Notes under the pieces: generated by a model
Told to the model about the DNA's origin: nothing
Database searches by the model: none
Seen by the model: only the letters and a program-made list of their open reading frames with translations
Made by a program: the position numbers and the translations under genes
DNA from: a virus
DNA length: 42,104 bases
Strand: one strand, 5' to 3'
Virus record (IMG/VR): IMGVR_UViG_3300048833_000123
Location: 1-42,104 of that record
Part shown: in pieces, positions 1 through 42,104 of the stretch
Position numbering within the stretch: the stretch's first letter is position 1
How the letters are laid out: each line of letters begins with the position of its first letter

Positions 1-1
1 G

Positions 2-196
2 CTTGCGTCGGCCGATGTCGCCGACGCGCGCCGCCTGAATCGCGCCGCCATCGCGCACGCGCGCCGCGCCAACAATTCCGCCGGGGAATACTCGCGCCAT
101 CGTTGGGATGATGCGACGCTCGCGGCGCGGGAATTGCGCGATGCTCGCATGGAACGCGCGCGGCGCACGCTTGGCCGCATGAAGGGGGCGCGCTAA
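2..196 (+). CDS. 3' end of an unknown small protein (partial)
   Basis: The open frame enters from the left edge and ends at TAA 194-196, giving 64 residues of C-terminus. It is rich in Arg and Ala and looks like a charged helix, with residues such as NNSAGEYSRHRWDDATLAARE. The stop overlaps the next ATG (TAATG), as elsewhere in this operon, which supports it being a real gene. No family is recognised. The start lies outside the window. Confidence 0.6.
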   Translation, partial: LASADVADARRLNRAAIAHARRANNSAGEYSRHRWDDATLAARELRDARMERARRTLGRMKGAR

Positions 197-420
197 TGCT
201 CACTGAATTCATCACGACGAAGCGCGCCGCGATTGCGGCCGTCCGCGCGGAAGCGGACTATTTGATAGATCAAGCTGCGCGCCGTGCGCGTGGCGCTGAT
301 CGCGGCGCCTGGCGCGACGACGTGCGCGCCGTTGATCGTCAGCCGCATAACACAATCGCAAAGCAGGTCGCGCAATCCGTGGCCGTTGCTTTCGAGCTGT
401 CCGCCCGTTTCTCTAACTGA
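196..420 (+). CDS. Unknown small protein, 74 aa
   Basis: The ATG shares its A with the upstream TAA, indicating translational coupling. The product is a small, mostly helical, basic protein (MLTEFITTKRAAIAAVRAE at the start) with no membrane segment and no Cys pairs. No family is recognised. It sits in the packed rightward operon of 1-4933 that also carries other small unknown proteins, typical of early or accessory phage genes. The gene call rests on spacing and frame continuity rather than homology. Confidence 0.6.
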   Translation: MLTEFITTKRAAIAAVRAEADYLIDQAARRARGADRGAWRDDVRAVDRQPHNTIAKQVAQSVAVAFELSARFSN

Positions 421-435
421 AAAGGAATTTTCAAT

Positions 436-855
436 ATGTGCACTGTAGACATTACCGCCGCGCCTGCCCTGGAGCATGACGCGATGATGCTTGCGCGTTT
501 CGGGTGCAAGGTTTCGCCGAATGGATACCTGGAGCGCGCGATTCTGTGGAACCTTTGCGCGCACCTGGCGGCGCGCGGTTTCCTGCCGTTCCGAATCAAT
601 GACGGCGACGAAATGCCGCGCGTTTCGAGCGCGAAGGAAGTTCTAGAACTCGCGTTTAACCTGGACGAAGTTAGCGTTAGGTTTCGCAAAGGCAAGCGCG
701 GCGCGGAGCACGGCGTTCTAGTGATGATTGGCGAAGGCGATACGCTCATATCGGATTGGAACTATAACGACGGCGACGGCTTCAATGCCGCTATGGAAAG
801 CTTTGACCCGTTCGCCATCGCGCCCGCTTTGCTGGTGCGCGGCGCTACCGCCTGA
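436..855 (+). CDS. Unknown protein, 139 aa
   Basis: The ATG at 436 follows an AAAGGAA Shine-Dalgarno sequence with a usable spacer, 15 bases after the previous stop. The soluble product begins MCTVDITAAPALEHDAMM and has an acidic C-terminal half (SDWNYNDGDGF). No domain is recognised. After this gene comes a 77-base gap holding a perfect hairpin (865-894) before the operon continues. Confidence 0.7.
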   Translation: MCTVDITAAPALEHDAMMLARFGCKVSPNGYLERAILWNLCAHLAARGFLPFRINDGDEMPRVSSAKEVLELAFNLDEVSVRFRKGKRGAEHGVLVMIGEGDTLISDWNYNDGDGFNAAMESFDPFAIAPALLVRGATA

Positions 856-864
856 ATAACAGGT

Positions 865-894
865 AATGCGCGCCCCGCACCTGGTGCGCGCATT
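865..894 (+). other. Perfect 9-bp hairpin between two early genes
   Basis: AATGCGCGC (865-873) pairs with GCGCGCATT (886-894) around a 12-base loop that contains one CCTGG motif. No T-run follows, so it is unlikely to be an intrinsic terminator; an RNA-processing or mRNA-stability element is possible. It lies in the only real gap inside the left operon. Confidence 0.45.
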
Positions 895-932
895 GCCGGC
901 AATTCCGCCGGGTTAGTTGAAAGGGTTTCGCC

Positions 933-1082
933 ATGCGCCGTTATCTCTTTGTCTCGAATGCTTGCCTTCCCGTCGTCGTCTTCGCCGAAGACAAGCGCGC
1001 CGCGCGTGCATACGTGCGCGAGCTTTTGGGCTTCGCACATGATGCGCCGTTGCCGCGTCATGTCGTCGTGTCGGTGGCCTGA
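933..1082 (+). CDS. Unknown small protein, 49 aa
   Basis: This short frame begins MRRYLFVSNACLPVVVFAED and ends at TGA 1080-1082. A GAAAGGG Shine-Dalgarno sequence lies 6-8 bases before the ATG. The N-terminal beta-strand-like pattern followed by a basic helix (KRAARAYVRELLGF) looks like a small soluble domain. No family is recognised. It fills what would otherwise be a gap before the next gene, whose best start overlaps its 3' end. Confidence 0.6.
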   Translation: MRRYLFVSNACLPVVVFAEDKRAARAYVRELLGFAHDAPLPRHVVVSVA

Positions 1083-1368
1083 CGTGCGCGCCTTCCTGGC
1101 TTCTTTCCTGGCCCTGGCGCCCGTGCACGCGTCGCGCCTGGTGATCGCACGCCGCGACATTCCGCGCGCCCTGGTGAACGGCCGCGCGCAGTCCTGGCGC
1201 GAGCGCTTGAACCGCGCGGCGTTCGCGGCGCCGTCTCGCGTTGTCTTCCTGGCGCCCGACCTGGAGCACGTGCGCGCATTGCGCGAGCGCGCTATCCGTT
1301 GCGAAGTTTACGCGGAACGCGCAGGCACCACGGGCCGCGCGTCTTTCAACCTGGAGAACGCCGCATGA
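1060..1368 (+). CDS. Unknown basic protein, about 102 aa
   Basis: The frame ends at TGA 1366-1368, overlapping the next ATG (ATGA). The start is uncertain. ATG 1060 overlaps the upstream gene by 23 bases; GTG 1084 lies just after the upstream stop and would give a 94-residue product. Neither has a strong Shine-Dalgarno sequence. The sequence is Arg- and Ala-rich with a hydrophobic stretch near the N-terminus (FLASFLALAPV) followed by a basic helical region. No family is recognised. Confidence 0.5.
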   Translation: MSSCRWPDVRAFLASFLALAPVHASRLVIARRDIPRALVNGRAQSWRERLNRAAFAAPSRVVFLAPDLEHVRALRERAIRCEVYAERAGTTGRASFNLENAA

Positions 1369-1574
1369 ATTACTTTTCCCGCAAAGCCGCGCACGCTCGC
1401 GCCGCTGATAACCTGGCGGCGTCCATCGTCCGCCGGACGGATGTCGCGAACGCGTACGCCGCGCGCGACATCGCAACGCGTCGCGCGGAACGTCGCGCGG
1501 CTGTTTTGTGTTGCGTCCTGTTCTGCCTGATCGCTGTCGCGCTTTTCCTTTCCGCCACTAATGAGGCCCGCTAA
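1365..1574 (+). CDS. Small single-pass membrane protein, 69 aa
   Basis: The start overlaps the upstream stop (ATGA). A basic, Ala/Arg-rich N-terminal region of about 45 residues precedes one hydrophobic segment at about 46-64 (VLCCVLFCLIAVALFLSA), then a short tail. By the positive-inside rule the basic part should face the cytoplasm. The sequence does not show a function; small inner-membrane proteins in phage early operons are often host-modifying. Downstream coupling is close, with the next ATG 1 base after the TAA. Confidence 0.6.
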   Translation: MNYFSRKAAHARAADNLAASIVRRTDVANAYAARDIATRRAERRAAVLCCVLFCLIAVALFLSATNEAR

Positions 1575-1575
1575 A

Positions 1576-3285
1576 ATGAAAATTGTTCACTCCCCGGATA
1601 TGGTCGCGCACTTGTTCGCCAATCGTTCGCAAGATACGGCGCGCACGTCGTCGCAGAATTTCTATTTCAACGGGCCGAGCCTGTTTTCCTACGGCTCGCA
1701 TTTCATCATCGCGCATTGGCTGGAGACGGGCGCGGGCGCCGTGCTGCTTTGGAATTCCGATAGCTACAGCATCAGCACGTCACGGCATCAAGGCTACGCG
1801 CGCAACGCGTTGACGCGCTACACCTGGGACAACGCGTGGCACATTCCCGGCATCAAAGCGGACGACGTGCGCTCGCCTTATGGCCTGGTCAAGCTTGCCG
1901 CGCGCATGCTCGAAACGGCCGGCGGCAAGTTTGCGGAAGCGGGCAACACGGCGCGCCGCTCCGGAAAGCGTGACGGGCTTTTCAGTGAAGGCATGCGCCG
2001 CGCGGGCATCGCCGACAAGCTGGCGGCGTTCCTGCTCGAAGGCAAAGGCGACGCGGCGGAAGTCTCGAAGGAAACGAAAGCAGCGGCCCGCGCCATCCGC
2101 GCGACCGTTGCGAAACTGCCGGCGGATGCGCTGGGAACGTCGCACGATAACGCCGCCGAGAAAGAGATTTGCAACGCCGCCGCGCGCGTGATCGGCAAAG
2201 AAGAAGCGCGCGAGCGTATCCGCCGCGACGCGGAGCGCGTGCGATGCCTGGTGGATGAAGCGCGCGGGCAGTTTGCCTATTGCGTCGCGTGCGGCATCCT
2301 GGACACGGCCGGAAACTATCGCGGCGGCAATCCGGCATCCGTTGCGACCATGTACCGCCGCGCGAAAGATGCGGCTAACCTGGCGGACCTGGTGAACGGG
2401 CTCGCGAAGCAATTCGCCATCCGCCGTCCTAAGATGCCGGACGCGGCGGCCCTGGTGCGCGAGTATGAAGCCGCGACCATCGCAGCGAGCGCGAAAGAAA
2501 ACGAAGAAGACGCGCGGCGCGAACTGTACCGCGCGGAGCGCGACTATCGGCGCCGCATGCGTCCGGACGGCAAGCGCTCGCGCTACCTGAGGCGCGCGTC
2601 GCGGTGGCTTTCCCGTAGCTTTGACATCCGCGACGAAAGCTCCGGCAGTCTGCCCGCGTGGCTTGTGGAACGCGCGCATAACATCATCGCGCGCGGCAAG
2701 CGCGCCGAGCGTATCGCGTCCGCCGTTGAAGACCTGGCGCACGCCGCCGCGCATGACATCCGGAACGGCGACCGGCACGCGAACGCGGGCGAGATGCGCC
2801 ACGCGGCGCGCGAGTATCGTGAAGCAATCCGCCGCATTGAACGCGGCGCGGCGCACCTGCCGGCCAAGCATCCCGCGTTGCGCGAGCACGCCGCGATGAT
2901 TGCGGGCTTGCCGTCACTGCGCGGAATGCTGGCGCATGCGCTCGCGAGTTTCGCGCAAGAAGACGCCGCGCAAATTGAAGCCTGGCGCGAAGGCAAGCCG
3001 GGCGCGAGCGTTCCGCGCGATGTCGGCCCGCTGTTGCGCCTGGAGCGTTCCGAGATTGTCACGAGCTGGGGCGCACGCGTGCCGGTGGCCGTTGCGCCTG
3101 GCTTGTGGCGCGCAGTGAACGCGGTACGCGCGAGCGGCGCCGCGCAGGAAGTCACGCCGCCGCAACAGGTCGGGAGCTTCCGCCTTGAACGAATCGAAGC
3201 GGACGGCGCGATTGTGGTCGGGTGCCATGTGGTCGCATTCGCCGAGCTGGAGAATATCGCGCGCCGCCTGGAGTACATCGCATGA
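1576..3285 (+). CDS. Large unknown early protein, 569 aa
   Basis: I chose ATG 1576 (MKIVHSPDMVAHLFANRSQD) over ATG 1561 because it starts directly after the upstream stop and behind a GAGG sequence. The first 90 residues (FYFNGPSLFSYGSHFIIAHW, then a VLLWNSDSYSISTSRH region) resemble a domain I remember from many unrelated phages that carries no known function. The remaining 450 residues are largely charged helix with many Arg/Ala/Glu repeats. No nuclease, ATPase or membrane motif is visible. It is the largest gene of the left operon. Confidence 0.75.
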   Translation: MKIVHSPDMVAHLFANRSQDTARTSSQNFYFNGPSLFSYGSHFIIAHWLETGAGAVLLWNSDSYSISTSRHQGYARNALTRYTWDNAWHIPGIKADDVRSPYGLVKLAARMLETAGGKFAEAGNTARRSGKRDGLFSEGMRRAGIADKLAAFLLEGKGDAAEVSKETKAAARAIRATVAKLPADALGTSHDNAAEKEICNAAARVIGKEEARERIRRDAERVRCLVDEARGQFAYCVACGILDTAGNYRGGNPASVATMYRRAKDAANLADLVNGLAKQFAIRRPKMPDAAALVREYEAATIAASAKENEEDARRELYRAERDYRRRMRPDGKRSRYLRRASRWLSRSFDIRDESSGSLPAWLVERAHNIIARGKRAERIASAVEDLAHAAAHDIRNGDRHANAGEMRHAAREYREAIRRIERGAAHLPAKHPALREHAAMIAGLPSLRGMLAHALASFAQEDAAQIEAWREGKPGASVPRDVGPLLRLERSEIVTSWGARVPVAVAPGLWRAVNAVRASGAAQEVTPPQQVGSFRLERIEADGAIVVGCHVVAFAELENIARRLEYIA

Positions 3286-3752
3286 AACTGCATTCAATCA
3301 ACACTGCGCAAGGCGTTTACGTGATGCCGTGCGGCGGCGGTTTTTCCTGCTACGGGTTTGACGTGCTCGACAGGAAGGCGCGCGGCGTTGTGAACTGGCT
3401 GGAGCGGGAAGCCGCGCCCGGTGATGAACTGCAACGCGTGCGCCTTATGCTGGACGCAATCGGCGCGCCTGGCACGGCCGCACATTTCCAAGCGTGCGCG
3501 GATGTCATGGAATACGGCGCCGCGTTCAACACGCGCACGGGCAAGCGTTGCGGCGCGGAACTGCACCCGCTGCTAGTCGGGCTCGAAGGGCGCCGCGTTG
3601 AATGCGAGCGATACGGCGAGCGGGTGCGCTTCAACGTCGGCAAATCGACTGGCTGGATGCCGTGCCATCTCGCGATTCATAACGCGCGCTCGCATGGCGG
3701 CGATGCCATCAGCGTTTCCGAATCGCTGGCGCGCTTGCGCGTTATCCGTTGA
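3282..3752 (+). CDS. Unknown protein, 156 aa
   Basis: The ATG at 3282 overlaps the upstream TGA (ATGA). The soluble product begins MKLHSINTAQGVYVMPCGGG and holds five Cys, but they are not spaced as an obvious zinc site. No family is recognised. It is followed by a 16-base spacer holding a GGAG sequence for the next gene. Confidence 0.65.
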   Translation: MKLHSINTAQGVYVMPCGGGFSCYGFDVLDRKARGVVNWLEREAAPGDELQRVRLMLDAIGAPGTAAHFQACADVMEYGAAFNTRTGKRCGAELHPLLVGLEGRRVECERYGERVRFNVGKSTGWMPCHLAIHNARSHGGDAISVSESLARLRVIR

Positions 3753-3768
3753 ACCTGGAGCCCATGAC

Positions 3769-4434
3769 ATGAAAAAGATTCCCGCCGATTTTCCCGTGCG
3801 CCCGTTGACGCGTGCGCAAGCCGCAAAGAATCCGAACGCGTGCACGTGCGGCGCGTGCGGCCGTTCCTGGGATGATTCAATCGCGACTAGCTACACTCCA
3901 GCGCCCGGCGGCCGTTGCCCGTTCGAGTATTACCACGCGGAACCGCGCAAGCCGCGCACGTCGCGCCCCCTGGTGCTGGTGAACAGAGACGGCCGATTGT
4001 CGCGCTACGGTCTCGCGTGCGGCTATGTCGACACGTATCCCGGCGGCGTGTTGGTTTGCATGCCGTCCCCTTCCGCTGGCGTCGTCCTGGTGAAAGACGG
4101 CAACGGACAAAACCGCGTGCCTGCCGTGCTCTACTCCGGAAAGAGTTTGACGGCCGCGCGTGCTGTCGCGTTCAAGGCGTCGCGCCCGTTCGCTACGCCG
4201 CGCGATTCTTTCTGGCTTTGCCTGGAGCGTGACACGCTCGAACAATCGAGCCCGCACGCATCGCTAAAACTTGCGCGCGATGAATTCGAGCGATACGCGC
4301 GCCCGCTTGAACGCATCGGGCAAATGCTAACGGCAAGCGTGCACCTGGCGCCGACACGTAAAGAGATCGCGGAATATCCGGATTTTGTTTTGAGTGTCGG
4401 GCCGCGTGGCGGAATCAAGGTAGAGCGCGCATGA
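3769..4434 (+). CDS. Unknown protein with Cys-rich N-terminus, 221 aa
   Basis: The ATG at 3769 (MKKIPADFPVRPLTRAQAAK) has GGAG about 8 bases upstream. Near residues 24-50 a CTCGACGRSW stretch followed by a further Cys (GGRCPFEYYH) resembles a small zinc-binding knuckle. The remainder, about 65-200, alternates strand and helix (RPLVLVNRDGRLSRYGLACG). No catalytic motif is recognised. A zinc-binding role is inferred from Cys spacing only. The 3' end overlaps the next gene (ATGA). Confidence 0.65.
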   Translation: MKKIPADFPVRPLTRAQAAKNPNACTCGACGRSWDDSIATSYTPAPGGRCPFEYYHAEPRKPRTSRPLVLVNRDGRLSRYGLACGYVDTYPGGVLVCMPSPSAGVVLVKDGNGQNRVPAVLYSGKSLTAARAVAFKASRPFATPRDSFWLCLERDTLEQSSPHASLKLARDEFERYARPLERIGQMLTASVHLAPTRKEIAEYPDFVLSVGPRGGIKVERA

Positions 4435-4670
4435 GCGGCCGTGATCGCGTGGTGTACGTCAAGCGCGCAGACGGCAGCGATAGCGACGCGGCGCCCTACC
4501 GCGAAGACTGGCGCCCGCAACGCAAGCGCGGAAGCATTAGCGCTTGTCGGTTCGTCGTCTTCTACGCGGGCCGGTGGCGTCGCCTTTATTCCGATTGCGA
4601 AGCGTTTGGCGTTCCGCATTTCATCCACGCTAACGGCCGGCGCCTGCTGGTGACGGGGGTTAGCCCATGA
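4431..4670 (+). CDS. Unknown small basic protein, 79 aa
   Basis: It is translationally coupled at both ends by ATGA overlaps. The product is short and basic (MSGRDRVVYVKRADGSDSDA at the start), with aromatic beta-like stretches (CRFVVFYAGRWRRLYSD). No known motif is seen. The call rests on operon continuity. Confidence 0.6.
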   Translation: MSGRDRVVYVKRADGSDSDAAPYREDWRPQRKRGSISACRFVVFYAGRWRRLYSDCEAFGVPHFIHANGRRLLVTGVSP

Positions 4671-4933
4671 GGCGCACGGATGCGGAGATGCGCGACGCTA
4701 TCGCGCGCAATGCGCTAGCGGATTACCTGGTGCGCGGCGTTGCGTGGGCGTGCTGGCTCGCGCTTGTCGCCTTCCTGGTGATTCCGCTCGCCTGGCTTGC
4801 GTTCCTGGAATGCGGCGCCGTCGTCGGCCTGGTAATCCTGGCGCTACTGCTGGGCACCACATGGCACGTTAAGCCGCACGGGAAGAGTTACGCGGCGCGC
4901 GTGCGCGACATCGGGCGCGACTATCCCGACTAG
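4667..4933 (+). CDS. Small two-pass membrane protein, 88 aa
   Basis: This is the last gene of the left operon, coupled to the previous one by an ATGA overlap. A charged N-terminus of about 22 residues precedes two hydrophobic segments at about 26-47 (ACWLALVAFLVIPLAWLAF) and 50-65 (AVVGLVILALLLG), then a basic tail. It is likely an inner-membrane protein with both ends in the cytoplasm. No family is recognised. An intrinsic terminator follows 27 bases after the stop. Confidence 0.65.
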   Translation: MRRTDAEMRDAIARNALADYLVRGVAWACWLALVAFLVIPLAWLAFLECGAVVGLVILALLLGTTWHVKPHGKSYAARVRDIGRDYPD

Positions 4934-4960
4934 CAAGGCGCGCACGCTCGCAACGCATAC

Positions 4961-4990
4961 AAGCCCGGCCACGTGCCGGGCTTTTCTTTT
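4961..4990 (+). terminator. Intrinsic terminator of the left operon
   Basis: AAGCCCGGC (4961-4969) pairs with GCCGGGCTT (4975-4983) around a 5-base loop, and a T-rich run (TTTTCTTTT, shared with the stem end) follows. It lies 27 bases after the last gene of the left operon and just before the repeat array. Confidence 0.85.
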
Positions 4991-4998
4991 GCGCGGCT

Positions 4999-5637
4999 TC
5001 CTGGCGCGTCCTGGTGCGCCCTGGTGCCGTTCGCGTCCTGGTGATGCGTTGCACCTGGTGCCGGATTAATTCGAGCTGTCCCCCCATGCCCTAATCCGCT
5101 AGGCCTACATTCCGGCACGCGTGCGCCTGGTGATGCGTGCGCCCTGGTGCGCGCCCTGGTGACGCCTGGCGCGCTTGCCTGGAGATCGGCCGCACCTGGT
5201 GACGTGGTGCGCCTGGTGCGCGTCCTGGTGCACCTGGTGCGCCTGTCCTGGTGCTGGCCTGGTGATGCGTGCACCTGGCGCAATTCGCGCACCTGGTCGC
5301 GCCTGGTGCGCTTCCTGGTCTTGCCCTGGTGATCGCTGGCGCCTGGCGTCCTGGTCGCCTGGTGCGCGTCCTGGTGCACCTGGTGCGCGCCCTGGTGCCG
5401 TCCTGGTAATGCGTGCACCTGGTCGCCTGGTGTTACCTGGTGCGCTACCTGGTAGCGCTTAGGCCTGGCGTCCTGGTTAATCGCGCGCTTCCTGGTGCCG
5501 GCCTGGCGTCGCGCGTTTCTTCCCTGGAGTGTTGCCGGAAATAGGACGATAGACGGGGGCGCGGCTTGGCCTGGTGATGGCGTCCCGTGGTGGCCTGGTG
5601 CAATGCCTGGCATTTATTCCCCTATCCCTGGCCGCGT
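4999..5637 (+). repeat. Dense one-orientation CCTGG(TG) motif array
   Basis: By hand count this 640-base stretch has about 40 copies of CCTGG on the plus strand, about 24 of them CCTGGTG and 8 CCTGGTGCGC, and none in the opposite orientation (CCAGG). Spacers are irregular, mostly 3-8 bases. Longer units recur: a 32-base stretch at 5211-5242 is identical to 5357-5388, and variants of CCTGGTGATGCGTGCACCTGG-type units occur near 5037, 5117, 5258 and 5402. No credible gene is present on either strand. Function is unknown; it could be a polar recognition signal, a protein-binding array or a structured transcript. Confidence 0.85.
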
Positions 5638-5911
5638 ATATGCGCGCGTGCGGGGTTTAATTAATTAATTGCTTATCGTGCCTGCCCTATGCGGCGTTGT
5701 GGCCGTGCGCGCGTTCCTGCGCGGCGCTAGGGCACGTCAAAGCTACCTCGCGTCGAGTAAAAAGGTACTCCGGCCGGGGCGCGCGAGGGGCGCGGGGGGC
5801 GCCGAGCCCGGTAGACGCATAATTTTCGAATTTTTTACGGCTCAGTCTCCAATCGGCATTTAATTCCCGCCGAATTGCGTCGTTTCGCGCAACAATCCAA
5901 TTAATTCGGCC
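5638..5911. other. Intergenic stretch without a supported gene
   Basis: This stretch has AT-rich blocks (a TTAATTAATTAATT run at 5657-5670, AATTAATT at 5899-5906) embedded in GC-rich sequence. A 64-codon frame at 5669-5863 has no Shine-Dalgarno sequence and no protein-like features. Together with the flanking repeats it makes a gene-free interval of about 1.5 kb. Confidence 0.5.
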
Positions 5912-6224
5912 TGTGACACTTGTGACACTTGCGAATCGGCCTAGTGTCACAAGGAAGTCGTTGAAAGTGGGGGGATTTCCGGTGCTTGTGACACTTGTGA
6001 CACTTGTGACACTACTTTTCTCTTACGTGCGAAAGAAAAAACGAATGTCCCAATTAACTCCAAGGTATTTACTGAAGAGGCAAAAACACTTTCTCACGTA
6101 CGGTAGAAGTAGTGTCACAAGTGTCACAAGTGTCACAAGGTATTATTTCCTTATGCGAATCAACGACATCCTTGTGACACTTAGGGGGTCCGCAAGTGTC
6201 ACAAAACGGCTTCCAAGTGTCACA
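5912..6224. repeat. Iteron cluster: 12 copies of TGTGACACT
   Basis: Exact 9-bp copies on the plus strand begin at 5912, 5921, 5987, 5996, 6005 and 6173. Reverse-complement copies begin at 5943, 6111, 6120, 6129, 6195 and 6216. Tandem groups abut with no spacer (period 9). The core GTGACAC is itself nearly palindromic. Iterated sites in a gene-poor, AT-richer region next to a primase-helicase module suggest a replication origin or a multi-site operator; that role is inferred. Frames through the repeats read VTLVTL or SVTSVT and are not proteins. Confidence 0.85.
5985..6139. repeat. Perfect 30-bp inverted repeat built from iterons
   Basis: The 30 bases at 5985-6014 (three tandem iterons plus flanks) are the exact reverse complement of 6110-6139, separated by 95 bp of AT-richer DNA. 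The arms could extrude a cruciform, or load a protein in mirror-image arrays on either side of the central segment, as in some initiator-bound origins. The central 95 bp has no other obvious repeat. Confidence 0.8.
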
Positions 6225-6343
6225 AGAGCCCGATTTAATTGATTTCGGCCATTTTCGGCACCAATCAGCGGCAATTAATTAGTTCGAGGGGTTTTCCGCC
6301 GCCTGGCCTTCGAGGGCCAAAACGGCCCCCAGCAATTAATCCG

Positions 6344-6372
6344 TTGACCCGCGACGCGGCCAGGCGCACAAT
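6344..6372 (+). promoter_or_regulatory. Probable sigma70-type promoter for the 6408 gene pair
   Basis: TTGACC (6344-6349) and CACAAT (6367-6372) are separated by 17 bp and lie 36 bases upstream of the ATG at 6408. The match is 5/6 and 4/6 to consensus. AATTAAT blocks also occur just upstream (6273, 6334) and over the -10 region. The downstream unit ends at the terminator at 7335. Confidence 0.55.
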
Positions 6373-6407
6373 TAATGCGGCGATTTCCGCCGCCAGGAGT
6401 AATCGAA

Positions 6408-6653
6408 ATGCCAGCCACAGGAATGAAAGACGGTAGTGTTTGGGTCAGCCTCAATGACGACCCTTCGATTTACCTCGATCTCGACCCGGCTTCGCGCCGC
6501 GTCTATAAATTCACCCCGCGCGAGATGGAGCAGTACGTCGCGGCCGGCCAACAGCGCCGGTACGCGATCATCGGCCGCAAGAAGGCGATGGGCGAGTTTG
6601 TGATGCGCGCCGACTTCACTGCCGCACTGTTCGAGAAAGGAGAACTGCTATGA
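6408..6653 (+). CDS. Unknown small protein, 81 aa
   Basis: The ATG at 6408 has AGGAG 8 bases upstream, so I prefer it to the upstream in-frame start at 6375. The product (MPATGMKDGSVWVSLNDDPS at the start) looks like a small globular domain; a RRYAIIGRKKAMGEFV stretch lies near the middle. No family is recognised. The next gene overlaps by 4 bases (ATGA), so the two form an operon running from the 6344 promoter to the bidirectional terminator at 7335. Confidence 0.7.
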   Translation: MPATGMKDGSVWVSLNDDPSIYLDLDPASRRVYKFTPREMEQYVAAGQQRRYAIIGRKKAMGEFVMRADFTAALFEKGELL

Positions 6654-7318
6654 GCCGCTGTAAGGCCTACCAGATGAGCGACCAGATGCGTTGCGATCTG
6701 TGCAACCTCACATGGGACATCAATGACCCCGAACCTCCGACCTGCGGCGTCGCGACGATTCCGCTCGGGGGGTTTATTCCGGCCCTGCCTGAAACCCACG
6801 TCGATGAAGAGCTGCGCGGCTTGATCTCCGGGGTTGAAGACGGCGAGCGCGTCGCGGCTTCGAGACTGCGCCGCGTGTACCGCAACGCGCATCCTAAGAT
6901 CGCAGAAGCCGCGAAGGTCTTTGAACATGGCGGCCACGTGCTTTACACCGATGCAGACCAGGACGCGCCACTGTGCGTGCGTGACGGCAACGGCCAGGTC
7001 GTGCTTGCGCTGTGCAAGAACTGCAACCAAGGCGAAGCGGACCTGGCTTCGGTCTGCCCGAACCCGCCGAAGCTGCCGAGCACCTTTTCCGCGCGCGGCC
7101 TGGCGATCATCGCGCAGATCGGCAGCGCGCTCGACGCGCCCACGGAAACGCCGGCTCCAGTTTTGCAGTGCCTCGGTGTCTCGCGCGTGTTCGGCACCGG
7201 CACGCAGCACTGGAACACGCCACAGCCCGAGCTTCGGTTGATCTTCAGCCGCGTGCCGACCGACGCGGAGTTGCAGCACTTCCACGATCTCATCCGGCAC
7301 AACACGCCGAAGCGCTGA
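6650..7318 (+). CDS. Cys-rich putative zinc-binding protein, 222 aa
   Basis: The ATG overlaps the previous stop, with AAAGGAG upstream. The N-terminus carries a CDLCNLTWDINDPEPPTC pattern (CxxC plus a later Cys) like a small zinc ribbon that I recall from phage proteins of unknown role. A second CKNCNQGEADL pair lies near residues 122-132. The C-terminal part (SRVFGTGTQHWNTPQPELRL) is unassigned. No enzymatic motif is visible. It probably acts as a small nucleic-acid- or protein-binding factor; that is an inference from Cys pairs. Confidence 0.65.
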   Translation: MSRCKAYQMSDQMRCDLCNLTWDINDPEPPTCGVATIPLGGFIPALPETHVDEELRGLISGVEDGERVAASRLRRVYRNAHPKIAEAAKVFEHGGHVLYTDADQDAPLCVRDGNGQVVLALCKNCNQGEADLASVCPNPPKLPSTFSARGLAIIAQIGSALDAPTETPAPVLQCLGVSRVFGTGTQHWNTPQPELRLIFSRVPTDAELQHFHDLIRHNTPKR

Positions 7319-7334
7319 AATCGCAGGCATGAAA

Positions 7335-7365
7335 AAACCCCCGGCTCGCACCGGGGGTTTCTTTT
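7335..7365. terminator. Bidirectional intrinsic terminator between convergent units
   Basis: AAACCCCCGG (7335-7344) pairs with CCGGGGGTTT (7351-7360) around a 6-base loop. A T-run follows on the plus strand, and the A-run before the stem serves as the T-run on the minus strand. It separates the rightward unit ending at 7318 from the leftward primase unit ending at 7376. Confidence 0.9.
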
Positions 7366-7375
7366 TGCGCGTCGC

Positions 7376-9877
7376 TTAGAGCGACAGTTCGAAGAAGCGG
7401 TCGAGCCAACCCTGGAACGTCGGCTTGCCGATCTTGTCCGGGTGTCGCGTCCAGTAGCGGCACATTTTCCCTTCCTGGTTGCGCGCACGCCCCGCGTAGA
7501 CGAAGCCACGGTAGCTCAGGAACGAGCTGAGCTTGGCATCGGCAGGGAACGGGATGGACTGGTCCGTCGCCAGCTCGCGGAGCCTGGAGACGTTGAGCAC
7601 GTACTCGGTGACTTCCGGGTCGATGGCGCTTTGCAGCAGTTCTTCCAGCTCGTCGTTGTCGCTGCCGCGCGCCAGCTCGCCCATGCGGTCCTTCGCGTCG
7701 GTGTGCGGCGCGTGGCCGTCCGGGTTGAACTCTTCGTGCAGCTTGTAGTCCTCCAGCCACTCGCGGATAGCGCCTGGGTGATAGGCGATAGCGTTGAACA
7801 GGTCGTCGAAGTAGTCGGGGTTCGCGGCGCGGAACTTGCCGATCATCTCCTTGGTCTGGAAGTAGGTCGAGACCACGAAGTAACGGCGGTCCGCGTCGTA
7901 CATCGGCAGCGCGTCGGCGTGGTTGGTCAAGATCATCAGGTTCAGCACGCTCGGGATGTTGTAGGTGTCCTGGTGCATGCGCCGAATGTCTACCACGTCG
8001 TTCGTGATGTAGGGCTTGAGCTTGTCCATCACCGCGTAGCGGGTCGCACCGTGGATGCGCGCTTCTTCCAGCACAACGATCTTCCGGTTCTCGAAGAAGC
8101 TCGTGTACTTTTCCTCCAGCGCTTGCGCGGAGATCGACGACACGTTGTTCTTGCCGAGAATCGCCATGAGCATTTCGCCGATGAAGCCTTTACCGGCGCC
8201 GTCGACACCCTGGATGACCGGAGCCCAACGAATCTTCTTGTCCATGCGCTTGATCGTGTACGCGAGCCAGGACAGCAGCAGCTCGCGCTCACGCTCGACC
8301 GGATAGGAAATCTCGAAGTGCTTCTGCACGATCTCGATGGCTCGGCGGTCCTTCTTGGACAGCTTCTCCGGCGTCGGCGCCATGTCGTTGCCGTTGAAGA
8401 GGTTCACGTGCTGGTTGCCGCACCAGGTCACGACGCGCTCGGCGCCCGGCAGGTAGACGTAGCCGCTGACGACCGGCACCTGGTACACGTTGAGCGCGAG
8501 CTGCGACGCCTGCTGCTCGGGCACCGCGTCCATGCTGGCCCGGTCCTTCTTCGACAGCAGATGGCGGTTGTTTCGACCATTGAACGCGCGCTCGCTCAGT
8601 GCCAGGCGGCTGTCCATGAGGAAGAACTGCTCTTCCTTGTCGACGTACACAACGTTGTCGCACCAGTGCGGCACGTCCTTGTAGTCGAAGTCGGACTTGT
8701 AGCCTTCGTTGATGGCCTTGCGCACCACGTCGATGCGGATGCCCTTGCCGGTCAGCTCGCGCACGCGCTTGACGATGGATGTCGCGAGCAGATCGACCTG
8801 GTAGTCGCTCTCCAGCACGCGGCCCCACTTCGCGGCCAACGTGCCAAGCAGCTCGACCTCGCTCGTGCACTCGTCGATCTTGCGCTGGATTTTGCTGAAG
8901 GTTTCCTGCGCGTGCGCGACGCGGTGTTCCTTGGCCTTCTTCAGCAGCGTTGCGACGGTCGTGACGTTCCGGCCGATCTCGTCTGCGAAGGAGTTCCACT
9001 TGCGCTCCAGCGTGTCGGCGTCGTAGTTGCTCGCCCCTTCCGACCACTCGTGCCACAGCGCCAGGCCGTCCTCGTCACCGTCGAACTGGTGATGAAGCGC
9101 CATGCCGACCTTGAGCCAGTCGTCGTACTCTTCGTTGCCAGGCACCCACTTCAGGACTTCGCGAAGCTGCTCGACGGTGATGTTGTCCAGCGGCGCCTTG
9201 AACGCGAGCAGCGCTTGGTCGTTGTCGCTGTCGATCTCGCTGTCGGTGTGCGTGTTGCGGTTGTTCTGCGCCGAGTGCGACTTCAGGGTCCAGCCGTTGC
9301 GCGACGCTTCCATCTTGAACACGTCGAACAGCGTCTTTATGTGATCGGCGGTGATCTCGGGAAGGTCTTCCACCTTGACGCCGATGGGCGACTCTTCGAG
9401 CGAACGCCAGCGGTACGCACGCTTCGTATCCGGGTGGATGCCGATGCCGACGAACTGCTGCCCGTCGCCGAGCACTTCAATGGAGTGCTCAACGCCGTCG
9501 AGGTCGACGAACGTGATTTTCTGCTTCGAGAACGGCGCGTCGGTGCGGTAGATCAGCATCGTCTTCGGCGCCTGGCCGACGCGCGTGATCGTCTTGCCGA
9601 TGATCTCCTGCGCATGGTGTGCCATGAGCGCAGACATCTTTTCGTCGTAGATGTCGATGTCGACCGCAGGCGTCAACCGCGTGTGGAAGCCGATGTTGCC
9701 GTGCTTGTACTTTCCCTCGGACCACGCGCGCACCATGTTCGGGTTCGCGCGCAGGCTTTGCCACTTCGGTTCGACCGGACCTTTCTTCCCGCTCGGAATC
9801 GGCAGGATGGAGTATCCGTTCTCAAGCAACTTCGCACCGTACTTACGGAGCAAGCTGCCCGGCTGTTTGGTAGCCAT
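7376..9877 (-). CDS. Primase-helicase (PrimPol / PriCT-2 / SF3-type helicase)
   Basis: This 833-residue protein has three parts. Residues 1-200 look like a bifunctional primase-polymerase domain with a DID motif (D73-D75 in AVDIDIYDE) and a later GIGIHP stretch near 144-149. Residues about 233-318 match the PriCT-2 pattern (EEYDDWLKVGMALHHQFDG). Residues about 520-700 are an SF3/DUF5906-type helicase with Walker A GVDGAGKG (557-564) and Walker B IVVLEE (600-605). It should unwind the phage origin and prime synthesis for the PolA polymerase at 12940. It is in the only leftward unit and starts 5 bases after the regulator's stop, with its Shine-Dalgarno sequence inside that gene's end. Confidence 0.92.
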   Translation of the reverse strand: MATKQPGSLLRKYGAKLLENGYSILPIPSGKKGPVEPKWQSLRANPNMVRAWSEGKYKHGNIGFHTRLTPAVDIDIYDEKMSALMAHHAQEIIGKTITRVGQAPKTMLIYRTDAPFSKQKITFVDLDGVEHSIEVLGDGQQFVGIGIHPDTKRAYRWRSLEESPIGVKVEDLPEITADHIKTLFDVFKMEASRNGWTLKSHSAQNNRNTHTDSEIDSDNDQALLAFKAPLDNITVEQLREVLKWVPGNEEYDDWLKVGMALHHQFDGDEDGLALWHEWSEGASNYDADTLERKWNSFADEIGRNVTTVATLLKKAKEHRVAHAQETFSKIQRKIDECTSEVELLGTLAAKWGRVLESDYQVDLLATSIVKRVRELTGKGIRIDVVRKAINEGYKSDFDYKDVPHWCDNVVYVDKEEQFFLMDSRLALSERAFNGRNNRHLLSKKDRASMDAVPEQQASQLALNVYQVPVVSGYVYLPGAERVVTWCGNQHVNLFNGNDMAPTPEKLSKKDRRAIEIVQKHFEISYPVERERELLLSWLAYTIKRMDKKIRWAPVIQGVDGAGKGFIGEMLMAILGKNNVSSISAQALEEKYTSFFENRKIVVLEEARIHGATRYAVMDKLKPYITNDVVDIRRMHQDTYNIPSVLNLMILTNHADALPMYDADRRYFVVSTYFQTKEMIGKFRAANPDYFDDLFNAIAYHPGAIREWLEDYKLHEEFNPDGHAPHTDAKDRMGELARGSDNDELEELLQSAIDPEVTEYVLNVSRLRELATDQSIPFPADAKLSSFLSYRGFVYAGRARNQEGKMCRYWTRHPDKIGKPTFQGWLDRFFELSL

Positions 9878-9882
9878 GCGGC

Positions 9883-10152
9883 TTACTCCTGGTCGCTGTT
9901 GTTGCCGAGAAGGTCTTCCATGTTGAAACCGATCAGTTTGTTGAAGTCCGCGTACAGCAGCTTCGCCTTGTCACGCGGCACACCGCCGCGCGCTTGCCAA
10001 CGCGATACCGTCGTGTCGTGCCAGTCGTACTTCAGGCACAACGCGTTGAGTTGACCGGCATCGGGGTCGATGATGAGCGCGATGCGCCGGAGCAGATAGC
10101 GGACGCGCGCCTCGGCGCTGTCCAGAGTTTCGAGAGTGGAATCGCGGCGCAT
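9883..10152 (-). CDS. Cro/YdaS-like helix-turn-helix regulator, 89 aa
   Basis: The start MRRDSTLETLDSAEARVRYL is preceded by GAGG. The central stretch (GQLNALCLKYDWHDTTVSRW followed by QARGGVPRDKA) has the shape of a Cro-type helix-turn-helix: a short helix, a turn, a recognition helix with TTVSRW, then a GGVP loop typical of YdaS/Cro regulators. It is the first gene of the leftward unit, upstream of the primase, and faces a divergent promoter region with a 7-bp inverted repeat. Likely role: autoregulation and control of the divergent rightward promoter. No partner toxin is seen, so an antitoxin role is less likely. Confidence 0.7.
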   Translation of the reverse strand: MRRDSTLETLDSAEARVRYLLRRIALIIDPDAGQLNALCLKYDWHDTTVSRWQARGGVPRDKAKLLYADFNKLIGFNMEDLLGNNSDQE

Positions 10153-10182
10153 GGAGACCTCGTACAAGGGCGGAAAGGGCGT

Positions 10183-10235
10183 TGCTAAGCGGCTTGGCGT
10201 GCCTATTGACTTAGCACGACAAGGAAGCGCATAGT
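10183..10235. promoter_or_regulatory. Divergent promoter/operator region
   Basis: TTGACT (10206-10211) and CATAGT (10230-10235) with an 18-bp spacer form a plausible rightward promoter, about 75 bases before the ATG at 10309. The inverted repeat TGCTAAG (10183-10189) / CTTAGCA (10210-10216) is perfect and overlaps the -35 element. That is where a Cro-like repressor encoded by the divergent gene at 9883-10152 would be expected to bind. No convincing leftward promoter was found by eye. Confidence 0.5.
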
Positions 10236-10308
10236 GCGCTGGCCGAGCCGGATTTGCAACGGGCCGTGCGAAGCTCACCAACCTCAACCCCTAGCTAGGA
10301 GTTACAAC

Positions 10309-10725
10309 ATGCTCGAACAGAAAATCGAAGAACTGACCGCCGCGCTCAAGGCCAACACCGCCGCGCTGCTCGGCAAGAAGCCCGCCGCCACCGAAGCCGC
10401 CGCTGCCGAAGGCAAGAAGGGTCCGGGCCGCCCGGCCGGCTCGAAGGGCAAGGGCAAGGAGAAGGAAGAAGTCGTCGATGATGACGGCCTGGGTGAAGAC
10501 GACGACGGCCTGGGCCTCGGCGACGACGACGGCCTCGGCGACGAGCCCGAGATCAGCCAGGAAGACGTGGTTGCCTCGTTCAAGGCGCTCAAGTCCTCGC
10601 ACGGTGTCGACGTGTGCCGCGCGGTCCTCAAGGAACTCGGCCAGGCCAACGTCCTGACCATCCCGGAGGAAGAGTTCGCCAAGGCGCTCGCCACCATCAA
10701 GAAGCACGCCTCGAAGAAGAAGTAA
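10309..10725 (+). CDS. Putative DNA-binding accessory protein, 138 aa
   Basis: The ATG at 10309 follows TAGGAG. The N-terminus is a short coiled-coil-like helix (MLEQKIEELTAALKANTAAL). Then comes an Ala/Lys-rich linker with an AT-hook-like GPGRPAGSKGKGK near residues 42-54, and an acidic repeat segment (DDDGLGEDDDGLGLGDDDGL) near 62-84. The C-terminal compact domain (about 90-135) has an SSHGVDVCRAVLKELG helix. Similar modular proteins sit near replication genes in other phages, as I recall. DNA binding is inferred from the AT-hook-like motif only. It is the first rightward gene after the divergent promoter and is followed by a terminator-like hairpin. Confidence 0.7.
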   Translation: MLEQKIEELTAALKANTAALLGKKPAATEAAAAEGKKGPGRPAGSKGKGKEKEEVVDDDGLGEDDDGLGLGDDDGLGDEPEISQEDVVASFKALKSSHGVDVCRAVLKELGQANVLTIPEEEFAKALATIKKHASKKK

Positions 10726-10750
10726 CTCGACGGCGTTGAGCTGAAACTAG

Positions 10751-10780
10751 AAACGCCGGGGTTCGCCTCGGCGTTTCTTT
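10751..10780 (+). terminator. Terminator-like hairpin after the 10309 gene
   Basis: AAACGCCG (10751-10758) pairs with CGGCGTTT (10769-10776) around a 10-base loop, followed by CTTTC. With only a short T-run, it probably attenuates transcription into the downstream replication genes rather than fully stopping it. No separate promoter is evident between it and 10795. Confidence 0.65.
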
Positions 10781-10794
10781 CAAAGGAGATCGAG

Positions 10795-11010
10795 ATGGCA
10801 ACCACCAAAGACCCGATGTTCGTCGTCATGCGCAGGACTGTGATGTTCGGCGCCACCATCAACGAGCCGGTGTTCGTTTTCGATACGCGCCTCGACGCGC
10901 GCGAGTACGCGAAGCTCAAGAACGCGCAGGCCAAAAAGAAGCCGTCGAAGTACCTGCGGACTTTCAGCGTCAAGCGCGTGCTGCCCGGCCCGACCTTCAG
11001 GAAGAAGTAA
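10795..11010 (+). CDS. Unknown small basic protein, 71 aa
   Basis: A strong AAAGGAG sequence lies about 9 bases before the ATG. The product begins MATTKDPMFVVMRRTVMFGA and ends in Lys/Arg-rich sequence (GPTFRKK). Its beta-rich first half and basic tail suggest a nucleic-acid-associated protein, but no family is recognised. The stop overlaps the next start (TAATG), so it is translationally coupled to the DUF2800 nuclease. Confidence 0.7.
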   Translation: MATTKDPMFVVMRRTVMFGATINEPVFVFDTRLDAREYAKLKNAQAKKKPSKYLRTFSVKRVLPGPTFRKK

Positions 11011-12206
11011 TGGGCGCACACGCACGCTTCGCGCCAAGCTCGGCTCACCGGATATACGACTGTCCGGCGAGCCTCTTGCTCAATGAAGAAGAACCGGATG
11101 TCGAGCGCATTGAAGCTGCGCAAGGCACCGTGGCGCACCACGTCGCCGAAATCTGCGCCAGCATGCGCCGCGACCCCGAGGAACTTCTAGGTACTGTTTT
11201 CGACAGCGCGCTCCTTGACGAGTACGACGAAGAATTCACTACCTCGAAGAGCTTTGAGATTGAAGTCGACGACGAAATGGTCGCCGGCATCAACGACTAC
11301 CTGGACCGCATCATGCACCTGCCCGGCGATCACTTCGTCGAGCAGCGCGTCAACATCTCTCCCTGGTGCCCGGTCCCCAATCAGTTCGGCACGTGCGATC
11401 ACGCTGCTGCGCAACACCGCAAGCTCACGATCACCGACCTGAAGTACGGCTTCATTCGCGTCGACGCCGATCAGAACAAGCAGCTCGTGATGTACGCGCT
11501 TGGTTTTATCAACGAGTGGGATTGGTTGTACGACTTCGATGAGGTCGTTATTCGCATCGCGCAACCGCGCCTCGATCATTTCGACGTGTGGGTCACGACG
11601 AAGGCCGAGCTGCTGGCTATCGGCGAGAAGATCAAGCAGCGTTTCGCGCTCGCGCTCGAACCGAACCCGCCGTTCGGTCCGAGCGACAAGGCTTGCCGTT
11701 TCTGCAAGGTGCTTTACAAGTGCGAAGCGAACCGGAAGTTCCTCTACGACCATCGCGTGATGCAACTCGACGACGTGCTCGAAGACTTCGTGCACCCGAG
11801 CGTCGAAACGATGGACGAAGCGGACCTGGCGATGCTCTGGCTGCGCAAAGGCATGTACGAGTCGCGCATGAAGGCTATCGAAGACCATCTGCACCGCAAG
11901 CTCGCGGAAGAAGCGTTCGTGCCAGGCCTGAAGGTCGTCGCCGGCAAGCGCTCGCGGTTCTTCAAGGACAAAACGGCTGCGGAGCGGTTCCTGCTCGCGC
12001 AAGGCATCAAGCGCGACAAGCTGCGCCCGCCTGCCGATCTCATTTCGCCCGCCCAAGCTGAAAAGCTGCTCAAGGGCGACGCGAAGAAGCAACTGCTGGA
12101 CTTCGTAGGTGCGAAGCCCGGCAAACCGTGTCTAGTGTCCGCAGACGACAAACGTCCGGACCTGGCAGTTCAAGCCTTGTCGATGCTGGATGACGACGAA
12201 GGCTGA
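11010..12206 (+). CDS. DUF2800 / Cas4-RecB-like PD-(D/E)XK nuclease
   Basis: This 398-residue protein shows the RecB-family nuclease signature: a GTVAHH motif at 39-44, D130 in GTCDHAA, ITDLKYG with D143 and K145, and Q158 in KQLVMYALG. Four Cys (C18 in YDCPAS, and C229, C232, C238 in CRFCKVLYKC) are placed as in Cas4/AddB-type proteins that bind a 4Fe-4S cluster. It probably cuts or resects DNA during phage recombination or replication. In many phages DUF2800 sits beside DUF2815 and a PolA polymerase, exactly as here. No adaptation genes or CRISPR array are present, so a Cas role is not implied. Confidence 0.88.
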   Translation: MGAHARFAPSSAHRIYDCPASLLLNEEEPDVERIEAAQGTVAHHVAEICASMRRDPEELLGTVFDSALLDEYDEEFTTSKSFEIEVDDEMVAGINDYLDRIMHLPGDHFVEQRVNISPWCPVPNQFGTCDHAAAQHRKLTITDLKYGFIRVDADQNKQLVMYALGFINEWDWLYDFDEVVIRIAQPRLDHFDVWVTTKAELLAIGEKIKQRFALALEPNPPFGPSDKACRFCKVLYKCEANRKFLYDHRVMQLDDVLEDFVHPSVETMDEADLAMLWLRKGMYESRMKAIEDHLHRKLAEEAFVPGLKVVAGKRSRFFKDKTAAERFLLAQGIKRDKLRPPADLISPAQAEKLLKGDAKKQLLDFVGAKPGKPCLVSADDKRPDLAVQALSMLDDDEG

Positions 12207-12251
12207 ACTTTTTCTCGACCTCGAAAACGAAAACGAACGGAGTAAACGAAA

Positions 12252-12875
12252 ATGGCTAAGACGAAAACGGGTGATCTGGTCGACAAGGGCGAAGGTCGTT
12301 TCCTGCTGAAGAACGTGCGGCTGAGCTTCCCGCATCTTTTCAAGCCGGACACGCAGACCAACGACGCGGGCAAGGAAACCAAGTCCTTCCGCGCGGCGCT
12401 GCTCCTGCCGAAGAAGACGCACAAGCCGGTCGCGCTGAAGATCAAGGCGGTCATCGACAAGCTGATCGCGGCGGAGTACGGCAGCAGCGCGACGCTGGGC
12501 TCCGACAAGAAGTTCATGCGCGATGGCGACCAGGGCGACGTGGAAGATCACAAGGGCTGCTGGGTCATCTCGGTTCGCGAGAGCCGCCGCCCGACGCTGG
12601 TCGACCGTGACCGCACGCCGCTGACCGAAGACGACGAGAAGTTGCAGGCGGGCGAGTGGGTCAACGTCGTGATTCGCCCCTGGGCGCAGAACGGCAAGTC
12701 GATGAAGAAGCACAACAAGTACGGCAAGCGCATCAACTGTGGCTTCGACATCGTGCAGTTCGTGGACACCGACGAGCTGCTGGCCGGCTCCACGCGTCCG
12801 GATGTCGATGACGTGCTGGACGAGCTGGACGAAGAGTTCGGCGACGACGGCGACGATCTCGGCATCGACGACTGA
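12252..12875 (+). CDS. DUF2815 single-stranded DNA-binding protein
   Basis: This 207-residue protein follows a GGAG sequence. The body (about 15-165) matches the DUF2815 pattern (FLLKNVRLSFPHLFKP near the start, WVNVVIRPWAQNGK later), an OB-like ssDNA-binding family. The C-terminus is strongly acidic (DDVLDELDEEFGDDGDD), like the tails of T7 gp2.5 and bacterial SSB that recruit partner proteins. It should coat ssDNA at the fork and contact the downstream polymerase. A strong terminator follows. Confidence 0.88.
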   Translation: MAKTKTGDLVDKGEGRFLLKNVRLSFPHLFKPDTQTNDAGKETKSFRAALLLPKKTHKPVALKIKAVIDKLIAAEYGSSATLGSDKKFMRDGDQGDVEDHKGCWVISVRESRRPTLVDRDRTPLTEDDEKLQAGEWVNVVIRPWAQNGKSMKKHNKYGKRINCGFDIVQFVDTDELLAGSTRPDVDDVLDELDEEFGDDGDDLGIDD

Positions 12876-12897
12876 TCTGCGAGCGGTACGTGCAGTG

Positions 12898-12928
12898 CGC
12901 TCGCCCGGTTCGCCGGGCGAGCGTTTTT
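12898..12928 (+). terminator. Very strong intrinsic terminator with TTCG loop
   Basis: CGCTCGCCCGG (12898-12908) pairs perfectly with CCGGGCGAGCG (12913-12923) around a TTCG tetraloop, followed by TTTTT (12924-12928). It sits between the SSB gene and the polymerase gene, so it would keep SSB mRNA in excess over polymerase unless antiterminated. Confidence 0.9.
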
Positions 12929-12939
12929 GAGGAAGCGCC

Positions 12940-14976
12940 ATGATTAAGCTGCATCTCGACTACGAAACCTTCAGCGAGTGCGACATCCGCAAGCACGGCC
13001 TGGCGCGCTACGCCCGCCATCCGTCGACTGAAGTGCTGTTCCTTTGGTATGCGTTCGACGACGAAGAGCCCGAGTGCTGGTTCCCGTGCGACCCCATGCC
13101 CAAGCGACTGCGCGATTCACTGCGCTGCCCCGATGTTCGCAAGTGCGCGCACAACGCCGCGTTCGAACGCGAGATCAGCAAGCACGTTCTCGGCATCGAC
13201 ATCCCGATTGAGCAGATGGAGTGCTCGCAGGCTCACGCGTTCTGGCTTTCGCTACCTGGCGATCTCGACACGCTGTCGACCGTTTTGCGCCTCTCCCCCG
13301 ATGAAGCCAAGAGCAAGGCAGGCAAGGCGCTCATCAAGTTCTTCTGCATGCCGCGCAAGCCGACGAAGACGAAGCCGCACACGCGCAACACCGCCGAGAC
13401 CGACCCGAAGAAGTGGCAGGACTTCCTGGACTACGGCCGCCTGGACGTTATCGCGGAACGTGCTGCTGCGAAGCGCATGTCGAAGTTCCCGATGTCGCCG
13501 CAAGAGCGCGAGCTGTGGATTGTCGATCAGAAGATCAACGAGCGAGGCATTCCGTTCGACAAGCCGTTCGTGGTGCAGGCGCTCAAGGTCATCGCAATCG
13601 AGAAGGCGCGGCTCTACAAGGAGATCACGAAGCTCTCCGGCGTCTCTAACCCGAACAGCGGCTCGCAGCTTCTCCCTTGGCTGCGCAAGCAGGGCTATCC
13701 GTTCAAGAACCTCAAGTCCGCGTCGATCAAGAAGGCGCGCGAGGATTGGGACTGGAACATGACCGACGCCGGCAACGCGGTCCTTGCGCTGCACGCGGAG
13801 GTCGCGAAGTCGTCGCTGTCGAAGTTCACGAAGATGCTGGAGATCGAGGTCGACGGGCTGCTCATGTATACGATGCAGTTCGCGGGCGCTGGCCGCACCG
13901 CGCGCTGGGCGGGCCGCGCGGTCCAGGTGCAAAATTTCCCTCGCCCCCCTCGCGAGCTAGAAGAAGAGGGGGCACTGCTGCTCGCACGCGACGCGATCAT
14001 GTCGGGCGACATGGAGCTGCTGCGCCTTCTGTGCCCGTCTCCGATGTCCGCGATTGCGGCGTGCATCCGAACCGGCCTGCGCGCACCGAAGGGCTACAAG
14101 TTCGTCACGTGCGACCTGGCGTCTATCGAGTCGGTCGTGATCGGCTGGCTGTCGAACTGCGAAAAGCTGATCGAGGTCTTCTCGAAGAACCTGGACGTTT
14201 ACAAAGTGTTCGCGTCGCGCATGTTCGGCATCCCGTACGAGAAGGTCGAGAAGTGGATGCGGCAACAGGCGAAGCCTGGCGTGCTCGGCGCCGGTTTCCG
14301 TTTGAGCGGCGGCATGGAAGTCGGCGAATATCCGGAAGTCGTCAAGACCGGACTGTGGGGTTACGCAGAGAACATGGGCATCGAGATGACGCAGGAGCAG
14401 TCGAAGGCCGTTGTGACCTTCTTCCGCGAAGAGTACGTCGAGATCGTCGATCTCTGGTACGAGCTGGAACGCGCCGTCGAGGAAGTGATTCGCACGCAGC
14501 AGCAGGTCAAGGTCGGCCCGATCATCATGGACTGGAAGGCGCCGTTCCTGCGAATGCGTCTCCCGTCCGGCCGCTTCCTGCACTACCTGCGTCCGCGCAT
14601 GGTGCAACGAAAGATGAAGGTCGGCGTCGACAAGGACGGCAAGCCGAAGTTCAAGTCGAAGCTGGGCTTCACCTACGAAGGCTACAACACGAAGAAGAAG
14701 TGGACCCGCATCGACTCGCACGGCGGCAAGATCGTCGAGAACCTGGTGCAAGCCATCGCGCGTGAGCTACTGGCGATGGGCATCCTGGAAGCCTGGGCGA
14801 GCAAGCTAGACATCCGCATGCACGTACACGATGAGATCGTCGCGCTCGTCAAGGACAAGCTCGCAGAGATCGCGGAGAAGACCTTGGAGCGCGACATGGT
14901 GAAGAAGCCGAAGTGGTGGGGCCAGCGCATGCCGATTCGCGCGAAGGCCGCAGTCGTGGAGTTCTATCAGAAGTGA
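12940..14976 (+). CDS. Family A DNA polymerase with 3'-5' exonuclease
   Basis: This 678-residue protein is the phage replicative polymerase. The exonuclease domain has Exo I D7/E9 (LDYETFS), Exo II N72 (HNAAFERE) and Exo III Y165/D169 (DYGRLDV). The polymerase domain has motif A at about 388-396 (FVTCDLASIE, D392), motif B near 442-455 (RQQAKPGVLGAGF) and motif C H630-D631-E632 (MHVHDEIV). All the expected catalytic acids are present. The stop overlaps the next start by one base. The ATG lies 11 bases after the T-run of the upstream terminator, behind GAGGAA. Confidence 0.95.
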   Translation: MIKLHLDYETFSECDIRKHGLARYARHPSTEVLFLWYAFDDEEPECWFPCDPMPKRLRDSLRCPDVRKCAHNAAFEREISKHVLGIDIPIEQMECSQAHAFWLSLPGDLDTLSTVLRLSPDEAKSKAGKALIKFFCMPRKPTKTKPHTRNTAETDPKKWQDFLDYGRLDVIAERAAAKRMSKFPMSPQERELWIVDQKINERGIPFDKPFVVQALKVIAIEKARLYKEITKLSGVSNPNSGSQLLPWLRKQGYPFKNLKSASIKKAREDWDWNMTDAGNAVLALHAEVAKSSLSKFTKMLEIEVDGLLMYTMQFAGAGRTARWAGRAVQVQNFPRPPRELEEEGALLLARDAIMSGDMELLRLLCPSPMSAIAACIRTGLRAPKGYKFVTCDLASIESVVIGWLSNCEKLIEVFSKNLDVYKVFASRMFGIPYEKVEKWMRQQAKPGVLGAGFRLSGGMEVGEYPEVVKTGLWGYAENMGIEMTQEQSKAVVTFFREEYVEIVDLWYELERAVEEVIRTQQQVKVGPIIMDWKAPFLRMRLPSGRFLHYLRPRMVQRKMKVGVDKDGKPKFKSKLGFTYEGYNTKKKWTRIDSHGGKIVENLVQAIARELLAMGILEAWASKLDIRMHVHDEIVALVKDKLAEIAEKTLERDMVKKPKWWGQRMPIRAKAAVVEFYQK

Positions 14977-15323
14977 TGCGATACGAGCTGCCGAAAGGAG
15001 TCAAGCCGCCGAGGGGAGACATCCTCTCGACGGACAAGCACCGCCTGGAAAAAGACGTGGAAGGCGCCTGGTGCAAGATCGCGCGCAATCACGGATGGGC
15101 GGCGTACAAGTTCATGTCGCCTGGCAACCGCAGCGTTCCGGACCGGAAGTTCAATCACAAGCCGCGCGTGCTGTTCTACACCGAGTTCAAGCGCCCCGGC
15201 AAAGAGCCGACCGAAGATCAGTGGCTCGAAATCAACAAGCTGCGCGCGATGGGTTTTTGCGTGCTCATCATCGACTGGTACGACAAAGAGTTCGTGGAGT
15301 TTCTGTTCGCATGGCACTACTGA
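14976..15323 (+). CDS. VRR-NUC domain nuclease, 115 aa
   Basis: The ATG at 14976 overlaps the polymerase stop (TGATG). The compact protein shows the PD-(D/E)XK pattern of VRR-NUC: an early Glu-containing helix (RLEKDVEGAWCKIARNHG), P55-D56 in SVPDRKF, E70-x-K72 in YTEFKRPG, and Q82. Stand-alone VRR-NUC proteins in phages are thought to be structure-selective nucleases, possibly Holliday-junction or branch resolvases. It is followed with a 13-base overlap by a SNF2-like helicase, a common partner. Confidence 0.9.
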   Translation: MRYELPKGVKPPRGDILSTDKHRLEKDVEGAWCKIARNHGWAAYKFMSPGNRSVPDRKFNHKPRVLFYTEFKRPGKEPTEDQWLEINKLRAMGFCVLIIDWYDKEFVEFLFAWHY

Positions 15324-16750
15324 AACGCGAAGACATGGATGAGTTTCAACTCGCTGCCTACTTGTTCCTTGAGCAAGTGGGCAGTGCCGCGTTGTGGATT
15401 GACATGGGCCTGGGTAAAACCGTTGTCGTGCTCACGCGCATCTCAGACAAGGTTTTCTCCTACGACTGGACGCGTGCGCTGGTCGTCGCGCCGCCGCTGG
15501 TGGCGTCCGACACCTGGCCGACCGAGATCAAATCCTGGGAGCACACGCGGCACCTGACCTGTCAGCAGCTCGAAGGCGAGGCTGCGGACATGCGCGAGCT
15601 GCTGAAGAACAACGTCGACATCGACCTGATCTCGGTGCACAAGCTGCAACGCCTGGCTGCGGTGTTCAAGAAGGGCGACCCGGTGCCGTGGGACGTGATC
15701 GTGCTCGATGAAGCGTCGATGTTCCGCAACAAGACATCGAAGCGCTGGACTGCTGCGATCAAGCTAGCCTGGAGCAAAGCGCTTCGCGGGCGCAACGGCG
15801 TGTACGACGCCGAACGACGCGTTGATGTCGTCGAATTGACCGGCACGCCTGTACCTAATGGCCTGCATCAAGTGTGGAGCCAGATCGCGATTCTCGACGG
15901 CGGCAAGCGCCTGGGCTGGACGTACACCGGATTCCTGAAGAAGTATTTCGAGACCTCGGCGTACTCGAAAAAGATCGTGCCGCGCTCGTTCGCGATGAAA
16001 GCGATCACGCGTGAGTGCTCCGACATCGCGTACACGCTGCGCGAAGAGGACTACGTGAAGCTGCCGCCGCTGCGTCAGGTTGTCGTGCCGATCATTCTGC
16101 CGCCGAACGTCATGGCCGCGTACCTGAAGTTCGAGAAGACTTCAGTGCACAAGTGGGCAGAAGGGGACACCGCAATTCGTGCGCTGTCGGAAGGCGCGCT
16201 CTACGGCAAGCTGCTTCAGTTCGCGTGCGGTCGCATGTATGTCGGCGACGAAGAGAAGACGTGGGTCGACGTGCACGACTGCAAGATCAATCGCATCAAG
16301 GAAATGATCGAGTTCAGCGACGGTCGCCCGATCTTGATCGCGCGCACCTGGCAGCACTCGAAGGAGCGGCTGCATAAGAGCATCCCCGGAATACGCTCGA
16401 TCAAGACGCCGAACGACATCAAGGACTGGAACGCAGGCAAGATCGAGTTCGCTGAATGCCATCCCGCGAGCATCGGTCACGGAACGAACATCCAGCACGG
16501 CGGCTCCTACCTGGTTTGGTACGATCACACGCCGGACCTGGAACTCTTCATGCAGCTCCGCAAGCGCCTACACCGTCGCGGGCAGAAGGCAGATTACGTG
16601 ACGATGGCGCTGCTCACTGCGATAGGAACCATTGAAGAAGACCTCAACCGAGACCTCGTACGAAAAGAACTCACGCAAGACGAACTCCGCGAACCGATGC
16701 GCCGCCGACTCAACGACGTACTAAGGGAACTACAGCATGTCCGCACCTAA
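15311..16750 (+). CDS. SNF2/DEAD-like superfamily 2 helicase
   Basis: ATG 15311 (MALLKREDMDEFQLAAYLFL) starts inside the VRR-NUC gene end. The 479-residue protein has Walker A GLGKT (33-37, in DMGLGKTVVV), a DEAS box at 133-136 (IVLDEASMFRN), and a C-terminal helicase half with an IGHGTNIQHGG motif and a final QLRKRLHRRGQK arginine-rich motif (motif VI). It is an ATP-driven DNA translocase, probably acting in branch migration or replication-coupled recombination with VRR-NUC. Its last 14 bases overlap the small terminase gene. Confidence 0.9.
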   Translation: MALLKREDMDEFQLAAYLFLEQVGSAALWIDMGLGKTVVVLTRISDKVFSYDWTRALVVAPPLVASDTWPTEIKSWEHTRHLTCQQLEGEAADMRELLKNNVDIDLISVHKLQRLAAVFKKGDPVPWDVIVLDEASMFRNKTSKRWTAAIKLAWSKALRGRNGVYDAERRVDVVELTGTPVPNGLHQVWSQIAILDGGKRLGWTYTGFLKKYFETSAYSKKIVPRSFAMKAITRECSDIAYTLREEDYVKLPPLRQVVVPIILPPNVMAAYLKFEKTSVHKWAEGDTAIRALSEGALYGKLLQFACGRMYVGDEEKTWVDVHDCKINRIKEMIEFSDGRPILIARTWQHSKERLHKSIPGIRSIKTPNDIKDWNAGKIEFAECHPASIGHGTNIQHGGSYLVWYDHTPDLELFMQLRKRLHRRGQKADYVTMALLTAIGTIEEDLNRDLVRKELTQDELREPMRRRLNDVLRELQHVRT

Positions 16751-17324
16751 GACCGACTACGAAGAAGAATTCTTTCACGGCATGACCGTACCGCGCCTGG
16801 CGCAGCTATTCGGCATGGACCGCCGCACTGTCACCGAGAAGGTCCGGGCGCTGCGTCCGTGCGGAGAGCGTCGCGGCACTCCGGTCTATCACGTGCGCGA
16901 CGTTGCGCCGTACCTGGTCGAGCCCATCGTCGACATCGAGAAATACTTGCAGAACATCGGCCCGAGTGATCTGCCGGCGTCGCTGCAACACACGTACTGG
17001 AACGCGCAGAACGGCAAGCTCAAGTACAAGGAAAACGCGAAGGAGCTGTGGCGCACGGGCGCTGTGATGGACGTGCTGATCGTGACGTTCCGTTCGCTCA
17101 CGCAGACGCTTCGCTTGTTCGCTGACCGCATCGAAGCGATTCGCGGCCTGACCCCCGAGCAGCGCCGGATTATCGAGCACGAGATTTCCGACACGCTGGT
17201 CAACACGCTGCGCAAGAACCTGATCGACGACTTCTCGATGTATAACGGTTTCCAGGACAAGGAACCGCTGGCCGACATCAAGCTCAGCGAATTGGACGAA
17301 GAGGAAGAGAGCGACGATGACTGA
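16737..17324 (+). CDS. Small terminase subunit (DUF1441-type)
   Basis: This 195-residue protein begins with a winged-helix-like stretch (VPRLAQLFGMDRRTVTEKVR) typical of Nu1-type DNA recognition. A middle helical oligomerisation region (about 90-150) and a very acidic tail (LSELDEEEESDDD) follow. Its position just before a GpA-type large terminase and its size fit the small terminase that selects phage DNA for packaging. DUF1441 is the family I associate with this pattern. It overlaps both neighbours. Confidence 0.82.
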   Translation: MSAPKTDYEEEFFHGMTVPRLAQLFGMDRRTVTEKVRALRPCGERRGTPVYHVRDVAPYLVEPIVDIEKYLQNIGPSDLPASLQHTYWNAQNGKLKYKENAKELWRTGAVMDVLIVTFRSLTQTLRLFADRIEAIRGLTPEQRRIIEHEISDTLVNTLRKNLIDDFSMYNGFQDKEPLADIKLSELDEEEESDDD

Positions 17325-19395
17325 CTACAACGACCTGGCCGAACTGGTCATCGACTGCGCCGAGTCCGCGTTGGTTCCGCCTGAGCGCGTGACCGTTGCG
17401 GAGTCGGCAGCGAAGTACCGCATGCTGGACAACGAGGGCTCCTACGTTGGCCCCTGGCTCAACGAAGAGACGCCGTACCTGGTCGAGCCGATGAACATGC
17501 TCAACGACCGTGGCTACGAGTCCATGATCTTTGTCGGGCCGGCGCAGAGCGGCAAGACTGAGATCATCATCAACTGGCTGACCTACAGCGTGTGCGCGGA
17601 CCCGGCGGACATGCTAATCATCCAGACCGCGCGCGACACCGCTCGCGACTTCTCCTATCGCCGAATCGACAAGCTGCACCGCGACAGTGAGGAAGTGAAG
17701 AAGCGCATGCGGCCGGGCAAGGACAACGACAACATCTTCGACAAGTTCTACCGCAACGGCATGATGCTCTCGCTCGGCTGGCCGACGATCAACCAGCTCT
17801 CCGGCCGCCCGGTGCCGCGTGTCGCGTTCACCGACTACGACCGCATGCCGCAGGACATCGACAAGAACGGTCCGCCGTTCTATCTCGGCCGCAAGCGCAT
17901 CACGTCGTTCAACTCGTTCGGCAAGGCGCTGTGCGAAAGCTCGCCGTCGTTCGACGTGAGCGACCCGAAGTGGAAGGCCAAGACGCCGCACGAGTTCCCG
18001 CCGTGCGAAGGCATCGGTGCGATCTACAACGAAGGCGACCGCCGCTGTCTTTACTGGCAGTGCCCGCACTGCGGCGAGTGGTTCGAGCCGAAGTTCTCGC
18101 TGCTGACCTGGGACCGGAAAAACCCGGACCCGTTCGTCGCAGCGGAGTCGACGGTGATGGCTTGCCCGCGTAGCGGCTGCATGATCGAGCCGTCGCACAA
18201 GTACGAGATGAATAAGCGGGCGGTGTGGCTGCGCGACGGGTGCAGTCTGGACCGCGACGGCAACGTGCTCGGCGTCGGCGTGCGCTCGCGCACCGCGTCG
18301 TTCTGGCTCAAGGGGCCGGCGGCGCGCTTCATCACCTGGCAGAAGCTCGTGGAGCGCTACCTGCTCGCGATGCAGACCTTCGAGCGCACGGGCGACACCA
18401 AGCCGCTCAAGGCCACGGTCAACACGGACCAGGGCGAGCCGTTCGTGCCGCTGTCGAAGAACGATTCGATGCGTGCGCCGGAAGACCTCAAGGCACGCGC
18501 GGTCGACTGGCCGTGGCAGACGGTTCCGAACGCCGTGCGCTTCCTGGTCGCGACGGTCGACATCCAGAAGAATATGTTCGTTGTCCAGGTGCACGGCATC
18601 GGCCCGAGCGCGAGCATTGTCGAAGGCCGCAACGCGTTCGACATTTTCCTGATCGACCGCTTCAAGATCGTGAAGTCCGAGCGAAAGGACGCCGATGGCG
18701 ACACGCTTTGGGTCAAGCCGCATGCGTACGCCGAGGATTGGGATTTGGTCACGGAGATGATCGTCGACAAGGAGTACCCGCTCGAAGATGGCACCGGCTT
18801 CATGTCGATCAAGCTTACCGGCATCGACTCCGGCGGTAAGTCGGGTACGACGACGAAGGCGTACGACTACTGGCGCAAGATGCGGAACGAAGGGCGCGGC
18901 TCGCGCGTGCAACTGCTCAAGGGCGAGCACAAGTTCGGCGCGCCTCGCATCGAGCTGGACTATCCGGACACGGACCGCAAAGATCGTTCGGCCGGCGCAC
19001 GCGGCGAGATTCCCGTGTTGTTCTTGAACTCGAACGTGCTCAAGGACGCACTGCTCGGCATGCTGGACCGCGAGTACACGGGCGGTGCGTTCTTCTTCAA
19101 CAAGAAGGGCACGCCGGATGAGGTCTACGTCGAGATGACGACCGAGATCAAGAACGACAAAGGCCAGTGGTTGAACCCCGCCGGTCGACGCAACGAAGCA
19201 TGGGACTTGGGGTACTACTGCGTCGGTCTTTGCCACGGTCTGCGCATCGAAAAATTCGATTGGGAGTCGCCGCCGAGCTGGGCGGAAGAGTGGAGTAAGA
19301 ACACACTTATTCGCACCCTGGACAAACCCAAGCCGTTTGCACAAAAGCCGACTACGGACTATGGTTTCGGCGACTTGGGCAAAAAGCTGGGATGA
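17317..19395 (+). CDS. Large terminase subunit, GpA family
   Basis: This 692-residue protein is the packaging motor. The ATPase domain has Walker A GPAQSGKT (about 74-81). A Cys-rich insert follows (LYWQCPHCGEWFEP, then MACPRSGC, near 245-288), as in many GpA proteins. The C-terminal nuclease half has acidic clusters, for example VATVDIQKN near 410. GpA-family terminases cut at cos sites or package headfuls; no cos site could be identified by eye. It is followed within 3 bases by gpW. Confidence 0.95.
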   Translation: MTDYNDLAELVIDCAESALVPPERVTVAESAAKYRMLDNEGSYVGPWLNEETPYLVEPMNMLNDRGYESMIFVGPAQSGKTEIIINWLTYSVCADPADMLIIQTARDTARDFSYRRIDKLHRDSEEVKKRMRPGKDNDNIFDKFYRNGMMLSLGWPTINQLSGRPVPRVAFTDYDRMPQDIDKNGPPFYLGRKRITSFNSFGKALCESSPSFDVSDPKWKAKTPHEFPPCEGIGAIYNEGDRRCLYWQCPHCGEWFEPKFSLLTWDRKNPDPFVAAESTVMACPRSGCMIEPSHKYEMNKRAVWLRDGCSLDRDGNVLGVGVRSRTASFWLKGPAARFITWQKLVERYLLAMQTFERTGDTKPLKATVNTDQGEPFVPLSKNDSMRAPEDLKARAVDWPWQTVPNAVRFLVATVDIQKNMFVVQVHGIGPSASIVEGRNAFDIFLIDRFKIVKSERKDADGDTLWVKPHAYAEDWDLVTEMIVDKEYPLEDGTGFMSIKLTGIDSGGKSGTTTKAYDYWRKMRNEGRGSRVQLLKGEHKFGAPRIELDYPDTDRKDRSAGARGEIPVLFLNSNVLKDALLGMLDREYTGGAFFFNKKGTPDEVYVEMTTEIKNDKGQWLNPAGRRNEAWDLGYYCVGLCHGLRIEKFDWESPPSWAEEWSKNTLIRTLDKPKPFAQKPTTDYGFGDLGKKLG

Positions 19396-19398
19396 AAA

Positions 19399-19629
19399 AT
19401 GGCCGACTTGGCGCAGTTGCAAACGTGGCTCGCTGAAGCTCAAAGTGCCTATCACACCGCAATGTTGAGCGGGACCGTGACCGTCGTCGTCGACCAGAAC
19501 GGCGAGCGAATCGAGTACGGCCGGAACAACCCGGCCAACCTCCTGAAGTACATCGCCATGCTCCAGGCGCAGATCAACGTCCTCATGGGGGTCGCAGTAA
19601 CCGGCGGCCCCCTTCGTCCTGTCTTTTAA
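19399..19629 (+). CDS. gpW-like head-to-tail joining protein, 76 aa
   Basis: The size, the two-helix N-terminus (LAQLQTWLAEAQSAYHTAML), the short beta hairpin and the second helix (PANLLKYIAMLQAQINVLMG) fit the lambda gpW family, which plugs the portal and allows tail joining. Its position between the large terminase and the portal is the lambda order. It starts 3 bases after the terminase stop. Confidence 0.85.
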   Translation: MADLAQLQTWLAEAQSAYHTAMLSGTVTVVVDQNGERIEYGRNNPANLLKYIAMLQAQINVLMGVAVTGGPLRPVF

Positions 19630-19641
19630 GGGGCTTTCGCC

Positions 19642-21321
19642 ATGACTTTGAACCCGACCGTAGTCCGCTCTCCGGAGGGCGACCAGGCCATCGTCATCGC
19701 GCCTGGCGATCAGATGTTCGGCGGCGCCTTCGAGGGTGCGAAACATCTCAACCGGCAGACCGCTTCCTGGCACGCGCCGAAGACCTCGCCGGACCAGGAG
19801 ATCAACCCGAACAAGGACACGCTCGATGCACGAGCGCGTGACTTGATTCGCAACGATGGCTACGTGGCCGGCGCGCTCGACACCCACAAGGATTCCATCG
19901 TCGGCGGCCAGTACCGCCTCAACGCGCGTCCGGACTGGCGCGCCCTCGGCTTCACCGAAGAGTGGTCCGAAGAGTTCCAGCTCATCGCCGAGCGCAAGTT
20001 CGCGCTCTATGCCGAGTCGCCGCTGTGCTGGATTGACGCCGCCCGTAAGAACGGTCTCACCGGCCTGGTCCGCATGGCACTCGCGCAGACCTTCACTGGC
20101 GGCGAAGCGCTCGCGGCTGGCGAGTGGATTGAAGGCGGCCGTCGCCCGTACCGCACCGCGATCAACATGATCGACCCTGACCGCTTGTCGAATCCGTTCG
20201 ACGCGGACGATACCGACACCATGCGTCGCGGCTGCGAGATCGACAAGTTCGGCGCGACCGTGGCGTTCCACATTCGCGAAGGCCACCCGGCGGAGTCCTA
20301 CTGGACCCGCTCGAACTACGCCTGGAAGCGCGTGCCGGCCTACATGAAGTGGGGCCGCCCGCAGATCATCCATATCGCCGACATCATCCGGCCGGGGCAG
20401 ACGCGCGGCGTCGCGGGCATCACGTCGACGCTGAAAGAAATGCGGATGACGAAGACGTTCAAGGACATCACGCTCCAGAACGCCGTCGTCAACGCGACTT
20501 TCGCTGCGGCCATCGAGTCGGAGCTTCCGCGCGAGATGGTGTTCTCTCAGCTCGGCCAGGAGCAGAACTCCGGCATGGGTTGGATTTCGCAGTACATGAA
20601 CGCGCTCGCTGCCTACACCGGCCAGTCCGACAACCTGGCGATTGACGGCGTGCGCATCCCGCACCTGTTCCCCGGCACGAAGCTCAACCTCATGCCTGCC
20701 GGCACGCCCGGCGGCGTCGGCACGGGCTTCGAGGAATCGCTGCTGCGGCATATCAGCGCGTCGCTCGGCCTCTCGTACGAGCAGTTCTCCCGCGACTTCT
20801 CGAAGACGAACTACTCGTCTGCGCGTGCGTCGATGCTGGAGACCTGGAAGTACATGCAGTCGAAGAAGAAGATGGTCACGGACCGCTTCGCGACGCTCGT
20901 GTACCTGCTGTGGCTCGAAGAGGAAATGAACGACCCGAACACCGACCTTCCGCTGCCGAAGGGCTCGGAGCACTTCTACGAAGGCACGAACCGCGAAGCG
21001 TACAGCCGTTGCGACTGGATTGGCGCCTCGCGCGGCCAGATCGACGAGCTGAAGGAAACGCAGGCGGCCGTGCTCCGCATCTCGGCGGGCCTGTCGACCC
21101 GCGAGAAGGAGCTGGCGCGCCTGGGCGACGACTACCGCGACATCCTCGATCAGCAGCTCCGCGAGCAGAAGCTCATCGCGAAGATGGGCCTGGTATTCGA
21201 CATGAGCGCGAGCAAGCCTGGCACGCTCAAGGAAACGGACGGCAAGACCGGCGGCAACGACAACGACGACGATGACGCCGAAGAAAATTCCCAAGGCAAC
21301 CGCAACCCGGAGAAAAAGTGA
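19642..21321 (+). CDS. Portal protein, lambda GpB family
   Basis: This 559-residue protein forms the dodecameric portal. Lambda-type portal features are visible: an N-terminal tail with a TASWHAPKTSPDQEINPNKD region, a conserved DLIRNDGYVAGALDTHKDSI segment, and a long C-terminal clip and wing ending in an acidic Gly/Asn-rich tail (GNDNDDDDAEENS). A MSASKPGTLKET stretch precedes the tail. In lambda the portal's ends are processed during head maturation; an S49 protease follows directly (ATGA-type overlap). Confidence 0.93.
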   Translation: MTLNPTVVRSPEGDQAIVIAPGDQMFGGAFEGAKHLNRQTASWHAPKTSPDQEINPNKDTLDARARDLIRNDGYVAGALDTHKDSIVGGQYRLNARPDWRALGFTEEWSEEFQLIAERKFALYAESPLCWIDAARKNGLTGLVRMALAQTFTGGEALAAGEWIEGGRRPYRTAINMIDPDRLSNPFDADDTDTMRRGCEIDKFGATVAFHIREGHPAESYWTRSNYAWKRVPAYMKWGRPQIIHIADIIRPGQTRGVAGITSTLKEMRMTKTFKDITLQNAVVNATFAAAIESELPREMVFSQLGQEQNSGMGWISQYMNALAAYTGQSDNLAIDGVRIPHLFPGTKLNLMPAGTPGGVGTGFEESLLRHISASLGLSYEQFSRDFSKTNYSSARASMLETWKYMQSKKKMVTDRFATLVYLLWLEEEMNDPNTDLPLPKGSEHFYEGTNREAYSRCDWIGASRGQIDELKETQAAVLRISAGLSTREKELARLGDDYRDILDQQLREQKLIAKMGLVFDMSASKPGTLKETDGKTGGNDNDDDDAEENSQGNRNPEKK

Positions 21322-22667
21322 TGAACCCGACCCACGCGCTGCGCAACGCCCTACTCGAAGGCTTCAACGGCCGGCCGGCTCTCCTGGCGCCTGCGGAGGT
21401 CGAGAAGGTCACGTCTCTCTTCATGGGCGTGATGGCCCGCCAGGACTCGCCGTCTGCGGACGAGCGCGCTCGCGCGGACGAGGCGTGCGCCGTGGCGGTC
21501 GAGCAGGCTTACGGTGAAAACTTCCCGCGTGCCGGCGCCGACCGCAAGTCGTTCCTCTTCAGCAACGGCCTGGCCTTCATCCCCGTGCGCGGCGTCCTGG
21601 TGCATCGCAACGGTGACTCCTGGGCGGGCACGCGCGGCTACGACGACATCCGCCGCGAGTTCGACGCCGCGATGGCGGACCCGGACGTGATGGGCATCGT
21701 GTTCGACTCGCACACGGGCGGCGGCATGGTGTACGGCAACTTCGAACTGTGCGAGCACATTCGCAGCAAGCGCGAAGAGAAGCCCTCGATGACCGTCATC
21801 AACGCGGGCGCACTGTCGGGCGGCTACTCGCTCGCGAGCGCCACCGGCAAGATCGTTTCGACGCCTTCCGGCGATGCCGGCAGCATCGGCGTCCTGACGA
21901 TGCACGTGGACGTGAGCAAGGCGCTGGAGAAGTTCGGCGTCAACGTCCAGCTCGTGTTCGCGGGCGATCACAAGGTCGACGGCAATATGTTCGAGCCGTT
22001 GTCCGACAACGTGCGCGCGGACATGCAGTCCCGCATCGACGTGATGTACCAGAAATTCGTCTCCACGGTTGCCATCAACCGGGGGATGTCTGAGCAAGCG
22101 GTTCGTGACACGCAGGCCCGTGTGTTCCAGGCGGACGATGCGATCAAGGCCGGCTTGGTCGATGCCATCGCGGCCCCGCAAGCGGCCGTGGCATCTTTCC
22201 GGGCCGAAGTCTTCGGCTCTACCAACAACGAAAGGAGTGACAACATGAGCGACAACAAGAAGACCGACGCGGAAATCGCGGCCGACCTGGAAGCCAGCAA
22301 GAAGGCGGACCAGGACAAGATCGACGCGGCTGTCGCCGCCGACCGCAAGCGTACGACCGACATCATGGACAGCGAAGAGGCGAAGGGCCGCGAAGGTCTC
22401 GCCAAGCATCTCGCGCTGAACACCAAGATGTCCGTCGAGGAAGCCAAGGACATGCTGAAGGCCGCGCCGCTCGCCGCGACCGCTGCTGCCCCGGCGAAGA
22501 CGAACGCCCTGGCCGACGCGATGTCCGCCAACGGCGGCGGCCCGAACATCGGTGCCGATGGCGTCGAAGGCGATGGCCCGAAGGAGTCCGCCGCTGGCGG
22601 CCTGCTCGACGCCTACGTCGGCACCACCGGCAACAAGTCGGTGCTGCGCCCCGGCATCCAGAAGTAA
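21321..22667 (+). CDS. S49-family head maturation protease with scaffold domain
   Basis: I chose ATG 21321 (MNPTHALRNALLEGF) over GTG 21318. The 448-residue protein has an SppA-like serine protease domain (about 75-290). The SGGY motif places the nucleophile at Ser166, and Lys218 (AGDHKVDG) is 52 residues later, the spacing known for SppA Ser/Lys dyads. A linker leads to a charged, Ala/Lys-rich C-terminal scaffold region from about 309. As in lambda gpC/Nu3, the scaffold portion also has its own in-frame start (22245). It should process capsid precursors and remove itself during maturation. Confidence 0.92.
   Translation: MNPTHALRNALLEGFNGRPALLAPAEVEKVTSLFMGVMARQDSPSADERARADEACAVAVEQAYGENFPRAGADRKSFLFSNGLAFIPVRGVLVHRNGDSWAGTRGYDDIRREFDAAMADPDVMGIVFDSHTGGGMVYGNFELCEHIRSKREEKPSMTVINAGALSGGYSLASATGKIVSTPSGDAGSIGVLTMHVDVSKALEKFGVNVQLVFAGDHKVDGNMFEPLSDNVRADMQSRIDVMYQKFVSTVAINRGMSEQAVRDTQARVFQADDAIKAGLVDAIAAPQAAVASFRAEVFGSTNNERSDNMSDNKKTDAEIAADLEASKKADQDKIDAAVAADRKRTTDIMDSEEAKGREGLAKHLALNTKMSVEEAKDMLKAAPLAATAAAPAKTNALADAMSANGGGPNIGADGVEGDGPKESAAGGLLDAYVGTTGNKSVLRPGIQK
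22245..22667 (+). CDS. Nested in-frame scaffolding protein (Nu3-like)
   Basis: An AAAGGAG sequence (22231-22237) stands 7 bases before an in-frame ATG at 22245, which is M309 of the protease. This would produce the C-terminal 140 residues alone, a charged helical protein (MSDNKKTDAEIAADLEASKK at the start, KMSVEEAKDMLKAAP later) ending in a small Gly-rich region. In lambda the equivalent Nu3 is the internal scaffold made in excess over gpC. The Shine-Dalgarno sequence here is stronger than that of the protease gene, consistent with that ratio. Confidence 0.82.
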   Translation: MSDNKKTDAEIAADLEASKKADQDKIDAAVAADRKRTTDIMDSEEAKGREGLAKHLALNTKMSVEEAKDMLKAAPLAATAAAPAKTNALADAMSANGGGPNIGADGVEGDGPKESAAGGLLDAYVGTTGNKSVLRPGIQK

Positions 22668-22733
22668 TCGTAAGGTCGTCGCGGCCTAGACGATAAAAAT
22701 CGGCTACATCTCAACAGAAAAAGGAGTACCGAA

Positions 22734-23153
22734 ATGACCGACTTCACCAAGCTCGCTGCTGGCGACGTGGACACCAGCAACCAGAACGGCGGCGTGCAGC
22801 TCTTCGCGGGCGAGTCCGACATCGTGACGACCCAGGGCAAGCTCGTGACCGGCGTGGCCTACGTCGCCGGCCAGGTGCTCGCTCGCGTCACCGCGTCGGG
22901 CCTGTTCGCCAAGCACGCTCCGGCGGCGTCCGATGGCACCGAGAAGGCCATCGCCATCCTCGCGTACGACGTGGCGGTGCCGACCGCCGGCAAGCAGGAA
23001 GCGATCTACGTCGGCGGCGTCTTCAACATCGACGCCCTGACCTACAACGCTGCGACCAACACCGACGATCTCAAGAAGGCGGCCTTCGACGGCACCAACA
23101 TCGTCGGCCAGAAGCTCCTGGGCACCCCGGCGGCCAACTCCGGCCCGGTGTAA
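22734..23153 (+). CDS. Head decoration protein (lambda gpD family)
   Basis: This 139-residue protein follows AAAGGAG. It shows the HDPD-type pattern: a TQGKLVTGVAYVAGQVLARV segment followed by AIAILAYDV and a YVGGVFNID strand. Family members trimerise on the expanded capsid and stabilise it. Its place between protease/scaffold and major capsid gene is the lambda C-Nu3-D-E order. Only 57 bases separate it from the capsid gene. Confidence 0.9.
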   Translation: MTDFTKLAAGDVDTSNQNGGVQLFAGESDIVTTQGKLVTGVAYVAGQVLARVTASGLFAKHAPAASDGTEKAIAILAYDVAVPTAGKQEAIYVGGVFNIDALTYNAATNTDDLKKAAFDGTNIVGQKLLGTPAANSGPV

Positions 23154-23210
23154 TCCACCACCGCGTTACCGCTTAGCTACGAACCCGATAAGCAGAAGAA
23201 GGAGATACCG

Positions 23211-24233
23211 ATGGACCTCTACAGCACTGCGGAACTGCGCAAGGTGATGGTGAACACCAATCCCCCGGAGCAGTATTTCCTCAACCGGCTCTACACCGAG
23301 CAGATGAACTTCGACACCGAAGAAGTCATGTTCGACCAGCTCGCGCTCGGTCGCCGCATGGCGCCCTTCGTCGCGCCGAACGTCCAGGGCCGCGTCCTGA
23401 AGCGTTCGGGCTACTACACCCGCACCTTCCGCCCGGCCTACGTCAAGCCGAAGGACGTGGTGAACCCGAACCGCATGCTCCGCCGCATGGCGGGTGAAGC
23501 CATCGCGGGCACGATGTCCCCCGGCGAACGCTGGAAGGCCACCGTCGCCGCGTACCAGCTCGACCACCGCAACCAGGTGTGGCGCCGCTGGGAGTGGATG
23601 GCTGCGCAGGCGGCCCTCTACGGCGAAGTGACGATCTCGGGCGAGGACTACCCGACCGTGACCGTCGCGTTCGGTCGTGCGGCCAACCACACCGTCACCC
23701 TGACCGGCACCGCCGCGTGGGACGACGCGGCCAGCACGCCGATCACCGACCTCAACACCTGGTCGAAGCGCGTCGCCGATGCCGAGGGCTTCCCCGTCTC
23801 GCGCATCACGATGGGCACCACGGCGTACGACTGGTTCATCCGCCACGCGAGCATCCAGAACCTCCTGGAGACCCGTCGCGGTTCGACCTCGACCGCCGAG
23901 ACCGGGCCGAACAAGGGCGAGCGCGTGTTCTACGGCGGCCGGTTCGGCGCGCACGACGTGTACGTCTACTCGGACGTGTACGAGGACGACGCTGGCGCCA
24001 CGCAGCCGATGATGGACCCGCGCGACATCCTGCTCGAAGCGGAAGGCGGCTTCGACGGCGTGCGTGCGTACGGTGCCATCCAGGACGCCAAGGCCGGCCT
24101 CCAGTCCTTCGACATCTTCTCGAAGATGTGGGAGAACGAAGACCCGTCCGTGGTTTACCTGCTCACGCAGTCGGCGCCCCTGATGATTCCGGGCCGCCCG
24201 AACTGCACGCTGCGCGCTCGCGTCATCGAGTAA
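23211..24233 (+). CDS. Major capsid protein (lambda gpE family)
   Basis: This 340-residue protein has the GpE-family N-terminus (LYSTAELRKVMVNTNPPEQY) and typical segments such as LALGRRMAPFVAP and a PGRPNCTLRARVIE C-terminus. It forms the HK97-fold shell. The gene has an unusually good initiation site (AAGGAGATACC before the ATG), fitting the most abundant virion protein. A stable hairpin follows the stop by about 20 bases. Confidence 0.95.
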   Translation: MDLYSTAELRKVMVNTNPPEQYFLNRLYTEQMNFDTEEVMFDQLALGRRMAPFVAPNVQGRVLKRSGYYTRTFRPAYVKPKDVVNPNRMLRRMAGEAIAGTMSPGERWKATVAAYQLDHRNQVWRRWEWMAAQAALYGEVTISGEDYPTVTVAFGRAANHTVTLTGTAAWDDAASTPITDLNTWSKRVADAEGFPVSRITMGTTAYDWFIRHASIQNLLETRRGSTSTAETGPNKGERVFYGGRFGAHDVYVYSDVYEDDAGATQPMMDPRDILLEAEGGFDGVRAYGAIQDAKAGLQSFDIFSKMWENEDPSVVYLLTQSAPLMIPGRPNCTLRARVIE

Positions 24234-24255
24234 CCGGCGGCAACACCGCAGCATC

Positions 24256-24281
24256 GCGGGGCCAGGTCCGCCTGGCCCCGC
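24256..24281 (+). terminator. Hairpin after the major capsid gene (weak terminator)
   Basis: GCGGGGCCAGG (24256-24266) pairs perfectly with CCTGGCCCCGC (24271-24281) around a TCCG loop. Only three Ts follow (AGTTTC), so it may be a leaky terminator or a 3' stabiliser that raises capsid mRNA relative to tail mRNA. Confidence 0.6.
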
Positions 24282-24318
24282 AGTTTCAAAAACCCCTTCA
24301 ACGAAACAGGAGTACGAC

Positions 24319-24612
24319 ATGACCGACCCGAAGAAGCCGACCGACGCCGAAGTCGCCGCGCAGAAGAAGCTCGACGACGCGAAGAAGAACGACGACAAGC
24401 CGAAGAAGGCCAAGGGCACCCGCCTGATCGCGAAGATCGCGCTCAAGGGCGACTTCGAACTCGACGACGGCCTGGGCGTGAACCAGATCGAAGTCGCCGC
24501 TGGCGACGTGTTCACCACGCACGACGCCGAGCTGGCGAAGAAGCTCGTCGAGCGCAACTACGCCAAGAAGCCGGGCACCAAGGCCGGCGACGACGAGCAG
24601 CCGGACGCCTGA
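24319..24612 (+). CDS. Unknown structural-region protein, 97 aa
   Basis: The ATG follows ACAGGAG. The product has a Lys/Asp-rich disordered N-terminus (about 1-32, KKLDDAKKNDDKPKKAKG), a small folded core (RLIAKIALKGDFELDDG) and a basic C-terminus. Its position between capsid and head-completion genes matches lambda FI, a packaging accessory protein, but the sequence does not prove this. I call it an unknown FI-position protein. Confidence 0.65.
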   Translation: MTDPKKPTDAEVAAQKKLDDAKKNDDKPKKAKGTRLIAKIALKGDFELDDGLGVNQIEVAAGDVFTTHDAELAKKLVERNYAKKPGTKAGDDEQPDA

Positions 24613-24633
24613 GTCCGAGAGCAGGAGAAGAAG

Positions 24634-24963
24634 ATGGGCTGGCCGCAGATCAAACAGAAGGCACGAGACGAAGTTCACCGGACGTTCGTGTGGCCGGCCC
24701 TTTTCCTGGCGACGCCGACGCCGATTGAGATCGGCGTTCGCGTGCACTACCGCGTCAAGCAGTTCGGCGATCTCGACCGCGAAGGTTTCGCGACAGTCGT
24801 CGAAGACGTGAACTTCCTCATTGTCGACAGCCGCGAGTGCGCCGCTGTTGAAGGGGACAAGATTTCGGTTCCGCTTCTCAATCGGACGTTCAAGCTGGCA
24901 GTCCAGCACCCGAGCGAGGATGCGATCTACAACAAGTGGGAAGTGACGGAGGTCGGCGCGTGA
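24634..24963 (+). CDS. Head completion / head-tail joining protein, 109 aa
   Basis: A GCAGGAG sequence precedes the ATG. The small beta-rich protein (ATPTPIEIGVRVHYRVKQFG, then NRTFKLAVQHPSEDAIYNKW) resembles the lambda FII / Gifsy-2-type head completion family in size and in the typical N-terminal start/pivot sequence. Position after the capsid block and before gpZ supports this. It overlaps the next gene by 4 bases (GTGA). Confidence 0.72.
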   Translation: MGWPQIKQKARDEVHRTFVWPALFLATPTPIEIGVRVHYRVKQFGDLDREGFATVVEDVNFLIVDSRECAAVEGDKISVPLLNRTFKLAVQHPSEDAIYNKWEVTEVGA

Positions 24964-25580
24964 CCATCGACGTACAACTGAAAGGTTTCGCTGAAGCCCG
25001 CAAAGGCATCGCGCGCATTCCTGAAGTGTGCGACGACGCTGCTGTCTTCGCGGTCAACGACGCGGCGGAATACGGCCAGGCCGAATCGAGCCGCCGCATC
25101 CGCGAGCAGGTTGCGTTCTCTGCGCGCTACATCGGCTCGGCGCAAGACCCGAACGCTCGGCTGCGAGTTGCGCGCCGCGCACGTCGAGGCGACCTGGAAG
25201 CCGCCATCGCCGGCCGCATGCGCCCGACCTCACTGGCGCAGTTCTCGGTCGGCGCGTTCACTCGCGGCAAGCCTGTCCGCGTGCGTGTCGCGCCAGGCCG
25301 CACCAGCAAGATTCCGAACGCGTTTCCGATCAAGCTGCGTCGAGGCACTGGCGTCTATGACCCGGAGAACGCGAACGCCGGCCTGGCCCTGCGGCTCAAG
25401 CAAGGCGAGACCGTGCGGAACAAGCGAGAGATGATTCAGATCAGCGGCAACCTTTACCTGCTCTACGGCCCGTCCGTCGACCAGGTTTTTCGCGATGTTC
25501 GTTTCGAAGTGCAGGCGCCCGTAGGCGACTACCTGGAAGCGAGCTTCCTCCGCAACTACGAGAGGCTTTCCCGTGGCTGA
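24960..25580 (+). CDS. Minor tail protein Z-like, 206 aa
   Basis: GTG 24960 is chosen because GGAGG lies 7 bases upstream and the start overlaps the previous stop (GTGA). The product begins with DVQLKGFAEARKGIARIPEV, a pattern seen in lambda gpZ and related tail-completion proteins, then RIREQVAFSARYIG and a basic central region (LRVARRARRGDLEAAI). It likely acts at the head-proximal tail end. The next gene starts within its last 8 bases. Confidence 0.75.
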   Translation: MTIDVQLKGFAEARKGIARIPEVCDDAAVFAVNDAAEYGQAESSRRIREQVAFSARYIGSAQDPNARLRVARRARRGDLEAAIAGRMRPTSLAQFSVGAFTRGKPVRVRVAPGRTSKIPNAFPIKLRRGTGVYDPENANAGLALRLKQGETVRNKREMIQISGNLYLLYGPSVDQVFRDVRFEVQAPVGDYLEASFLRNYERLSRG

Positions 25581-26085
25581 CACCAAGCGCCTGCTGCTGC
25601 AAAAAGCGATCTGCGCCTATCTCCTGGCGGAGATCACCATCGCGAACGGTTACAACTTCAACCTCCAGGCTGCGTACCGGAATAAGCGACGCTTCGGAAA
25701 AGAGATGCAGCTCCCGTCCGTGGCTATCCTGGAGAACTTCAACCCGGACCGTGCGCCGGAAACCATCGGCGGCATGAACGGCACCAAGCAGCAGTACGAT
25801 CAAATTTTTCTGCTCAACGGTTGGGCGGACGACAGCGACGAAGACGCGCAGGAGCACGGCGACGCGGCGCAGAATCTTCTCGGCGATGTCAAGAAGGCGC
25901 TGGGCAAACTCATCATGCGCAGCGCGGAGCAGGAAGGATATTTTGGAAAGCTCGCTATCGAGCTGCGTATCGAACCTGGCGTCGTACGGCCGCCGGACGA
26001 GCAATCTTCGAAGGCCTACTTCTGGATGCGAATCCAAATGAAGATCGTCGAGAAGGTTGGAGACCCGTACTGGATTTCGGATTGA
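25573..26085 (+). CDS. Minor tail protein U-like / tail terminator, 170 aa
   Basis: It starts at GTG 25573 inside the previous gene. The product (DTKRLLLQKAICAYLLAEIT near the N-terminus, RSAEQEGYFGKLAIELRIEP later) has the helix-plus-sheet layout and gene position of a lambda gpU-type tail terminator, which caps tube polymerisation. No signature motif makes it certain. The C-terminal IQMKIVEKVGDPYWISD is beta-like. Confidence 0.65.
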   Translation: MADTKRLLLQKAICAYLLAEITIANGYNFNLQAAYRNKRRFGKEMQLPSVAILENFNPDRAPETIGGMNGTKQQYDQIFLLNGWADDSDEDAQEHGDAAQNLLGDVKKALGKLIMRSAEQEGYFGKLAIELRIEPGVVRPPDEQSSKAYFWMRIQMKIVEKVGDPYWISD

Positions 26086-26113
26086 CCTGTAACACAACAG
26101 AAGGAGGCACAAC

Positions 26114-26899
26114 ATGGGCAGTGAAAATTACACCCTCGGCCGTGGCGAACTGCGTTTCGACAAGTTCGTTCCGAACACGCTACTGGGCACGGGCGAACGC
26201 TACCTGGGCAACACCCCGGAGCTGAACCTGTCCACCGAGAGCGAACGCCTCGATCACTTCAACAGTGACCGTGGCATCCGCGTCAAGGACAAGTCGGTGC
26301 TGCTGGAGAAGACCGACAGCGGTTCGTTCATCGCCGACGAGATCAGTGCCGAGAACCTGGCGCTCTGGTTCCTCGCCGACGTGAGCATCCGCACGCAGGC
26401 TTCGGCCGCCAGCGTCGTCGAGAACATCGCGGCGGACCAGGTGACGGAAGGCACCTATCACCAGCTCGGCAAGTCGCAGTCCAACCCGAGCGGCGTGCGC
26501 GGCATCACGGTGGCTTCGGTCACTCCGGACCCGGTTGCGACGGCCTACGTCCTCAACACGGACTACACCGTCGACGAAGAGCTGGGCCAGATTTACATCG
26601 TCCCCGGCGGCGGCATCGCGACCGGCGACCCCCTGATCGTGACCTACGCCACCCTGGCGAACACGCGCGAACAGGTGATCGTCTCGACCGATGCCACGCA
26701 GATCGAGGGCGCGCTGCGCTTCATCTCCTACAACCCGACCGGCCCGCGCCGCGACTACTACTGGCCGTACGTGCAGCTTTCCGCTGACGGCGACCTGGCG
26801 CTGAAGGGCGACGAGTGGCAGCAGCTCTCGTTCACCTTCGACATCCTGAAGCGGGACGGGTACGCTTCGCAGTACATCGACGGCCGGCCCGTGACCTGA
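26114..26899 (+). CDS. Major tail tube protein, 261 aa
   Basis: A strong AAGGAGG sequence precedes the ATG. The protein begins MGSENYTLGRGELRFDKFVP, a typical phage tail-tube N-terminus, with TPELNLSTESERLDHFNSDR close behind and beta-rich sequence throughout. Near 150-185 the pattern VLNTDYTVDEELGQIYIVPG looks like a small surface Ig-like or loop insertion. It lies directly before a strong terminator and the frameshifted chaperone pair, as in lambda V-G-GT. Confidence 0.9.
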   Translation: MGSENYTLGRGELRFDKFVPNTLLGTGERYLGNTPELNLSTESERLDHFNSDRGIRVKDKSVLLEKTDSGSFIADEISAENLALWFLADVSIRTQASAASVVENIAADQVTEGTYHQLGKSQSNPSGVRGITVASVTPDPVATAYVLNTDYTVDEELGQIYIVPGGGIATGDPLIVTYATLANTREQVIVSTDATQIEGALRFISYNPTGPRRDYYWPYVQLSADGDLALKGDEWQQLSFTFDILKRDGYASQYIDGRPVT

Positions 26900-26948
26900 T
26901 AGGGCATCGTCAAACGCGGTCAAGACCAACTCGGTCAAGACCACTTCT

Positions 26949-26988
26949 GACAGGCCGCCTCCTACCCCGGAGCGCGGCCTGTCTTTTT
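26949..26988 (+). terminator. Intrinsic terminator after the tail tube gene
   Basis: GACAGGCCGC (26949-26958) pairs with GCGGCCTGTC (26974-26983) around a 15-base loop, followed by TTTTT (26984-26988). It probably lowers expression of the tail chaperone, tape measure and tip genes relative to the tube. Confidence 0.88.
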
Positions 26989-27005
26989 AACCAAGGGTGC
27001 ATCTC

Positions 27006-27482
27006 ATGTCTCTCGCCAACCTCCAAATCCGTTCCGAGACGGTCGAATACAACGGCACGAACATCGTGCTCCGTGGCCTCAGTGCGAATGCCATCGCAGG
27101 CCTCATCATTTCCAACCTCTCTTCGCTCGAAGAGCTTTTCGACATCGCCGAGAAGATGGGCGTCAAGGGCGCCGACGACCTGGCGCGCGTCAACGTCGTC
27201 GACATCGGTGTGCGGATGCTCGCGCAGGTTCCGGACTTCATGGCGTCTGCCATCGCGCACGCCGCCGGAGAGCCGCAGTACGCGCACGTCATCAAGGAAG
27301 TCGACGGACCCACGCAGCTCAAGATGCTCAAGGCCGTGGCGTCGCTCACGTTCAATGACGAAGCGGGCTTCCGAGAATTCGCGGGAAACGTCGTAGCGGC
27401 CCTGCGAAGCGCAAAGGGCGTGGTGCCGCAGCCGAAGCAAAATCCCGGCGTGAACGTTTTGCAGAATGGTGGCTCGGCATAA
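27006..27482 (+). CDS. Tail assembly chaperone, short form (lambda G-like), 158 aa
   Basis: ATG 27006 (MSLANLQIRSETVEYNGTNI) is preferred over GTG 26997 because of AAGGG upstream. The protein is mostly helical in its second half and lies between tube and tape measure genes, the place of lambda gpG. The 3' end carries a slippery heptamer at 27413-27419, and the -1 frame is open from there to 27688. In lambda the G and G-T products chaperone the tape measure. The short form ends in GGSA and TAA 27480-27482. Confidence 0.85.
   Translation: MSLANLQIRSETVEYNGTNIVLRGLSANAIAGLIISNLSSLEELFDIAEKMGVKGADDLARVNVVDIGVRMLAQVPDFMASAIAHAAGEPQYAHVIKEVDGPTQLKMLKAVASLTFNDEAGFREFAGNVVAALRSAKGVVPQPKQNPGVNVLQNGGSA
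27413..27419 (+). promoter_or_regulatory. -1 frameshift slippery site (A AAG GGC)
   Basis: In the G-like frame the heptamer reads A AAG GGC, matching the X XXY YYZ rule. Tandem slippage by -1 re-pairs AAG on AAA and GGC on GGG. The -1 frame is open from here, past the G-like stop, to a stop at 27688. No pseudoknot was identified by eye. Confidence 0.75.
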
Positions 27483-27688
27483 GGGCAGCGGTTTCGCTTC
27501 TCGTGTCCGAAGGGCACGCAGACGCAGGCAACTACCCGCTCGGCTACCTGGTCGTTGAAACCGAGATTGCAAGAGAACGCATCAACGGGCACATAAAAAC
27601 CACGATGACGTTGACGCAATCTGCAATCGCATCTGCGTTGAGTAAAAAAGCCGCGTCGAACTTCAACAAGGCAATCTCGGAGCTATAA
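27419..27688 (+). CDS. Tail chaperone frameshift extension (T part of G-T)
   Basis: This is the -1 frame read after the slip at 27413-27419. It adds 89 residues (RGAAEAKSRRERFAEWWLGI at the start, YPLGYLVVETEIARERINGH in the middle, KKAASNFNKAISEL at the end) and gives a fusion of about 227 residues. That extension has the amphipathic helix pattern and ending common in tail-chaperone T domains. A stand-alone gene from GTG 27503 is less likely, since it lacks a Shine-Dalgarno sequence and the frame is open well upstream. The stop lies 2 bases before the tape measure ATG. Confidence 0.8.
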   Translation, partial: RGAAAEAKSRRERFAEWWLGIRAAVSLLVSEGHADAGNYPLGYLVVETEIARERINGHIKTTMTLTQSAIASALSKKAASNFNKAISEL

Positions 27689-27690
27689 CG

Positions 27691-30600
27691 ATGGCCGCTC
27701 AGAACGAAGTTGAACTGATTATCCGTGCTAAGAACCTGAGCACGAAGACCATCACGCAGCTCAACGGAGAGCTGAACCAGATCGCAGAGAACCAGGAGAA
27801 GGTCGCCGACGCGAATAAACTCGCCGAGCGTTCCTTCGAAAGTCTCAAGGCCGAGCAGAACCAGCTTCTCGCGGTGATGAAGAACGTGAGTGACCGAGCT
27901 GCGAAGCTCGGCATTTTCGACCGCCAGAAGCAGGAAGTCGCGCAGCTCTCGCAAGAGCTGACCAAGGCGCGCGGCGTGCTGTCCGCGATGGCGACCGAGT
28001 TCTACAACACCGAGAAGCCGACGAAGGAGTTCGTCGATCAGATGCGCCGCGCTGACTCGAACGTCGGCAAGTTGGAGATTCGTCTCGGCAAGGCGCAAGG
28101 CCGGTTGGAGAAGACCGGCGCCAAGCTGCGCGAGATGGGCATCGACGGCGCGCAGTTCTCGAAGGCGCAGGAAGACATCAACCGCAGCCTGGAGCAGTCG
28201 CTCCGCCTCTACAAGCAGGCGACGGATAACGTCGAGCGCTACGACGCGGCCGTGAGCCGGGCCAAGGCCAACGCGGCGACCGCCGGCTTCCGGGCCAGCG
28301 GCTCGCAGGCGCTCGCACAGGCTCGCGGCCTGGCCGTGACGGGGGGTAGCGGCGGGGCGTCGCTCGGAGCTGCTGCTGCGGGCGTCCAGGCGGTCCTGGA
28401 CCCGGCCAAAGAAGCCGTCGCCACCCTGGACCGCCTGGAAAAAGAGGTCGACCAGCTCGGGACCGAATTCAAGGCGCTTTCCCCGGAACTCCTGGAGAGC
28501 GCCGAAGGCATGGAGCGCCTGGCCGATCAGAGCCGTCGACTGCGGGAAGCATCGCTGGCCCTGAAGAACCAGGCCTCGCTCGCCGACGAGCTGGCGAAGT
28601 CGAACGCCGCGCTGCAAACGAGCAAGCAGGAATTCGAGCAGGCTCGCCGTGCAGTCATCCTATACGCGCAGGCCGTCGAGCAGGCGGACACGCCGAACGA
28701 AGAACTGGCCGCGTCGCTGGTGCGGGCGCAGAACGCGCTCAAGCAGTCGTTCGCGGATTTCCAGCGGCAGTCCGACGCGTTCGCGAAAGTGGAAGCTCGC
28801 GCACGTGCAGCCGGCGTCACGGTCGCGCAGCTCGCCGGAATCGAAGAGCGCCTGGCGCGCACGGCGACGCAGGTTCGCAGCGGCCAGGACCAGGTTGCGC
28901 AGTCGATGGTGCGCCTGGAGCAGAACACCAAGCGCACGACGGCGCAGTTCAACGCGTTCAACAACAGCCAGCGCACCGCGCTGTCGCTCTACCAGCGCTC
29001 GCGCGGCCAGGTTCTTTCCCTGGTGGCGAGCTATGCCGGTTTGTTCGGTGCGATCAACCTGGCGAATCAGTCCATCGACGCGACGGTGCAGCGAGAGAAA
29101 ATCCTCGCTCGTCTGCGCGTTGCCAGCAAGGGCGACACCCGCGCGGCGGCTGAAGAGTTCGACTACCTGCGTAACAAGGCCGATGAACTCGGCGTGGTGT
29201 TCGGTCCGCTCGCGGAGTCCTACTCGCGCTTCGCAGTCGCGGCGCGCGACGCCGGCCAGTCGTCGGAAGCCACGCGCTTCATCTTCGAGTCGTTTACCGA
29301 AGCAGCGGCAGCGTTGCGCTTGAGTGGCGACGAGACCGCAGGCACGTTCAAAGCCCTGGAGCAGATTTTCTCGAAGGGCTTCATCCAGGCGGAAGAGCTT
29401 CGCGGCCAGTTGGGCGACCGACTCACGGGCGCCTTCAACCTGTTCGCGAAGGCCATCGGCGTGTCGACGAAAGAACTCAACGACATGCTCGAAGCCGGCG
29501 GTAAGGTCCGCGCCGAGTTCGTGCTGCTCGCTGCGCAGCAGGCGCGGGGCATCTACGGCGAGGAAGCAAAGAACGCGTCGGACAGCTTCATCGGCGACAT
29601 GGCGCGTTTGCAGAACGCGTTCGACGACGTTAAGCGGGCCATCATCGACGGCGGCTTTGGTGACGCGCTGCGTGATTTGTTCCAGGATTTGACGCGGTTC
29701 TTCAAGAGCAACGAAGGCGAGAAGTTCGCGGCCAACTTGTCGAAGGCGTTCACTTCTGCGGCTATCGGCCTGGGCTCGCTCGTCGAGACCCTAGCGAACA
29801 GCGAAGAGGCGATCACGTTTGCCGCAGACGCCGTTGCGTTCCTGGCGCGGAACCTCAAGACCCTGCTGGGTCTTTATGTCGCCATCGAGGCGTCGAAGAT
29901 TATCATCTTCTTCGCGTCGTTCACAGCGCAGTTGGTGTTGGCGCGCAAAGCCGCAGTCGGGCTCAACACGGCGCTCGCAGTCGGCACGGTCGCGTCCAGT
30001 GGCAAGGCAGGCGCGGCGGTCGCAGGCCTGATCTCTGGCCCCATCGCAGCGCTGATCGCAATCGCTGCGGCGGGCATCATCATCCCCATCGTGCTTCAGA
30101 TTCGCGAAGAGAAGTTCCAGGCGGAGATCAAGAAGCAGAGCGAGAACTTGATGACGCGCCTGGACGAAGGCTTCCGGTCGTCTATCGAAGGGCTCAACGC
30201 GCAGCGCAGCACGGCCGAAGTCCTGGAGCGCCAGGTCAAGGCGGCGGAAAACCTGCTGGGCGTCTATGACCGCGAGAAGGCCGCGCTGCAAGAGCGCATC
30301 CGACTCAACACCGAAGCGCGCAAGCAGCAGGCGGCTATCCGCGTCGCGCAGGGCTCGCGTGAAGGCGACATGCGTCTGCCGGAGAAGCAGTTCGCCGCGA
30401 TGCGCCGCGTCGAGGAAGAGGGCAGCAAGCTCGAACAGGAACTCATTCAGCTCGACGTGCTGGCGAACGCTGTGCGCGCCCAGGTGGGCTTTGCGCAGAC
30501 CGACCTCAAGGCGATGGCGCAGGAAACGAAGAGCGTCGAAGGTGACGCGCTGGCGGCGGAGCTGAAGCGTCTGCGCGCCCTGGCGGACAGCCTGAGCACG

Positions 30601-31845
30601 GGCGGCGATGCGAAAGGAGCCAAGGCCGCAGCAGCGGCGCTCAAGAAGCTCGAACAAGACCGCATCCGCCTAGCGAAAGAAACGGCGGACACTATCCGGC
30701 AGATCGACGACGACCTCCTGGCGGCGCAGGACGAGAACGTCGACAACCGCATCGCGCTCATCCGCTCCGAGTTCCAAGTGCGCCGCAACGAAATCCTGGC
30801 GCTTATCGAGGAAGCGAAGAAGCTGGGCCTCGGCGACGAAGCTGCACGACTGCAAGCTTCGCTCGTGCGGCTCCAGACCCTTCAGACGATCACGGAGACG
30901 AAGACGCGCACCGACTTCAATGCGGAGCGTGTTGCGGCCAACGAGCAGAAGATCAACGACCTCCTGGCGCAGCGGCAACTCGAACTGGAGACGAACAACC
31001 TCCTGGTCGAAGCCGGGCTGCGGACGCAGTTGGAAAGCGCGGAGACCATCGAGGCTACGAACGCACGTCTGCTGCCGCAGATGAACCAGCTCGTGCTCGA
31101 AGCGCAGGAGTTCATCAACACGCTGAGCGGCGAAGAGGCGGTCAAGGCGCAGCTTGCGTTGGACAACATCAAGGCTAGCGTGGCAGCGGTCGGCGCGGAG
31201 CTGTCCGCTCAGCAGCTTCAGATCGTTGATCTGTTCGCGAACACGTTCGGCGACATCTTCATGCAGACCACGCAGTTGCTCGGCGAGGTCATCAAGGGAA
31301 CAAAGTCGGCCGGAGAAGCATGGGAGTCGTTCGGCGACATCGTGCTCAACTCCATCGCGCAGATTCTTTCCGAGCTGGCCCGCATGCTCATCATGCAGGC
31401 TTTGTTCAACGCGCTGAAAAACGCAGCGTCGGGTGCCGGCGGCGGGGTTTGGGGCGGCATCATCAACGGCCTGGCGAACTTGCTCGGAGGCAAGATGCAC
31501 AGCGGCGGCCTGGTTGGCGCTGGCGGCGCACAGCCTATGCGCGTGCCGGCGTACGTCTTCGCCAACGCGCCGCGCTACCACAGCGGCGGCATCGCGGGCA
31601 TGAAGCCGGATGAAGTGGCGACGGTCCTGCAACGCAACGAGGAAGTGCTGACCGAAGACGACCCGCGTCACCGCTTCAACGGCGGCGGGGCCAGCGGCGC
31701 GCCCATCGTCAAGCTGACCAACGTCAACACGTTCGACATCCAGGAAGTCGCCGGCATGGTGCTCCAGAGCGCCGCGTTCGGGCCTGCCGTAGTGAACGCC
31801 GTCAACAAGAACGCCACTGCGATCAAGCAGCGGCTCAGGAGCTAA
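27691..31845 (+). CDS. Tape measure protein, 1384 aa
   Basis: Long coiled-coil N-terminal third (TKTITQLNGELNQIAENQEK, then many Glu/Gln/Ala heptads). A tape-measure domain of the TMP_3 type spans about 440-640 (QREKILARLRVASKGDTRAA, then FIQAEELRGQLGDRLTGAFN). Hydrophobic segments near 720-748 and 775-800 could insert in the host membrane. The lambda-H-like C-terminus (AWESFGDIVLNSIAQILSEL) is followed by a Gly-rich tail. At about 1.5 angstrom per residue it predicts a tail near 208 nm. It starts right after the chaperone extension. Confidence 0.95.
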   Translation: MAAQNEVELIIRAKNLSTKTITQLNGELNQIAENQEKVADANKLAERSFESLKAEQNQLLAVMKNVSDRAAKLGIFDRQKQEVAQLSQELTKARGVLSAMATEFYNTEKPTKEFVDQMRRADSNVGKLEIRLGKAQGRLEKTGAKLREMGIDGAQFSKAQEDINRSLEQSLRLYKQATDNVERYDAAVSRAKANAATAGFRASGSQALAQARGLAVTGGSGGASLGAAAAGVQAVLDPAKEAVATLDRLEKEVDQLGTEFKALSPELLESAEGMERLADQSRRLREASLALKNQASLADELAKSNAALQTSKQEFEQARRAVILYAQAVEQADTPNEELAASLVRAQNALKQSFADFQRQSDAFAKVEARARAAGVTVAQLAGIEERLARTATQVRSGQDQVAQSMVRLEQNTKRTTAQFNAFNNSQRTALSLYQRSRGQVLSLVASYAGLFGAINLANQSIDATVQREKILARLRVASKGDTRAAAEEFDYLRNKADELGVVFGPLAESYSRFAVAARDAGQSSEATRFIFESFTEAAAALRLSGDETAGTFKALEQIFSKGFIQAEELRGQLGDRLTGAFNLFAKAIGVSTKELNDMLEAGGKVRAEFVLLAAQQARGIYGEEAKNASDSFIGDMARLQNAFDDVKRAIIDGGFGDALRDLFQDLTRFFKSNEGEKFAANLSKAFTSAAIGLGSLVETLANSEEAITFAADAVAFLARNLKTLLGLYVAIEASKIIIFFASFTAQLVLARKAAVGLNTALAVGTVASSGKAGAAVAGLISGPIAALIAIAAAGIIIPIVLQIREEKFQAEIKKQSENLMTRLDEGFRSSIEGLNAQRSTAEVLERQVKAAENLLGVYDREKAALQERIRLNTEARKQQAAIRVAQGSREGDMRLPEKQFAAMRRVEEEGSKLEQELIQLDVLANAVRAQVGFAQTDLKAMAQETKSVEGDALAAELKRLRALADSLSTGGDAKGAKAAAAALKKLEQDRIRLAKETADTIRQIDDDLLAAQDENVDNRIALIRSEFQVRRNEILALIEEAKKLGLGDEAARLQASLVRLQTLQTITETKTRTDFNAERVAANEQKINDLLAQRQLELETNNLLVEAGLRTQLESAETIEATNARLLPQMNQLVLEAQEFINTLSGEEAVKAQLALDNIKASVAAVGAELSAQQLQIVDLFANTFGDIFMQTTQLLGEVIKGTKSAGEAWESFGDIVLNSIAQILSELARMLIMQALFNALKNAASGAGGGVWGGIINGLANLLGGKMHSGGLVGAGGAQPMRVPAYVFANAPRYHSGGIAGMKPDEVATVLQRNEEVLTEDDPRHRFNGGGASGAPIVKLTNVNTFDIQEVAGMVLQSAAFGPAVVNAVNKNATAIKQRLRS

Positions 31846-31847
31846 GC

Positions 31848-33062
31848 ATGTCTTACGTCGAAGACGGGTTCGTCGTGTGGCCGCTCCTGCCTAACTGGCG
31901 GGACGGCGTGCGGGAGAACCTGGCGTGCAAGACGGAAATCCTGGGCGGCAAAGCGTCGTTGACCGGCGTGCGCCAGAAACGCGCTCGCCGCTCGGCGCCG
32001 CGCCGCACGTTCGAGTTCACCGTGCATCCGTTCGCGCAAGGCCGGCGACTCCTGGACAACATCGAGAACGATCACGGCGCCCGCGACTACCTGCTGCCGA
32101 TCTGGCCCGACTCGCAGGAGATCACGGCGGACCTGGCGCTGGCTGCTTCGGAAATTCCGTGCGAGACCAGCGGCTATGACTTCTCTCGCTACGCGCTCCT
32201 GCGCAGCGGGAGCGTAGAGCGCTTCGACTTCGAAGTGGTCGAGATCGACACCATTGAAGCCGACAGCATCACGCTGATCGGCGTGACTTCTAACGCCTGG
32301 CCTCGCGGCACGAAGCTGTTCCCGCTGCGCGAGGCGCGCCTGGCGCCCGGCAGCGCGTCGTCGCTGCTGACTGCGGACGTGGCGACCAAGGCTGTGACGT
32401 TCGATATAACGGAGCCGTGCGACTGGCCCCCGCACACCTTCGCTGTCGAGTACCGGGGCTATCCGGTGTGGGACATCGCGCCCGAGTGGACCGGCCGCCG
32501 AGAGCAGGGCTTCGAGCGGATGATCGTCAACGTCGACAACGGCTCGTCTATCCCGGCGGTGTTTGACTTTCCCGGAGCGGCTTTCCGCAGCACCAGCATT
32601 CGTTGGGTCGCGAGCAACCGCCAGGAGCACGCGCTGCAACGCGCCGTGTTCTACGCGCTGCGCGGCATGTTGCGGAGCCTGTGGGTGCCTTCGTTCGCGG
32701 ATGACCTCAAGCCGACCGCGACCCTGACCGAAGGGGCCGCGACGCTGACCGTCGAATGGTGCGGCTACACCGTCTTCGGGCGCCACCAGGAAACCCGCCG
32801 GCACCTGCGCATCGAGCTTCGGGACGGCACCGTCTACTACCGCCGCGTGATCTCGGAAGTGGAAGCGGGCGCCAACGAGGTCTTGACCCTGGACAGCAAT
32901 CACCCGGAGACTGCGACTGCCAGCGAGGTCCGGCGAATCAGCTTCATGGTTCTGTCGGAAGCTGCGACCGACGTACTCGTTCTCGATCACGTGACCGACG
33001 CAGACGGAACGACCATCGCGTCGTTTGTTTTCGAAGGCGTCGTTGAACCGCCGTCCGAATAA
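31848..33062 (+). CDS. Minor tail protein, 404 aa (distal tail region)
   Basis: It starts 2 bases after the tape measure stop. The beta-rich protein begins MSYVEDGFVVWPLLPNWRDG and has a KRARRSAPRRTFEFTVHPFA segment. The gene position (directly after tape measure, before the gpL-like protein) fits a distal-tail or gpM-like protein that links tube and tip. I do not recognise the domain itself. A paralogous-looking FEFTVHPF versus FRVEL pattern was not confirmed. Confidence 0.7.
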   Translation: MSYVEDGFVVWPLLPNWRDGVRENLACKTEILGGKASLTGVRQKRARRSAPRRTFEFTVHPFAQGRRLLDNIENDHGARDYLLPIWPDSQEITADLALAASEIPCETSGYDFSRYALLRSGSVERFDFEVVEIDTIEADSITLIGVTSNAWPRGTKLFPLREARLAPGSASSLLTADVATKAVTFDITEPCDWPPHTFAVEYRGYPVWDIAPEWTGRREQGFERMIVNVDNGSSIPAVFDFPGAAFRSTSIRWVASNRQEHALQRAVFYALRGMLRSLWVPSFADDLKPTATLTEGAATLTVEWCGYTVFGRHQETRRHLRIELRDGTVYYRRVISEVEAGANEVLTLDSNHPETATASEVRRISFMVLSEAATDVLVLDHVTDADGTTIASFVFEGVVEPPSE

Positions 33063-33074
33063 CAGGAAACTCAA

Positions 33075-33902
33075 ATGACTTCTATCGACCGAAGCCAAAG
33101 CTGGGAAGACGGCGACCCGATCTTCTTCTACGATTTCGTCCGAGGCACGACGCACTGGCGCTACAACTCGTCGGACCGCGACCGCGAGCGCAATGGCGAC
33201 GGCCTGGTGTGGGCCAAGTGCAACATTTCGCACGGTGAACTCCAGCGCGGCATCGAGCGCAACAAGATGACGCTCGACATCACGGCACCTATCGACACGC
33301 CGGTCGTGGATAACTGGCGCCCTTACGCGCCGAGCGACACCATCGGCTTGACGATCTACGAATCGCACGACGGCGAGATGGACTCCATCGTGTGCTGGAT
33401 TGGCCGCATCATCGCGGCGCCGCTCACCGCGTCCGAAGTGATGTTTACCGGCGAGCCGACCGCGACCACGGCTGCGCGATCGGGCCTGGCGCAGTGCTGG
33501 CAGCGCGGTTGCCCGCACGTCCTCTACAAGCAAGGCCACGGGCTCTGCAATGCGGACAAAGAGTCGAAGAAGGTCGAGGGCATTATCGACACGCAGGTAG
33601 GGAACGTAATCACTGTTTCGGAGTTCTCGGTGTACGCGACCGGCAGCAAGCTCGAAGGCGGCTACGTCGAGTGGACGACGGCTGAAGGCTGGATTGACCG
33701 CCGCACCATCGTCAAGCAAGTCGGCGCGGCCGTGACGCTGTTCTACGGCGCCAATATCCCGCCCGCGACGCTGATGACGGCCTACGCCGGGTGCAGGCAC
33801 GACGCGGCGGACTGCAACGATTTCCACGACAACATGCCGAACTACGGCGGTGATCTATACTCGCCCGAGCGGTCTCCTTTCAACGGCAACCCTGTCTTCT
33901 AA
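33075..33902 (+). CDS. Tail tip protein L-like with Cys cluster, 275 aa
   Basis: Residues 1-140 resemble the DUF2163-type N-terminal half, and the C-terminal region has a Cys set (AQCWQRGCPHVLYKQGHGLC, then AGCRHDAADCNDFHDNMPNY) as in the BR0599 C-terminal family. Lambda gpL, which sits in the same gene position, binds a 4Fe-4S cluster by such cysteines. I infer the same here; the exact four ligands cannot be fixed by eye. It assembles at the tail tip with the following small proteins and the J-like hub. Confidence 0.82.
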   Translation: MTSIDRSQSWEDGDPIFFYDFVRGTTHWRYNSSDRDRERNGDGLVWAKCNISHGELQRGIERNKMTLDITAPIDTPVVDNWRPYAPSDTIGLTIYESHDGEMDSIVCWIGRIIAAPLTASEVMFTGEPTATTAARSGLAQCWQRGCPHVLYKQGHGLCNADKESKKVEGIIDTQVGNVITVSEFSVYATGSKLEGGYVEWTTAEGWIDRRTIVKQVGAAVTLFYGANIPPATLMTAYAGCRHDAADCNDFHDNMPNYGGDLYSPERSPFNGNPVF

Positions 33903-33911
33903 GGACTCATC

Positions 33912-34148
33912 ATGGTTTGGCCGGTATGGCTCGTTCAAGCACTGTGGGCAGTCGCCTTCTCCGTCGTCTCGTCTCTGCTCACGTCGCAGAAGGTCGAGGG
34001 CGCGAAGCCGTCTGAAGGTCGTGCGCCGGAAGCGAATGACGGCACGATCATCCGAAAGATTTACGGCACGGTGTGGGTTCCGGATTCTCAGGTGCTCGCC
34101 TGGCAACCGATGGCGCCGGTGCCGATTCGGAAGGGAGGCAAGAAGTGA
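33912..34148 (+). CDS. Small tail tip-associated membrane-like protein, 78 aa
   Basis: The N-terminus is hydrophobic (VWPVWLVQALWAVAFSVVSS, about 2-22), followed by a polar linker and an IIRKIYGTVWVPDSQVLAWQ segment near 47-66 that resembles a beta strand pair found at the start of tail hub proteins. No function is proven. It lies between the gpL-like and J-like genes and overlaps the next gene by 4 bases (GTGA). Confidence 0.65.
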   Translation: MVWPVWLVQALWAVAFSVVSSLLTSQKVEGAKPSEGRAPEANDGTIIRKIYGTVWVPDSQVLAWQPMAPVPIRKGGKK

Positions 34149-34351
34149 TAATCACCATGTCCGATGTCCGGAAGACCCGAGGGTTCTCGCGCCGCGTGGG
34201 CTTGTGCTCGCGAGGCACGCGCCTTTGGTTCAAGACCTACAACCTGGACTACACCGACTTTCTGAAAAACGGCATCGCCGAAGAAATCCTTCTGGCGACC
34301 AACGACACATTCGCAATCGCAGTAGTGGAGCAAGCACATGGGCGGCGCTAA
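34145..34351 (+). CDS. Unknown small tail-region protein, 68 aa
   Basis: GTG 34145 is chosen because GGAGG lies 6 bases upstream and the GTGA overlap couples it to the previous stop; ATG 34157 is the alternative (64 aa). The basic product includes MSDVRKTRGFSRRVGLCSRG and ends AVVEQAHGRR. It overlaps the J-like gene by 14 bases. Small proteins sit at the same position in related tail-tip clusters, as I recall. Function is unknown. Confidence 0.65.
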   Translation: MIITMSDVRKTRGFSRRVGLCSRGTRLWFKTYNLDYTDFLKNGIAEEILLATNDTFAIAVVEQAHGRR

Positions 34352-37223
34352 GAAGCAGACGGTTAGCTACTGGTACAAGCTGATCGCGCACTTCGGTTTT
34401 GCGAAGGGGCCGGTCGACGCCATGCTCGAATGGCGCGGCGGCGACCGCGTGATCTGGAAGGGCCGCCAAGAGACCAGCGGCATCATCTCGGTCAACAAGC
34501 CGGACCTCTACGGCGGCGAGAGCGCGGAAGGCGGCGTCGTCGGCGACTTCGAGTTGATGATGGGCGAGCACGACCAAGCGCCGAACAGCTACCTCGCGAG
34601 CATCTTCGGCGCATTGCAGTCGGCGTACCGTGGCCGGCTCACGGGCGTCCTGCGCGGCGCGAAGATCGGCGCCGGCAACCCGTACCCGAAAGCGATGGCT
34701 TGGAAGTTCGTTCGCATCCTGAAGGGTTGGGACGACGACGTGTGCTGGTACCCCGAGAAGGCAGGCGTACCTATTGCTTCGGCGGAAAGCACGATCAGCA
34801 CCTTCATCGAAGACTATTCGCAAGGCTTGGCGCCGTACACTGCGGTTGCCGGCGGCCCGTCGCTGGACGGCTTCACTGTGGATACTGCGATGGGCGGTCC
34901 GGCTATGCGTATAGACGGGGCGTACCTGGGCAGTTCGCGAACGATTCGTCGCTACACGCCCAGCGGCGCGTGGCTTGGCTTTTCGGTCGAAGCCACGCTG
35001 GACGAAGCGGCGGCCGACGACAACGCGGTGCTGTACTTCTTCGGGCCTTCCGGCGAAACCGAGGTTGCCATCGGCATCTTGAACATCAACCGCCAGGCCA
35101 TCTATGCCCCGGGCGGCGTCCAGCGCGCGACCTTCTGGGCGTTCGGGTCTTACGAGGATTCGGCCACCGGCGTGGCCCTGACCGACGTCACGCTAGACCC
35201 GCTGCTGGTGTACCGGTTCGAAGGCGACTACCTGGCCGAAGAGGGCCGCTGGGAGCTGCGCACTTACGAGGACGGCTCGCTAATCAACACGGTCAGCATG
35301 CCGGTTGCAGGCCCGCCCGGTTCCGTAAACAACATTCGCTTCCAGAGTGAAATCGCCGCCGGACTGGCGCATTTCGGTCCGGTTAGTTACAGCTACGTGC
35401 CGGTAGCTTTCGACCAGCTCGGAATGAACCCTGCCCACATTCTTTACGACAGCATCACGTCGCGCAAAGAGAACGGCGGCATGGGCGAGCCTACGGGCCG
35501 CATAAATGAAGCAAGCTTCGAGGCTGCGGCGGACAAAGCCTACAGCGAAGGTTTCGGCTTGTGCACGACCTGGAAGGGAGGCGAGAGCGCGGAACAGTTC
35601 CAGCAGCGCATTTGCAACGTGGTCGGCTGGAACTGCTCGCAGGACATTCTCGATGGTCAGTATTACATCGACATGCTGCGTGGCGACTACGTGCTCGAAG
35701 ACCTTCCGGTGATAACGGACGATGACATAATCGAGTTCCGCGCGGAGCCCAACTCGCTCACGGAAGCGATCAATCATCTCTCCGTGGCCTGGTACAACCA
35801 GGAGACGATGGAAGCGCGCGTGACCACGCCCGTTCAGTCGCTCGGCGCTATCGAGGGCGCGGGCGGCGTCATTCCGGAAGTGCGCGAATACTACGAGATT
35901 CCTTCGGAGTCTCTGGCGTTGCGTGTTGCAGACCGAGATTTGCGCGCAGGCGCTACGCCGCTGTGGCGCTTCCAAATCCTTGCTAACCGCAGGGCTCTCT
36001 CGCTGCGTCGTCCTGGGCGCTACTTCCGTCTGATGGCGCCTAACCGGGGCTTTGCGGATATGGTGTGCGTTGTCAGCGAGATTGGCTTCGGCTCTTTCGA
36101 GAACGGCGCCATCCAGGTCAACGCCATCCAGGACGGTTTTTCGCTCGCGGACACGGTGTTTGTCGACCCGCAGAACAGCTTGGACGAACAGCCTAACGGA
36201 GCCGCGTTGCCCCCGCCGGCCAGTATAGCTATCGAGTCTCCTTACGTTGAGCTGGCGTCTGCTTTGGCTACCGCCGACAAGGACGCGCTGACCGAAGACT
36301 CGGGCTACCTCCAGGTGGGCGCCGCTCGACCGACTGGCTCGCTGAACTACGCTCTCGCCACTGCTATCGCAGGCAGCGATTTCGAAGTCGCAGGAGCTAA
36401 CGCGGACTGGACCCCGACTGCGCTTCTAGCGGAAACGCCGCTGGAAGGCGTTCCAGCGACCGTCATCGCCTACAACAGCGCCAGCTTGCTCGACAACGTT
36501 GTGATCGGCACCTGGGCGCTGTGGGGCAGCGAGATCGTGCGCGTGGACGCGGTTGACCAGGATGGCGAACTGCTTACGCTCGGTCGCGGTTGCGGCGACA
36601 CCGTTCCGCAAGAACACTCCGCCAATGAACGCGTCTGGTTCATTGGCGACTGGTACGGCAGCGACAACAAAGAGTACGCGGCGGGCGAAGACGTGCAGGC
36701 GAAGGCGCTGACCCGGACCGGACAAGACCAACTCGCCCTGGGGGCAGCACCTACCCTGGAAGTCACGATGGACTCGCGCCAAGCGCGCCCGTACCCGCCC
36801 GGCAAGCTCCGCATAACCGATGACAACGAGACCAACGTTGCGTACCCGGCGACGACGAGGGTAGGCGAACTGGAGGTTTCTTGGGCGCACCGAGATCGCC
36901 TGCTCCAAGCGGACTTGTTGGTCCCGGAAGGAGACGCCGACGTAGGTCCGGAAGCGGGCACGACCTACAACGTTCGCTACTACTTGAACGACGTTCTCGA
37001 CGAAGAAGAGATCGGAATCCTGGGCACGTCGGCAGCACCCTATACCTTGTCCGGCAACGGCTCCGTTCGTGTTGAAGTAGAATCGGAACGAGACGGCTTG
37101 GTGTCGTGGCAAATAGCAACGGCTGAATTTCCTTACCTGGCTTCTCCGAACAACACGCGAATCGTCGTCGGCGGAAATCGACGAATCACCGTGGGCGGCA
37201 ACGCTCGCGCAACCAAGGGCTGA
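34338..37223 (+). CDS. Tail tip / host-specificity protein (J-like), 961 aa
   Basis: The N-terminus (YWYKLIAHFGFAKGPVDAML, residues about 11-30) and the segment MNPAHILYDSITSR (363-376) followed by ASFEAAADKAYSEGFGL are typical of J-type tail hub proteins. Between CWYPEKAGVPI (136-146) and the MNPAHI motif, about 150-356, is an insertion with beta-rich sequence (WLGFSVEATLDEAAADDNAV, then RWELRTYEDGSLINTV) that looks like a LamG-type jelly roll. The C-terminal 350 residues include fibronectin-like beta segments. It forms the central hub that opens on receptor contact. Confidence 0.88.
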   Translation: MGGAKKQTVSYWYKLIAHFGFAKGPVDAMLEWRGGDRVIWKGRQETSGIISVNKPDLYGGESAEGGVVGDFELMMGEHDQAPNSYLASIFGALQSAYRGRLTGVLRGAKIGAGNPYPKAMAWKFVRILKGWDDDVCWYPEKAGVPIASAESTISTFIEDYSQGLAPYTAVAGGPSLDGFTVDTAMGGPAMRIDGAYLGSSRTIRRYTPSGAWLGFSVEATLDEAAADDNAVLYFFGPSGETEVAIGILNINRQAIYAPGGVQRATFWAFGSYEDSATGVALTDVTLDPLLVYRFEGDYLAEEGRWELRTYEDGSLINTVSMPVAGPPGSVNNIRFQSEIAAGLAHFGPVSYSYVPVAFDQLGMNPAHILYDSITSRKENGGMGEPTGRINEASFEAAADKAYSEGFGLCTTWKGGESAEQFQQRICNVVGWNCSQDILDGQYYIDMLRGDYVLEDLPVITDDDIIEFRAEPNSLTEAINHLSVAWYNQETMEARVTTPVQSLGAIEGAGGVIPEVREYYEIPSESLALRVADRDLRAGATPLWRFQILANRRALSLRRPGRYFRLMAPNRGFADMVCVVSEIGFGSFENGAIQVNAIQDGFSLADTVFVDPQNSLDEQPNGAALPPPASIAIESPYVELASALATADKDALTEDSGYLQVGAARPTGSLNYALATAIAGSDFEVAGANADWTPTALLAETPLEGVPATVIAYNSASLLDNVVIGTWALWGSEIVRVDAVDQDGELLTLGRGCGDTVPQEHSANERVWFIGDWYGSDNKEYAAGEDVQAKALTRTGQDQLALGAAPTLEVTMDSRQARPYPPGKLRITDDNETNVAYPATTRVGELEVSWAHRDRLLQADLLVPEGDADVGPEAGTTYNVRYYLNDVLDEEEIGILGTSAAPYTLSGNGSVRVEVESERDGLVSWQIATAEFPYLASPNNTRIVVGGNRRITVGGNARATKG

Positions 37224-37228
37224 AGACA

Positions 37229-37690
37229 ATGGCTGACGAACTTATTTCCGATCTCGACGACGCTGCGGCGCTCGCGGACACCGACTTGATGGAGGTCGAG
37301 CAAGGAACTGACCCGACCAACACCAGCGGCAAGATCACGCTGCTGCTGCTCCGCCTGTTCGCGCTGCTGTACCGCTTCAACGCGCAAACCGGCACGACCT
37401 ACACCCTGGCGCTGAGCGATGCGTTCAAGATCGTCACTCTGAGCAACGCCTCGGCGATTACCGTCACCGTGCCGAAGAACGCTACCGTCGCTATTCCGGT
37501 CGGCTGGCGTGCGGACTTCTACTGGCTTGGCGTCGGCAAGCCGACCTTTGCTCCTGAAGACGGCGCGGTAACGCTGGAGCACCCGGTAAGCGACACCCTC
37601 GCGATGGCCGAACGCTACTCTTTCTGCACCCTGGTCAAGCGTGACACCGATACCTGGGCGGTCATCGGCCGCATGGAGGCAACGCCGTGA
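37229..37690 (+). CDS. Tail fibre-associated protein, 153 aa
   Basis: The N-terminus ISDLDDAAALADTDLMEVEQ is a pattern common at the base of tail fibre proteins, followed by a KITLLLLRLFALLYRF helix that may oligomerise, and a beta-rich C-terminus (ASAITVTVPKNATVAIPVGW). It probably connects the adhesin to the tip. Its place right after the J-like gene and before the discoidin/LamG protein supports that. The next gene starts at a GTGA overlap. Confidence 0.65.
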   Translation: MADELISDLDDAAALADTDLMEVEQGTDPTNTSGKITLLLLRLFALLYRFNAQTGTTYTLALSDAFKIVTLSNASAITVTVPKNATVAIPVGWRADFYWLGVGKPTFAPEDGAVTLEHPVSDTLAMAERYSFCTLVKRDTDTWAVIGRMEATP

Positions 37691-38868
37691 TTCCTCTCGG
37701 CTGTGTGCCCTATAGGCGCCAAGCAGGCGGGGGCGGCTCTCCTGGCTCCCCGCATTTGTTCTGGCGCGTCCGCACCGACCGTAACGCCGCAACGTCCAGC
37801 GGCTCGGGCGGCGTGACTTCAGTCAACGAAATCGAAATGCGCGCTACGCCTGGCGGCTCCAACCTGTGCAGCGGCGGCACCGCCATCGCGTTGAACGTCA
37901 ACGCGGGCACTCCGGCTTCGCGCGCTTTCGACGGCAGCCTGGACTACATCAACAACTCCACGGTGTCGCTGAACGACAGCCAGCCGTGGTGGATTGGGTA
38001 CCACTTCGCCACGCCGGTGGACGTGCAAGAGGTCGCCATTTGGCGACAGCAGTACTCCAGCGGATACGTGCGCGCGCCGGGAACGGTCTACATCGACTAC
38101 TCCGACAACGGCGACGACTGGACGAACGCGGCCACCTACCTGGCCACCGACTGGGCGGCGAGCGGCCCCAACCTGTTTGAGGTCCCGTATCAACACGCCG
38201 GCGACGACCCCGCCTTCCCCTGGGTCAGTTCGTTTGTTCGCCTGAACGGTGCCGACGAATCGACCACCATCACCGACGCCAAGGGGCTGGCCTGGACCAT
38301 GGTGGGTGGCGCGAAGATCGACGACGCCGTGACGCTGGACGGCGAAAACACGGCCCTGTTCAACGGCGGCGGCGCTTACGCCTACTGCGTGGGCGGCGAC
38401 TTCGCCTTTGGCGTGTATGACGTGGACATTGAGGGCCACGTGTACCTGCTTTCGATCGGCGGCAATCAGTGCATGGTCGACTTCCGCCACGGCGCGGTGG
38501 GCAACATCGCCATTTATGCAGGCACCAACAGCGGCGGCAACGGTCGGCTAGCGCTAGCCACGCCCGATGGCACTGTGTTGTCCCACCAGACCGTGTTCAC
38601 CACTGGCGTCTGGTATCACTGGAAAGCCTGCCGTCGCGGTGGCTACTGGAAGCTGTACGTAGACGGCGTAGCGTCCACTAACACGTACACTGGCGCCCTG
38701 GGCGTTGCCTACGTCACCAGCGCCGGCCGCGTGTATTTCGGCGACAACTACATCGCACCTAGCCAGCCGTTGCTCGGACGGATGGGGCCGACTCGGATAA
38801 CTCGCTACGCCCGCCAGCCGCTCTACGGCGACTTCACCCCCGACCCGCTGCCTTGGCCGGACAACTGA
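37687..38868 (+). CDS. Receptor-binding adhesin with F5/8-like and LamG-like domains
   Basis: GTG 37687 has GGAGG 7 bases upstream and overlaps the preceding TGA. After a Gly-rich linker (about 12-45), residues about 45-165 look like a discoidin/F5-8 type C domain (IEMRATPGGSNLCSGGTAIA, ASRAFDGSLDYINNS, WWIGYHFATPVDVQEVAIWR). Residues about 180-375 look like a LamG-type concanavalin fold (FVRLNGADESTTITDAKGLA, GVWYHWKACRRGGYWKLYVD). Both folds commonly bind glycans. It is a good candidate for the receptor-binding protein. Confidence 0.78.
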   Translation: MIPLGCVPYRRQAGGGGSPGSPHLFWRVRTDRNAATSSGSGGVTSVNEIEMRATPGGSNLCSGGTAIALNVNAGTPASRAFDGSLDYINNSTVSLNDSQPWWIGYHFATPVDVQEVAIWRQQYSSGYVRAPGTVYIDYSDNGDDWTNAATYLATDWAASGPNLFEVPYQHAGDDPAFPWVSSFVRLNGADESTTITDAKGLAWTMVGGAKIDDAVTLDGENTALFNGGGAYAYCVGGDFAFGVYDVDIEGHVYLLSIGGNQCMVDFRHGAVGNIAIYAGTNSGGNGRLALATPDGTVLSHQTVFTTGVWYHWKACRRGGYWKLYVDGVASTNTYTGALGVAYVTSAGRVYFGDNYIAPSQPLLGRMGPTRITRYARQPLYGDFTPDPLPWPDN

Positions 38869-38881
38869 CCGGAGCCCTGTC

Positions 38882-39607
38882 ATGCCCGACTCTCAAGAAA
38901 ATAAAGGAAGACGAGTGTCCGACAAGAACCTGCTCGACGCCGCGCAGCAAGCTGTGCGCATGGAAGAACTTAACGGCCGGCAGAACGTGCTGGCTCTTCA
39001 GATCACCCAAGGGCTGCAAGCGATGCGCAGCGCCGTTGAAGGAACCCAAGCGGAAGTCCATCGGGTAGTGCAGGCCGTGGAGAAGTTGGCTGCGTTCCAG
39101 CAAGACCACGCGTCGAACAAAGAAGCGCTGGACTCGCTGCGCGGCCAACTGACCGGCGTGAGCAACCGCATGGAGCAGTGGTTCAATGACTTCGCAAAAA
39201 TCCAGGACCGCAAGTGGGACAGCTTCACCGCCGACCGTGACCAGCGTTGGCGCGAGCATGAAGCCGACAACGAGAACAGCGAGCGCGAACTTCGCGCCGC
39301 CATCAACAACGTCAGCGAACTCGAAGTGCGTAAGCTCCGCGAGAAGCTGATTCGCTGGACCGGATGGGGCGCGGGCGTGGGCTTGCTCGCGACTCTGATC
39401 GTGAGTGTGTTCATGTACCATTTGAACTACCGCTTCAACGACAACGACAAAACGACGGACCAACTGGAAGTGAAGGCCGCAGAACTGCAACGTGAGATTT
39501 CGGAGATCGAGCTGTACCTGGCGCGAGGCGGCGGCACGCCGGCTGAGCGATTCGACCCCAACGACACGAGGAACGACGATGACCGAGAAAGCCAACCCGC
39601 AAACTGA
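38882..39607 (+). CDS. Coiled-coil single-pass membrane protein, 241 aa
   Basis: Two start sites each have a Shine-Dalgarno sequence: ATG 38882 (GGAG, 7-base spacer) and in-frame GTG 38915 (AAAGGA, 6-base spacer), giving 241 or 230 residues. Residues 12-150 are a long coiled coil; one membrane segment lies about 160-181 (WGAGVGLLATLIVSVFMYHL); a charged tail with an ELQREISEIELYLARG helix follows. It begins the lysis region. It could be a lysis regulator or antiholin, or a DUF7201-like structural membrane protein; neither is proven. It overlaps the next gene by 29 bases. Confidence 0.65.
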   Translation: MPDSQENKGRRVSDKNLLDAAQQAVRMEELNGRQNVLALQITQGLQAMRSAVEGTQAEVHRVVQAVEKLAAFQQDHASNKEALDSLRGQLTGVSNRMEQWFNDFAKIQDRKWDSFTADRDQRWREHEADNENSERELRAAINNVSELEVRKLREKLIRWTGWGAGVGLLATLIVSVFMYHLNYRFNDNDKTTDQLEVKAAELQREISEIELYLARGGGTPAERFDPNDTRNDDDRESQPAN

Positions 39608-39974
39608 TCTGCCGCTGCGCGTTCGCGCCTGGGAGTTCTGGCGCAGCAACCAGGTGCTCTTCCTGCAACTGCCGCTGATCTTGATCGCGATGTTCGCGGT
39701 CTACGTCACGCTCAAGTCCCTGGACTCGCGCATCGGCGTCGAAGGCTTCGGCGACCTGTTCGGCTACATGCTCAACCTGGTGCGCGCGGCGATGATCGTC
39801 GCCTTCGCCTGGTGGTTCAAGAAGCGTGCGCTGTTCGACATCCACTCGCGCACCGAGCTGGAGCTGTTCGTGGCGGCGAAGGGCGGCGACCGGGCGGCGT
39901 TCTGGCTCCGGGCGTTCGACCGCATCGAGTGGGTCGCGGTGCTGGCCTTCACGACCTACTGGATGACGCGGTAA
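39579..39974 (+). CDS. Candidate holin, three-pass membrane protein, 131 aa
   Basis: ATG 39579 (MTEKANPQTDLPLRVRAWEF) follows GAGGAA. Hydrophobic segments lie about 25-46 (VLFLQLPLILIAMFAVYVTL), 63-85 (YMLNLVRAAMIVAFAWWF) and 112-128 (IEWVAVLAFTTYWM). The gene stops in a TAATG overlap with the lysozyme gene. Size, membrane passes and position directly before the endolysin fit a class I-like holin, but no family is recognised. Confidence 0.65.
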   Translation: MTEKANPQTDLPLRVRAWEFWRSNQVLFLQLPLILIAMFAVYVTLKSLDSRIGVEGFGDLFGYMLNLVRAAMIVAFAWWFKKRALFDIHSRTELELFVAAKGGDRAAFWLRAFDRIEWVAVLAFTTYWMTR

Positions 39975-40846
39975 TGGGCCGGGCCTGGTGGCTGTTGTGC
40001 CTGGCCCTGCTCGCTGGCTGCGACCGGCCGGCGGCCGTCCCGCGCGTCGACGACACTGTGCAGTCGGCCCCGGCGGACCTTCCGGCGCTGGCCCCGCGCG
40101 TGGCGGTCGAGGCGGCCGTCGCCGAGCAGCCACTCCCCGAGGCCGTGGCCCAGGCGTCCAGCGTCCTCGCTGAACCGATTGCCGCAGCGCAGGAGGCCGT
40201 ATCGGCGGTTATCCGGGTCGAGGTAGCCCCGGAGGTCGAGATCGCGCCCTGGGCGCCCATTGCGGCGGCCCTGATCGTGCGCTGGGAGATCAGCAGCCCG
40301 GAATACTACGAGCGGCGCCTGAAAGCCCCCATCTGGCCGAAGGGAGCCAGCGGCGTGACCTGGTGCGTCGGCTACGACGGCGGGCACCAGGTCCGGGCCG
40401 TGATCGTCGACGATTGGGCAGGCCATCCGCACGTCGACCGCCTGGGCGAGACGGCAGGCATCCGGGGCGTTGCGGCTGCGCGCCTGGTGCCGGGGCTCAA
40501 GGACGTGCTCACGCCGTACAGCGAGTGCCTGGTCGTGTTCGAGAAGCGCACGCTGCTGGAATACGACCGACGCGCGGCGCGGGCGTTCGGTCCCGGCTAC
40601 CTGCTACTCAAGCCGAACGTACGCGCTGCGCTGGTCTCGCTGGTCTACAATCGCGGCGCGTCGATGGTCGGTGACTCGCGCCGCGAGATGAAGGCGATCA
40701 AGACCGAGTGCATCGACCTGGACGCGCCAGGGCCGTGCGTTGCGAAGCAGCTCCGTGAGATGAAGCGATTGTGGCGCGGCACAGTCAATGAGCGCGGGTT
40801 GTCCGCGCGACGCGAGGCAGAAGCCCTCGTGGCCGAAACACCGTAG
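39974..40846 (+). CDS. Lysozyme-like endolysin with lipoprotein signal, 290 aa
   Basis: The N-terminus MGRAWWLLCLALLAGCDRPA has a perfect lipobox (LAGC, Cys16) with Asp17 at +2. An Ala/Pro/Val-rich linker (about 20-95) leads to a lysozyme-like domain (about 98-285) with Glu105 in IVRWEISSPEYYERRLKAPI and a WPKGASGVTWCVGYDGGH stretch, the pattern of phage lysozymes with catalytic Glu then a GYD motif. Asp at +2 is the inner-membrane retention signal in enterobacteria. It would be a periplasm-facing, membrane-tethered muralytic enzyme. The stop precedes the Rz gene by 9 bases. Confidence 0.82.
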   Translation: MGRAWWLLCLALLAGCDRPAAVPRVDDTVQSAPADLPALAPRVAVEAAVAEQPLPEAVAQASSVLAEPIAAAQEAVSAVIRVEVAPEVEIAPWAPIAAALIVRWEISSPEYYERRLKAPIWPKGASGVTWCVGYDGGHQVRAVIVDDWAGHPHVDRLGETAGIRGVAAARLVPGLKDVLTPYSECLVVFEKRTLLEYDRRAARAFGPGYLLLKPNVRAALVSLVYNRGASMVGDSRREMKAIKTECIDLDAPGPCVAKQLREMKRLWRGTVNERGLSARREAEALVAETP

Positions 40847-40855
40847 GAGAACGAG

Positions 40856-41263
40856 ATGGGATTTGTCAGTTGGTTGTTCGGAACGAAACTCGGCCAGTTG
40901 CTCGTCGCCCTGGTCATCATCGCGTTGTGCTGGTGGGCGTTCTCGTCGCACTACGATGAGGTCGGCTACCAGCGCTGCCAGCAGGAGCACCGCGACGCGC
41001 AGGCGGAAGCGGACCGCGAGCAGGCGGCGGAGAACGAAGCCCGCAACGAAACGTCCTCGGAGATCGCGAAGGACGCTTCGGATGCGACGGTCGAAGTCAT
41101 CAACCAGGCGGACAATTCGTCGGCCGAAGTCAAGAAGGAAATCCAATATGTTTACCGTGACCGTCCGGCTACCGCTCCTGTTGCTTTCGGCTCTTGCGCT
41201 CATCCTGTCGATGACCGCGTGCAGCAGCGTCTCGAAGAAGCCGTTGATCGAGCAAACGACTAG
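40856..41263 (+). CDS. Rz: Rz-like inner-membrane spanin, 135 aa
   Basis: ATG 40856 follows AGGAG. One N-terminal membrane segment (about 12-29, LGQLLVALVIIALCWWAF) is followed by a charged, Ala/Glu-rich coiled coil (HRDAQAEADREQAAENEARN) and a short C-terminal tail (DDRVQQRLEEAVDRAND). This is the type II inner-membrane layout of Rz proteins. The Rz1-like gene starts inside it in another frame at 41148, as in lambda. Together they fuse the inner and outer membranes in the last step of lysis. Confidence 0.9.
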   Translation: MGFVSWLFGTKLGQLLVALVIIALCWWAFSSHYDEVGYQRCQQEHRDAQAEADREQAAENEARNETSSEIAKDASDATVEVINQADNSSAEVKKEIQYVYRDRPATAPVAFGSCAHPVDDRVQQRLEEAVDRAND

Positions 41264-41507
41264 CGAAGTGCGGTGCAAGCAGCCGCAGGACTTCAAGCTG
41301 CCGGCGCTGCCTTCGAGCACGGAGTGGATTGAATGCGCGCCGCCGCTGCCGGGCTCGCTCGACAAGATCGAAGCGTGCCGCTTGAGCAAGCCGGCCGTGC
41401 TGTGGGTCGAGGCCGCCGCAAACGTCGTCGACAAGCTACGTGGTGTGCGCGCCGAGGAACACGCCTGCCTCGATGCGGCTGAAGCGAAAGGGCTAATCCA
41501 GCAGTAA
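41148..41507 (+). CDS. Rz1: Rz1-like outer-membrane lipoprotein spanin, 119 aa
   Basis: ATG 41148 lies within the Rz gene, in a different frame, with a weak Shine-Dalgarno sequence. The signal peptide ends in LILSMTAC (Cys25, lipobox TAC) and Ser26 at +2 favours outer-membrane sorting. The mature part is Pro-rich (KLPALPSSTEWIECAPPLPG) like other o-spanins, but at 119 residues it is about twice the lambda Rz1. The embedded-overlap arrangement supports the pair. Confidence 0.9.
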   Translation: MFTVTVRLPLLLLSALALILSMTACSSVSKKPLIEQTTSEVRCKQPQDFKLPALPSSTEWIECAPPLPGSLDKIEACRLSKPAVLWVEAAANVVDKLRGVRAEEHACLDAAEAKGLIQQ

Positions 41508-41526
41508 CTTTTTCAAGGAGCGAACC

Positions 41527-41871
41527 GTGAGCGTAACCGCATTGAAAGTAAAACCAGGCGACGACGTGTCGTGGGCGGGGGTAATCCGCGCTTCAGGCGT
41601 TTCTGATTTCACCGGCTACACGTTGACGGCTCAGGTTCGTCGGCTGAACCCTGCTACGAATCTTTATGGCCCGTCGCTGGGAGAGGCAGAGATAACCTGG
41701 ACCGACGCGACCATCGGTGCTTTCATGTTGAAGTTCGACGCGAGTGTTACGGCTACGTGGCCGCCGAACGAGGGGTTCGCGATGGACATCCGCATCGAGA
41801 CTCCGGACGGCGAACTTTTCCGGACCGAAACTTTCGGGTTCCGAACGGTGCTTGGTGTCACGGAGAACTGA
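41527..41871 (+). CDS. Small fibre/baseplate-associated protein, 114 aa
   Basis: It starts at GTG 41527 with AAGGAG 6-7 bases upstream. The beta-rich product (KVKPGDDVSWAGVIRASGVS at the start, IETPDGELFRTETFGFRTV near the end) resembles the Ig-like or BppU N-terminal type modules often found just before tail fibres. Function is inferred from position. It is followed 1 base later by the collagen-like fibre gene. Confidence 0.65.
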   Translation: MSVTALKVKPGDDVSWAGVIRASGVSDFTGYTLTAQVRRLNPATNLYGPSLGEAEITWTDATIGAFMLKFDASVTATWPPNEGFAMDIRIETPDGELFRTETFGFRTVLGVTEN

Positions 41872-41872
41872 G

Positions 41873-42104
41873 ATGATAACTCTCACCGCCAGGTTGTTTA
41901 CGGTCCGGCTGACGACACCGGCCGGCGTTGTGGTTCTCAACAGAGAGCCTTCGCCTGCGTTCCGCGTGTTTCTCGCTCCTGCAATGCGCGGCGAGAAAGG
42001 AGACCAGGGCGACGCGGGAGACCAAGGCATACAGGGTCTCAAAGGCGACAAGGGCGACGCGGGAGACCAAGGCATACAGGGTCTCAAAGGCGACAAGGGC
42101 GACG
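41873..42104 (+). CDS. Collagen-like tail fibre (partial, 5' end)
   Basis: The frame begins at ATG 41873 (MITLTARLFTVRLTTPAGVV) and runs off the window. After about 40 residues it enters collagen-type Gly-X-Y triplets (GEKGDQGDAGDQGIQGLKGD). At least two near-complete copies of a 15-residue, 45-bp unit are seen before the edge. Such repeats form triple helices in phage fibres and vary in copy number. The adhesive tip would lie beyond the window. Confidence 0.8.
   Translation, partial: MITLTARLFTVRLTTPAGVVVLNREPSPAFRVFLAPAMRGEKGDQGDAGDQGIQGLKGDKGDAGDQGIQGLKGDKGD
42008..42104 (+). repeat. 45-bp tandem repeat in the collagen-like fibre gene
   Basis: Two identical 45-bp units (42008-42052 and 42053-42097), plus the start of a third, encode GDAGDQGIQGLKGDK. 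The DNA copies are identical, suggesting recent expansion by slippage or recombination. The array continues beyond the window. Confidence 0.9.

Follow-up and report, generated by a model that had tools for sequence, protein, structure and literature searches.

The cosQ and cosB R sites of phage lambda are short and few, KOPS are short polar motifs that are read on DNA over long distances, and the Chi site of Escherichia coli is active when the enzyme arrives from the 3' side of the motif. In lambda, terminase holds one cos end and RecBCD enters at the other. Lambdoid phages that carry a recombinase and lack a RecBCD inhibitor have been found to concentrate Chi toward cos (Bobay et al. 2013, PMC3784561). 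Few bacteria have a known Chi motif, and attempts to predict one from host genomes were unsuccessful for most Proteobacteria (PMC8022716).

We analysed a 42,104-base metagenomic IMG/VR fragment (the window) that carries a gene-free array of CCTGG motifs, all in one orientation, beside its predicted cos. Like the lambdoid Chi sites, this is a short polar motif directed toward a packaging site, in a phage with its own recombinase and no RecBCD inhibitor. Unlike them, it has a pentamer core in place of the octamer GCTGGTGG, which is absent from the array, its reader enzyme is putative, and it occurs in tens of copies in a gene-free array with strict polarity over kilobases. With E. coli Chi and the Chi motifs of 5-8 bases of other bacteria (PMC8022716) it shares polarity, a G-rich sequence and, probably, a single-stranded reading; CTGGTG is common to 24 of the 41 array copies, and the motif faces the DNA end in the orientation that is active for Chi. 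The resemblance to E. coli Chi proposed in the first-pass annotation extends to CTGGTG only, since CCTGGTGG is absent from the array (positions 1-5790 hold one copy, outside the array, and no GCTGGTGG). In two Xanthomonadaceae genomes, which may not be the host's, CCTGG was neither over-represented nor skewed to the leading strand, unlike a bacterial Chi. Lambda cosQ and cosB likewise lie beside cos and depend on orientation, but the signal described here extends over 4-7 kb, and relatives with a similar terminase (AhaSv, Salvo) do not have it. KOPS-like sequences are similar in being short polar motifs that act on DNA over a long range, but the CCTGG domain is bounded by cos and a divergent promoter and has no known translocase partner. 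No description of such an element, or of cos repeats in Casjensviridae, was found in open-access papers, and Rfam gave no match at curated thresholds.

The window belongs to a siphophage of the family Casjensviridae, as judged by its terminase, primase, cos core and family gene order. The nearest named phages are Clavibacter phage 33, Stenotrophomonas phages Suzuki and Bhz60, and Xanthomonas phage AhaSv; a search for close relatives with the primase sequence alone returned no match. The record of Clavibacter phage 33 (OR548257.1) is close to Stenotrophomonas and Xanthomonas phages, and its Gram-positive host label is surprising. The IMG/VR isolate contig G103 (55,601 bases), which we take to be Xylella phage Salvo, is called the Salvo-like contig below. 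Genes of IMG/VR contigs were called by a simple script, promoters are consensus matches and cos was predicted from homology.

The array stands to the left of the predicted cos, its end about 130 bases from the cos core (Table 1). The record of Clavibacter phage 33 ends in sequence that matches DNA from about 5753 to 5836, and the core is common to Suzuki, AhaSv, G103, phage Chi and Seifer, where it lies beside annotated or inferred cos ends; a cos annotation stands at the homologous place in Suzuki and Seifer. By analogy with these phages an overhang is predicted just to the right of the core. The predicted position of cos thus places the array at one end of the linear genome. The gene order runs from the cos-ward early operon through its terminator, the array, cos and the GTGACACTT repeats to the primase, and this order recurs in Suzuki, whose array is thinner. 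The last gene of the operon is 49-53% identical to its positional counterpart in Suzuki, Bhz60, phage 33 and AhaSv. The GTGACACTT and GTGACAGT repeats between cos and primase (also at L003 180-620 and at the end of L002) are iteron-like or operator-like.

Table 1. Features at and around the CCTGG array, in window coordinates
Feature	Position	Strand	Basis or match
Rest of polar domain: 41 further CCTGG, no CCAGG, in the cos-ward early operon	308..4841	+	Counts, codon shuffles
Last gene of cos-ward operon, 88 aa, phrog_29730, function unknown	4667..4933	+	Sequence match
Intrinsic-terminator-like hairpin with T tail, operon/array boundary	4961..4991	+	Same place in Suzuki, G120, G113, G127
Gene-free array, 41 CCTGG cores in one orientation, variable spacers	5000..5631	+	Letter counts
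32-base unit, copy 1	5211..5242	+	Exact match to 5357-5388
32-base unit, copy 2	5357..5388	+	Exact match to 5211-5242
Predicted cos: core AAAAAGGTACT at 5759, predicted 12-base overhang GGGGGCGCCGAG at 5795-5806	5759..5806		Homology
GTGACACTT repeats, both orientations, far side of cos	5913..6223		GTGACAGT-type repeats in Suzuki, AhaSv
Primase gene (Prim-Pol, PriCT_2), marker of far side of cos	7376..9877	-	Domain matches

The first-pass annotation had reported roughly 40 one-way CCTGG motifs, 24 of them CCTGGTG, without any CCAGG, together with a repeated 32-base unit. By count, positions 4999-5637 contain 41 CCTGG, 24 CCTGGTG, no CCAGG and no CCTGGTGG, and the repeat is exact. The core is followed by T in 31 copies and by TG in 24. 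The density is also as unusual against a shuffled null as had been supposed: dinucleotide shuffles of the stretch gave a mean of 3.2 CCTGG and a maximum of 10 (n=1000), shuffles of window stretches outside the array gave 0.5 with a maximum of 3, and elsewhere in the record no pentamer exceeded 21 copies in any 640-base window. Cores are 8-24 bases apart, except for two gaps of 47 and 72, and the spacings fall in all three phases (14/10/16). Only six near-miss cores accompany the 41 perfect ones, and the spacers have a T:A ratio of 1.8:1. The array therefore consists of conserved five-base cores within variable spacers and is not a coding repeat, as its irregular spacing in all three phases demonstrates. 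An in-frame repeat protein was ruled out by that spacing and by the lack of Pfam matches among the open frames, including a minus-strand frame at 4930-5613 (227 aa) that is probably open merely because the repeated CACCAGG contains no stop codon. Among the matches listed, most other CCTGGTG-dense viral loci are Pro-Gly repeat genes, in which the spacing is always a multiple of three.

The feature is one-way, as had been claimed, but it is wider than 4999-5637: positions 1-5637 hold 82 CCTGG and no CCAGG, the array being the densest part, and the domain is clipped where the contig is cut at its left end. The same one-way domain occurs in nine other Casjensviridae phages, with 26-57 sites each and one exception in total, and runs from the divergent-promoter region through the cos-ward early operon and its terminator to cos. 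No pentamer is more strand-asymmetric than CCTGG in the array, in the operon of the window or in the 4-5 kb beside cos in Suzuki, Bhz60 and phage 33, and none of these stretches holds a single copy of the complement. More distant IMG/VR relatives, whose large terminase subunits (TerL) are 46-50% identical, also carry the domain, with CCTGG:CCAGG counts of 55:0 in G120, 26:0 in G113 and 29:0 in G119, 57 sites with one exception in G127, and 26 and 27 in a row in G125 and G115. In G120 a further dense array stands immediately ahead of the cos-like end; it is rich in CCTGGTGG, with 23 copies in 600 bases. The window and all relatives agree in how the domain is oriented toward cos and the terminase genes. 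Its far boundary always coincides with, or lies close to, the intergenic region that separates two divergent operons, and this holds for operons of about 4.3 to 7 kb. The comparison with homologous phages that the first-pass annotation had called for thus finds a thinner array in the same place in close homologues and dense ones in distant relatives. Because the same one-way signal stands beside cos in nine relatives, the array is a real, selected DNA signal, and it most likely forms the densest, terminal stretch of a polar motif domain that acts at the DNA level and reaches as far as cos. Only the direction of the central base pair distinguishes CCTGG from CCAGG, so strict polarity argues for reading of one strand.

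Selection can also be seen within genes. In the cos-ward genes of eight phages pooled, 188 CCTGG were observed against 123 from synonymous-codon shuffles, as an earlier, smaller test had also indicated, while the divergent operons showed no excess; two of the eight, G113 and G115, showed no coding excess individually. Over 0-6 kb from cos the excess stays level (O/E 1.39 to 1.73), and it ends at the divergent promoter region. The codon null fails for other pentamers too, CCTGG ranking seventh among them, so it is the strict polarity and the non-coding density that are unique, and not the coding excess alone. The motif is enriched and not merely turned one way, and for this reason evasion of Type III restriction, another early suggestion, found no support. 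As a separate observation, the early operon beside cos has a much weaker codon bias than the rest of the genome (for example, a CAG share of 0.45 vs 0.77) in the window, Suzuki, G113, G120, G127, AhaSv, phage Chi and others. Specific avoidance of CAG codons was considered and rejected, as it falls within this generally weaker bias.

Some relatives have no such motif. Phage Chi has no CCWGG in 59.6 kb, the Salvo-like contig has none and AhaSv has one in 55 kb. CCWGG is all-or-nothing in Casjensviridae, many members having none in tens of kilobases and others 160-400 (loci L131/L133 of phage Chi, L002/L005 of AhaSv, L135/L347 of the Salvo-like contig, L154, L155, L159, L193 and others). Retention did not correlate with a phage cytosine methylase (C5-methylase), and no gene was present in all CCWGG-bearing phages and absent from the CCWGG-free ones. 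In the gene-free zone before cos, the CCWGG-free relatives carry other repeats, CTGCCCGGCCTT in AhaSv and Salvo and TATGG in phage Chi, and TGGYG is polar within this zone in all phages examined. Comparison of these sequences suggests a general slot before cos with a replaceable motif, which argues against a fixed terminase-binding site.

As the best reading, we tentatively propose that the array is made up of Chi-like sites that face the right way for an enzyme of the RecBCD type to meet them after entry at the bare cos end. By analogy with lambda, the left end would be bare once terminase has cut cos and stayed on the other end, or upon entry of linear DNA into the cell. A helicase-nuclease of the host, of RecBCD/AddAB type, may then load at this end and move leftward. 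It would meet CCTGG from the 3' side of the motif, on the strand with its 3' end at cos; the orientation is observed, and recognition is what the model supposes. Many sites in a row could make attenuation and a switch to recombination nearly certain, which would spare the genome and help to form concatemers.

Several observations favour Chi-like sites. CCTGG lies on the + strand with the predicted cos to its right, the array is beside cos, and polarity is strict in the window and nine relatives. The phage encodes a DUF2800 protein (an exonuclease by annotation in relatives) and a ssDNA-binding/annealing protein, and a Gam inhibitor, sought in 20 records, was found in none. The homologous divergent intergenic region of phage Chi contains three GCTGGTGG in the same orientation as the array. 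The codon-shuffle excess seen in cos-ward genes only, the like polarity of DNA ahead of the operon promoter and the looser arrays beyond the family also speak for this reading. Against Chi-like sites, the codon-level excess is no weaker far from cos than close to it, and the CCWGG-free relatives put other repeats in the slot. Enrichment of the known Chi beside cos in enterobacterial relatives was considered and rejected: GCTGGTGG is absent from the 4-5.6 kb beside cos in phage Chi, Seifer and relatives (all enterobacterial records spanning it). A pattern of three CCTGGTG occurs at most once per genome in 99 Xanthomonadaceae genomes. Since the enterobacterial relatives lack the known Chi there, CCTGG shows no skew in the two Xanthomonadaceae genomes and the excess does not fade, a Chi-like role can be held only as a possibility, and we do not file the element as Chi. 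The early idea of a polar signal for recombination, degradation or packaging nevertheless fits best, in that the array abuts cos in what would be the RecBCD-active orientation, and is in part supported.

Similar arrays occur beyond the family. A scan for the motif alone yielded, among the matches listed, three loci (L018, L025 and L103) with no detectable protein similarity to the window phage, each with an irregularly spaced CCTGG-rich stretch after a terminator, which in L018 and L025 lies directly upstream of the gene for the terminase large subunit. Polarity is weaker there: over 4 kb the ratio is about 4:1, and the stretch itself includes some sites facing the other way. These looser arrays upstream of terminase, in phages without protein similarity, point to a host enzyme as the reader, although the cases are few. 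Two other loci were noted: clustered TTAACCAGG repeats with 15 CCAGG vs 3 CCTGG in 600 bases at about 36801-37400 of L364/L365 (G110; GC 45%), and a gene-poor stretch of a short contig, L401 (G135) 6139-6875, which is CCTGG-rich in both orientations and possibly kin to the arrays of unrelated phages.

A packaging signal is an unlikely explanation. Here a translocating terminase would meet the array before the end-of-genome cos and be slowed or alerted for the terminal cut. Lambda cosQ is on the side of cos that corresponds to the array, which abuts cos on the last-packaged side if packaging proceeds as in lambda, and the gene-free slot is conserved in the family. On the other hand, the domain runs for 4-7 kb through genes without fading, AhaSv and Salvo have terminases 69-73% identical and no CCTGG, and similar arrays occur in phages of unrelated gene content.

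An RNA signal, with CCUGG in the early transcript and its post-terminator tail binding a protein for antitermination, stability or titration, is rather unlikely. It was favoured while the domain seemed to equal the transcript, and was lowered once the promoters had been located. The domain coincides with one operon, whatever its length, and in the folded window RNA the CC of the core pairs with GG, the central U is 90% unpaired and the sense fold has a z of -5.5; in G127, folding was not below shuffles, and the array lies beyond a terminator. In six relatives the operon has a sigma-70-like promoter 80-110 bases before the first gene, and cos-ward CCTGG continue up to about 530 bases upstream of it. 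Including two sites in Bhz60, the orientation count upstream is 36:3, or 36:9 with six opposite sites in or next to the repeated element at the far side. The motif is thus not confined to the detected transcript, and a structured transcript, which the first-pass annotation had offered as a cause, becomes unlikely. Sites upstream of the promoter make DNA the likelier carrier and the simpler account, the other being an extra promoter that the scan may have missed.

A replication signal, in which CTG-containing sites would lie on the lagging-strand template from an origin at divergent AACCGG-N10-AAGTAAG repeats to cos, is improbable: the domain begins at this iteron-like element, which recurs throughout the family, and keeps its polarity from end to end, but that polarity stops at cos, which forks on a circle would pass, and no mirror domain lies across the element, itself only a putative origin. 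The AACCGG-N10-AAGTAAG repeats stand in 2-5 copies beside divergent promoters in G113, G120, G127, G125, G115 and phage Chi (53640-53900) as a possible origin or operator, and in phage Chi the one-way GCTGGTGG lie among or just after them. A functionless by-product of strand-biased composition and local duplication is highly improbable, for although the array strand is rich in T and poor in A over the 400 bases immediately left of cos in all phages examined and a 32-base duplication lies inside the array, the spacer bias is far too small for 41:0, perfect cores far outnumber near-misses, the count exceeds codon shuffles, and the array recurs with unrelated spacers in many phages.

Overall, our analyses raise the possibility, still a tentative one, of a new class of polar, DNA-level end signal: Casjensviridae may mark the kilobases before cos with one-way CCTGG, read single-stranded by a helicase-nuclease or a packaging motor with an undescribed motif, and unrelated phages may carry a looser form. 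If the motif is Chi-like, these phages concentrate it where it can be read directly, and it becomes a candidate that can be tested in hosts without a known Chi. If it is a packaging or replication signal instead, it would be an undescribed, kilobase-scale element of cos. Whichever reading holds, the array is compact enough to be moved or inverted as a module and assayed.
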